A stretch of 64,000 nucleotides of DNA, taken from contig JAEUJY010000165.1 of assembly GCA_016794525.1 (NCBI GenBank), positions 124,001 through 188,000 of the forward strand. The letters are read 5' to 3'. The notes under the pieces were generated by a model. It was not told where the DNA came from. It saw only the letters and a program-made list of their open reading frames with translations, and searched no databases. Position numbers and translations under genes: made by a program. The DNA comes from Myxococcales bacterium. Its GTDB lineage: Bacteria; Myxococcota_A; Polyangia; Haliangiales; Haliangiaceae. This document shows positions 1 through 64,000 of the stretch, one piece after another. Each line of letters opens with the position of its first letter. The first letter of the stretch is position 1.

Positions 1-2751
<2,751 letters not shown>

Positions 2752-3148
2752 GGACGTGGGTGCCTCTTCCGGGTTGGAGTCGTACGTGACGAGTGCGGAG
2801 CGGTGCGAACGAGCGCCGACCGAAAACGCGGCGACCGCCCCAAGCCCGATCACTCTCGCGAGTGCCGAGCGGGCGGTTCACCGGGTTGGTCAGAAGGCGA
2901 TCGTCAAGACTGCCGAGGAGCTGAGGAGCGAGAACGTAGAGCGACGTGCGTGCCGACGAGCGACACGGACACGGCAACGGGGCGAGGAGATAGACTCCGG
3001 GCCTCGGCGCCGCGTGCGTATAGCACGGAACGCGGAGGAAGTGGCAACTGCGGCATGCAAGCCGCCGTGCCAACTCCGTCCCCCAGCGTAAGCGGCCTGA
3101 TTCGCAGGAAAACCCGCGAATTTGACGCGCTACGCCGGGATCGTCGAA
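2752..3148 (-). other. rplL-rpoB intergenic leader
   Basis: No credible gene is seen in this 397-nt spacer. On the minus strand there is a possible promoter with TTGCCA at 3042-3047 and TATACG at 3017-3022 (19-nt spacing, weak). A bulged hairpin at 2844-2874 pairs GCCCG with CGGGC and CACTC with GAGTG, in the rpoB leader. A small inverted repeat ATTCGC/GCGAAT at 3100-3121 lies just after rplL. Attenuation between rplL and rpoB is known in many bacteria. That these hairpins do it here is inference. Confidence 0.4.
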
Positions 3149-3529
3149 CTACTTGATCTCGACCTCGGCGCCGGCGTCCTTGAGCTTCTTGGCGATGTCC
3201 TCGGCCTCGGCCTTGGGCACGCCGGCCTTGACGTCCTTCGGGGCGCCGTCGACCAGGTCCTTGGCGTCCTTCAGGCCCAGGCCGGTGATCTCGCGGACGA
3301 CCTTGATGACGTTGATCGGAGCCGCGCCCTTGCCCTTGAGGACGACGGTGAACTCGGTCTTCTCCTCGGCGGCCGGCTTGGCGTCGCCAGCCGGAGCCGC
3401 GGGACCCGCGACGGCGACCGGAGCGGCCTTGACGCCCCACTTGTCCTCGAGGGCCTTGGTGAGGTTGACGATGTCCATGACCGTGAGCGTGCTGAGGTAG
3501 TCGATGACCTGATCTTGCGTGAGCGACAT
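3149..3529 (-). CDS. rplL: 50S ribosomal protein L7/L12
   Basis: This 126-residue protein is the flexible stalk protein that recruits translation GTPases to the ribosome. The N-terminal dimerisation helices ([20 protein letters not shown]) are followed by an Ala/Pro-rich hinge near residues 38-55. The globular C-terminal domain carries [20 protein letters not shown] and the [15 protein letters not shown] factor-binding loop. Length is typical. It lies downstream of rplJ, as expected since L10 anchors L7/L12 dimers, but 175 nt away instead of nearly adjacent. Confidence 0.97.
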
Positions 3530-3674
3530 GAGATGCCTCGAGTGATGCTGGGCCGGAAGGCCCGGTTGGGTCGGTCGGGTGACCGAGGGAATGACTTCCG
3601 GTCAAGCGACCGGTGAGAAACGGTTGGGGCCTTGGACGGCCCGGCGCAGGAAGCTCCGGGCCGTGTTCAGGAGG

Positions 3675-3699
3675 GAGGACCTTCTGCGAAAAGGTCCTC
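3675..3699 (-). terminator. Hairpin after rplJ (degenerate member of the dispersed 3' hairpin family)
   Basis: A perfect 9-bp inverted repeat GAGGACCTT/AAGGTCCTC encloses a 7-nt loop containing GCGA (TCGC on the transcribed strand). It ends 5 nt from the rplJ stop codon. The loop matches the hairpins after rplK, tuf and the tandem ATP-grasp gene, but the stem bases differ in a paired way. There is no T-tract, so a terminator or 3'-end stabiliser role is inferred. Confidence 0.6.
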
Positions 3700-3704
3700 G
3701 AAGA

Positions 3705-4229
3705 TCACGCGCTCTTCTCGAGCTCGCGCTTGCGGGCGTCGAGCACGTACATGAAGTTCTGCGGGCCCGCGATGAGCGTGCGGACGAAGTCCTGCGGACC
3801 GGCCAGGAACGTCATGAGCAGGCTGGCGCGGATCTCGTCCTTGCCCGGCATCTTGGACAGCGAGTCGACGCCCTTGGCGTCGAGCAGCTGGCCGTCGAAG
3901 AAGCCGCCCTTGATCGTGAACTTGGGCTGGTCCTTGGCCCACTTGAGCGCGATCTTGGCCGGCGCCTGCGGCGACTCGTTCGACCAGATGACGCAGGTGG
4001 GGCCGGTCATGAGCGCGCTCATGGGCTCCATCGAGCTGCCCTTGACGGCGATCTTGACCAGCGAGTTCTTGAGGACGCGGTAGTGGCAGCCGTTCTTGCG
4101 GAAGTCATCGCGCATCGCGGTGACGACCGGCACGGTGATGCCGGTGTAGTCCGCGATCACGACCGACGCCACGTTGGCGAACGACTCTTTGATCTCGCCG
4201 AGGATCTCGGCCTTGCCTGCTCTGTCCAT
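3705..4229 (-). CDS. rplJ: 50S ribosomal protein L10
   Basis: A 174-residue protein starting MDRAGKAEILGEIKESFANV and carrying the L10 signature VVIADYTGITVPVVTAMRDD and KNSLVKIAVKG. The C-terminal helix (FMYVLDARKRELEKSA) is the L7/L12-docking region. It is the stalk base and normally controls its own operon by binding its leader RNA. The 207-nt spacer upstream holds a strong 10-bp hairpin that could belong to such a leader. Confidence 0.96.
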   Translation of the reverse strand: MDRAGKAEILGEIKESFANVASVVIADYTGITVPVVTAMRDDFRKNGCHYRVLKNSLVKIAVKGSSMEPMSALMTGPTCVIWSNESPQAPAKIALKWAKDQPKFTIKGGFFDGQLLDAKGVDSLSKMPGKDEIRASLLMTFLAGPQDFVRTLIAGPQNFMYVLDARKRELEKSA

Positions 4230-4285
4230 GGTGGTTGTCCGTGTTTCGTTGAGCCGGCGGGGCCGGCGAGTGGCTGGGAAAGCGA

Positions 4286-4316
4286 CGACCCCTCGTCTGG
4301 GGAGAGCGAGGGGTCG
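4286..4316 (-). promoter_or_regulatory. Hairpin in the rplJ leader (possible L10-type leader element)
   Basis: CGACCCCTCG at 4286-4295 pairs perfectly with CGAGGGGTCG at 4307-4316 around an 11-nt loop, 57 nt upstream of the rplJ start. The position between rplA and rplJ is where L10 autoregulatory leaders are found in other bacteria. I cannot verify the kink-turn of the known L10 leader family, so it could equally be a terminator after rplA. Confidence 0.45.
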
Positions 4317-4436
4317 GCGGCACCGGATGGATCCGGCGACGGGGCGACTCGACTCGGTCTCCGCGGGACTTCGGGGCGACTGCCCTGCCCGCTTCTGCGA
4401 CGTCGTGAGGTCGTATGGTGCTAGCGAGTCGCTGGG

Positions 4437-5144
4437 CTACTCCGCGGCGGCGCCGGCGTAGGCGGCGGTGTCGACCTTGATGCCCGGGCCGTGGGTGGTC
4501 GAGATGGTGATCGACCGCATGTAGGTGCCCTTGGCCGTCGACGGCTTGAGCTTGACCAGCTGGTCGAGCAGCGCGCGGAGGTTGACCGCGAGCGCCTCGG
4601 GCTTGAACGAGGCCTTGCCGATCGGGGTCTGGATGACGCCCGCCTTCTCGACGCGGAACTCGACGCGGCCGGCCTTGAGCTCCTTGACCGCCTTGGTGAT
4701 GTCGGCGGTGACCGTGCCGACCTTCGGGTTCGGCATCAGGCCGCGCGGACCGAGGACGCGGCCGATCTTACCGACCGAGACCATCATGTCCGGGGTCGCG
4801 ACCAGGGTGTCGAAGTCGAACCAGTTCTCGTCCTTGATCTTGTTGATGTACTCGTCGTTGCCGGCGTAGTCGGCACCCGCCTCGAGCGCATCCTTGACCT
4901 TGTCGGTCTTGCAGATGACGAGCACGCGCTTGGTCTTGCCGGTGCCCGAGGGCATGACGACCGAGCCGCGGACCATCTGGTCGGCGTACTTCGGGTTCAC
5001 GCCGAGGCGCACCGCGACGTCGACCGTCTCGTCCCACTTGGTCGAGATCTTGGTCTTGGGCAGGATCGCGCAGGCCTCGTCGACCGAGTACTTCTTGGTC
5101 GGGTCCCAGCCGGTGATCGCCTTCTTGTATTTCTTGCCAGCCAT
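4437..5144 (-). CDS. rplA: 50S ribosomal protein L1
   Basis: A 235-residue L1, of normal length, beginning [20 protein letters not shown]. It carries the family core: [20 protein letters not shown]-like residues (here [20 protein letters not shown]), the [14 protein letters not shown] loop and [13 protein letters not shown]1 binds 23S rRNA at the E-site stalk and commonly represses the rplK-rplA mRNA. A GGAGG Shine-Dalgarno lies 8 nt before the ATG. A 255-nt spacer with the dispersed hairpin pair separates it from rplK, which is unusual for these two genes. Confidence 0.97.
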
Positions 5145-5349
5145 CTGCTTGTCCTCCGGTGGTGCCTGGCTAGAGCGGCCCGCGTCGCGTCGTGCGTGCG
5201 GGCCTACCAGGCGGGGTCACTCGGTTATTGAAGTCGTTACCGAACCGTTTCGAAGTCCCAGCTGAACGTTCTGGGCCGTTTCGGGAGCGGCCGACGTCCC
5301 CGTCGACCGTTGGTGGAACATGGAGGCCGGTGAGCCCCTGCCTCCACCT

Positions 5350-5396
5350 GGGCCCCGGCGCATGCCGGGGGAGGGTTTTGCGAAAAACCCTCCGGA
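5350..5396 (-). terminator. Double-hairpin repeat, copy after rplK
   Basis: Immediately 3' of rplK are two adjacent perfect hairpins: GAGGGTTTT/AAAACCCTC (5371-5392, GCGA loop) and CCCCGGC/GCCGGGG (5353-5370, GCAT loop). A third conserved block, GGGCCGTTTCGGG, lies at 5273-5285. The same hairpin pair follows tuf and the tandem ATP-grasp gene. There is no T-tract. It is either a terminator family or a REP-like repeat that prefers gene ends. Confidence 0.65.
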
Positions 5397-5399
5397 ATC

Positions 5400-5822
5400 T
5401 CAGTCGACGACGTCGAGGCCCATCGACCGCGCGGTGCCCATGACGGTGCGCATGGCCGACTCGACCGACGTGGTGTTGAGGTCGGGGAGCTTGTGCTCGG
5501 CGATCTCGCGGACCTGCTTCTTGGTGACCTGGCCGACCTTGGTCTTGTTCGGCTCCTTCGAGCCGCTCTCGATCTTGGCCGCCTTCTTGAGCAGGATCGA
5601 CGCCGGCGGCGTCTTGGTCACGAAGGTGAACGTGCGGTCGGCGTACGCGGTGATGAGGACCGGGATGATCAGGTCGCCCATCTGCGCCGTCCGCGCGTTG
5701 AACTCCTTGCAGAACGCCATGATGTTCAGGCCGTGCTGACCGAGCGCGGGGCCGACCGGCGGCGACGGGTTCGCCTTACCGGCGGGACACTGGAGCTTGA
5801 TGATCGCGGTGACCTTCTTCAT
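5400..5822 (-). CDS. rplK: 50S ribosomal protein L11
   Basis: A 140-residue L11 of standard length. The N-terminal domain carries [20 protein letters not shown] and the C-terminal rRNA-binding domain carries [13 protein letters not shown] and [13 protein letters not shown] at the end. L11 binds the GTPase-associated region of 23S rRNA and is needed for the stringent response. It sits 59 nt after nusG on the same strand, as in most bacteria, and a double hairpin follows its stop codon. Confidence 0.97.
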
Positions 5823-5881
5823 GACCTTGCCTGCTGTGCGGGCCGGGGCGTGGACGCCGTCGGCGAAGAAAAACGCGGGTG

Positions 5882-6475
5882 CTATGCCTTCTCGACCTGG
5901 GTGAAGTCAAGCTCGACCGGCGTGGCGCGCCCGAAAATCGAGACCGAGACCTTCACCTTCTGCTTGTCGGCCTTGACCTCTTCGATCTTGGCCGAGAAGT
6001 TCGCGAACGGACCCTCGATGACGCGGACGTTGTCGCCGACCTCGTAGGTGACCTTGGCCCGGGGCTTCTGCTTGCCCTCGGTGACCGTGGTCTGGAGGCC
6101 GGTGATCTCGCGCTCGGGCACCGCGGTCGGCTTCATGCCGCCGAGGAACCCGGTGATCTTGGGGGTGTTCTTGACCAGCGTGAACGTGCGGTCGTCGAGG
6201 ACCATCTGCACGAACATGTAGCCGGGGAAGAACTTGCGGGTGGTGGTACGGCGCTGGCCGGCCTTGAGCTCCATCACGCTCTCGGTCGGGACCAGCACAT
6301 CGCCGAAGTACTCGGACAGGCCGTTGTTGCGGACGCGCTCGAGCAGCGTCAGCTTGGCCTTGTTCTCGTGACCCGAGTAGGTGTTCACGATGTACCACTT
6401 CATCTGCGCCGCCAGCGGCGACGCACCCGGGGCGGCCTCAGCGGCCTCGGTGGCGTTCGTCGTCGGGTCAGCCAT
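5882..6475 (-). CDS. nusG: Transcription elongation/antitermination factor NusG
   Basis: This 197-residue protein has the NGN domain at residues 25-135 ([38 protein letters not shown]) and a C-terminal KOW domain near residues 150-185 ([19 protein letters not shown]). NusG binds the RNA polymerase clamp and couples transcription to Rho or the ribosome. The short Ala-rich N-terminal extension (residues 1-24) is slightly longer than in E. coli. Its start overlaps the secE stop by 8 nt, implying translational coupling. Confidence 0.97.
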
Positions 6476-6842
6476 AGACCAGCTCCGTCAGGTTCGACCA
6501 CACGAAGTCGAAGGCGAACAGGATGACCGCCGCGATGATCGACATGACGATCACCACGATGGTCGCGGCGCGCACTTCCTTGGCGGTCGGCCAGGTGACC
6601 TTGCCAAGCTCGGAGGCGACCTCGTTGGCGAGCGTATGCACGCGGTCGTGGCGGTAGAGCACGACGCCCGCGACCAGGGTCACGAGCATCGAGCCGAGGG
6701 TCACGTACAGCTCGCGCGGCGGCGTGCTGAAATACCCCCACAGCCAGTCGACCGTCCACTGGGTCAGGTAGAACAGCACCACGCCACCGCACAGGTACAT
6801 GAGGTGGACAGGCTTGTTGGGTACGTTCTCTTGCTGGGCCAC
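6468..6842 (-). CDS. secE: Protein translocase subunit SecE
   Basis: A 124-residue membrane protein with three predicted membrane segments near residues 13-33, 45-65 and 92-115, like the three-helix E. coli SecE and unlike the one-helix form of many other bacteria. The cytoplasmic amphipathic helix carries the family hallmark [13 protein letters not shown] before the last segment. It clamps SecY in the translocon. The start is GTG at 6842. It lies between tRNA-Trp and nusG, the standard position. Confidence 0.95.
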
Positions 6843-6901
6843 GGGTGGACTCTGGGTCGTTTGGAAGGCGGCGTCGACTCGCTACTCGGGCAGGTACGTG
6901 G

Positions 6902-6973
6902 CAGGGGAGACAGGACTTGAACCTGCAGCCCTCCGCTTTGGAGACGGATGCTCTACCGTTGAGCTACTCCCCT
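6902..6973 (-). tRNA. trnW: tRNA-Trp (anticodon CCA)
   Basis: A full cloverleaf on the minus strand: acceptor AGGGGAG/CTCCCCT, D arm GCTC/GAGC, anticodon loop CTCCAAA, T arm with TTCAAGT and discriminator G. CCA is encoded directly after the discriminator (6899-6901), unlike the other tRNAs here. It sits between tuf and secE as in E. coli. Confidence 0.97.
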
Positions 6974-7146
6974 AAAGAATCTTTAATCTCGCAGTGTTGC
7001 CGGCGCAGTGGGTCCGAGTAGGTAGACGAGGGCCGTCCGAGACGGAAGCGGACGTGTACATCACTGGCGTTAAGTGGGCAAGGGGATATCGGAAAAATCG
7101 CAGTCGCGCCACTCCGGAGCGATCGCCACGCGCGATTTGCCCGCAC

Positions 7147-7252
7147 CCGGAGCCGGAACCGGAGCCGGACCCGGAACCGGAGCCGGAGCCGGAGCCGGAA
7201 CCGGATCCGGAGCCGGAGCCGGAGCCGGAGCTGACCCAAAGCCGGAGCCGGG
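7147..7252. repeat. Hexanucleotide tandem array, GGAGCC/GGAACC type
   Basis: About 17 imperfect 6-bp units of the form GG(A/T)NCC (GGAGCC, GGAACC, GGACCC, GGATCC) run in phase. Translated, it gives only PEPEPE-like or LRLRLR-like low-complexity peptides with no start signal, so it is not coding. Two related arrays lie at about 14126-14252 and 24892-24954, also intergenic. Confidence 0.85.
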
Positions 7253-7358
7253 GCCGTTCGTTCCCCGCTCACCGAAAACGCCGACAGCCCGGACATCACT
7301 CCGGGCTGTCGCCCTACTCCACCCTTCGCTGAACGCTCCGGGCCGTTTCGGGTGGGGG

Positions 7359-7399
7359 CCCCGGCGAATGCCGGGGGAGGGTTTTTGCGAAAAACCCTC
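7359..7399 (-). terminator. Double-hairpin repeat, copy after tuf
   Basis: Starting 7 nt after the tuf stop, GAGGGTTTTT/AAAAACCCTC (7377-7399) is followed by CCCCGGC/GCCGGGG (7359-7376, loop GAAT). The flanking block GCCGTTTCGGGTG is at 7342-7354. This is near-identical to the copy after rplK and sits in the same position relative to its gene. Terminator function is inferred from position. Confidence 0.7.
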
Positions 7400-7405
7400 T
7401 CTCAA

Positions 7406-8602
<1,197 letters not shown>

Positions 8603-8665
8603 GGCGACGGGCTCCTCAAACGCTCGTAGGCGGACTGTTGCGGGTGACGATCGTTGGCTTGCTAG

Positions 8666-8737
8666 AGCCCTCAGTGAGAATTGAACTCACGACCCCTTCC
8701 TTACCAAGGAAGTGCACTGCCACTGTGCTATGAGGGC
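8666..8737 (-). tRNA. trnT: tRNA-Thr (anticodon GGT)
   Basis: Cloverleaf with acceptor GCCCTCA/TGAGGGC, anticodon stem CTTCC/GGAAG around loop TTGGTAA (anticodon GGT, reads ACC/ACT), T loop TTCAATT and discriminator T. No CCA is encoded. Last tRNA of the four-gene cluster, 63 nt before tuf. Confidence 0.96.
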
Positions 8738-8760
8738 TGGTTTTCGAACTGGTTTCTGAG

Positions 8761-8832
<72 letters not shown>

Positions 8833-8858
8833 GGGTCCGTGTGGTCTACCCTAGGGCC

Positions 8859-8945
<87 letters not shown>

Positions 8946-8980
8946 GATTTTCGTGCAGTGTTGAAGTGCCTGGCCTCGAG

Positions 8981-9053
8981 AGCTGGCGGTGGGACTCGAA
9001 CCCGCGACCTCCTGATTACAAGTCAGGTGCTCTACCGGTTGAGCTACGCCAGC
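8981..9053 (-). tRNA. trnT: tRNA-Thr (anticodon TGT)
   Basis: Cloverleaf with acceptor GCTGGCG/CGCCAGC, D arm GCTC/GAGC, anticodon stem CCTGA/TCAGG around CTTGTAA (anticodon TGT) and T loop TTCGAGT. First tRNA of the cluster, 46 nt downstream of the predicted transcription start of the promoter at 9106-9134. Confidence 0.96.
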
Positions 9054-9105
9054 GGAAACGTTGGTGATTCGCGGGTACCGTGCCCCTATGAGCCACGGCC
9101 GCCGT

Positions 9106-9134
9106 TGTATAGGCGAGGAACTTTCGCAAGTCAA
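9106..9134 (-). promoter_or_regulatory. Strong sigma-70-type promoter for the tRNA-tuf operon
   Basis: On the minus strand TTGACT (9129-9134), exactly 17 nt, then TATACA (9106-9111). Expected transcription start is near 9099, giving a short 5' leader before tRNA-Thr(TGT). This is one of the best -35/-10 matches in the window and stands out against the GC-rich background. Confidence 0.85.
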
Positions 9135-9251
9135 CGGGCTTGCGCGGCATTTCGGTGAGACGCCAGCGGGATCCGATCTCCCGTCGGCAGCCGGCGTCGT
9201 CGGGGGCTCCGGTGCGGCGCGATCCGACGTGCGGGGCGCGGCTCGCGTGGG

Positions 9252-9257
9252 TAGAGT
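9252..9257 (+). promoter_or_regulatory. -10-like TAGAGT just upstream of the ECF-like sigma gene
   Basis: TAGAGT ends 10 nt before the GTG start at 9268, with no Shine-Dalgarno between. The geometry fits a leaderless or near-leaderless transcript and is repeated at other genes in the window. No clear -35 is visible. Confidence 0.45.
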
Positions 9258-9267
9258 CCGCGGTCTC

Positions 9268-9849
9268 GTGAGCGATCGCGATGCCACCGAGGCCGAGCTC
9301 CGCGCCCTGATCGACGGCGGCGATCTGGACGGCGCCACCGATCGCGCGCTGCGCGCGTGGGGGCCCGAGATCTACGGCTGGCTGAGCGGCGTGCTGGCCG
9401 ATCCGACCGAGGCCGCCGATGGCTTCGCGGTGTTCGCCGAGCAGCTGTGGCAGAGCCTGCGTCGCTACGACGGGCGCTGCTCGACGCGGACGTGGTGCTA
9501 CATGCTCGCGCGGCACGCGGCCAGCCGCGTGCGTGAGGCGCGCCGGCGCGGCGCCGCCGTGCCGCTGTCGCAGGCGCCCGACATCGCCGCCGCGGTGCGG
9601 ACGATCACCGCGGTGCACCAGCAGTCGGCGGTGAAGGACGAGCTACGCGCGCTGCGCGCCAGCCTCCCCGAGGAGGATCAGATGCTTCTGGTGCTGCGCG
9701 TCGACCGCGAGCTCGGCTGGCGCGAGGTCGCGCAGATCCTCGGCGAGGAGGACGCGCCCGCCGCCGACCTCGAGCGCCGGGCGGCGGCGCTGCGCAAGCG
9801 GTTCGAGCGCGTGAAGGCCGAGCTGCGCAAGAAGATGTCGGCGCGGTAG
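9268..9849 (+). CDS. Sigma-70 family (ECF-like) RNA polymerase sigma factor
   Basis: From GTG 9268 this is 193 residues. A region-2-like helical block (ADGFAVFAEQLWQSLRRYDG, STRTWCYMLARHAASR) is followed by a region-4-like block (LPEEDQMLLVLRVDRELGWR, EVAQIL), the layout of ECF sigma factors. The reading frame stays open upstream to 9061, but that stretch contains the divergent tRNA promoter and has little protein character, so the GTG preceded by TAGAGT is preferred. A linker between the two regions (AVPLSQAPDIAAAV) is typical. I see no adjacent anti-sigma gene, and the next gene is convergent. Target promoters are unknown. Confidence 0.75.
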   Translation: MSDRDATEAELRALIDGGDLDGATDRALRAWGPEIYGWLSGVLADPTEAADGFAVFAEQLWQSLRRYDGRCSTRTWCYMLARHAASRVREARRRGAAVPLSQAPDIAAAVRTITAVHQQSAVKDELRALRASLPEEDQMLLVLRVDRELGWREVAQILGEEDAPAADLERRAAALRKRFERVKAELRKKMSAR

Positions 9850-9862
9850 CGGCCGCCGCGCG

Positions 9863-11077
9863 CTACTTCACCGGCGGCAGCGCCGCGGTCATCTCGCCCT
9901 TGGCCTCGCGCGCCAGGATCGCCGCGAGCTGCAGCGCGCGGGTCTTGGACGCCTCGCTCCAGGCGTTGGACACGCCGTACGCGCCGGCCAGCCGCACGTT
10001 CATCTCGTGGCCGTCGAACGCCGTCGTCAGGTGGCGCCGGACGCGATCGTGGACGTCGGTCGTGTAGTAGGTCCGCGCCGCGGGGTCGAGCCCGTCGGGG
10101 AACGGCGACGTCACCGCGGTCTGCCACAGCTCGAAGAAGATCTGCGACATCTGGTAGCCGGCGGCCAGCGCCCAGTACGGGTCCTGCAGCTCGAGCGCCT
10201 CGCGCCACTGATCGTAGGCGGCGGCCGCGAGGGCCTCCTTCTGCACCAGGTCGGCCTTGAGCTCCTCGAGCGGCGTGCGCAGCTTCACCGCGGTGAACGC
10301 GCGGTGCTGGAGCTCGGCCAGGTAGTAGTGCGCCATCGCGATGTAGTAGCGGTCGTCGATGTGGATGGCGCGGTTCCACGTCGCCACCGCCGCCTTCAGG
10401 CTGGCCTCGGCCTCCTTGGGCTGGCCCTGCTCGAGGAGCACGTAGCCCTTGCGCGCCTGCGCCTCGAGGCGCGCGGCGTTGTCGAGGTCGGTGCGGGCCA
10501 GGACCTGCGCCAGCGTCGCGTCGGCCGCGCGCCAGTCCTTGCGCTCGGCCTGCAGCCCGGCGATGCGCAGGTGGGCGTCGAGCGACTCCTCGCCGGTCGG
10601 GAAGCGCGCGACGACGTCGCGATAGGCCAGCACCGCGCCGTTCACGTCGCCCAGCCCCTCGAGGACGACGCCGACGTAGTACAGCGCCGCCGGCGCGAGC
10701 CGCGACGTCGGGAACTCGGCGGCCAGGCGCCGGAACAACCCGATCGCCTCCTGGGGCTTGCCGGCCGCGAGCGCCGCCCGCCCCTCGTCGAGCAGCGTGC
10801 TCGGTGCGACGGCCTCGATCGTCGTGTCGCCGCCGGGGTCGCGGGACACGACCAGCTTGATCTCCTCGAGGTCGTAGACCTTGCCGGCGCCGGTGCCGGG
10901 GCGAGCCGACGGATCGCCCGCGGGCTCGGTGGGCGTCGCGCCCGCGAGGTCCGCGTCGGGGTCGCGGGACGTCGAGGCCTCGGTGGGTTCGGGCGGGCGC
11001 GGGCTGGCGGGGTGGGCGCGGCCACCGCAGGCGGCGGCGGCCAGGGCGAGGAGCGCGAGGAGTCGGGTCACATGCAT
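9863..11077 (-). CDS. TPR-repeat lipoprotein
   Basis: A 404-residue protein with a short signal peptide and lipobox (LLALAAAACGG, lipidated Cys at residue 17), then a Pro/Thr/Asp-rich linker to about residue 65. Tetratricopeptide-type helical repeats span roughly residues 90-260 (LLDEGRAALAAGKPQEAIGL, ALYYVGVVLEGLGDVNGAVL, AHYYLAEL). It is probably a periplasmic or outer-membrane-tethered scaffold. Such TPR lipoproteins are abundant in myxobacteria and their specific partners cannot be told from sequence. It is convergent with the ECF-like sigma gene, 13 nt away, and separated from YjbQ by 78 nt. Confidence 0.75.
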   Translation of the reverse strand: MHVTRLLALLALAAAACGGRAHPASPRPPEPTEASTSRDPDADLAGATPTEPAGDPSARPGTGAGKVYDLEEIKLVVSRDPGGDTTIEAVAPSTLLDEGRAALAAGKPQEAIGLFRRLAAEFPTSRLAPAALYYVGVVLEGLGDVNGAVLAYRDVVARFPTGEESLDAHLRIAGLQAERKDWRAADATLAQVLARTDLDNAARLEAQARKGYVLLEQGQPKEAEASLKAAVATWNRAIHIDDRYYIAMAHYYLAELQHRAFTAVKLRTPLEELKADLVQKEALAAAAYDQWREALELQDPYWALAAGYQMSQIFFELWQTAVTSPFPDGLDPAARTYYTTDVHDRVRRHLTTAFDGHEMNVRLAGAYGVSNAWSEASKTRALQLAAILAREAKGEMTAALPPVK

Positions 11078-11155
11078 ATAGACGCACGATCCGGCCCGGC
11101 GATGTAGCCGCCGATGCGCGGCGTGATCGCCGTCGCGATCCGCAGGGTTAGCGGC

Positions 11156-11557
11156 TCAGCCGACGACCTTGACCAGCAGCTGGCGGTTGCGCGGGCCGTC
11201 GAACTCGCAGAAGTAGATCGCCTGCCAGGTGCCGAGCACCGGCTTGCCGGCCTCGACCACCAGCGCGAGCGACGCGCCGATGAGCGACGACTTGACGTGG
11301 GCGTCGGCGTTGGTCGCCGCGCTGACCGCGCCCGCGCCGTGCGGCACCGCCTGCGCGAGGTGCGCGATCAGCGCCGCCTTGACCGCCGGGTCGTTGTTCT
11401 CCTGGATCGTCAGGCCGGCGGTGGTGTGCTTGCAGAACACCACCGCGATGCCGTCGTCGATGCCGCTGCGCTTCACCGCCGCGCGCACCAGCGACGTGAT
11501 GTCGATCGTCTCGGCGCGAGTGGTGGTGCGCACGTCGATGATTTCGGTGACCGCCAT
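11156..11557 (-). CDS. YjbQ/UPF0047 family protein
   Basis: A 133-residue protein with the two family signatures: CKHTTAGLTIQENNDPAV near residues 42-59 and GTWQAIYFCEFDGPRNR near residues 109-125, with the conserved His-containing AHVKSSLIGAS between. Members form small trimers, and E. coli YjbQ has a weak thiamine-phosphate synthase activity in suppression tests, hence the name secondary thiamine-phosphate synthase. The physiological role is not established. Length is standard. It is a single gene, divergent from the tandem ATP-grasp gene. Confidence 0.9.
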   Translation of the reverse strand: MAVTEIIDVRTTTRAETIDITSLVRAAVKRSGIDDGIAVVFCKHTTAGLTIQENNDPAVKAALIAHLAQAVPHGAGAVSAATNADAHVKSSLIGASLALVVEAGKPVLGTWQAIYFCEFDGPRNRQLLVKVVG

Positions 11558-11695
11558 CCGGAAGTCGTAACACGAGACGCGCGCGCTTTCGCTTGACGGC
11601 GCGATGTCACACCGGTTTGCTACGTGTGGAAGCGTCGGCGCGTGCGCGTACCACTACGGTCGTGACGTCCGGCGCGAAGGCCAGGTCGAACCTCG

Positions 11696-13996
11696 ATGAA
11701 GGTCGCGTTCACGCACAACCTCCGGCTCACTGACGTCCGCCACTCCGAGAAGGAGGCCGAGTTCGACAGCGTCGATACCGTCAACGCGATCGCCACCGCC
11801 ATCGAGGCCGCCGGCCACGAGGTCGAGAAGGTCGAGGTGTCGGGTCCGGCGTCGACCTTGCTCGAGCGGCTCGAGGCCATCGATCCCGATCTGATCTTCA
11901 ACACCGCCGAGGGCCAGCAGGGCAAGCTGCGCGAGGCGCTGTACCCGGCGCTGTTCGAGGAGCTGGGCATCCCGTACACCGGCTCCGACGCGTACGTGAA
12001 CGCGCTGACGCTCGACAAGTGGATGACCAAGCTGCTGGTCGGCCGGGTCGGCGTCGACACCCCGCGCGCCTGCCTGGTCCACCCGCGCAACTTCGACAGC
12101 GTCGTCGAGCGCGGCCCGGGCCTGGCGTTCCCGGTCATCGTCAAGCCCAACCACGAGGGCTCGAGCAAGGGCATCTACACCGGCGGGCCGGGCGCGGTCG
12201 GCCGCGACGGCTCGGTGGTGCGCGAGCCCAAGGACCTGGCGGCGGTGCTGAAGGCCGCGCTGCGGTCGTACCCCGACGGCGTCCTGGTCGAGGAGTACGT
12301 CGAGGGCACCGACGTGCTGGTCGGCTACATCGAGGGCGTCGGCCACGACAGCGGCATCCTGGCCCCGGTCGAGCTGCTGCTCGAGACGTCGGCCGAGCGC
12401 CCGTACAACGTCTGGGACTACCGCCTCAAGAACCTCGAGCCCGGCAAGGTGTCGTTCCGCTGCCCCGCCGGCATCCCGCGCGACATCGCGGCGCGGCTGC
12501 GCACGATCTCGAGCGAGGTCATCCGCACGCTCGGCATGCGCGACATCGCCCGGCTCGACTTCCGGGTCGCGCCCGACGGTCGGATCTACTTCCTCGAGGC
12601 CAACGCCATCCCGTCGCTGGCGCCGACCGCCGCGCTGTTCGTGGCGACGTCGCAGCTCGGCATGGGCTACGGCCAGACGATCGCGTCGATCCTCAACTCC
12701 GCGGCGCTGCGCTCGGGCCTGGCCACCGCCAGCCAGCTGGGCGTGACCCGCCGCCCCGGCCGGTCGCAGCCGATCCGCGTCGGCTTCACCTACAACGTCA
12801 AGCGCGACCACGACGGCGACGACGAGGCCGAGTGGGATCCGCCGGAGACGATCATCGCGATCGCCAACGCGCTGGCGCGCCAGGGCCACATCGTCGTCCA
12901 CCTCGAGGCCACCCCCGACCTGCCGCGGGTGCTGGCCGAGGCCGACGTCGACCTGATCTTCAACATCGCCGAGGGCGTCGAGGGCCGCAACCGCGAGGCC
13001 CAGGTGCCGGCGCTGTGCGAGCTGCTCGGCGTGCCCTACACCGGCTCGGACTCGGCGACCCTGGCCATCGCGCTCGACAAGGCGCTGGCCAAGAAGGTGC
13101 TGCTGCAGCACGACATCCTGACGCCGAAGTTCCAGCTGATGGAGTCGCCGCGCGAGCGCCTGTCGCCGGACATGAAGTTCCCGCTGATCGTCAAGCCGAA
13201 CGCCGAGGGCTCGAGCAAGGGCATCGGCGCGACCAGCGTGGTCGACACCGAGGAGGAGCTGCGGGCCGCGGTCAAGGTGTGCGTCGAGCGCTACCGCCAG
13301 CCGGCGCTGATCGAGGAGTACATCGCCGGCCGCGAGTTCACGGTCGGCCTGCTCGGCGACAAGCGCCCGCGGGTGCTGCCGCCGATGGAGATCAAGTTCA
13401 AGAAGGACACCGAGCGGCCGGTCTACAACTACGAGGTCAAGCAGGAGTGGGAGGAGCACGTCTACTACGAGTGCCCCGCCAAGCTGACCGACGCCGAGCA
13501 GAAGGCGATGGAGAAGATCGCCCGCGCGACCTTCTGGGCGCTCGACTGCCGCGACGTGGCCCGCGTCGACGTGCGCATGGACGCCGACGGCCGCATCTAC
13601 GTGCTCGAGGTGAACCCCCTGCCCGGCCTGACCCCGGGCTACTCGGACCTCGTGCTGATCGCCCAGGCGATCGGCATCCAGTACGACCAGCTGATCGCCG
13701 AGATCATGGCCGGCGGCCTGCGCCGCATGCGCGAGAAGCGCCGCGAGGAGCGCGAGAGCGACAAGAAGGAGGCCGCCAAGGCCGCCTCGGACGTCGCCGC
13801 GAAGTACGAGAAGGCCGCCGAGAAGGTCGCCGCCGACAAGGCCGCCAAGCGCATGCCGCGCCCGCCGTTCGAGAAGCCGCGCGACGAGCGCCGGCCGACC
13901 GTGCGCACCGACGGCGCGCCGCTGTCGCAGTCGTCGGACGGCGACAGCGACCGCACCGTGGTCGCGGTGCCGACCACGCCGCCGACGACGCACTGA
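11696..13996 (+). CDS. Tandem ATP-grasp ligase (two D-Ala-D-Ala-ligase-like modules in one chain)
   Basis: A 766-residue protein made of two consecutive D-alanine-D-alanine ligase-like ATP-grasp units, about residues 1-345 and 358-690. Each has the same landmarks: an N-terminal domain ending DPDLIFNTAEG or DVDLIFNIAEG, then GIPYTGSDA or GVPYTGSDS, a P-loop-like grasp (VKPNHEGSSKGI; VKPNAEGSSKGI), an EEYVEG or EEYIAG motif and metal-binding ends FLEANAIPSLAPT and VLEVNPLPGLTPG. In unit 1 the last motif reads EANAIPSL and may still bind Mg. Residues 695-766 form a charged Lys/Glu/Ala tail. It likely forms amide bonds between carboxylates and amines. The substrate is unknown, and a simple Ddl role is unlikely given the duplication. 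A double hairpin follows the stop codon. Confidence 0.85.
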   Translation: MKVAFTHNLRLTDVRHSEKEAEFDSVDTVNAIATAIEAAGHEVEKVEVSGPASTLLERLEAIDPDLIFNTAEGQQGKLREALYPALFEELGIPYTGSDAYVNALTLDKWMTKLLVGRVGVDTPRACLVHPRNFDSVVERGPGLAFPVIVKPNHEGSSKGIYTGGPGAVGRDGSVVREPKDLAAVLKAALRSYPDGVLVEEYVEGTDVLVGYIEGVGHDSGILAPVELLLETSAERPYNVWDYRLKNLEPGKVSFRCPAGIPRDIAARLRTISSEVIRTLGMRDIARLDFRVAPDGRIYFLEANAIPSLAPTAALFVATSQLGMGYGQTIASILNSAALRSGLATASQLGVTRRPGRSQPIRVGFTYNVKRDHDGDDEAEWDPPETIIAIANALARQGHIVVHLEATPDLPRVLAEADVDLIFNIAEGVEGRNREAQVPALCELLGVPYTGSDSATLAIALDKALAKKVLLQHDILTPKFQLMESPRERLSPDMKFPLIVKPNAEGSSKGIGATSVVDTEEELRAAVKVCVERYRQPALIEEYIAGREFTVGLLGDKRPRVLPPMEIKFKKDTERPVYNYEVKQEWEEHVYYECPAKLTDAEQKAMEKIARATFWALDCRDVARVDVRMDADGRIYVLEVNPLPGLTPGYSDLVLIAQAIGIQYDQLIAEIMAGGLRRMREKRREERESDKKEAAKAASDVAAKYEKAAEKVAADKAAKRMPRPPFEKPRDERRPTVRTDGAPLSQSSDGDSDRTVVAVPTTPPTTH

Positions 13997-14003
13997 GACT
14001 AAC

Positions 14004-14045
14004 GGAGGGTTTCTCGCGAAACCCTCCCCCCGGCATGCGCCGGGG
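14004..14045 (+). terminator. Double-hairpin repeat, copy after the tandem ATP-grasp gene
   Basis: GGAGGGTTTC/GAAACCCTCC (14004-14027, TCGC loop) is followed directly by CCCCGGC/GCCGGGG (14028-14045, ATGC loop), starting 8 nt after the stop codon. It has the same order and orientation relative to the gene as the copies after rplK and tuf, now on the plus strand. Confidence 0.7.
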
Positions 14046-14125
14046 CCCCCCACCCGAGACGGCTGTCCGCCCGGCCTCCCGGGTGGTGCGCGACGGTCGG
14101 GCGGGTTGAGCGGCGGTCGGGCGGG

Positions 14126-14252
14126 TCGGAGCGGAGCCGGAACCGGTGACGGAGTCGGTGACGGAGCCGGAGTCGGAGTCGGAGACGGAGCCGGAGCCGG
14201 TGCCGGAGTCGGAGCCGGAGCCGGACTCGGAGTCGGTGCCGGAACCGGAGCC
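14126..14252. repeat. Hexanucleotide tandem array, GGAGCC/GGAGTC type
   Basis: About 20 in-phase 6-bp units (GGAGCC, GGAACC, GGAGTC, GGTGCC, GGTGAC, GGACTC). More degenerate than the 7147-7252 array, with frequent T and GAC variants. Intergenic, between the double hairpin and the Cys-rich gene. Confidence 0.8.
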
Positions 14253-14399
14253 CGTGAAGCGCCGCGTCGGGCGGCGGCTGTTTCAGGCTGTTGCGCGGCG
14301 ATCCGGGCCGGTGGTGCAAGTGTGCGGCGGCGCTGGGCAAGCGCGGTGGCACGCGGGGTGCTCTAGGGGATGGCAGACTCCTTCCCCACGAGGTCCGCC

Positions 14400-14576
14400 A
14401 TGTGTCGTCGCGTCAACTGCAACAAGTGCAACAAGCCCACGTTCGCCGGCTGCGGCATGCACGTCGAGCAGGTGCTCGGCGGCGTGCCCAAGGATCAGCG
14501 CTGCAAGTGCGGCGAGAAGGCCGAGGCCAGCGGCAGCGGCGGCGCCAAGGGCGGCTGGTGGCAGCTGTTCAAGTAG
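14400..14576 (+). CDS. Small Cys-rich (CxxC) protein
   Basis: A 58-residue protein beginning MCRRVNCNKCNKPTFAGCGM and containing a later CKCGEK pair, then a Gly/Ser/Lys linker and a WWQLFK end. The Cys spacing (CNKC, AGCG, CKCG) suggests a small zinc-binding fold. I recall similar short proteins of unknown function in other bacteria, but cannot search. The start at 14400 is chosen over an in-frame ATG at 14370 because GAGG lies 6 nt upstream and the conserved-looking part starts there. It ends 22 nt from the convergent acs gene. Confidence 0.7.
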   Translation: MCRRVNCNKCNKPTFAGCGMHVEQVLGGVPKDQRCKCGEKAEASGSGGAKGGWWQLFK

Positions 14577-14598
14577 CCCCCGCCGCCCGCGCCCGCGG

Positions 14599-16559
<1,961 letters not shown>

Positions 16560-16563
<4 letters not shown>

Positions 16564-16949
16564 GACGCACCTCCGATCGCGATCATCTCGATCTCGACGC
16601 GGGCGTCCTTGGGCAGGCGCGCGACCTGCACCGTCGAGCGCGCCGGCGGGGCGCCGCTGAAGCGCTCGGCGTAGAGCGCGTTCACCGCGGCGAAGTCGCC
16701 CATGTCGGTGAGGAAGATCGTGGTCTTGACGACGTCGGCGAACCCGACCCCGGCGGCGGCCAGCACCGCGGCGAGGTTGTCGAGCACGCGGCGGGTCTCG
16801 GCGGCGAGGTCGCCGGTGACCATCTGCCCGGTGGCCGGATCGAGCGGGATCTGGCCGGAGGTGAAGACCAGGTTGCCGGCGCGGATGGCCTGCGAGTACG
16901 GCCCGATCGCGGCGGGCGCAGCCGGGGTGGCGATGACGGAGCGCTGCAT
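16560..16949 (-). CDS. ridA: RidA family enamine/imine deaminase
   Basis: A 129-residue RidA/YjgF/UK114 protein with the family landmarks [20 protein letters not shown], the [15 protein letters not shown] block and [20 protein letters not shown], including the catalytic Arg in the ARST motif. RidA hydrolyses reactive 2-aminoacrylate-type enamines. It is the first gene of a two-gene operon with acs. The pairing suggests no more than co-expression. Confidence 0.93.
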
Positions 16950-16995
16950 GCGTCGTTGGTATCACGGCGACGCGCGAGCTTCCGCGCTCCGGCCG

Positions 16996-17023
16996 TTGAC
17001 ACGCGGGGCGACCACGGTTAAAC
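16996..17023 (+). promoter_or_regulatory. Promoter of tRNA-Val
   Basis: TTGACA (16996-17001), 16-nt spacer, TTAAAC (17018-17023; or TAAACA with 17-nt spacing). Expected start near 17030, 9 nt before the tRNA 5' end. A consensus -35. Confidence 0.75.
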
Positions 17024-17038
17024 ACCTCTCCATCTCTC

Positions 17039-17110
17039 GGGCGCTTAACTCAGCGGGAGAGTGACGCCTTCACACGGCGTAAGTCGTAGGTTCAATCCCT
17101 ACAGCGCCCA
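17039..17110 (+). tRNA. trnV: tRNA-Val (anticodon CAC)
   Basis: Acceptor GGGCGCT/AGCGCCC, D arm ACTC/GAGT, anticodon stem ACGCC/GGCGT around TTCACAC (anticodon CAC, reads GTG), T arm GTAGG/CCTAC and discriminator A. No CCA encoded. GTG is a heavily used codon in this GC-rich genome. Confidence 0.96.
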
Positions 17111-17307
17111 CGAAACGGTGGTTGGTGACGGTGGCCCGGCGAGGATGCTGGGACGATGCCCGGGCTGATGCCGGTGGGCAGCGGTCGCGGTGTGGGCCCC
17201 CAGCCGCGGTGAGCGCAAGGGCCTGTCGTCGCGGCCCCCGGGGTGGCATCGTCGCCGGCACCGCGGTTGCTGTAGCTGGTGATCGCACCTCCGCTGGAGC
17301 CTGTCCG

Positions 17308-18207
17308 ATGCATCGCCTCGCCCTGCCCGCCCTGTGTCTCTCCTTGCTCGCGTCCGGCGCCGCCCGGGCCGACCGCGGCGCACCGATCATCGGCGGCCGC
17401 GAGGTCCTGTCCGCCGACTTCCCGTCGGTCGTCGCGCTCGAGAACGGCCCGGGCAACTGGTTCTGCACCGGCACGCTCATCCACCCGAGCTGGGTGCTGA
17501 CCGCCGCGCACTGCGTCGAGGGCGAGACCGTGGCGTCGCTGAAGATCCGCCTGTCGGACACCGACATCAACGACACCAGCGGCGGCACCGAGGTCGCGGT
17601 GGCCGCGATCCACGCCAACCCCGGCTACGACGGCGTCGCCTGGGACAACGACGTCGCGGTGATCGAGCTCGCGGCGCCGGTCACCGACGTCGCGCCGACG
17701 CCGATCCACCGCGCGCCGGTGGCGTTCGGCACCAGCGTCACCCAGGTCGGCTACGGCGACGCCGACGACAACGGCGGCGGCGCCGGCCGGCTGCGCGCGG
17801 TGGACGTCACGTCGATCGACTGCGGCCAGGTCAACGACGCCGGCGTCACCAACGCCAACCTCCTGTGCTTCGACGCCAGCGTCGGCCGCACCACCTGCTA
17901 CGGCGACAGCGGCGGGCCGACGTTCGTCGCCGCCGGCGGCGGCCTCGCGGTCGCCGGCGTCACCTCGGGCGGCACCGCCGACCTGTGCACGCAGGGCTTC
18001 GATCTCGAGACCTCGGTCGCTGGCGAGCTCGCGTTCATCGATCAGTTCGTGCCGGTCACGATGGGCACCGGCGCGGACGCCGGCGTCGACGGCGGCGGCG
18101 ACGACGAGTCGGGCTGCTGCTCGTCGGGCCACGGCCACGCGGGCGGCGCGACGGTGCTGGCCGCCGGCGCGCTCGGCGCGCTGCTGGTGCGGCGGCGCCG
18201 CCGCTGA
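17308..18207 (+). CDS. Secreted trypsin-like (S1) protease with MYXO-CTERM-like anchor
   Basis: A 299-residue protein. Signal peptide at residues 1-21 (LALPALCLSLLASGAARA), then mature IIGGREV, the usual S1 N-terminus. Catalytic triad: His in VLTAAHCVEG, Asp in WDNDVAVIEL, Ser in CYGDSGGP. The C-terminus has ESGCCSSG, a hydrophobic stretch (ATVLAAGALGALLV) and an Arg cluster, matching the MYXO-CTERM type of sorting signal processed by a dedicated sortase-like protease. The protease is probably cell-surface anchored, then released or lipid-attached. GGAG precedes ATG 17308 by 8 nt. The frame is open further upstream, but the signal peptide fixes this start. Confidence 0.9.
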   Translation: MHRLALPALCLSLLASGAARADRGAPIIGGREVLSADFPSVVALENGPGNWFCTGTLIHPSWVLTAAHCVEGETVASLKIRLSDTDINDTSGGTEVAVAAIHANPGYDGVAWDNDVAVIELAAPVTDVAPTPIHRAPVAFGTSVTQVGYGDADDNGGGAGRLRAVDVTSIDCGQVNDAGVTNANLLCFDASVGRTTCYGDSGGPTFVAAGGGLAVAGVTSGGTADLCTQGFDLETSVAGELAFIDQFVPVTMGTGADAGVDGGGDDESGCCSSGHGHAGGATVLAAGALGALLVRRRRR

Positions 18208-18237
18208 GCCGCGCGCTGCGCGAGCGCGACGCGTCGG

Positions 18238-19125
18238 TCAGCGCTTGCCGCCGGGCAACGGCTCGCCGGTCTGGGTCTCTTCGTTCTGCGACCAGTCGAT
18301 CAGCTGATCGTCGTCGACCTGCTCGGGCTCCTTCTTCCAGGTGTCGCCGAGGTCGGTCTCGATCTCGAAGTCGGTCGCGGTCGACGCCCGGCCCGCCGGG
18401 GCGCGGCCATCGGGCTTGCGCGCCGGGATCGCCGCGGCGGCCTGCGGGCGCCGAGCGCCCAGCGTGGTCCGCGGGGTGCCGTTGCCGGGGCGCGGCGGGG
18501 CCGGCGGATCACCGAGCGGCGCGGGCTCCGCGGTGCGGGCGCGGCTCGCGCCCTCGGTCGTCGTGCGAGCGGTGGCGGGCGCCGCGGGCAGCGGCGCGGC
18601 GACGGCGGGCGACGGCGGGCTCGGCGACGGCGCAGGGGCCGCGGCGGGTGCCGCCGGCGGCGGCGCGCTCGGCCGCGACGCCTCGACGGTACGCTCGTCG
18701 GCGGTGGACGCCCGGGGCGGCGGGGCCGCCGGCGTCGCCGCTGGCGCGACGGCCGGGGGCGGCGCGACGACGGGCGCGGGCACCGGCGCCGCGGCGGTCA
18801 TCGCCGGCGGCGGCGCGACCAGGCCGCGGCCGAGGGCGCGCTGCGCCAGCTGCGCCAGGCACGCCCACAGGATCGGCAGCGGCACGTGCTCGCACAGCAC
18901 CGGCACGGTGACCGTGTCGACCACCAGGCGCGCGTCGGTGCGCGGGGCCGCGAGGCACGCCGCGATCAGCTTCTGCCACTCGCCGCGCGGCAGGTGCAGC
19001 GACAGCACGTCGGGCGTCGCGTGCACCAGCAGATCGTCGGGCGTCGCCACGCCCAGCTCGAGGGCGCGCGCCAGGGTCGTCGCGAAGAACGCGCGCGGCC
19101 CGGACAGCGTCGACGTGCTGGCCAT
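18238..19125 (-). CDS. Unknown protein with one HATPDVL-type domain and a Pro/Ala-rich tail
   Basis: I do not recognise this 295-residue protein. Residues 1-100 form a compact helical domain with LLVHATPDVLSLHLPRGEWQ and LILxACLxA-like spacing, clearly paralogous to the 99-residue protein upstream. Residues 105-240 are low-complexity Ala/Pro/Ser. A short acidic end carries TDFEIETDLGDTW and QLIDWSQNEETQ, which could be a binding motif. The start is ATG 19125; a GTG at 19131 overlaps the upstream stop codon and is also possible. It is coupled with the upstream paralog in a two-gene operon. Confidence 0.6.
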   Translation of the reverse strand: MASTSTLSGPRAFFATTLARALELGVATPDDLLVHATPDVLSLHLPRGEWQKLIAACLAAPRTDARLVVDTVTVPVLCEHVPLPILWACLAQLAQRALGRGLVAPPPAMTAAAPVPAPVVAPPPAVAPAATPAAPPPRASTADERTVEASRPSAPPPAAPAAAPAPSPSPPSPAVAAPLPAAPATARTTTEGASRARTAEPAPLGDPPAPPRPGNGTPRTTLGARRPQAAAAIPARKPDGRAPAGRASTATDFEIETDLGDTWKKEPEQVDDDQLIDWSQNEETQTGEPLPGGKR

Positions 19126-19127
19126 CG

Positions 19128-19427
19128 TCACCGGCCTCCGGTGATCCCGGCACGCTCGGCCGCGGCGGCGATGCACTCCCACAGGACGTCGTGCGGGAGG
19201 TGCCGGGCCATCACATCGGGGGTGACCGTCTCGAGGACGCGCTCGGGCGTCATGGCGCCGGCGGCCAGCGACGCGGCCAGCACCTTCGACAGGAGCTCGG
19301 GAGGCAGGTTGGTCGCCAGCACCTCGGGCGTGGCGTGGCGGAGCACGTCGGCAGGTCCGAAGATCTGCTGGGTGAGCCCCGATTCCATCATCGTCGCGAA
19401 CCAGCGCTGACGCGCTTCGATCGACAT
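19128..19427 (-). CDS. Unknown 99-residue protein with HATPEVL repeats
   Basis: Starts MSIEARQRWFATMMESGLTQ. It contains two related units, VLRHATPEVLATNLPPELLS and VLETVTPDVMARHLPHDVLW, each followed by a helix (KVLAASLAAG; ECIAAAAERAG). The same units occur in the downstream protein. No catalytic residues, signal peptide or membrane segment are seen. A TACCGT -10-like hexamer lies 8 nt before the ATG. Function unknown; repeated helical pairs suggest a protein-protein scaffold, which is inference only. Confidence 0.6.
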   Translation of the reverse strand: MSIEARQRWFATMMESGLTQQIFGPADVLRHATPEVLATNLPPELLSKVLAASLAAGAMTPERVLETVTPDVMARHLPHDVLWECIAAAAERAGITGGR

Positions 19428-19435
19428 CGGCGCCA

Positions 19436-19441
19436 ACGGTA
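19436..19441 (-). promoter_or_regulatory. -10-like TACCGT (with TGn extension) before the 99-residue gene
   Basis: On the minus strand TGATACCGT ends 8 nt before the ATG at 19427, an extended -10 arrangement. There is no Shine-Dalgarno. Suggests a leaderless or near-leaderless mRNA. Confidence 0.45.
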
Positions 19442-19636
19442 TCACACTGGCGCGATCCCCCCTTCCGGTCCGCAGGGCGTCGTGGGGTAGCGTCGCGCGG
19501 GCCGCTTCCACGGCCGCCGATCGCCGCCAGCGCATCCCGTCGAAACAATTGGTCGCGGTCCCCGAGTCGTAGATTTCTCCGGTCGTCCCCAGGACTTCGG
19601 GTTGCGCGCCGGCGGTTCTTTGCGCAAGGTGCCACT

Positions 19637-20101
19637 ATGACCCGCGGTGAAGTCAGGTCGCGTGAATCTGCGGGGACGGTCCTGTATCGACAGATCGGCG
19701 ATCAGCTCGAGGTGCTGCTGGTCCACCCCGCCGGCGCCTACAACCGGCGCGCGCCCTGGGGCATCCCGAAAGGCCAGCCCAACCCCGGAGAAGATCTCGA
19801 GGCGACCGCCCGCCGCGAGACGATGGAGGAGACCGGCGTCATCGCCGAGTCGCTGATCGCCGTCGGGTTCGTCGACTACACCCGCTCGCGCAAGCGCGTC
19901 CACGCCTTCGTCGGCCCCGCGCCGGTGCAGGCGGCCCCGCGGTGCGCGTCGTGGGAGGTCGACAAGGCTGAGTTCATCGAGGTTTCGCGCGCGCGCCGGA
20001 TCATCCACCCCGATCAGGCGACCCTCCTGGACCGGATGCTGAAGGTGCTGGCCGGCGAGTCGCTCGACCCGCCGCGCGACGTGGCGATCGGCGACCAGTG
20101 A
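19637..20101 (+). CDS. NUDIX hydrolase
   Basis: A 154-residue protein with a complete Nudix box, GQPNPGEDLEATARRETMEE followed by TGV (G-x5-E-x7-REuxEExGu), near residues 56-78. The preceding strand WGIPKGQPNPGE is typical of the diadenosine polyphosphate/RppH-like branch. It hydrolyses nucleoside diphosphates linked to another group; the exact substrate cannot be told. It is divergent from the 99-residue gene. No strong ribosome-binding site is visible before ATG 19637. Confidence 0.88.
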   Translation: MTRGEVRSRESAGTVLYRQIGDQLEVLLVHPAGAYNRRAPWGIPKGQPNPGEDLEATARRETMEETGVIAESLIAVGFVDYTRSRKRVHAFVGPAPVQAAPRCASWEVDKAEFIEVSRARRIIHPDQATLLDRMLKVLAGESLDPPRDVAIGDQ

Positions 20102-20390
20102 TCGCGATCGCGATCACGCCAGGACGCCCCACGATTCCAGCAGCTTGCCGACGCTGATCGGCATTCGTAGAAAACTCCACCCGCCGGGCATTGCGCAAAA
20201 GCCGCGCGATGATCACTGTGCCGGGAATCCGATCCGATACCGGCTCGGTTGTCACTCGTAGTAGTAGCAGCTCCGCGGCCCCCCCGCCCGAATCCCTCGG
20301 GCAATCGCGCCCCCCCGCGCAACGTTTTTGGCCCGCCGAGCGTCCGAACGTCGATCGGCACGCCCTGCGGCCGAATCGCGGGAGAGCGTC

Positions 20391-21725
<1,335 letters not shown>

Positions 21726-21790
21726 TCCGCGGCGGCGCGGGCCCGCGCCGGTAGCCGTCGGCCGGGGTCGTCGCCGGTGAGCGGGTCGTG

Positions 21791-21796
21791 TAGGGT
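21791..21796 (+). promoter_or_regulatory. -10-like TAGGGT before the RlmM-like gene
   Basis: TAGGGT ends 8 nt before ATG 21805. No Shine-Dalgarno is present. Same geometry as at 9252, 44000, 48367 and 58536, suggesting a leaderless transcript. Confidence 0.45.
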
Positions 21797-21804
21797 GGCG
21801 GGCC

Positions 21805-22857
21805 ATGTTCGTCTGGGTCACCCACCAGGTCGCGACGACGCGCTGGCTCAAGGCCGAGCTGGCGGCGCGCGCGCCGCACCTGCGGTTCGCGTTCGCGCGG
21901 CCGGGGCTGACGACGTTCCGCGTCGACGGTCCGCCCCCCACCCTGGACGTCAGGCCCGGCGCGGTGGCGATGCCGACCGCGTTCGCGCGCGCGTGGGGCC
22001 TGTCGCTGGGCCGCGGCCAGGTGCCCGAGGTGCTGGCGGCGCTGACGCCCGGCGCGCCGCCGGTGCGGCTGCACGTCTTCGAGCGCGATCGCGACCAGCC
22101 GGTCGACGAGCAGGATCCCGCCGAGCGCGGCGCCCGGGCGGCGGCGGTCGAGGCGAGCCTACGCGCCGCGGCGCCGGCGGGCGCGTTCCACGACGACGTG
22201 CGCGCGCGCGTGGGCGATCGCGTGCTCGACGTGATCGTGCCGCACGGCCACGACCCCGACGAGCCGTGGCTGATCGGCACCCACGATCACGACGCCACCC
22301 ACGGGCCGTGGCCCGGCGGCGTGACCCACGTGCCGCCGCCGCCCGAGGCGCCGTCGCGGGCGTGGTGCAAGATCGAGGAGGCGCTGCGCTGGGCCGACCT
22401 CGAGCCGGCGCCCGGCGAGATCGCGGTCGAGCTGGGCGCGGCGCCCGGGGGCGCCAGCTACGCGATGCTGGTGCGCGGCGTCGAGGTCCACGGCGTCGAC
22501 CCCGGCGAGATCCACCCCGCCGTGCTCGGGTTCGCCGGCCCCCACGGCAACCGCTTCGTGCACCACCACCTGCCGGCCGCCGAGGTCGCGCGCGGCGCGC
22601 TGCCGCGCCGCTACCAGTGGCTGCTCAACGACGTGAACCTCGCGCCGATGGTGGCGATGAAGTACATCGAGCGCTTCGTCGCGCTGGCCCACGGCGGCCT
22701 CAAGGGCGCGGTGCTCACGCTCAAGCTCAACGACGACGGCGTGGTCGCCGCCCTGCCCCGCCTGCGCGAGCGCATCGGCAAGCTCGGCGCGCGTCAGGTG
22801 CGCATCACCCAGCTGCCCAGCCACCGCAGCGAGGTCGTGGCGATCCTCACCTGGTAG
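21805..22857 (+). CDS. RlmM-like 23S rRNA 2'-O-methyltransferase (FtsJ fold)
   Basis: A 350-residue protein. The N-terminal half (residues 1-170) is a divergent RNA-binding region. The catalytic half has [17 protein letters not shown] motif [23 protein letters not shown] and LTLKLN, giving the K-D-K-E tetrad of 2'-O-ribose methyltransferases (Lys in CKIEEA, Asp in LNDVN, Lys in TLKLN, Glu near the end in HRSEVV). RlmM methylates C2498 of 23S rRNA in E. coli, and this layout (PSRAxxKxEEA) matches that family best. Its 3' end overlaps the convergent SDR gene by 11 nt. Confidence 0.8.
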
Positions 22858-23656
22858 CGCGGCCGCGGCGCGGGTGGATGAGCGCCTCGGTCAGCGCCCA
22901 CAGCCGGTCCTGCGACGGGCGATCGAGCGCCAGCGGCGCGGGCCGACGCGCGGTGAGCTGATCGAAGTAGCGCCCGGTGGTCGCGGCGTGGCGCGGGTCG
23001 AGCACCAGCGCCCGCAGCGCCCGCGCGGCCACCGCCGGCGCGATCGCCTGGGGCGGGACCCGATCGCCGTGCAGCGCGGTGCGCACGACGCCGGGGTGGA
23101 CGGCGTTGACCCGCCACCGCGGCTGCCGGCGCGCCAGCGCGAGCGCGTACATGACGTTGGCGAGCTTGGCCTGGGCGTACGCCGCGCGGGCGTCGAAGCC
23201 GCGCGCCAGCGCGAGGTCGTCCCACGCGATGCGCCCGTGCTGGTGCAGCCCCGACGCGACGACGACGACCCGCGCGCCGTCGCCGAGCGCCGGCGCCAGC
23301 GCGTCGATCAACGCGGCGTGGCCGACGTGGTTGACCGCGAACCCGAGCTCGAGGCCGGCCGCGGTGACGATCCGCCGGCGCGGCCACACGCCGGCGTTGG
23401 CGACGACCGCGGTCAGCGCCAGCCGCTCGCGCGCGACGCGGCGGCCCAGTTCGGCGACGCTGCCGAGGTCGGCGAGATCCAGCGGCCACGCCTCGGCGCG
23501 CGGCCCCAGCGCCGGCAGGTCGCCGCTGGCGGCCAGCCCGCGGGCCGCGTCGCGGCTGGCGATGATGACCCGGCAGCCCTCGTCGACCAGCGCGCCGGCG
23601 AGCGCGCGGCCGAGGCCCGCGCTGCCGCCGGTGACCAGGATGCACGGCTCGGCCAC
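22847..23656 (-). CDS. Short-chain dehydrogenase/reductase
   Basis: A 269-residue classical SDR: cofactor motif CILVTGGSAGLGRALA, NAG in VVANAGVW, catalytic Ser in VVASGLHQ and YAQAK (Tyr-x3-Lys), then HPGVVRTAL. Residues after the first strand (IIASRDAARG) suggest NADP preference. It resembles the WWOX/retinol-dehydrogenase-like SDRs, with unknown substrate. The start GTG 23656 is chosen so the chain begins just before the cofactor strand; a TTG at 23710 would add 18 basic residues. It is divergent from the SPFH gene across an AT-rich operator-like region. Confidence 0.8.
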   Translation of the reverse strand: MAEPCILVTGGSAGLGRALAGALVDEGCRVIIASRDAARGLAASGDLPALGPRAEAWPLDLADLGSVAELGRRVARERLALTAVVANAGVWPRRRIVTAAGLELGFAVNHVGHAALIDALAPALGDGARVVVVASGLHQHGRIAWDDLALARGFDARAAYAQAKLANVMYALALARRQPRWRVNAVHPGVVRTALHGDRVPPQAIAPAVAARALRALVLDPRHAATTGRYFDQLTARRPAPLALDRPSQDRLWALTEALIHPRRGRATR

Positions 23657-23696
23657 GCGCCACCGTCGCACGAAGCGGCCGCTGACGCGACCGCCC

Positions 23697-23731
23697 TTGA
23701 CATCTAGCAAAGTGATATCATCTTGATGTCA
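23697..23731 (+). promoter_or_regulatory. AT-rich operator-like palindrome upstream of the SPFH/RHH genes
   Basis: A 7-bp inverted repeat TGACATC (23698-23704) / GATGTCA (23725-23731) encloses the perfect 8-bp palindrome TGATATCA (23713-23720). A TTGACA overlaps the left arm (23697-23702) and TATCAT is a good -10 hexamer, though spaced only 13 nt from it. In this GC-rich sequence such an island is striking. A ribbon-helix-helix protein encoded by the second gene downstream could bind it; that is inference. Confidence 0.55.
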
Positions 23732-23750
23732 GAAAGCGGAGGGTCGCACC

Positions 23751-24647
23751 ATGCAAGAGCGTCGCGTTCGTAGTCTGTCGGGCGGCATCGCCCTGGTCCT
23801 GGCGCTGGTCGCGTTTGGCGCGGCCGCCGCCCTGCTCGCCACCCAGATCCCGGCCAACCCGCACGCGCCGGGCGCCGGCAAGCACATCGCGATCGGCGCG
23901 ATCGGCGCCAGCGTGCTCGGGCTGACCGGCCTGTTGCTGCTGGTCGGCATGTTCACCGTCGGCCCCAACGAGGGCCGGGTGCTGCAGCTGTTCGGCCGCT
24001 ACGTCGGCACGGTCCGCGACGAGGGCTGGCGCTGGGTCAACCCGTTCTACACCAAGCGCGCGCTGTCCTTGCGGATGCGCAACTTCGAGACCCCGATCAT
24101 CAAGGTCAACGACGTCGAGGGCAACCCGATCGAGATCGCGGCGATCGTCGTGTGGCGCGTCGTCGACACCGCCGCCGCGTGCTTCGTCGTCGACGACATC
24201 GCGTCGTTCGTCCGCGTGCAGTCCGAGGCCGCGGTGCGCAGCCTCGCGATGCACCACCCGTACGACGGCCACGACGAGCGCACGATCTCGCTGCGCGGCC
24301 ACACCGAGGCGGTCGCCGAGCAGCTGCAGAAGCACATCGCCACCCACTGCAAGCACGCCGGCATCGAGGTCGTCGACGCCAAGATCGCCCACCTCGCCTA
24401 CGCCCCCGAGATCGCCCAGGCCATGCTGCAGCGGCAGCAGGCCGGCGCGATCATCGCCGCCCGCCAGCGCATCGTCGAGGGTGCGGTCGGCATGGTCGAG
24501 ATGGCGCTGTCGATGCTGTCGAAGAACAAGATCGTCGAGCTCGACGAGGAGCGCAAGGCGGCGATGGTCTCCAACCTGCTGGTCGTCCTGTGCGGCGAGC
24601 GCAGCACCCAGCCGGTCATCAACGCCGGCACCTTGCACCAGGGCTAG
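23751..24647 (+). CDS. SPFH/Band 7 domain membrane protein
   Basis: A 298-residue protein with two N-terminal membrane segments (residues 11-31 and 43-67), then [20 protein letters not shown], the start of an SPFH/Band 7 domain, continuing to about residue 230. A helical oligomerisation tail follows ([40 protein letters not shown]). SPFH proteins form large membrane-bound rings or microdomains (stomatin, HflK/C type). GGAGGG precedes the ATG by 7 nt. It forms an operon with the RHH protein (8-nt gap), a pairing I recognise from other bacteria. Confidence 0.9.
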
Positions 24648-24655
24648 GTGACGCC

Positions 24656-24880
24656 ATGGCGGCCCGCAAGGCATTCCTCCTGCGCCTCGACCCGGCGGTG
24701 CTGACCGCCCTCGAGGCGTGGGCCGCCGACGACCTGCGCAGCATCAACGGCCAGATCGAGTTCCTGCTGCGCGAGGCGTTGCGCAAGGCCGGCCGCAAGG
24801 TGAAGGCGCCCGCCGACGGCGACGCACCGGCCGAGCCGGCCGCCGAGCCGAGCAAGCGCCGCCGCGCGGCCGACGAGTAG
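24656..24880 (+). CDS. Arc-type ribbon-helix-helix protein
   Basis: A 74-residue basic protein beginning MAARKAFLLRLDPAVLTALE. The first strand (KAFLLRL), helix A and the helix with SINGQIEFLLREALRKAGR match the Arc/MetJ ribbon-helix-helix pattern; a disordered Ala/Lys-rich tail ends in SKRRRAADE. It probably dimerises and binds a palindromic operator, perhaps the one at 23697-23731. The frame is open upstream inside the SPFH gene, but the ATG 8 nt after the SPFH stop codon is the natural start. No toxin-like partner is next to it. Confidence 0.8.
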   Translation: MAARKAFLLRLDPAVLTALEAWAADDLRSINGQIEFLLREALRKAGRKVKAPADGDAPAEPAAEPSKRRRAADE

Positions 24881-24891
24881 CGGAGGCTGGC

Positions 24892-24954
24892 CCGGGCTCG
24901 GGTTCCGGCTCGGGCGACGGGCTCCGGCTTCGGCTCCGGCTCCGGCTCCGGCTG
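24892..24954. repeat. Hexanucleotide tandem array, GGCTCC type
   Basis: About 10 in-phase units (GGCTCG, GGTTCC, GGCTCC, GGCTTC), the complement of the GGAGCC-type arrays at 7147 and 14126. It begins 12 nt after the RHH stop codon. Confidence 0.75.
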
Positions 24955-25027
24955 TCCGAAAATGCGGCGGGCGCCGCCGGGGTCTTCCGGGGCGCCCGCG
25001 TGGTGGCGACGGATGCGTTCGATCAGC

Positions 25028-27553
<2,526 letters not shown>

Positions 27554-27691
27554 TAGAGTCACCTCAGGAAGGACGTTTCGTGGGCGGCGTTATAGGGAGG
27601 TGCTTTCCGGCGCGCAAGGGCTGCGCCATTTCGTTGCGCGAGATGGCGGATCGTCGCCCGGGTCTGTGATATCCGTGCTACCGGGGGCAGG

Positions 27692-30247
27692 ATGCGCCAC
27701 CTGGAGATCTTGGCCCCCGCCGGCAGCGCCGCGTCGCTGGCCGCCGCCCTCGCCGCCGGCGCCGACGCGGTGTACTTCGGCACCGACGAGGGCTGGAACG
27801 CGCGCGCCCGCGCCGACAACTTCCGCGTCGACGATCTGCCCGCGGTGATGCGCCAGATCCACCGCGCCGGGGCCCGCGGCTACCTGACGCTCAACACGCT
27901 GGTGTTCGAGCCCGAGCTGGGCGCGGTCGAGCGGATCGTGCGCGCCGCGGCGGCGGCCGGCGTCGACGCGCTGATCGTCCAGGATCCGGCGGTGGCGCTG
28001 ATCGCACGAGCGCTGTGCCCGCAGCTCGACCTCCACGCGTCGACCCAGATGACGCTGTCGGCGCCGGCCGCCGCCGCGGTGGCGGCGCGGCTCGGCATCT
28101 CGCGCATCGTCGTGCCGCGCGAGCTGTCGGTCGACGAGATCCGCGCGTTCGCCGCGGCGTCGCCGATCGAGCTCGAGGTGTTCATCCACGGCGCGCTGTG
28201 CGTGTCGTGGAGCGGCCAGTGCCTGACCTCGGAGTCGTGGGGCGGCCGCTCGGCCAACCGCGGCCAGTGCGCGCAGAGCTGCCGCCTGCCCTACGACCTG
28301 GTGGTCGACGGCGCGCCCCGCGACCTCGGCGAGGTGCGCTACCTGCTGTCGCCGCAGGACCTGGCCGGCGCGACCGCGGTGCCGGCGCTGGCCGAGGCCG
28401 GCGTCGCGTGCCTGAAGATCGAGGGCCGGCAGAAGGGCCCGGCGTACGTCGCGGCGACCGTGGCCGGCTACCGCGCGGCGCGCGACGCGGCGGCGGCCGG
28501 CGTCGACGATCCGCGGGCCCGCGCCGACGAGCTGGCGGCGATGGGCCTGGCCTACACCCGCGGCCCGTCGCTCGGCTTCCTCGGCGGCGTCGATCACCAG
28601 CGGCTGGTGGTCGGGCGCGCGCCCAAGCACCGCGGCCTGTACCTCGGGCGCGTCGTGGCGGTCGGCGCGCGCACCGTCGAGGTGCGCCGCGACGACGACG
28701 GCCGGCCGTGGACCGGCGGCCTGGGGCTGGGCGCCGAGCGGCCGGCGGCGCCGACCGACGCGCGCGCGGCGGTGGCCGAGGCGGTCGCGACGCCGCTGGT
28801 GCCGACCGCCGGGCTCGGCGTGGTGTTCGACGACGGCCACCCCGAGGCCGACGAGCAAGGCGGCCCGATCTTCGCGGTCGACGAGGTCGGGCCCGATCGC
28901 TGGCTGCTCGGGTTCGGCACGCCGGGCCCCGACCTCGGGCGGGTCGCGGTCGGCGCGCGGGTGTGGGTGACGTCGGATCCGGCGCAGCACCGCGCCGCCG
29001 AGCGGCTGGTGGCGTCGACGCCCGACGGGCGGATCGCGCTGGCGCTGGTGGTGGCCGGCGCCGACGGCGCGCCGCTGACGGTCACGGCGACCGCGAGCGG
29101 CGCCACCGCCACCGCGACCTCGGCGCCGCTGACCGCGGCCCGCGGCCACGGCCTCGACGCCGCGCTGCTGGCCGACAAGCTGGGCGCGCTGGGGGGTACC
29201 CGCTTTCACCTGGCCGGCCTCGACGCCAGCGGCCTCGCGCCGGGGCTGCACCTGCCGGTGTCGGCGCTCAAGGAGCTGCGGCGCCAGCTGGTGGCGCAGC
29301 TCGACGCGGCGCTCGACCGCGTCGATCGCGACGTGCGCGCGACGTCGGTGGTCAGCGAGGTGCGCGCCGCGGCGTGGGCCGCGCAGCCGGCGCCAGCGCC
29401 GGTCGCACCGACGGTGGTGCCGCTGTGCCGCCAGGACGATCAGCTCGACGCGGTGCTGGCGGCCGGCGCGCCCGAGGTCGAGCTGGACTGGATGGAGCTG
29501 GTCGGGCTGGCGCGGGCGGTGGCCCGGGCCCGCGCCGCCGGCGCACGCGTGGTGGTCGCGACGCCGCGCGTGATCAAGCCCGGCGAGGAGCGCATCCTCG
29601 AGCACCTGCTGCGCCTCGAGCCCGACGCGGTGCTGGTGCGCTCGTGGGCGGCCACCGCGGCGCTGGCCGGCCGCGGCCCGGCGCTGCACGGCGACTTCTC
29701 GCTCAACGTGACCAACAGCGTCAGCGCCGGCTTCGCGCTGGGGCTGGGGCTCGCGACCATCACCGCGGCCCACGATCTCGACGCCACCCAGCTGGCGGCG
29801 CTGCTGGCGGCGGCGCCGGTCGGGCGCTTCGCGGTCACGGCCCACCACCACATCCCCAGCTTCCACACCGAGCACTGCGTCTACGCGCACCTCCTGTCGG
29901 GCGGTCGCGACTACCGCAGCTGCGGGCGGCCGTGCGAGGCGCACCAGGTCGCGCTGCGCGATCGCACCGGCCTGGTGCACCCGGTCGTCGTCGACGTCGG
30001 CTGCCGCAACACCGTCTTCGGCGCGCAGGCCCAGAGCGCCGCCGGGCTGGTGAAGGACCTGGTCGCGCAGGGCGTCGCGCGGCTGCGCGTCGAGTTCGTG
30101 CGCGAGGCCGGCGCCGACGCGGCCCGGGTGTGGGGCGCCTACCGCGACCTGGCGGCGAACCGGGCCAGCGTCGCCGAGGTGGTCAAGACCGCGGCGGCGC
30201 TCGAGCAGTTCGGCGTCACCCGCGGCACGATGCGCGTGATCAGTTAG
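27692..30247 (+). CDS. U32 family protein (RlhA-like, probable tRNA/rRNA hydroxylation)
   Basis: An 851-residue U32 protein. N-terminal TIM-barrel-like half: EILAPAGSAASLAAAL, ADAVYFGTDEGWNARARADN, LHASTQMTL and the U32 signature ELEVFIHGALCVSWSGQC. A Cys cluster (GQC, CAQSC) and LKIEGRQKGPAYVA follow. The C-terminal region carries HTEHCVYAHLLS, SCGRPCEAH and VDVGCRNTVF, conserved Cys of the longer members. E. coli RlhA and TrhP, both U32 proteins, make hydroxylated C2501 of 23S rRNA and hydroxyuridine in tRNA; the long architecture is closest to RlhA. Its 3' end overlaps the convergent ferritin-like gene by 8 nt. Confidence 0.8.
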   Translation: MRHLEILAPAGSAASLAAALAAGADAVYFGTDEGWNARARADNFRVDDLPAVMRQIHRAGARGYLTLNTLVFEPELGAVERIVRAAAAAGVDALIVQDPAVALIARALCPQLDLHASTQMTLSAPAAAAVAARLGISRIVVPRELSVDEIRAFAAASPIELEVFIHGALCVSWSGQCLTSESWGGRSANRGQCAQSCRLPYDLVVDGAPRDLGEVRYLLSPQDLAGATAVPALAEAGVACLKIEGRQKGPAYVAATVAGYRAARDAAAAGVDDPRARADELAAMGLAYTRGPSLGFLGGVDHQRLVVGRAPKHRGLYLGRVVAVGARTVEVRRDDDGRPWTGGLGLGAERPAAPTDARAAVAEAVATPLVPTAGLGVVFDDGHPEADEQGGPIFAVDEVGPDRWLLGFGTPGPDLGRVAVGARVWVTSDPAQHRAAERLVASTPDGRIALALVVAGADGAPLTVTATASGATATATSAPLTAARGHGLDAALLADKLGALGGTRFHLAGLDASGLAPGLHLPVSALKELRRQLVAQLDAALDRVDRDVRATSVVSEVRAAAWAAQPAPAPVAPTVVPLCRQDDQLDAVLAAGAPEVELDWMELVGLARAVARARAAGARVVVATPRVIKPGEERILEHLLRLEPDAVLVRSWAATAALAGRGPALHGDFSLNVTNSVSAGFALGLGLATITAAHDLDATQLAALLAAAPVGRFAVTAHHHIPSFHTEHCVYAHLLSGGRDYRSCGRPCEAHQVALRDRTGLVHPVVVDVGCRNTVFGAQAQSAAGLVKDLVAQGVARLRVEFVREAGADAARVWGAYRDLAANRASVAEVVKTAAALEQFGVTRGTMRVIS

Positions 30248-31073
30248 CCGCCGCGGCCATCGCCGGGGCCGCCGCCGTCGCGCTGGTGTCGAGCCCGACC
30301 CGGCGCAGCCAGCGCAGGCCGGGCTGCACGCCCTCGAGGCCGGGCAGCGCGCTCAGGCGCTCGTCGGCGTGCCCGAACGTCGCGACCGGATCGTTGAACA
30401 GGTTCTGGACGAAGGCGCGCTGCTCGGCGGGCGACTTGACCCCCGAGCCGGCCGGGTTCCAGTTGCGCTCGAGGATCGCGCGCACGACCCGCTGCGCGAC
30501 CCGATCGCCCTCGAGGCGCTCGCGCGCCGAGGCCAGGTAGAACGCGTAGTGGCGGCGCTCCTGCTTGCCGATGCGGCGCGCCAGCTCGGCGAGGACCGGG
30601 TTCTTGGTGTTGTTCACCAGCGACTCGTAGCCCTGGCAGGTCAGGAGCTCCTGCGACGCGCCCCACGTCATCCACAGCGCGACGAAGGTCTGCGGCATGG
30701 CCTTGGCCAGGCTGACCTGGAACGCGTCCTCGAGGCGGGCCCGCAGCCGAGCCGACGACCGCAGCTTGGCGGCGCGGCTGCCGGCGGGTGGCACCGGACA
30801 GCCGCACTCGGCCATCAGCTTCGAGATCGCCTGGGCGTGGAAGTGCTCCTCGTAGTTCCACATCGTCAGGAACGAGATCAGGTCCGGGTCGCGGGAGATC
30901 TGGAGCTTGGCGACCTCGAGGAAGTAGAAGAACGTCTGGCTCTCGACGTCGGCGAAGAACTCGAGGTTGGCGCGCTCGCGCTCGGACAGCCCGGCCGCGC
31001 GGGCCGCGGCCCAGTCGAGATCATCGATGCTGACCTTCTGCGAGACGGCGAGATGCTGCTGGATGTCGGGCAC
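30240..31073 (-). CDS. Ferritin-like di-iron protein
   Basis: A 277-residue protein from GTG 31073, which has GAGGAG 5 nt upstream. A four-helix ferritin-like domain spans about residues 30-215: ERANLEFFADVESQTFFYFL supplies the first Glu, WNYEEHFHAQAISKLM the ExxH pair, and IGKQERRHYAFYLASA the second. These are candidate di-iron ligands, as in acyl-ACP desaturase-like or rubrerythrin-like proteins. The residues TCQGYESLVNNTKNP between helices are typical of the former. An oxidase or oxygen-sensing role is possible but the substrate is unknown. It is the only gene of its transcript and is divergent from the regulator operon. Confidence 0.7.
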   Translation of the reverse strand: MPDIQQHLAVSQKVSIDDLDWAAARAAGLSERERANLEFFADVESQTFFYFLEVAKLQISRDPDLISFLTMWNYEEHFHAQAISKLMAECGCPVPPAGSRAAKLRSSARLRARLEDAFQVSLAKAMPQTFVALWMTWGASQELLTCQGYESLVNNTKNPVLAELARRIGKQERRHYAFYLASARERLEGDRVAQRVVRAILERNWNPAGSGVKSPAEQRAFVQNLFNDPVATFGHADERLSALPGLEGVQPGLRWLRRVGLDTSATAAAPAMAAAAN

Positions 31074-31451
31074 GGTTGCTCCTCGGTGACGATGCGGCGC
31101 GGACGGGCGTCCACCCCCGGGTACCGGTGGGCGACTCTGATAGCACAGCCGCGCCCCTCCGTTACGAAGCGACGCCCACAGAGGATCACCCCTCCGACGT
31201 GAACCCAGATCTCGGGTCATCCGACCACCGCCGCCATCCCCGCACTCCGAGTGAAGTCGCGGGCATTGGCGCGCCTACCACTGCTGGGGTGTAGGTCGGG
31301 CTCGCCCCAGCGCCTGCGGAGATCTCGCATGACCGGAGCGGGGTGATTGTCGACTCCACACGACCATGGTTAGGTGTGAGGTAGCACCGTCGAGACGATC
31401 GGAATCGTTCGGGTTTGACACGGGCCACGAAGCGCGGTTATTGAGAAAAAC
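31074..31451. other. Divergent regulatory region with operator-like inverted repeats
   Basis: This 378-nt gap lies between the ferritin-like gene (minus) and the signalling operon (plus). Near the operon promoter are two inverted repeats: CACAC(31357-31361)/GTGTG(31374-31378) around the palindrome ACCATGGT, and ACGAT(31395-31399)/ATCGT(31404-31408), which ends 7 nt before the -35. They are candidate sites for the HTH-receiver protein encoded first in the operon. No gene is seen. Confidence 0.5.
31415..31443 (+). promoter_or_regulatory. Promoter of the five-gene signalling operon
   Basis: TTGACA (31415-31420), exactly 17 nt, TTATTG (31438-31443). The GTG start follows after 8 nt, so the transcript would be leaderless or nearly so, and there is no Shine-Dalgarno. 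Confidence 0.75.
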
Positions 31452-32051
31452 GTGATCCCGGAAACCATCGATCCTGATTCGCTGCTCACCTCGACCCAGG
31501 TCGGGAACCTGCTGCAGGTCAACCCCAGCTCGGTGAAGAAGTGGGTGAACGACGGCCACATCATAGCATTCAGGACTCCCGGGGGACACCGTCGGATCCG
31601 GGCGCTGGACCTGGTGGCGTTCCTCGACGCCCACAAGATCCCGGTGCCGCGCCAGCTGCAGAACGCCGGCAAGCGCCGGATCGTGGCGGTCGACGACGAC
31701 ATCACCCAGCTGCGGGCGCTCGGGCGCTCGCTCAAGCGCTGGAGCGACAAGCTCGACGTGACGCTGGTCGACAACGGGGTCGACGCGCTGCTCGAGGTCG
31801 GCGCGTCGCGCCCCCACGGATTGTTGATCGACGTGTTCCTGCCGGGCATCGATGGCATCGAGGTCTGCCGCCGCCTCAAGGCGAACGCGGCGACCAAGGA
31901 CATCGCCATCATCGTCACGAGCGGCCGACTCACCAGCGAGCTCGAACAGGCGGCGCGTGGCGCTGGAGCTCGCCGTGTCCTTCGCAAACCGGTCGACGTC
32001 ACGGCCGTGATCGAAGAGCTCGGGATAGCTGCGCCTGCACCGAGCAGATAG
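31452..32051 (+). CDS. HTH (excisionase/BldC-like) - receiver domain regulator
   Basis: A 199-residue fusion in an order opposite to most response regulators: DNA-binding first. Residues 10-60 form a MerR/excisionase-type winged HTH (LLTSTQVGNLLQVNPSSVKK, WVNDGHIIAFRTPGGHRRI). Residues 76-195 are a receiver: acidic pocket VDDD, phospho-acceptor Asp127 in LLIDVFLPGIDG, Ser in VTSGR and Lys in LRKPVD. It probably binds the inverted repeats just upstream and is phosphorylated by the kinases in the same operon. It is separated from the next gene by 7 nt. Confidence 0.88.
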   Translation: MIPETIDPDSLLTSTQVGNLLQVNPSSVKKWVNDGHIIAFRTPGGHRRIRALDLVAFLDAHKIPVPRQLQNAGKRRIVAVDDDITQLRALGRSLKRWSDKLDVTLVDNGVDALLEVGASRPHGLLIDVFLPGIDGIEVCRRLKANAATKDIAIIVTSGRLTSELEQAARGAGARRVLRKPVDVTAVIEELGIAAPAPSR

Positions 32052-32058
32052 GACCCCA

Positions 32059-33783
32059 TTGTCGACGAGCGACCTGCCGGCCTCCACTCCCTCCCCGTCC
32101 CCCGCGGACGCCGCGTCGCCTGACCGTCGCACCGCCGACGTCTTGATCGAGGTGCTGGCCCGCGCCGGCGTCGATCTCGTCTTCGGGCTCCCCGGCGGGC
32201 CCATCTCGCCGATCCACGACGCCCTGCTGGCCCGCGGCGGCATCCGGCACGTCCAGACCCGCCACGAGAGCGGCGCGCTGTTCGCCGCCGCTGGCTACGC
32301 CCACGCCACCGGCCGCCTCGGCGTCGCGGTCGTGACGTCGGGGCCCGGCATCCTCAACGCGATGACCGGCCTGGCCTCGGCCCACTGCGACAGCCTGCCG
32401 GTGCTGCTGCTGGTCGGCGAGGTGCCGCGGCGGGTCCACGGCAAGGGCGCGCTGCAGGACGGCTCGAGCCACGGCCTCAACGTCGTCGGCATGACCCGCC
32501 ACGTCACCAAGATGGCGGTCGAGCTGACCGAGCCGGCCAACGCGCCGATGGTGCTGCACCGGGCGATCGCGACGGCGCTGTCGGGGCGCCGCGGCCCGGT
32601 GGTCGTGACGATCCCGATGGACGTCGCCAACGCGTCGATGGTGCCGTCGGTGGTCACCGCCCAGGTCGGGCTCGAGTTCGCCGTCGACCCGCGCGCGATC
32701 GACGAGATCGCGGCGCTCTTGTCGGTGGCGGCGCGGCCGCTGATCCTGGCCGGCTCGGGCGTGCGCGGCGGCGGCGCGCCGGCGGCGCTGCGCGCGCTGG
32801 CCGATCAGTACCAGTGCCCGGTGGCCACGACGCCCAAGGCCAAGGGCGTCTTCCCCGAGGATCACCCGATGTCGCTCGGCGTCTTCGGGCTGGGCGGCCA
32901 CCCGTCGGTGCGGGCCTACGCCGAGCGCGGGCTCGACGTGCTGATCGCGGTCGGGTCGAGCCTGGGCGACGTCGCGACCGACGGCTGGTCGCCGCTGCTC
33001 AAGGCGCGCAAGGCGTTCATCCACGTCGACATCGACGGCCAGCAGATCGGCCGCAGCTACCAGCCGACCCACGCGCTGGTGGCGCCGGCGCGGGCGTTCC
33101 TGCAGGCGATGGTCGAGCGCGTCCCGCCGCTGGTGCCGCGGCTGGTCGCGGGCGGCGTGGTCCGCCACCGGCTGCCGACGTCGGCGCTCGACCGGCTGGC
33201 GCCGCACGACGCGATCGCCGAGATCCAGACGATCCTCCCGCGCGACACGATCTACACCGTCGACTCGGGCGATCACTTCCTGTTCGCGACCCACTACCTC
33301 GACCTCGCGCACCCCGACAGCTTCATCGTCATGACCGGCCTGGGCTCGATGGGCCAGAGCATCGGCGGCGCGATCGGCGCCAAGCTGGCCCGCCCCGACC
33401 GGCCGGTCGCGGCGATCTGCGGCGACGGCTGCTTCGCGATGAACGGCTTCGAGGTGGCGACCGCCGCCGCCGAGGGGATCCCGATCGTGCTGTTCGTCTT
33501 CAACGACCGCCGCCTCGGCATGGTCGAGCACGGCCACCGCACGGTCTACGGGCGCGAGGCCAGCTACCCGATCCAGATGGACGTCGGCAGCCTGGCCCAC
33601 GGCCTCGGCGCGGCGTTCTACCGCGTCGATCGCCCGGGCCAGCTCGCCGCGCTGCGCGACGCGCTGCGCGCCCCGACCGGGCCGATCGTGGTCGACGTGC
33701 TGATCGATCCCGACGTCCGCATGCCGACGCGCGATCGGATGATCACGATCGACGCCACGCGTAGCATCAAGCTGGTCAACTAG
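32059..33783 (+). CDS. ThDP-dependent enzyme, acetolactate-synthase-like
   Basis: A 574-residue thiamine-diphosphate enzyme with the three domains of the acetohydroxyacid synthase/pyruvate oxidase family. N-terminal domain: LVFGLPGGPISPIHDALL and the catalytic Glu near residue 70 in HESGALFAAAGYA. The C-terminal ThDP motif CGDGCFAMNGFEVATAAAEG runs to FNDRRLGM at about 453-490. No regulatory subunit gene is nearby, so a role in branched-chain amino acid synthesis is doubtful. Location between a regulator and a KAS III-like gene points to making an acyloin or similar small molecule, which is inference. The start is TTG 32059; no better start codon is near. Confidence 0.85.
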   Translation: MSTSDLPASTPSPSPADAASPDRRTADVLIEVLARAGVDLVFGLPGGPISPIHDALLARGGIRHVQTRHESGALFAAAGYAHATGRLGVAVVTSGPGILNAMTGLASAHCDSLPVLLLVGEVPRRVHGKGALQDGSSHGLNVVGMTRHVTKMAVELTEPANAPMVLHRAIATALSGRRGPVVVTIPMDVANASMVPSVVTAQVGLEFAVDPRAIDEIAALLSVAARPLILAGSGVRGGGAPAALRALADQYQCPVATTPKAKGVFPEDHPMSLGVFGLGGHPSVRAYAERGLDVLIAVGSSLGDVATDGWSPLLKARKAFIHVDIDGQQIGRSYQPTHALVAPARAFLQAMVERVPPLVPRLVAGGVVRHRLPTSALDRLAPHDAIAEIQTILPRDTIYTVDSGDHFLFATHYLDLAHPDSFIVMTGLGSMGQSIGGAIGAKLARPDRPVAAICGDGCFAMNGFEVATAAAEGIPIVLFVFNDRRLGMVEHGHRTVYGREASYPIQMDVGSLAHGLGAAFYRVDRPGQLAALRDALRAPTGPIVVDVLIDPDVRMPTRDRMITIDATRSIKLVN

Positions 33784-33826
33784 ACGACGGCGGGGCGATC
33801 GCCTCCGCCTCCCGCGAGCCCTGCCC

Positions 33827-34915
33827 ATGCGCCCAACTCCTGCGTCGCCTGCCGTCGGCATCCTCGGCCTCGGCGTCCACCTCCCCCCCGAGATCCGCAC
33901 CAACGCGTGGTGGCCGCGCGACGCCGTAGACCGCTGGCGTGAACGCATGGCGCTGCGCGCCACCCTGCCCGACCTGCCGCCCGACGCGCCCGCGGGCGTG
34001 CGCGCCACGATCGACGCGATGGCCCGCTACGCAGACGATCCGTTCCGGGGCGCCGTCACCCGCCGGGTGATGACCCCGCCGGCGACGACGACCGACATGG
34101 AGGCGGCGGCCGCGCGCGCAGCCCTCGAGGATGCCGGGATCGCCGCGACCGACGTCGACGTGCTCCTGACGCAGACCCCGGTGCCGGAGCGGCTGATGGT
34201 CAACGAGGCGTGCCCGACGCACCACGCGCTGGGGCTCCGGCGGAGCTGCCTCGCGTTCGGGACCGAGGCCGCTTGCAACGGGTTCGCCGTCCACGCCGAG
34301 CTGGCCGCCGCGCTGATCGCGGCCGGGCGCGCTCGCCACGTGCTGAGCGTGCACTCGTCGGCGATCACCCGCGTCCACGGGCCGACCGAGCCGCACTCGG
34401 CGTGGTGGGGCGACGGCGCCGCGGCCGTGCTGTGGGGACCGGTCCGCGCCGGCCGGGGCCTGCTGGCGACGCAGCACAACGTCGACGGTACGGCGTGCGA
34501 CGCGCTGGTGCTCGGCGTGCCCGAGCGGCGGTGGTGGGAGGCGGGCGAGGTGACGACGCACGCCGTGGATCGCGAGCACACCCGGGCGATGCTCCTCACG
34601 TTGATCGAGCGCGGCCGGGCCGCGATCGCGGCGGCGCTGGCAGCGTCCGAGGTCGCCCCTGCGGACGTGCGCTTCTTTGCGCCGCACCAGGGTACGATCT
34701 GGCTCGGTGAGACCTGCCGGGTCCACGCCGGGTTGAGCGCCGCCCGCACCATCACCACGTTCCCCGAGACGGCGAACATGAACAGCGTCAACGTCCCGTA
34801 CGTCCTGTGGCGCGGTCGCGAGGCGGGCTGGCTCGGCGATGACGACGTCGCGGTCACGTTCGCCGGCGGGCTGGGCGAGACGTGGTCGAGCACCGTGATC
34901 CGCTGGGGGCGCTGA
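33827..34915 (+). CDS. 3-oxoacyl-ACP synthase III (KAS III/FabH)-like
   Basis: A 362-residue thiolase-fold enzyme. The N-terminal half has GILGLGVHLPPEIRTNAWW and DVDVLLTQTPVPERL. The catalytic Cys150 is in FGTEAACNGFAVHAELA, His287 in FFAPHQGTIWL, and Asn in NMNSVNVPYVLW. The triad is present, so it should condense an acyl group, but the TEAACNG and NMNSVN contexts differ from housekeeping FabH (usually xxACSGF and NTSAASVP). It is therefore a secondary-metabolite type. No ACP or other fatty-acid genes are adjacent. It lies 43 nt after the ThDP gene and 1 nt before the hybrid kinase start, so it is part of one operon. Confidence 0.83.
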   Translation: MRPTPASPAVGILGLGVHLPPEIRTNAWWPRDAVDRWRERMALRATLPDLPPDAPAGVRATIDAMARYADDPFRGAVTRRVMTPPATTTDMEAAAARAALEDAGIAATDVDVLLTQTPVPERLMVNEACPTHHALGLRRSCLAFGTEAACNGFAVHAELAAALIAAGRARHVLSVHSSAITRVHGPTEPHSAWWGDGAAAVLWGPVRAGRGLLATQHNVDGTACDALVLGVPERRWWEAGEVTTHAVDREHTRAMLLTLIERGRAAIAAALAASEVAPADVRFFAPHQGTIWLGETCRVHAGLSAARTITTFPETANMNSVNVPYVLWRGREAGWLGDDDVAVTFAGGLGETWSSTVIRWGR

Positions 34916-34916
34916 C

Positions 34917-37886
34917 GTGCGCGAGGTCTCCTGTCGGTTCTTCGAGACCCCGCTGCGCGTCCTCCACGACGGGCGCCGTCCGGCGTCGCTGCTCACCGAG
35001 AACACGAGCTGCGACCTGGCGGTGCTGCGCGACAAGGACGAGCGGATCAGCTGGAGCGAGTTCCAGCGGATCGCCGCCAACATGCGGCAGATCTGGACTG
35101 AGGACGAACTGCGCCACCTCGGCGAGCTGTCGATCGAGAGCCCGCTGGTGCGCTTCATCGGCGTGATCGCGCGGCTGCGCTTCTCGGTCGGGCAGTTCTA
35201 CCAGTGGGTCGCGGGGCCCAAGGGCATGGCGAGCCAGATGTTCTCGTGCCTCGCGACGTCGTGCCGGCTCGATGGCGCCGGGCGGGCCACCGTCGAGCTG
35301 CGCATGCTGCCGGGCTACGCGGCGAGCCGTGAGCTGTGGCTCGTGTCTGAGGGCACCTACGCGGCGATGCCCCAGATGTTGGGGGCGCCCCGTGCGACGA
35401 CGCGTGCCAGTTACGGCGATGGCTGGGTCCGCTACGACGTGCGCTTCACCGAGCCCCGCGGCCCGCTGGCGTTCGCGCGTCGCGCGGTGACCTGGCCGTT
35501 CACGGTCCGCCAGGCCGCGGAGGAGCTGACCGAGGCGCACCAGACGCTGCTCGATCGCTACGGCGAGCTCGAGCAGACGCGGGCGCAGCTGGCGCAGCAA
35601 GCGCGGAGCCTGACGGCCTCCAACCGGATCGCGCGGCTGGCGCTCGAGGACCTCGACACCGCAGGCGCCTGCGCCGCGATCGCGGCGACCTTGATCGCCG
35701 ACTCGGGCGCGACCCACGTCATCTTCGAGGTCGTCGATCACCCACCGATCGAGGCCGGGGCGCGGGCCACCGACCGGCCGCACCACCGCTACACGCTCCA
35801 GACCAACGTCGGCCAGCTGGGCGAGCTGGTGCTGCAGTCCGACGAGGACACCGCCACCCAGGTCGAGCCGTTGGTCCCGACGATCGCGCTGGTCGTCCAG
35901 AAGGCGATCGATCAGCAGGCGCTGGCCGCCTACCAGCGTGACCTCGAGCGCCGGGTCGCGGAGCGCACCGCGGACCTGACCCAGGCCCGCGACGATCTGT
36001 CGGCGACGGTGGTGCACCTCGAGGCCGCCCAGGCGTCGCGCGAGAAGCTGTTCCACAACATCAGCCACGAGATCCGGACGCCGCTGTCGCTGGTGCTGCT
36101 GCTGGTCGACGGCGTGCTGACCCACCACCGCGCCGAGCTGACCGAGCGCGCCGTCGGGCAGATGAACGCGATCACCGTCAGCACCCGCAAGCTGGTGCGC
36201 CTGGTCGACGAGCTGCTGTTGCTGGCGTCGGGGCAGGAGCGCAACCTGGTGGTCCGCCCCGAGCCGATCGAGCTGGCGCAGGCGCTGCCCGAGCTGCTCG
36301 CCGGCTGGACGCTGGCCGCCCACGAGGCCGGCATCGCGCTCGACGTCGCCGCCGACGGCGCCGGCCCGATCATGGCCGACCCCGCCGCGTTCGAGCGCGT
36401 GCTCGCCAACCTCTTGTCGAACGCGATCAAGTTCACGCCGCGCGGCGGCCACGTCGCGGTGACGGTCACGCGCCAGGCCGCGGCGACCCAGGTGGCGGTC
36501 ACCGACGACGGCCCCGGCATCGACGCCGGGTTCCGCGAGCGGATCTTCGAGCGCTTCGAGCAGGGCGAGGCCGGCCGGCGGCTGCGCACCGGCTCCGGCA
36601 TCGGGCTGTCGATCGCGCGCGCGCTGGTGCGCGCGCACGGCGGCGACCTCGTGCTGGAGACCAACCCCGCGGGCCACGGCTGCCGGTTCGTGTTCACGCT
36701 GCCGAACGCCGACGCCGCGACGGTGAGCAGCGTCACGCCGGGCCGGCTCCGGCCCAGCGACTACGGCATCGTCCCGGCGCGCGCATCGTCGACCAGCCAC
36801 CCGCCCGGCATCTCGCAGGGCCACATCCTGGTCGCCGAGGACGACGTCGCGCTGGCCGAGGCGATCCGGCAGCTGCTGGCCGAGGACTACACCGTCACGC
36901 TGGCCCACGACGGCGCCGAGGCGCTGACCGCCGCCAGCCAGCGTCCGCCCGACCTGCTGATCACCGACATCGAGATGCCCGGCATGGACGGCCTCGAGCT
37001 GGCGCGCCAGGTCCAGGCGATCCCCGGCGAGGGCGCGATGCCGGTGCTGGTGATGTCGGCGCGGGCGCAGCTCGGCGATCGCCTCGCAGGGTTCGACGCC
37101 GGCGCGGTCGACTACCTGGTCAAGCCGTTCGATCCCGCCGAGCTGCGCGCCCGGGTCCGGGCCCAGCTCGCCTACCGCGGCCTGGCGCAGCGCCTGTACC
37201 GCACCGAGAAGCTCGCCGCGATGGGCGCGCTGTCCGCGGGGCTCGCCCACGAGCTGCGCAACCCGGCCAACGGCATCGTCAACGCGATCGCGCCGCTGCG
37301 CGAGCTGTTGCCGCCGGCCGCGCTCGACCCCGAGACCGGCGTCGGCGAGCTGATCGACGTCGTCGAGCAGTGCGCCGAGCAGGTGGCCTACGTGTCGCGC
37401 CAGCTGCTCGGGTTCCGGCGCTCCGGCGATCTGGATCTGCGGCCGACGCCGCTGCCGGAGGTGGTCAGCCGCGCCGTCTCCAACGCCGGCGCGGCGCTGG
37501 TCGACGTCGAGCTGGCGACCGACCTGGCCTATACCGGCACGATCCGGTGCGCGGCCCCGCTGCTGACCCAGGTCATGGTCAACCTGCTCGAGAACGCCGC
37601 CCAGGCGGCCGGCCGCGGCGGGTGGGTGCGGATCCGCAGCGAGCTCGACGGTGGGCAGGTCCTGCTCCTCATATCCGACAGCGGCCCCGGTGTACCCCCT
37701 GGCCTCCAGGAGAAGATCTTCGAGCCGTTCTTCACCACCAAGCCCCCCGGCCAGGGCACCGGCCTCGGACTGGCAACGGCGCGTGACCTGATCACCCGGC
37801 ATGGGGGTACACTCGACCTGCGGCTCCGTGAGGGTCGCACGACGTTCGTGATCGCCCTGCCCATCCCGAGCGAGGCCCGCCGATGA
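34917..37886 (+). CDS. Hybrid histidine kinase: kinase-receiver-kinase
   Basis: A 989-residue soluble sensor kinase. Residues 1-190 are an unrecognised N-terminal domain (VSCRFFETPLRVLHDGRRPA, WTEDELRHLGELSIESPLVR, GQFYQWVAGPKGMASQMFSC), not PAS or GAF. Coiled coil 205-240, a GAF-like segment 240-340, a second coiled coil, then HisKA with His384 in HNISHEIRTP, HATPase at 440-600 (NLLSNAIKFTP, DDGPGID, GSGIGLSIA). A receiver follows with Asp684 in LITDIEMPGMDG, then a second HisKA (His778 in GLAHELRNPANG) and HATPase (NLLENAAQA, GTGLGLATA). No membrane segment, so it senses an intracellular signal. GTG start 1 nt after the KAS III stop codon. Confidence 0.9.
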   Translation: MREVSCRFFETPLRVLHDGRRPASLLTENTSCDLAVLRDKDERISWSEFQRIAANMRQIWTEDELRHLGELSIESPLVRFIGVIARLRFSVGQFYQWVAGPKGMASQMFSCLATSCRLDGAGRATVELRMLPGYAASRELWLVSEGTYAAMPQMLGAPRATTRASYGDGWVRYDVRFTEPRGPLAFARRAVTWPFTVRQAAEELTEAHQTLLDRYGELEQTRAQLAQQARSLTASNRIARLALEDLDTAGACAAIAATLIADSGATHVIFEVVDHPPIEAGARATDRPHHRYTLQTNVGQLGELVLQSDEDTATQVEPLVPTIALVVQKAIDQQALAAYQRDLERRVAERTADLTQARDDLSATVVHLEAAQASREKLFHNISHEIRTPLSLVLLLVDGVLTHHRAELTERAVGQMNAITVSTRKLVRLVDELLLLASGQERNLVVRPEPIELAQALPELLAGWTLAAHEAGIALDVAADGAGPIMADPAAFERVLANLLSNAIKFTPRGGHVAVTVTRQAAATQVAVTDDGPGIDAGFRERIFERFEQGEAGRRLRTGSGIGLSIARALVRAHGGDLVLETNPAGHGCRFVFTLPNADAATVSSVTPGRLRPSDYGIVPARASSTSHPPGISQGHILVAEDDVALAEAIRQLLAEDYTVTLAHDGAEALTAASQRPPDLLITDIEMPGMDGLELARQVQAIPGEGAMPVLVMSARAQLGDRLAGFDAGAVDYLVKPFDPAELRARVRAQLAYRGLAQRLYRTEKLAAMGALSAGLAHELRNPANGIVNAIAPLRELLPPAALDPETGVGELIDVVEQCAEQVAYVSRQLLGFRRSGDLDLRPTPLPEVVSRAVSNAGAALVDVELATDLAYTGTIRCAAPLLTQVMVNLLENAAQAAGRGGWVRIRSELDGGQVLLLISDSGPGVPPGLQEKIFEPFFTTKPPGQGTGLGLATARDLITRHGGTLDLRLREGRTTFVIALPIPSEARR

Positions 37887-39058
37887 CGCCCCCCATCGAA
37901 ACGACCGGACCGCTGGTGCTGTACGTCGACGACGAACGCCCCAACCGCGTGGTGTTCGAGAAGTCGTTCGCCGGCAAGTTCCGCATCCGCACCGCGTGCG
38001 ACGGCGCCGAGGCGCTGGCCGTGCTGGCCAGCGAGCCGGTCGCGGTGCTGCTGACCGACCAGCGGATGCCGGGCATGAGCGGCGACGAGCTGCTGCGCGT
38101 GGTCAAGCGCGACCACGCCTCGGTGGTGCGCGTCGTCATCACCGCGTACTCCGACATCGAGCCGATCCTGGCGGCGATCAACGAGGGCCTCGTGGCCCGC
38201 TACATCGTCAAGCCGTGGAACCGCGAGGAGCTCGAGCAGCTGCTGCGCTGGGCGATCGCGGCGTGGGAGTTCTCGCGCGACTCGGCGGCGCTGCAGCACC
38301 GGCTGCTCGAGACCGAGCGGCTGGCGACGCTGGGCTCGATCGTCGGCTCGGTCGTCCACGATCTCAACCAGCCGCTGGCCAGCATGCTGATGAACTGCGA
38401 CCGGCTGATGTACCTGGTGCAGGCGGTGCCGATCGTGCGCGGCCTGATGGAGCGCGCCGATCTGTCGGAGAAGGAGCGGCACCACCTCGACGACCTGCTC
38501 ACCGACCTGCCGGAGATCGTCGACGAGTTCCGCCAGTCGACCGAGCACATGCGCGGCATGACCGTCGAGCTCCACGAGTTCGTGCGCGGCCAGCGCCGCG
38601 AGGTCGAGAACGCCACCGCGCCGGTGCCGGTGATCAAGCACGCGCTCGGCGTGTGCCAGGACGTGGCGGTGCGGGCCCGCGGCTTCCTGCGCTACGACGG
38701 CCCCGAGACGCTGCCGCGGGTGCGGATGAGCTCGACCGAGCTGACCCAGGTGCTGATCAACCTCGTGACCAACGCCGCCCAGGCGCTGGGCGATCGCCCC
38801 GGCGGCGGCGGCAACGTCGTCATCAGCGCCGACCCCGGCGCCGAGCAGATCCGCTTCAGCATCAGCGACAACGGCGGCGGCATCCCGGCCGACGTGCTGT
38901 CCAAGATCGGCACCCCGTTCTTCACGACCAAGCGCCAGGGCACCGGCCTGGGCGTCGCGCAGTGCCAGCGGCTGGTCGGCAAGGCCGGCGGCTCGTTCCG
39001 CATCGCCAGCGAGATCGGCAAGGGCACGACCGTGACGTTCACGCTGCCGACCCGGTGA
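37883..39058 (+). CDS. Receiver-histidine kinase
   Basis: A 391-residue protein with an N-terminal receiver (residues 12-130; pocket YVDDE, Asp59 in LLTDQRMPGMSGDE, VVITAYSD, Lys in RYIVKPW). A kinase follows: coiled coil, phospho-acceptor His159 in GSVVHDLNQPLASM, HATPase near 270-390 (VLINLVTNAAQALGD, SDNGGGIP, GTGLGVAQ). The HDLNQPL form belongs to the HisKA branch where the DHp has an inserted loop (about 170-240 here). It is the last gene of the operon, overlapping the hybrid kinase by 4 nt (ATGA). It may receive phosphate from the hybrid kinase and pass it back to the HTH-receiver protein. Confidence 0.9.
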   Translation: MTPPIETTGPLVLYVDDERPNRVVFEKSFAGKFRIRTACDGAEALAVLASEPVAVLLTDQRMPGMSGDELLRVVKRDHASVVRVVITAYSDIEPILAAINEGLVARYIVKPWNREELEQLLRWAIAAWEFSRDSAALQHRLLETERLATLGSIVGSVVHDLNQPLASMLMNCDRLMYLVQAVPIVRGLMERADLSEKERHHLDDLLTDLPEIVDEFRQSTEHMRGMTVELHEFVRGQRREVENATAPVPVIKHALGVCQDVAVRARGFLRYDGPETLPRVRMSSTELTQVLINLVTNAAQALGDRPGGGGNVVISADPGAEQIRFSISDNGGGIPADVLSKIGTPFFTTKRQGTGLGVAQCQRLVGKAGGSFRIASEIGKGTTVTFTLPTR

Positions 39059-39105
39059 GCGACCGCCGCGGCGTCCGGAAACTGCGCCCGCGCCGCCCGA
39101 CCTGG

Positions 39106-39111
39106 TAAAAG
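39106..39111 (+). promoter_or_regulatory. -10-like TAAAAG before the GT2 gene
   Basis: TAAAAG ends 6 nt before the GTG at 39118, the same spacing as at 48367 and 58536, though it lacks the final T. Weak on its own. Confidence 0.3.
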
Positions 39112-39117
39112 CGGGGG

Positions 39118-40116
39118 GTGCGCGCGTCCGACCTGGCCCCGCCGCCGCTGCCCCGCGGGCTGTCGGTGGTCATCCCCTGCTACCGCAGCGAGGGATCGAT
39201 CGGCCTGGTGGTCGAGGCGCTCAAGCCGGTGCTCGCGGCCCACGCGCCGGCGTTCGAGCTGATCCTGATCGACGACGCGTCGCCCGACGGCACCGGCCGC
39301 GCGATCGCGGCGCTGGCGGCCCAGCACCCCGAGGTCACGGCGATCTCGCTGTCGCGCAACTACGGCCAGCACGCGGCGCTGTTGTGCGGCATCCGGCTGG
39401 CGCGCTTCGACGTCGTCGTGACGATGGACGACGACCTGCAGCACCCGCCGGCCGAGCTGCCCAAGCTGCTGGCGGCGCTGACCGACGACGTCGACGTGGT
39501 CTACGGCAGCCCGGCGGCCGAGCCCCACGGCCTGTTCCGCGGCGTCGCGTCGCGGGTCACCAAGTGGGTGCTGCAAGGCGCGATGGGCGCGGCGACCGCC
39601 GGCAAGGCGTCGGCGTGGCGGGCGTTCCGGACCCGGCTGCGCGACGCGTTCACCGAGTTCCGCGGCGCGTTCGTGTCGATCGACGTGCTGCTCACCTGGG
39701 GCACGCAGCGCTTCACCCACGTCACCGTGCGCCACGACGCGCGGACGATCGGCACGTCGAACTACACCTTCCGCAAGCTGGTCACCCACGCGGTCAACAT
39801 GATGACCGGCTTCTCGACGATCCCGCTGCAGCTGGCGAGCTGGATCGGCTTCCTCTTGACCGGCTTCGGCGTGCTGATCTTCGCGTACGTCGTCGTCGTG
39901 GCGGTGGTCGAGGGCGGCAGCCCGCCGGGGTTCCCGTTCCTGGCCTGCCTGATCGCGGTGTTCTCGGGCGCGCAGCTCTTGTGCCTCGGCATCATCGGCG
40001 AGTACCTCGGCCGCGCGCACTTCAGGTTGCTCGACCGGCCGTCGTATCAGGTGCGATCGGCGGTGGTCGGCGCGGCGCGCGCGGGCAGCGGCGACGCCAG
40101 CGTCGACGCGTCGTAG
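39118..40116 (+). CDS. Glycosyltransferase family 2 with C-terminal membrane anchor
   Basis: A 332-residue enzyme. GT-A fold: LSVVIPCYRSEGSIGLVVEA, DDASPDGTG, the SLSRNYGQHAALLCGIRL segment and the metal DxD in VTMDDDLQHPP. Residues 235-290 contain two membrane helices (LASWIGFLLTGFGVLIFAYV; LACLIAVFSGAQLLCLGIIG), as in polyprenyl-phosphate sugar transferases of the ArnC/GtrB/DPM type. It probably transfers a sugar from a nucleotide donor to undecaprenyl phosphate, feeding a membrane GT39-like enzyme such as the one at 44013. GTG start. Its last 70 nt overlap the convergent acetyltransferase gene. Confidence 0.87.
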   Translation: MRASDLAPPPLPRGLSVVIPCYRSEGSIGLVVEALKPVLAAHAPAFELILIDDASPDGTGRAIAALAAQHPEVTAISLSRNYGQHAALLCGIRLARFDVVVTMDDDLQHPPAELPKLLAALTDDVDVVYGSPAAEPHGLFRGVASRVTKWVLQGAMGAATAGKASAWRAFRTRLRDAFTEFRGAFVSIDVLLTWGTQRFTHVTVRHDARTIGTSNYTFRKLVTHAVNMMTGFSTIPLQLASWIGFLLTGFGVLIFAYVVVVAVVEGGSPPGFPFLACLIAVFSGAQLLCLGIIGEYLGRAHFRLLDRPSYQVRSAVVGAARAGSGDASVDAS

Positions 40117-40856
40117 AGCTTGGTCAACCCGAGGTCGGTGCCGGCGCGGGCGAAGCCGAACGCCTCGTGCAGCCGCAGCGCGCCGGCGTTGGCCGCCGAC
40201 ACCCGGGTGGCGATCGTCGCGACGCCCTCGGCCGCCAGCCGCGCCAGCACGCCGGCCCAGAACATCGGCGCGATCAGCGTCAGGTCGCGCCGGCAGCCGC
40301 CGAGCAAGAGCTGGACGTGATCGCCGTGGCGGCGGAAGCTCATCAGCGCGGCCAGCGCGCCGCGGTGGCGGTGGATCCACACCTCGTCGCCGTTGCCGAG
40401 GCTGTCGACGATCCACCGCCGGTAGCGCGCCCGGGCGCGGCTGGGGTGGATGCGCGGGTCCTCGTGGAAGCGCGAGTAGTCGAAGCCGTCGCCGGCGAGG
40501 TCGGCCAGCTCGGCGGCGTCGGCGGCGGTCGCGGCGGTCACCGGCACCGCGCGGCCGAAGGCCTGGCCGGTCAGCGCCAGCGTCAGCGGGTGCGAGGTCT
40601 CGATCGCGGCCCAGCCGGCGGCGGTCAGCGCGGCGACGATCGCCGTCGCGGCGGCCGGGACCCGGGTGGTGGCCAGCGCCGCGCCGGCGCTGACGGCGCG
40701 CGCGTCGAGGTCGGCCAGCGCGGCGGCCAGGTCGGCGGGGTCGGCGCCGGTGAGCGCGGTGACCTCGAGGGTCGCGGCCACGCCGAGGCCGTCGGCGTCC
40801 CACGGCGTGGCGCGCCAGGCGAGCGCGGCGGACCCGTGAAGCAGCGGCGCGGACAT
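40047..40856 (-). CDS. GNAT acetyltransferase, WecD-like
   Basis: A 269-residue protein with a C-terminal GNAT domain: DYSRFHEDPRIHPSRARARY, then IHRHRGALAALMSF, HVQLLLGGCR and the acetyl-CoA segment VSAANAGALRLHEAFGFARA. The SRFHxDPRI motif and the N-terminal half of weak GNAT-like repeats match dTDP-fucosamine acetyltransferase WecD. With the adjacent WecE-like aminotransferase and rfbAB it fits making dTDP-4-acetamido-4,6-dideoxy sugar. It starts 8 nt from the divergent aminotransferase gene, leaving no room for separate upstream promoters. Confidence 0.78.
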   Translation of the reverse strand: MSAPLLHGSAALAWRATPWDADGLGVAATLEVTALTGADPADLAAALADLDARAVSAGAALATTRVPAAATAIVAALTAAGWAAIETSHPLTLALTGQAFGRAVPVTAATAADAAELADLAGDGFDYSRFHEDPRIHPSRARARYRRWIVDSLGNGDEVWIHRHRGALAALMSFRRHGDHVQLLLGGCRRDLTLIAPMFWAGVLARLAAEGVATIATRVSAANAGALRLHEAFGFARAGTDLGLTKLYDASTLASPLPARAAPTTADRT

Positions 40857-40864
40857 CGCCGGCC

Positions 40865-42010
40865 ATGCTACTCCTGCCGGTGCCGATGGCCGCGCCGATC
40901 CCGTTCAATCGCCCGCACCGCACCGGCCGCGAGGCGACCTACGTCGCCGAGGCCCTGGCCTCCGATCACTGGCGCGGCGACGGGCCGTTCACCCGCCGCG
41001 CGTCGGCGCTGCTGGCCGCGCGGCTGGCCGATCTCCCGGTGCTGCTGACCACCTCGTGCACCCACGCGCTCGAGCTGGCGGCGCTCTTGCTCGACGTCGG
41101 CCCCGGCGACGAGGTGATCGTGCCGGCGTTCACGTTCGTCTCGACCGCCAGCGCGTTCGCGCTGCGCGGCGCGCGGGTGGTGTTCGCCGACGTCGATCCC
41201 GCGACGCTCAACCTCGACCCGGTCGCCGCCGCCGCCAAGCTGACGCCGCGGACCAAGGCGGTGGCGTGCGTGCACTACGCCGGCGTCGCCTGCGACCTCG
41301 ACGCGCTGGCCGCGCTCGGCGTGCCGCTGATCGAGGACAACGCCCACGGGCTGTTCGGGCGCTGGCGCGATCGGCCGCTGGGCACGTTCGGCGCGCTGGC
41401 CACCCAGAGCTTCCACGACACCAAGAACCTCGGCTGCGGCGAGGGCGGCGCGCTGGTGCTGGGCGACCGCGGCCTGGTCGAGCGCGCCGAGATCCTGCGC
41501 GAGAAGGGCACCAACCGCGCGCGGTTCTTCCGCGGCCAGGTCGACAAGTACACCTGGGTCGACGTCGGCTCGAGCTTCCTGCCCGCCGACCTGCTGGCGG
41601 CGGTGCTGGCCGCGCAGCTCGAGGACGCCGACGCGATCCAGGCCGCGCGCCACGCGGTGTGGGCGCGCTACCACGTCGAGCTGGCGACCTGGGCCGCGCG
41701 CCACGGCGTCCAGCAGCCGCACCTGCCGGCCGGCGCCGCCCACCCGGCGCACATCTACTGGCTGCGGGTGCGCGACCTGGCGACGCGGACCCGCCTCCTG
41801 GCCCACCTCGTCGAGCGCGGCGTCGGCGCCACCTTCCACTACCAGCCGCTGCACCTGTCCGAGGTCGGCGTGCGCGCCGGCGGCCGGCCCGGCGACTGCC
41901 CGGTGACCGAGCTGGCCGCCGACACGCTGGTGCGGCTGCCGCTCTACGCCGACCTGACCGCCGCCGACGTCGATCGGGTGATCGCCGCGGTGACCGCGTT
42001 CACGCCGTAG
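40865..42010 (+). CDS. DegT/DnrJ/EryC1 aminotransferase, WecE-like
   Basis: A 381-residue PLP sugar aminotransferase. [20 protein letters not shown] and [16 protein letters not shown] match WecE (dTDP-4-dehydro-6-deoxyglucose aminotransferase giving dTDP-4-amino-4,6-dideoxygalactose). The catalytic Lys is in [34 protein letters not shown] and EDNAHGLFG are the cofactor contacts. It would act on the product of rfbA and rfbB next door, and the WecD-like enzyme would acetylate the amine. Start ATG 40865 or 40886 (second Met, directly before the conserved IPFN). Its end overlaps the convergent rfbA by 11 nt. Confidence 0.87.
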
Positions 42011-42872
42011 CCGCGATCGCGCGCAGGTACTCGCCGTACTCGTCGGGCAGCTCGGCGGCCAGGCGCTCGAGCTGCGCGCGATCGACGTAGCCCATGCGCC
42101 ACGCGATCTCCTCGGGGCAGGCGATCATCATGCCGGTGCGGTGCTGGATGGCGTGGACGAAGCTCGACGCCTCGAGCAACGACTCGTGGGTGCCGGCGTC
42201 GAGCCACGCGGTGCCGCGGCCGAACACCTCGACGTGGAGCTGGCCGCGCTCGAGGTACAGCCGGTTGAGGTCGGTGATCTCGAGCTCGCCGCGCGGCGAC
42301 GGCTTGACCTGGGCCGCCAGCTCGCTGACCTGCTCGTCGTAGAAGTACATGCCCGGCACGGCGAGGTTCGAGCGCGGCTGCGCCGGCTTCTCCTCGAGCG
42401 ACAGCACCTTGCGCTCGGGCAGCGGGCCCAGCTCGACGATGCCGTAGCGCTGGGGGTCGCGCACCGGGTACGCGAACACGACCGCCCCGCTCGGCGTGGC
42501 GGCGGCGCGCTGCACGGTCTCCTGCAGCCGCGAGCCGTAGAAGACGTTGTCGCCCAGCACCAGCGCGCAGCGATCGCCGGCGACGAAGTCCTTGCCGACC
42601 AGGAACGCGTCGGCCAGGCCGCGCGGCTCGGCCTGCTCGGCGTACGCGAAGCGCATGCCCCAGCGGGCGCCGTCGCCGAGCAGCCGCTGGTACGCCGGCA
42701 GGTCGTCGGGCGTCGAGATGACCAGCACCTCGCGGATGCCGGCCAGCATCAAGACCGACAGCGGGTAGTAGATCATCGGCTTGTCGTAGACCGGCAGCAG
42801 CTGCTTCGACACCGCGCGGGTGATCGGGTACAGCCGCGTGCCGCGACCGCCGGCGAGGATGATGCCCTTCAT
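42000..42872 (-). CDS. rfbA: Glucose-1-phosphate thymidylyltransferase
   Basis: A 290-residue RmlA/RfbA. It begins [20 protein letters not shown] with the nucleotidyl-transfer signature, followed by [40 protein letters not shown] and [19 protein letters not shown]. It makes dTDP-glucose from dTTP and glucose-1-phosphate, the first step to dTDP-sugars. It starts at ATG 42872, overlapping the rfbB stop codon by 4 nt. Length is standard. Confidence 0.96.
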
Positions 42873-43966
42873 GGTGCTCCGGCGCCGCGATCGGCGTAGT
42901 TGAGCGTCAGCCAGCGGCGGAAGTCGTCGCTGTCGCGGATCGCGGCCAGCCACGCGCCGGCCGCGAGGTACCAGTCGACGGTGGCCGCCAGGCCGGTGGC
43001 CAGATCGTGGCGCGGCCGCCAGCCCAGCTCGCGCTCGATCAGGCCGCAGTCGAGATCGTAGCGGCGGTCGTGGCCGGGGCGATCGACGACGTGGGTGATC
43101 AGGCCGGCGTGGGGCCGGTGCGGCGATGCCGGCAGCCGCGCGTCGAGCAGCGCGCACAGCCGGCCCACCAGCTCGAGGTTGGTCGGCTGGTTGCCGCCGC
43201 CGACGTGGTAGGTCGCGCCCGGCCGGCCGCGCTCGACGATCGCCACGATCGCCGCGCAGTGATCGTCGACGTGCAGCCAGTCGCGCACCTGCAGGCCGTC
43301 GCCGTAGACCGGCAGCGGCTTGCCCAGCACGCCGTTGACGATCATCAGCGGGATCAGCTTCTCGGGGAACTGGTACGGCCCGTAGTTGTTCGAGCAGTTC
43401 GAGATCGTGACCGGCAGGCCGTAGGTCGTGGCGTAGGCGCGCACCAGGTGATCGGAGGCGGCCTTCGAGGCGGCGTACGGCGAGCGCGGCGCGTAGGCCG
43501 CGCCCTCGGCCACCGGCGCGGCGTCGGGGGCGAGCGATCCGTAGACCTCGTCGGTCGAGACGTGGTGGAAGCGGACGCCGCCCGGGTCGCGGCCGCGCCA
43601 CGCCGCCCGCGCCGCGTCGAGCAGCGTGAACGTGCCGACGACGTTGGTCTGCACGAACGCCCCCGGCCCGGTGATCGAGCGGTCGACGTGCGACTCGGCG
43701 GCGAAGTGGACGATCGTGTCGATCGCGTGCTCGGCCAGCAGCCGATCGACCAGCGCGCGGTCGGTGATGTCGCCGTGGACGAACTGGTGGCGGTCGGGAT
43801 CGGGCAGGTCGCGCAGGTTCTCGCGGCTGCCGGCGTAGGTCAGCGCGTCGAGGTCGACGATCGTCACGGCCGGCCGCGCCGCCAGCAGGTGGCGGACGAA
43901 GTTGGAGCCGATGAACCCGGCGCCGCCGGTGACGAGCACGCGCTGCAAGACCCGGATTTTCACCAC
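42869..43966 (-). CDS. rfbB: dTDP-glucose 4,6-dehydratase
   Basis: A 365-residue extended SDR. Cofactor motif [20 protein letters not shown], then [20 protein letters not shown], the catalytic [18 protein letters not shown] (Tyr-x3-Lys) and [20 protein letters not shown], all typical of RmlB. It turns dTDP-glucose into dTDP-4-keto-6-deoxyglucose, the substrate of the WecE-like aminotransferase. The start is the GTG at 43966 or the GTG that follows it. rhamnose genes rfbC and rfbD are absent, supporting an amino-sugar pathway. It is divergent from the GT39-like gene, 46 nt away. Confidence 0.96.
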
Positions 43967-43999
43967 GGCCGAGGGTTCGGCTCAAGCGCTGGCCCGGTG

Positions 44000-44005
44000 T
44001 ACCGT
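44000..44005 (+). promoter_or_regulatory. -10-like TACCGT before the GT39-like gene
   Basis: TACCGT ends 7 nt before ATG 44013, with no Shine-Dalgarno. Same hexamer as at 19436-19441. Leaderless geometry. Confidence 0.45.
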
Positions 44006-44012
44006 GCGCGCG

Positions 44013-45455
44013 ATGTCGCCTCGGGCCACCACGGTCCTCGCCGTCGCTGCCGCGCTGGTGCTCGGCCTGGCGGTGCGGCTGGCCACCTGGACCGCGGCGA
44101 TCGGCTCCGACGACCTGACCCACGCCTGGGCCGCGACCCACCTGTGGCACGACCCGATCGAGCACGGCATGCCCGACGGCGCCGACAGCCCGTACACGGT
44201 CAACGCCCGCCGGATCGGGGTCAACCTGCCGCTGGCGGCGGCGGCGGCGGTCGCCGGGCCCGGCGAGGGCACGTTCGCCGCGGCGACGCTGGTCGAGTCG
44301 CTGCTCGGCATCGTGGCCTGCGCGCTGTTCGCCGGCGCGCTGGCCGGGCGGCGCGCCGCGGTGCTCGCCGCGGCGCTGGCCGCGGTGTCGCCGATCGACG
44401 CGTGGCAGGCGACGATCTTCCTGCAGGACACGCTGTGGGCGACGCTCCTGGCCGCGAGCCTGGCGGCGCTGGCGTGGGGCGCGCGCCACGCCCGCTGGCG
44501 GTGGTGGTTCGTCGCCGGGCTCGGCTTCGGCTACCTGCAGTACGTCAAGGAGAGCGCGGCGCTGCTGGTCGCGGCGCTGGTCGTCGTCGGCGCGGTCCGC
44601 TCGTGGCGCGCGCGCCGGCTCGACCGCGGCACGCTGTGGCTGATCGCCGGCGTCGCCGTGACGCAGGCCGCGGCGTGCGCGTACTGGTGGATCGCGATGG
44701 GCGATCCGACCTACTACGTGCGGGCGTGGCTGGGTCGGCAGACCGCGATGGAGGCCACCGACGCGGCGCGGCCGTTCCCGCACAACCTGGTGCGGCTCGG
44801 CTTGTACCTCGGCTACGACCTGGCGCTCGGCCTCGGCCTGCCGGTGGCGGCGTATTTCGGCGTGCGCTGGCTGCGCCGCGGCGACGCGCCGGCGCGGGTG
44901 CGCCAGGACGTGGCGGTGATCGCCGCGCTGCAGCTCGCGCTCCTGGTCCACGTGCTGCGCTGGGGCGCGTGGACGCAGCGCTACCTCTTGCAGGTGACGC
45001 CGCTGGTGATCGCGATCGGCGCCGCGGGGCTCGCCAGCGCGTGGCCGACCGCCCCGGCCCGCCGCCGCGCCGCCGGGCTCGCCGCGATCGTCGCGGCGAC
45101 CGCGCTGGGCCTGCTGGTGGGGCGACCGCAGCACGGGCCGGCCCGGGCCGACGTCGTACGCGCCGCCGCCACGGCGATCGCCGCGACGCCCGCCGACGCG
45201 CCGGTGTACGTCGTGCTCGGCCCCCGCCCCGCGCACTACGCCGATCGGCTGCTGGCGTTGCTCGACCGCTACCGCCACGATCGCTTCCGCACCACCGCCG
45301 ATCCGCGGCAGGTGACCCGCGGGCTGCTGGTGTGGAGCCACCTCGAGCGCCACCCCGCGCGCCCCACCCCGCCGCCCGGCGCGCGCCCGGTGTTCGCGCG
45401 CACCAGCGCCAGCGGCCGGCAGTGGATCGAGGTATACGCGGTGGGCCTGCCATGA
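44013..45455 (+). CDS. Integral membrane glycosyltransferase (GT39/ArnT-like)
   Basis: A 480-residue polytopic protein (about 10-11 membrane segments) with a C-terminal soluble end. The first loop after membrane segment 1 holds Asp-Asp in [15 protein letters not shown], the acidic pair expected for GT-C enzymes that use polyprenyl-phosphate sugars, and [20 protein letters not shown] in a later loop resembles the family. It would move a sugar to a lipid or protein on the outer face of the membrane. The GT2 at 39118 could make its donor. The methyltransferase overlaps its stop codon by 4 nt. Confidence 0.7.
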
Positions 45456-46105
45456 GCCAGCGCACCTCCGGCCTGCGTCGCGTGCTGTCGAGCGCGGCGG
45501 TCTACCAGGGCCTGCAAGACCTGCTCGGCGGCCGCCGGTTCCAGCACCGGCTGGTCGCCGAGTTCGTGCGCCCCCCGGCCGGCGCGCGGCTGCTCGACAT
45601 CGGCTGCGGCACCGCCGCGCTGCTCGAGCACGTCCCGGCGTCGGTCGCGTACCACGGCTTCGATCTCAGCGAGCGCTACGTCGCCGCCGCCCGGCGGCGC
45701 TGGGGCGCCCGCGGCCAGTTCTGGCAGGCGTCGGTGGCCGACGCGCCGCGGCTGACCGGCGGCCGGTTCGAACGCGCGACCGCGATCGGCGTGCTGCACC
45801 ACCTCGACGACGCCGAGGCCGTCGGGCTGGCCCGGCTGGCCGCCGCGGCGCTCACCGACCACGGCGCGCTGGTGACCTACGATCCGGCGGTGACCGCGGC
45901 CACCTCGCGCGCCGCCCGCTTCCTGATCGATCGCGACCGCGGCCAGAACGTCCGCACGCCCGCCGGCTACGCCGCGCTCGTCGGCCAGGCGTTCGACGAC
46001 GTCGAGGTGATCGAGGTGGCCAGGCACCTGCGCATCCCGTACACCGGCTGCGTGCTCATCGCGCGGCAGCCGCGCCGCGATCACACGCCGAGCCAGCCGG
46101 CGTAG
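45452..46105 (+). CDS. Class I SAM-dependent methyltransferase
   Basis: A 217-residue methyltransferase, residues 30-200 catalytic: motif [33 protein letters not shown], and motif post [21 protein letters not shown]. Start ATG 45452 overlaps the previous stop codon (ATGA). The context suggests O- or N-methylation of a sugar or lipid in the surface polysaccharide region, but the substrate is unknown. The end overlaps the convergent permease gene by 25 nt. Confidence 0.82.
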
Positions 46106-47340
46106 CCGACCGCGCGCTCGACCGCCAGCATCGCGAACGCGATCGCCAGGCTGGCGATCGTGAGCACGGCGCCGTAGCGCGCGAACCGCCAGAAGCCGAG
46201 CTCGCCGCGCGGCCCGGCGCTCTCGAGGACGATCACGTTGGCGGCCGAGCCGAGCAGGGTCAGGTTGCCGGCCAGCGTCGACGCCACCGCCAGCATCACG
46301 TAGCCCCAGGTCGGATCGGGCAGCCGCGGCACCCACTCGACCGCGATCACCACCAGCGGCACGTTCGACACCAGGTTCGAGCCCAGCGTCACCAGCCCGA
46401 CGAAGGCGGCGTCGCCGACCGCGTCGCCGCGGGTCAGGACCGGCGCCAGCCGGGCGAACGCGTCCTCGAGCAGACCGGTCGCGCGCAGCCCGGCGACGAC
46501 GACGAACAGCCCGGCGAAGAACACCAGGATCGACCAGTCGAGCGTGGCCAGGATCCGCCGCGGCGGCACCCGCGCGATGACGATCAGCACCGCCGCCGCC
46601 AGCATCGCCGCGCCCGGCAGCCCGTGGCCGGCCAGCGCCAGGCCGACGAACAGCGCCAGCGCGCCGAGCGCCTTGGCCGCCAGCACGCGATCGAACGGCG
46701 GCTTGGGCGGCGCGCGCTCGGCGAGCGGCCCGCGCGGCAATTGCTTGCGGAACAGCCAGGTCAGCACGACCGCGTTGCCGGCCAGGCACGCGACGCCGAT
46801 CGGCAGCATCAGCGCGAGGTACGCGGCGAAGCCCGGCTCGCCGGCGGCGGCGCGGCCGATGATCATGTTCTGCGGGTTGCCGCTCCAGCTGACGACGCCC
46901 CCGAGGTTGGCCGCCGACGCCAGCGCCAGCAGGTACGGCAAGACCGGCAGCCGGGCCTCGACCGCGACCGCCACCACCAGCGGCGTGAGCAAGAGGCACA
47001 CCGTGTCGTTGAGCAACAGCGCCGACAGCGCGCCGGCGGTGAACGTCAGCCCCCACAGCAGCGAGCGCGCCGAGCGGGCGCGGGTCAGGACCAGGTACGC
47101 GGTGTAGCGGAAGAAGCGCGCGTCCTCGAGGTAGCCGGCGATCACCAGCATCCCGAACAGGAGCGTCATCACCGGCAGGTCGATCGACGCCATCGCCGCC
47201 GGGAACGTCAGCCCGCCGACCGCGACCATCGCCACCGCGCCGACCAGGGCGCCGCTCGGGCGATCGAGCCCGAGCCAGGACAGCTGCCGGCTGGCGATCA
47301 CCACGTAGGTGACGACGAAGACGATCAGCGCGCCGGTCAC
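46081..47340 (-). CDS. SLC13/ArsB-type anion permease
   Basis: A 419-residue membrane protein with about 11 segments in two repeats. Half one has ALSALLLNDTVCLLLTPLVV, NLGGVVSWSGNPQNMIIGRA; half two LGSNLVSNVPLVVIAVEW and AGNLTLLGSAANVIVLESAG. The two NxxxN/SGNPQN and GSAANVI clamshell motifs mark the ion transporter superfamily (ArsB, CitM, NhaD, SLC13). Substrate not assignable. The start is GTG 47340, overlapping the phosphoesterase stop codon by 4 nt; another GTG at 47349 is possible. Confidence 0.83.
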   Translation of the reverse strand: MTGALIVFVVTYVVIASRQLSWLGLDRPSGALVGAVAMVAVGGLTFPAAMASIDLPVMTLLFGMLVIAGYLEDARFFRYTAYLVLTRARSARSLLWGLTFTAGALSALLLNDTVCLLLTPLVVAVAVEARLPVLPYLLALASAANLGGVVSWSGNPQNMIIGRAAAGEPGFAAYLALMLPIGVACLAGNAVVLTWLFRKQLPRGPLAERAPPKPPFDRVLAAKALGALALFVGLALAGHGLPGAAMLAAAVLIVIARVPPRRILATLDWSILVFFAGLFVVVAGLRATGLLEDAFARLAPVLTRGDAVGDAAFVGLVTLGSNLVSNVPLVVIAVEWVPRLPDPTWGYVMLAVASTLAGNLTLLGSAANVIVLESAGPRGELGFWRFARYGAVLTIASLAIAFAMLAVERAVGYAGWLGV

Positions 47341-48323
47341 GGCGACCACGGCAGGACGAAGCGATCGTCGTCGCGCGGCGACGCGCGATCCAGCCACGGC
47401 GAGTAGGTCTCGACCTCGATGCGGTCGCCGAAGACGTGGAACAGCCGCAGGTAGCCGGCGCCGCCCATGTCGTCGCCCTGGTAGTCCTGCAACACCTGGT
47501 GCACCGGGTGGCCACCGCGCGTCGTCGCGGTGGCGCGGCCGACGCCGTCGACCGCGACGTGGCCCGACACCACCAGGTCGACGTTGGCGCGATCGGCCAG
47601 CACGGTCTGCCACAGCTCCTCGCCGTCGGTGACCAGCGGCCACGGCGTGCCGACGTAGCTGTGCGGGTTCCACGCCTGGGCCGGCCCCAGCGCCGCCCAG
47701 TCGTAGCGGCGATCGTCGTTGTACAGGTACGCGTGGGTCACGACGATGACGTGGTCGGCCGGCTCGGCGTCGAGCACCTGGTTGGCCCAGTCGAGCACCA
47801 CCGGCCGCGGCCCCCACTCGAGCCCGAGCACCAGCCAGGTCTGGCCGTCGATCGTGAGCCGCTGGTAGTGGTTGTCGGTGCGGCCGGCCTCGAACAGCCC
47901 GCCGAACGTCGGCCGCGCGATCAGCGCGTCGGCCGGCCACGCCGTCGACAACCCCGACGCGCGCTCGCGGCTGACGTCGTAGTCGTGGTTGCCCGGCACC
48001 ACCACCAGCGGCGCCACCGCCTCGAGCTCGGCGAAGCCGATCGCCGCGCGCTGCCACTCCGCCGGGGTGTTCCACTCGGTGACGTCGCCGACGTGGATGA
48101 TCAGGCGCAGGTCGAGCGCGGCGGCGTGATCGGCCAGCCACTGGGTCTGGGCCACCCAGACGTCCGGGTAGCGGTCGAGGTAGACCTGCGTGTCGGGCAG
48201 GACCGCGAAGGTCCACGGCGGGTACGGCGGGGTCGCGGCGTCGATCCCGGCGTCGGCGTCCCCGCCCGGCGGCGCGCCGCACGCGACCAGCGCGATGAGG
48301 CCGGCCAGCGCGGTCGTTCGCAC
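47337..48323 (-). CDS. Metallophosphoesterase lipoprotein
   Basis: A 328-residue lipoprotein: signal peptide with lipobox ALAGLIALVACGAP (Cys at residue 15). The calcineurin-like domain has FAVLPDTQVYLDRYPDVWVA, IHVGDVTEW, VVPGNHDYD, VVTHAYLYNDD and VVSGHVAVD, the metal-binding order D-x-Q, GD, GNHD, H, GH. It is likely an outer-membrane or periplasmic phosphoesterase of unknown substrate. The start codon lies 56 nt from the divergent kinase gene. First gene of a two-gene unit with the permease. Confidence 0.85.
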   Translation of the reverse strand: MRTTALAGLIALVACGAPPGGDADAGIDAATPPYPPWTFAVLPDTQVYLDRYPDVWVAQTQWLADHAAALDLRLIIHVGDVTEWNTPAEWQRAAIGFAELEAVAPLVVVPGNHDYDVSRERASGLSTAWPADALIARPTFGGLFEAGRTDNHYQRLTIDGQTWLVLGLEWGPRPVVLDWANQVLDAEPADHVIVVTHAYLYNDDRRYDWAALGPAQAWNPHSYVGTPWPLVTDGEELWQTVLADRANVDLVVSGHVAVDGVGRATATTRGGHPVHQVLQDYQGDDMGGAGYLRLFHVFGDRIEVETYSPWLDRASPRDDDRFVLPWSP

Positions 48324-48366
48324 CGCTTGAGGGTAGCGCGGAATCGCGCGGCGGCGCGGGGCGGCG

Positions 48367-48372
48367 TAGGAT
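48367..48372 (+). promoter_or_regulatory. -10-like TAGGAT before the Ser/Thr kinase gene
   Basis: TAGGAT ends exactly 6 nt before GTG 48379, so the first transcribed base would be the first base of the start codon. No Shine-Dalgarno is present. Confidence 0.5.
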
Positions 48373-48378
48373 CGCGGC

Positions 48379-49950
<1,572 letters not shown>

Positions 49951-50042
49951 CGGATTCAGCGCGTCGATTAGCGGCACACGCCGCGAATGGAGCGGCTTCA
50001 CGGCTTGCGCCCGCGCCCTCGGGTTAGGCACGCTTTCGGACG

Positions 50043-53386
<3,344 letters not shown>

Positions 53387-53390
<4 letters not shown>

Positions 53391-55074
53391 TCGACGCGCT
53401 CGCCGCGCTCGATCGCGCGATCGCCGCTGCCGGCGTCACCATCTGGATCGGCGCCGAGCCGACCTACACCGATCCGACGTCGCTGGCGTCGGCGTGGACC
53501 GCGGCCGCCGACGGCGACGATCCGGGGTGCCAGGCCAAGCGGCGGCGGGCCGCGGCGCTGGCGCTGGCGCTGGCGCGCGGCAGCGGCGGCCAGGCCCGCG
53601 CGGCGCTGGGCCGGCAGTTCCCCGACGAGCCCGCGCCGCGGTTCTGCTACGAGGTCACCGCCGCGGCGATCACCGCCGCCGCGTCCGCGCCCGACGCCGA
53701 GGTCGCCGCGCTGCTCGCCGCGCCGCCCCAGGCGCCGCCCAGCCCCGGCGCGCTCACCGTCACGCCCGACCCCGGCGTCGTCGAGGTGAACATGGCGCCG
53801 TGCGCGACGCTGGTCGAGTTCCACGCGCAGCTCGCCGCGATCGACGCGGCGGCCGCCGCGGCCGGCCTCGCCGCGACGCGCTTCCGCTGGAACGGCGAGC
53901 AGGTCGACTCGGGCGGCGGCGGCCAGCTCACGATCGGCGGCCCGTCGCCGAGCGCCAGCCCGTGCTTCACCCACCCGGCGCTGCTGCCGCGGCTCCTGCG
54001 CTACGTCCACAACCACCCCGCGCTGTCGTACTGGTTCATGGGCGAGTTCGCCGGCTCGGCGTCGCAGGCGCCCCGCCCCGACGAGGGCGTCCGCGAGCGC
54101 GCCGACGAGCTGGCGCTGGCGTGCGCCGAGCTCGAGCACCTGGCCGCGACCGGCGCCAGCACGCCGGCGCTGCAGTGGCAGACGGTCGCGCCGATCCTGG
54201 TCGACGCGTCGGGCAACCCGCACCGCGCCGAGCTCAACGTCGAGAAGCTGTGGAACCCGAGCGGCGGCGCCCGCGGCTGCCTCGGGCTGATCGAGTGGCG
54301 CGCGTTCCGCATGGCGCCGAGCGTCGAGGCGCTGGCCGCCGCCGCGGCGCTGGTGCGCGCGGTCGCCGCGCGGTGCGCGGTCGCCGCCTACGACGCCCCG
54401 TGGCACGACTGGGGCCCGGCGCTGCACCACCGCTGGGCGCTGCCGAGCGAGCTGGCGGCCGATCTCGACGACGTGCTGGCCGACCTCGCCGGCCACGGCT
54501 TCGACCTAGCCCCGCTCGCGCCGGCGCTGGCCAGCTACCGCGATCGCGTGCTGGTCACCACCGCGACCCCGACGCTCGCGATCACGCTCCGCCCCGCCGT
54601 CGAGTTCTGGCCGCTGTTCGGCGACGTCGCGTCGCAGGAGCGGGCCGGCGCGCGCGCGGTCGACGGCTCGACCGAGCGCATCGAGCTGGCCATCGCCACC
54701 GATCCCGACGCGCCGGCCCCGCGGCTGGTGGTCGCCGGCCGCGGCGTCGCGCTGGCCGCCCAGCGCCCGGGCCACTACCGCGTGGGCATCCGCCGGCGGC
54801 GCTTCGTCCCCAGCCCCGGCTTCCTGCCGACCGTGCCCGCCGACGAGCCGCTGCGCCTGACCGTCGGCGACGACGCCGGCGCGGTCGCGATCGAGGTGTT
54901 CGCGTGGCAGCCCGGCGGCGGCCCGTACGCCGCGCTGCCCGCCGACGCCGCCGAGGCCGCGACCCGCCGCGCCGCCCGCGTCGCGATCGCCCCCGTCGCC
55001 GCGCCGGCCTGGCCGGCCCGCATCGTCACCGCCACCGACACCGTCGACGTCCGCGCCTGGCGCGAGGAGGCCCC

Positions 55075-55078
<4 letters not shown>
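53387..55078 (+). CDS. Stand-alone DUF2126 protein (circularly permuted GS-like ligase)
   Basis: A 563-residue paralog of the C-terminal part of the preceding protein, without a transglutaminase domain. Shared landmarks: VTIWIGAEPTYTDPTSLASA, TVTPDPGVVEVNMAPCATL, DSGGGGQLTIGGPSPSASPC, HNHPALSYWFMGEFAGSASQ, NPHRAELNVEKLWNPSG and CLGLIEWRAFRMAPS. The glycine-rich and acidic motifs look intact in both copies, so both may be active. GTG start overlapping the upstream stop codon. The next gene also starts with GTGA overlap. Two copies side by side suggests ligation of two different substrates or a heteromeric enzyme. Confidence 0.87.
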
Positions 55079-56537
<1,459 letters not shown>

Positions 56538-56541
<4 letters not shown>

Positions 56542-56684
56542 TCTCGCGTCTCGGAGGGAGGCTCGGCGGGGACCGTCCGACGTCCCCGACGGACCGTTCG
56601 TGCCCGGCGACGGTGTCGTGCGCCACCTGCCTCCGCCTGGCCTGGCGACAGGCCTCCTGGAACTCGAGCGGAGGTGCCATATGA
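56538..56684 (+). other. 143-nt spacer bounded by a duplicated start region; 48-codon ORF of doubtful status
   Basis: The 23-nt start region containing GGAGGT and ATGATCTC occurs at 56523-56545 and again at 56666-56688. The 143-nt offset is not a multiple of 3, so the ORF from ATG 56538 (MISRLGGRLGG...SSGGAI) ends exactly in the second copy with the same SGGAI end as the ATP-grasp protein. Two internal hairpins: GGGGAC/GTCCCC (56568-56587) and GGCCTG/CAGGCC with a GCGA tetraloop (56639-56654). The ORF has a good Shine-Dalgarno and could be a coupled leader peptide, or just a by-product of the duplication. Confidence 0.45.
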
Positions 56685-57640
56685 TCTCCCGCGTCGCCGA
56701 TCACGGGTTCTGGCTGGGCCGCTACGTCGAGCGCGCCGAGTCGACCGCCCGCCTGCTGTCGACCACCCGCTCGCTCGCGCTCGACGGCGAGCTCGAGCCG
56801 GCCGCGTGCTGGCGCCCGGTCGTGGTGGTGGCCGGCGAGGAGCAAGGCTACGCCGCGCGCACCGCCGGCGACCTCGCCGCGTGGGACGACGGCGATCGGG
56901 TCGAGGCGTTCCTGGCCACCGACGCCGAGGTGCCGGCGTCGATCGTCCGCTCGATCGCGGCGGCCCGCGACAACGCGCGCTCGATCCGCGAGGTGGTCTC
57001 GCTCGAGGCGTGGGAGAGCCTCAACGAGCTCTACCTGTGGTCGCGCGGCGACGCCGCCCGCGCCGAGTTCGCCGAGCGCCGGTTCGGCTACTACCGCCAC
57101 GTCCGCGAGGCCACGCAGCTGGTGCTCGGGCTGATGCGGTCGACGATGCTGCACGACGAGCCGCTCGACTTCATCTGGCTCGGCGTCATGCTCGAGCGGG
57201 TCAGCCAGACCGCGCGCATCCTCGACGTGCAGCACCACGCCTACACCTCGCTGACCAGTCGCCACGAGGTGGTCGAGACCTCGCTGTGGCTGTCGCTTTT
57301 GCGCTCGCTGTCGGGCTTCGAGCCGTTCATGAAGCAGTGCCGCGGCCGGGTCGACGCCGAGGCCGTCGCGCGCTTCCTGATCCGCGAGGACCGGTTCCCG
57401 CGCGCGATCGCGTACTGCGTCCACGCCGCCTACCAGCGGCTGGCGGCGATCCGTCCGCCCGACGCCGACGATCGCCCGGGCGGCGCCAGCCTGGCCCGGC
57501 TGCACGCGCTCGACGCGCTGATCGCCGGCGGCGACGGCGAGCTGCGCGGCGCCGCGGTCCACGCGCTGCTGACCCACGTCGTCGACGAGATCCACGCCGT
57601 CTGCGAGAGCCTGGGCAAGGAGCTGCTGGGGTATGGCTGA
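56681..57640 (+). CDS. Alpha-E domain protein
   Basis: A 319-residue, almost wholly helical protein of the alpha-E (DUF403/COG2307) family. It begins MISRVADHGFWLGRYVERAE, the family hallmark, followed by STARLLSTTRSLALDG, SIREVVSLEAWESLNELYLW and RSTMLHDEPLDFIWLGVMLE, HYAYTSL-like and AYQRLAAIRPP segments. No catalytic motif is known; it always travels with the permuted ATP-grasp and transglutaminase genes. Start ATG 56681, with GGAGGT 5 nt upstream (second copy of the duplicated region). A frame-open extension back to a GTG at 56531 exists but would make a 50-residue unlike tail. It overlaps the hydrolase start by 8 nt. Confidence 0.93.
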   Translation: MISRVADHGFWLGRYVERAESTARLLSTTRSLALDGELEPAACWRPVVVVAGEEQGYAARTAGDLAAWDDGDRVEAFLATDAEVPASIVRSIAAARDNARSIREVVSLEAWESLNELYLWSRGDAARAEFAERRFGYYRHVREATQLVLGLMRSTMLHDEPLDFIWLGVMLERVSQTARILDVQHHAYTSLTSRHEVVETSLWLSLLRSLSGFEPFMKQCRGRVDAEAVARFLIREDRFPRAIAYCVHAAYQRLAAIRPPDADDRPGGASLARLHALDALIAGGDGELRGAAVHALLTHVVDEIHAVCESLGKELLGYG

Positions 57641-58538
57641 CGGCCCGGCGGCGCCGCCCGCGCCGCCGATCGAGCGCTTGGCGCGCCCCGACGGCCGCCA
57701 CGTCGGGTGGCGCGCGTGGGGCCCGCCCGCCGGCACGCCGGTGCTGTTCTGCGCTGGCGCCGCCACCAGCAGCGCGCTCGGCTTCGGGCAGGTCGCGCTG
57801 GCCGCGCTCGGCGTGCGGCTGATCTGCGTCGACCGCGCCGGCCTGGGCGGCTCGAGCCCCGACCCGGCCAAGAGCTTCGCCCGCTGGTGCGACGACGTCG
57901 CGGCCGTGCTGGCCCGCCTCGCGATCGCGCCGGCGCCGGCGATCGGCTTCTCGCAGGGCGCGCCGTTCGCGGTGGCGCTGGCCGGCGCGGGCCTGGCGAC
58001 GCGGCTCGCGCTGGTCGCCGGCCAGGACGAGCTCGCGCACCCGACGGTGCGCGCCCGCCTGATCCCGCCGGTCGCCGCGATGGTCGACGCGATCGCCGCC
58101 GACGTCGCCGGCTTCGAGGCCGACTTCGCCACCCGGGTCGACGCCGCCGGCATGTTCGAGCTCGTGATGGCGATGAGCGGCCCGGCCGATCGCGCGTACT
58201 ACCAGGCGCCGGCGTTCGCGGCCGCGTACCGGGCCGCGCTCGACGAGGGCTTCGCGCAGGGGCCGGCCGGCTACGTCCGCGACGTGACGCTCGCGATGCG
58301 GCCGTGGCCGGTGCCGCCCGAGGCCATCGCCGCGCCGGTCGCGCTGTGGTACGGCGGCGCCGACGCCAGCCCGGTGCACTCGCCCGACGGCGGCGCCACC
58401 CTGGCCGCGCGCTTCCCCCGCGCGACGCGCCGGCTGCTCCCCGACGAGGGGGGCGCGATCCTGTGGACCCAGGCGCGGGCGATCCTGGCCGACTGCGTCG
58501 ACGATCCCGCCGCGCGGCCGGCGGCGCCGATGCGCTAG
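57633..58538 (+). CDS. Alpha/beta-hydrolase fold protein lacking an obvious catalytic His
   Basis: A 301-residue alpha/beta hydrolase. VLFCAGAATSSALGFGQVAL (oxyanion strand), nucleophile Ser in AIGFSQGAPFAVALAG, and an acid candidate in WYGGADASPVH. The C-terminal position where the catalytic His normally sits reads LPDEGGAILWTQ, with no His after the acid strand, so activity is uncertain; another His (58377 region, SPVHSPD) is probably not positioned for this. The start ATG 57633 overlaps alpha-E by 8 nt and its stop codon carries the promoter-like TAGAGT of the next gene. Confidence 0.7.
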   Translation: MADGPAAPPAPPIERLARPDGRHVGWRAWGPPAGTPVLFCAGAATSSALGFGQVALAALGVRLICVDRAGLGGSSPDPAKSFARWCDDVAAVLARLAIAPAPAIGFSQGAPFAVALAGAGLATRLALVAGQDELAHPTVRARLIPPVAAMVDAIAADVAGFEADFATRVDAAGMFELVMAMSGPADRAYYQAPAFAAAYRAALDEGFAQGPAGYVRDVTLAMRPWPVPPEAIAAPVALWYGGADASPVHSPDGGATLAARFPRATRRLLPDEGGAILWTQARAILADCVDDPAARPAAPMR

Positions 58539-58541
58539 AGT
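58536..58541 (+). promoter_or_regulatory. -10-like TAGAGT inside the operon before the amidotransferase-transglutaminase gene
   Basis: TAGAGT includes the stop codon of the hydrolase gene and ends 6 nt before GTG 58548. It could give an internal leaderless transcript for the last two genes. No Shine-Dalgarno is visible. Confidence 0.45.
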
Positions 58542-58547
58542 CGGGCC

Positions 58548-60349
<1,802 letters not shown>

Positions 60350-60353
<4 letters not shown>

Positions 60354-61018
60354 CCAGCCGCACCGTCCACTGCGGCGACGGCGTCGCGTTCCTGGCGCAG
60401 CCGCTGCCGCCCGGCCACGCGATCGTCACGTCGCTGCCCGATCACTCCGAGGTGCCGGCGCTCGGCGTCGACGGCTGGCGCGCGTGGTTCAGCGACACCG
60501 TCGCCGCCGCGTGTCGCGCCGTCGCCGACGACGCGGTCGCGATCTTCTTCCAGACCGACGTGAAGCACGACGGCCGGTGGATCGACAAGGGCTACCTGGT
60601 CATGCGCGGCGTCGAGGCCGCCGGCAGCGCGCTCTTGTGGCACAAGATCGTCTGCCGCGCGCCGGCCGGCACCGTCACCTTCGGCCGCCCCGCCTACGCC
60701 CACCTGATCTGCGCGAGCCGCAGCCTGCGGCTGGCGCCCGGGCAGGCCAGCGCCGACGTGCTGCCCGCGCTCGGCGCGATGCCGTGGCCGCGCGCGATGG
60801 GCGCCGCCGCGTGCGAGGCCGTCACCCGCTTCCTCGTCGACCACACCGCGTGCCGGACCGTCGTCGATCCGTTCTGCGGCGTCGGCACGATGCTCGCCGT
60901 CGCCAACGCCGCCGGCCTCGACGCCGTCGGCGTCGAGCTGTCGGCCAAGCGCGCCGCCCGCGCCCGCGCCCTCACCATCGCCGACCTGCGCGACCGCAAG
61001 GCCGCGCGGTCGACCTAG
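60350..61018 (+). CDS. DNA-methylase-fold methyltransferase with SLPDHSE in place of motif IV
   Basis: A 222-residue protein with motif order of beta-class (permuted) N4/N6 amino methyltransferases. Motif IV region is TSLPDHSEVPALG, where DNA enzymes have (D/N/S)PPY. Next FFQTDVKHDGRWIDKGYLVM and PAYAHLICASRSLRLAP. The SAM motif I is near the C-terminus: VVDPFCGVGTMLAVANAAGL DAVGVE (broken here). The changed motif argues against DNA N-methylation; RNA or small-molecule methylation is possible. GTG start overlaps the previous stop codon by 4 nt, so it is the last gene of this operon. Confidence 0.75.
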
Positions 61019-61025
61019 TCGCCAC

Positions 61026-61877
61026 TCACCCCGGCCACTGCGAGCAGTCCTCGACCAGGCTCGGATCGAAGCGCACCGACCAGTTGAAGATGAAGCCGTT
61101 GTCGATGCCCCAGCGGTCCTCGACGCGGATCGTCCAGTTGCCGTTGAGCGGGCAGCCGAGCAGCATCGTCATCGGGTCGGTCGAGCCGTAGTCGCCCGAG
61201 TGCAGCGTGTGCTCCGTCGGGTGAGCGTTGGCGTAGGGGATCCACGACGGATCGGTCGCGCCGGGGGTGAAGCAGTAGTCCCAGCCGGTGCCCGGCACCG
61301 GCACCGCGCCGGTGTCGCTGTCGTTGGGGATGCCGAGGAACACCTCGCCGCCGGTGCGGCCCTGGAAGCCCGACAGGTTCACGGTCACGCCCGACGGGCA
61401 GCGCACCGCGACGGTGATGTCGCGCAGCCACGAGTGCTCGATGTTGAGGCACACGCCGAGCAGCTTGGTGATGTCGTTGAGCGTCTGGCCGGCGGTGAAG
61501 CCGGTGAAGTTCAGCGCGTTCTCGTAGCCCTGGCAGGTGCCCGAGACGTCGCACGCGCCGTCCGGCAGCGCCAGCGACCCCGACGGCGTCTGCAGCGTGC
61601 CGCAGTTCGGGTTCGAGCAGTGGGTGTCGGCCGAGCAGTCGGCGTCGTCGCAGTCGCCGATGTTGTCGCAGTCGTCGTCGACGCCGTTGTCGCAGATCTC
61701 CGGCACCGGGTTCGAGCACGTCGAGAACGCGTCGATGTCCGGGTTGGTCGCCGCGTCGACGCGCGGGGTGTCGTCGTCGTCGTCACCACCACCCGCCGCC
61801 GGTCCACACGCCCCCACCGCCATAGCCAGGAGTGACGTCGACACGAACTGAAACAAGCGGGCGCGGCGCTGGATCAC
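61026..61877 (-). CDS. Lipoprotein with Cys-rich linker and P (Homo B) domain
   Basis: A 283-residue surface lipoprotein: signal peptide and lipobox LLAMAVGACGPAAG (Cys at residue 24), an Asp-rich linker (GGGDDDDDTPRV), a Cys/Asp repeat block (EICDNGVDDDCDNIGDCDD, calcium-binding-like, common in myxobacterial lipoproteins) and a beta-rich domain to the end. The last part, SWLRDITVAVRCPSGVTVNL, WTIRVEDRWGIDNGFIFNWS, matches the proprotein-convertase P domain (GxWxIRVxDxxxxDxGxxxxW). No protease domain is present, so it is a binding or adhesion protein. GTG 61877 with GAGGT upstream. Confidence 0.82.
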   Translation of the reverse strand: MIQRRARLFQFVSTSLLAMAVGACGPAAGGGDDDDDTPRVDAATNPDIDAFSTCSNPVPEICDNGVDDDCDNIGDCDDADCSADTHCSNPNCGTLQTPSGSLALPDGACDVSGTCQGYENALNFTGFTAGQTLNDITKLLGVCLNIEHSWLRDITVAVRCPSGVTVNLSGFQGRTGGEVFLGIPNDSDTGAVPVPGTGWDYCFTPGATDPSWIPYANAHPTEHTLHSGDYGSTDPMTMLLGCPLNGNWTIRVEDRWGIDNGFIFNWSVRFDPSLVEDCSQWPG

Positions 61878-62189
61878 GGTATGACCTCGGTAGGCTGGGG
61901 TTGAGCGCCGATGTCACCACAAGTCGAGGCGATCGCGCCATCCCTTTCGCTCGCAGCTGCTGACATGCGCCCCCTCAGATTCCTGAGGCAGGTACACGAC
62001 TTGGCGCTCTCCACTGGCCCGGCCACCAGTTCGTCACCCAACTCACCGTCGCCCGCGGCCGCGATCGCCAGCCCCGCCGCCACGGGAGATTCTCCGACGG
62101 AATCGACCACCGATCGCCCCGCCCTCTTGACGCCTCCCGATCCGTGTGGCACATACCCCTCCACGTCGGCAACGGCCGGCGCACCCTGA
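61878..62189. other. Intergenic region before initiator tRNA
   Basis: No gene is seen in these 312 nt. A possible promoter for the tRNA has TTGACG at 62127-62132 and a CATACC at 62152-62157 (19-nt spacer), a weak match. The region before it is plain GC-rich sequence. Confidence 0.35.
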
Positions 62190-63918
<1,729 letters not shown>

Positions 63919-64000
63919 GTCCCTACTCCTCGCCCCGTGGGCTCTCGCTAACGTGAAGTCTCAAGGCTGCTTCGCACTCGCGGAGCCCCGCGTCGTATGC

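Follow-up and report, generated by a model that had tools for sequence, protein, structure and literature searches.

Alpha-hydroxyketone-type signals are used by the Legionella Lqs and Vibrio Cqs systems, in which a histidine kinase sensor is encoded beside the synthase, and the synthases themselves, LqsA and CqsA, are PLP enzymes. In Xenorhabdus, the neighbouring xenocyloin genes xclA and xclB encode an acyloin-type ThDP synthase and an acylating enzyme of the KAS III-like type, and so resemble the operon described here in the kinds of enzyme; no kinases are known to be encoded with them. In Ralstonia, the phcBSRQ operon joins a synthase, the methyltransferase PhcB, to a sensor kinase and to PhcR, a soluble protein composed of a receiver and a histidine kinase, with no DNA-binding domain (PMC8578825). 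In carbazole biosynthesis, a ThDP enzyme and a KAS III-like enzyme (CqsB3/CqsB1 or NzsH/NzsJ) act as a C-C bond-forming pair, and a review also reports such clusters from Sorangium (PMC7466098).

The operon analysed here lies in a window of 64,000 nucleotides, the whole stretch of DNA under study, which covers positions 124001-188000 of contig C41 in a 9.8 Mb genome; of the relatives with a name, L033, a Kofleriaceae MAG, is the nearest to this genome. We regard the operon as a strong candidate for a hitherto undescribed system of chemical signalling. By analogy, its plan is the one already known from the Phc, Lqs and Cqs systems: enzymes that would serve as signal synthase, a sensor kinase and a receiver-kinase are encoded in one operon, and the receiver-kinase P0005 resembles PhcR. 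What differs are the enzymes and the sensor. No synthase homologous to the methyltransferase PhcB or to the PLP enzymes LqsA and CqsA is found in the operon, which has two C-C bond-forming enzymes, a ThDP and a KAS III-like enzyme, instead; unlike phcBSRQ, it also encodes a soluble H-NOX-like sensor, a hybrid with two kinases and a receiver protein that has a DNA-binding domain. The likeness to Lqs and Cqs lies in the proposed signal type and in the kinase beside the synthase, whereas those systems have PLP enzymes and other sensors. Compared with the Streptomyces carbazole genes, none of the five proteins is recognised by Pfam as the cyclase CqsB2/NzsI, an aminotransferase and a prenyltransferase are also lacking, and the partners of the enzymes are a phosphorelay.

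Layout and control region of the operon

Five open reading frames, all on the plus strand between 31452 and 39058, were found where the preliminary description had placed them, with intergenic spacings of 7, 43, 1 and -4 nt in gene order. Pfam agrees with its reading of an HTH-receiver, a ThDP enzyme, a KAS III-like enzyme, a kinase-receiver-kinase and a receiver-kinase, the domains being, in gene order, HTH_17 and Response_reg; TPP_enzyme N/M/C; ACP_syn_III(+C); HisKA/HATPase-receiver-HATPase; and receiver-HATPase. The expected phospho-acceptor and active-site residues are complete in these proteins, including those claimed for the two enzymes (Glu70, GDG455-457 and Asn482 in P0002; the triad of P0003), and neither P0004 nor P0005 has a 19-residue segment above the usual transmembrane threshold, in keeping with the claim that the kinases are cytosolic. 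The five-gene operon contains no exporter gene.

Table 1. Positions of the operon genes, control elements and related features (in the window unless a locus is named).
Feature	Position	Strand	Remark
Divergent gene for a ferritin-like/acyl-desaturase-like protein	30240..31220	-	beside the operon only within the genus
Candidate operator, degenerate inverted repeat ATGACCG-N5-GGGTGAT	31329..31347	.	seen on alignment of the sequences upstream of six same-genus loci
Candidate promoter TTGACA-N18-TATTGA, stopping ~7 nt short of the GTG start	31415..31452	+	conserved block in same-genus alignment
P0001, HTH_17 (BldC/MerR-like) and receiver, output regulator, Asp127	31452..32051	+	
P0002, ThDP enzyme	32059..33783	+	scores under the NCBIfam threshold of biosynthetic acetolactate synthase
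P0003, KAS III-like enzyme, Cys150-His287-Asn317	33827..34915	+	predicted to couple an acyl thioester with the product of P0002
P0004, soluble hybrid kinase: sensor domain, linker, HisKA-HATPase (His384), receiver (Asp684), HisKA-HATPase (His778)	34917..37886	+	
P0004 N-terminal sensor domain, residues ~1-183	34917..35465	+	H-NOX/VirS-N/Bet3-like fold without heme ligand
P0005, soluble receiver-kinase (Asp59, His159)	37883..39058	+	layout as in Ralstonia PhcR
Receiver fused to ThDP N-terminus	L067:9233-11368; L127:5207-7261; L206:7985-10174	-	

The spacing points to a single promoter for all five genes. A consensus scan of 31200-39300 gave no sigma-70 promoter and no intrinsic terminator above threshold; the conserved block before the GTG start may be a leaderless promoter. 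The inverted repeat further upstream is a candidate operator for P0001. Its perfect form, ATCACCC-N5-GGGTGAT, occurs in same-genus relatives, with an exact copy upstream of the operon in G002, G003 and G005, and the window copy, which has two mismatches, is the sole match at up to two mismatches in the 64 kb (0.15 expected). A regulon of this repeat was rejected, the remaining exact matches lying in unrelated loci. P0001 scored 50.9 bits against the NCBIfam model HTH_BldC, for which the cut-off is 77. The divergent ferritin-like/desaturase-like neighbour is probably outside the operon unit.

The enzyme pair and the sensor domain

Among solved structures, the best matches of P0002 were BbmA (E 2.8e-101) and CsmA (E 7e-83), above acetolactate synthases; with these nearest relatives and its catalytic residues in place, P0002 has the features of an alpha-hydroxy-beta-keto acid synthase. 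It belongs to the acetolactate-synthase-like superfamily, as would be expected if the operon merely supplied branched chains through a second acetolactate synthase and an enzyme of fatty-acid initiation that happen to lie beside the kinases. Such a housekeeping role is highly improbable: both enzymes score far under the family cut-offs (P0002, 360.6 bits against 538.35 for TIGR00118, IlvB; P0003, 126.5 against 249 for KAS III), the genome's own ilvB adjoins ilvC away from the operon (G000:C160; ilvC and ilvD assigned by eye from translation), and the order conserved in many genomes already refutes coincidence. The TIGR00118 score and the separate ilv locus rule out P0002 as the housekeeping acetolactate synthase, and with it the function in amino-acid synthesis that the preliminary description had named as fatal to its proposal.

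P0003 carries the Cys-His-Asn triad of KAS III-like condensing enzymes such as CqsB1 and NzsJ. In relatives the triad is variable, and beyond the near relatives of the window the third residue changes from N to S, T, H or Y; nearly all members, receiver fusions included, retain the Glu, GDG and Asn of the ThDP enzyme. Very probably, as judged from the carbazole pair on which we modelled the chemistry, the two enzymes make a hydrophobic molecule of small size. With an acyl group on its Cys150, the KAS III-like enzyme would decarboxylate and acylate the ThDP product, giving an alpha-hydroxy-1,3-diketone or a rearranged O-acyl acyloin. Some relatives have P450 genes inside or beside the unit (L067, L070, L132 and L133) and a methyltransferase gene (L070 and L132; tailoring genes in L067 and L070 assigned by eye), whose enzymes would tailor the product further.

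The N-terminal ~200 aa of P0004 are a separate unnamed domain, absent from the preliminary description. The first ~183 residues have no Pfam family match, and weak matches to PF12625, an AraC-type ligand domain, were seen in 3 of 15 orthologues. The AlphaFold model of the domain is confident (pLDDT 86), and in Foldseek and VIA-align comparisons H-NOX ranked top (Z 13.5, rmsd 3.5, 167 residues aligned; Foldseek E 6e-6). The VirS N-terminus (Z 11.1, rmsd 3.9, 173 aligned) and the Bet3 family (Z about 9), one member of which is palmitate-bound, also matched. The overall fold is shared with H-NOX gas sensors and VirS; unlike H-NOX, the domain has neither a conserved His nor the YxSxR motif for heme contacts in 15 members, and heme gas sensing is unsupported for want of both. 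In VirS, a drug ligand sits in an enclosed, mostly hydrophobic cavity (PMC13234193). On the strength of the model, it is plausible that the hybrid kinase has a ligand-binding domain, and a hydrophobic small molecule is the natural guess for its ligand.

The domain is not exclusive to this operon, being common in orphan kinases of the phylum that lack the enzymes. The genome of the window encodes a distant copy in an orphan hybrid kinase (L126:7710-9896, G000:C102), beside genes that look by eye like phosphate transport. A stand-alone sensor-domain protein (L167:2-1894, minus strand) is divergent from a gene that by eye resembles an AONS/CqsA-type PLP enzyme (2135-3208, plus strand).

Within the operon family, the KAS III-like enzyme and the sensor domain diverge fastest, with mean identities of 46% and 40%, respectively, against 53-58% for the other parts. 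Such a pattern would follow from a joint change of molecule and sensor, and may have other causes.

Conservation of gene order and the receiver-ThDP fusion

Relatives and 379 genomes from across the phylum were searched with the KAS III-like protein; further searches used the sensor domain and the ThDP enzyme, and genes were then called in the neighbourhoods. The full order of HTH-receiver, ThDP enzyme, KAS III, hybrid kinase and receiver-kinase was found at 14 myxobacterial loci from five families (f1, f3, f14, f23 and f70): the window, L033, L061, L063, L064, L066, L034, L080, L208, L210, L204, L205, L212 and L070, at about 37-89% identity. L034 and L211 are one contig and were counted once; in L212 the KAS III and sensor parts were recovered by tblastn only, and in L070 two tailoring genes separate ThDP from KAS III. 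Loci L062, L065, L133, L203 and L207 are cut off at contig ends. The main groups of the ThDP and KAS III trees are largely the same. Since the same order recurs in so many relatives, the adjacency is not due to chance, and its retention in 14 loci from five families marks the five-gene operon, on comparative grounds, as an old unit.

The coupling of enzymes to kinases put forward in the preliminary description is thus real and old; the search for the pair beside kinases bore it out at these 14 loci and went against it at loci such as L202, L089, L096 and L098, where the pair occurs without kinases and is therefore a biosynthetic module by itself. In the wider clade, many myxobacteria have the ThDP-KAS III pair with other neighbours, and the single-contig genome G545 (L202) has a pair close in sequence with no adjoining kinase. 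Beside more distant pairs, kinases were found at 9 of 19 loci, compared with about 9% expected (p 1.5e-5); with relatives collapsed by eye, the count is 5 of 13 (p 0.004, or 0.13 if the background is set at its upper bound), and this enrichment is only suggestive.

At five loci, a gene of TIGR02265, a myxobacterial family of unknown function, stands directly upstream of the pair, and a kinase gene lies downstream (L083:7350-8018, L084:1911-2588, L085:11972-12664, L092:5126-5770 and L095:6789-7430). H-NOX came near the top for the TIGR02265 model, as for the sensor domain, but the TIGR02265 model is poor (pLDDT 71, rmsd 11-12, Z about 7), so that a shared fold is no more than a possibility, and hhalign found no sequence link between these proteins and the N-terminal domain of P0004.

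In six genomes of one genus (L067, L068, L069, L071, L127 and L206), a receiver that keeps its Asp runs in frame through a short linker into the ThDP enzyme, without the HTH. As the fusion is common to six assemblies, an assembly error is unlikely. The gene fusion speaks directly for joint action of enzyme and relay, and in this genus the relay presumably acts on the ThDP enzyme itself. Three of these loci have an additional hybrid kinase gene immediately upstream of the one for the receiver-ThDP protein (L069:12993-14546, L067:11452-12951 and L127:7351-8739).

The KAS III cysteine is replaced by Gly, Ala or Gln in four fusion loci, L070 and L073, and is also lost in L207, from another family, which makes seven cysteine-less loci; in L127 and L206 the KAS III gene is missing at this place and the rest is kept. 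KAS III, inactive-looking or absent in one sub-clade, is therefore not essential to every version, and the product or its maker differs between members. In L127 (G022), a 303-aa protein takes the place of KAS III (4285-5196, minus strand); it has no Pfam match and no convincing PDB match, and was not found in 52 other genomes.

These losses, the substitutions of the third catalytic residue and the receiver fused onto the ThDP enzyme would also suit a metabolic switch, in which 2-oxo acids and acyl thioesters are ligands of the ThDP and KAS III-like proteins, the relay sets flux or protein contacts, and no special molecule is made. We consider this improbable, given that the ThDP residues are kept even in the fusions, that the KAS III of the window has its full triad, and that tailoring enzymes imply a product.

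A proposed make-sense-respond module

Taken together, the fusion, the variation of KAS III, the tailoring genes and the fast divergence of KAS III and sensor suggest lineage-specific products, each with a sensor fitted to read it, around a constant core of ThDP enzyme and relay. By analogy and gene context, we give an even chance, more than to any other explanation, to the reading that the operon is self-sensing: its kinase would sense a small molecule made by its enzymes, and this molecule would feed back on the operon. The lack of an exporter gene, the orphan kinases that carry the sensor domain, the pairs without kinases and the loss of the KAS III cysteine or gene weigh against this reading.

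The operon could also be one for a secondary metabolite with cluster-situated regulation, in which the kinases would sense an outside or metabolic cue (a nutrient, a membrane-active compound or redox state) and switch on an antibiotic- or pigment-like product that is itself not sensed. The tailoring enzymes of relatives, the isolated pairs found in biosynthetic settings with an aminotransferase or P450 gene nearby (L089, L090 and L093) and the sensor domain in unrelated orphan kinases all suit this explanation. However, two kinases and a dedicated regulator, with no other large biosynthetic genes, would be heavy regulation for one product, and feedback accounts better for the fusion of a receiver to the ThDP enzyme and for KAS III and sensor diverging jointly; we hold this alternative to be unlikely, if still a serious contender.

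If the operon is self-sensing, it would be a self-contained module that makes, senses and responds. The part that reads the product, or its absence, would be the N-terminal domain of the soluble hybrid kinase, with its H-NOX fold and no heme. From the domain order, phosphate may pass from His384 to Asp684 and/or via the receiver-kinase to the HTH-receiver at Asp127, and the HTH-receiver would act on its own promoter region; in the fusion genus the relay presumably reaches the ThDP enzyme directly. The molecule would either leave the cell as a quorum-type signal or stay a private cue; for a sensor in the cytosol, the simplest case would be a signal that crosses membranes.

Myxobacteria with large genomes coordinate their behaviour in groups, and to our knowledge few self-made chemical signals with receptors have been described from them. 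The operon is a compact unit in which synthase, candidate receptor and regulator stand together, kept over several families. It might represent a new class of myxobacterial cell-cell signal, an alpha-hydroxy-1,3-diketone or O-acyl acyloin from ThDP and KAS III enzymes, read by a kinase with a heme-less H-NOX fold, the relay of some lineages controlling the synthase through a fused receiver; this fuller proposal is a tentative one, and we think it somewhat more likely to fail than to hold. Whatever the product, the receiver-ThDP fusion ties the enzyme to the kinases and, as far as a limited literature search goes, would be an undescribed route for phosphorelay control of a C-C bond-forming enzyme.
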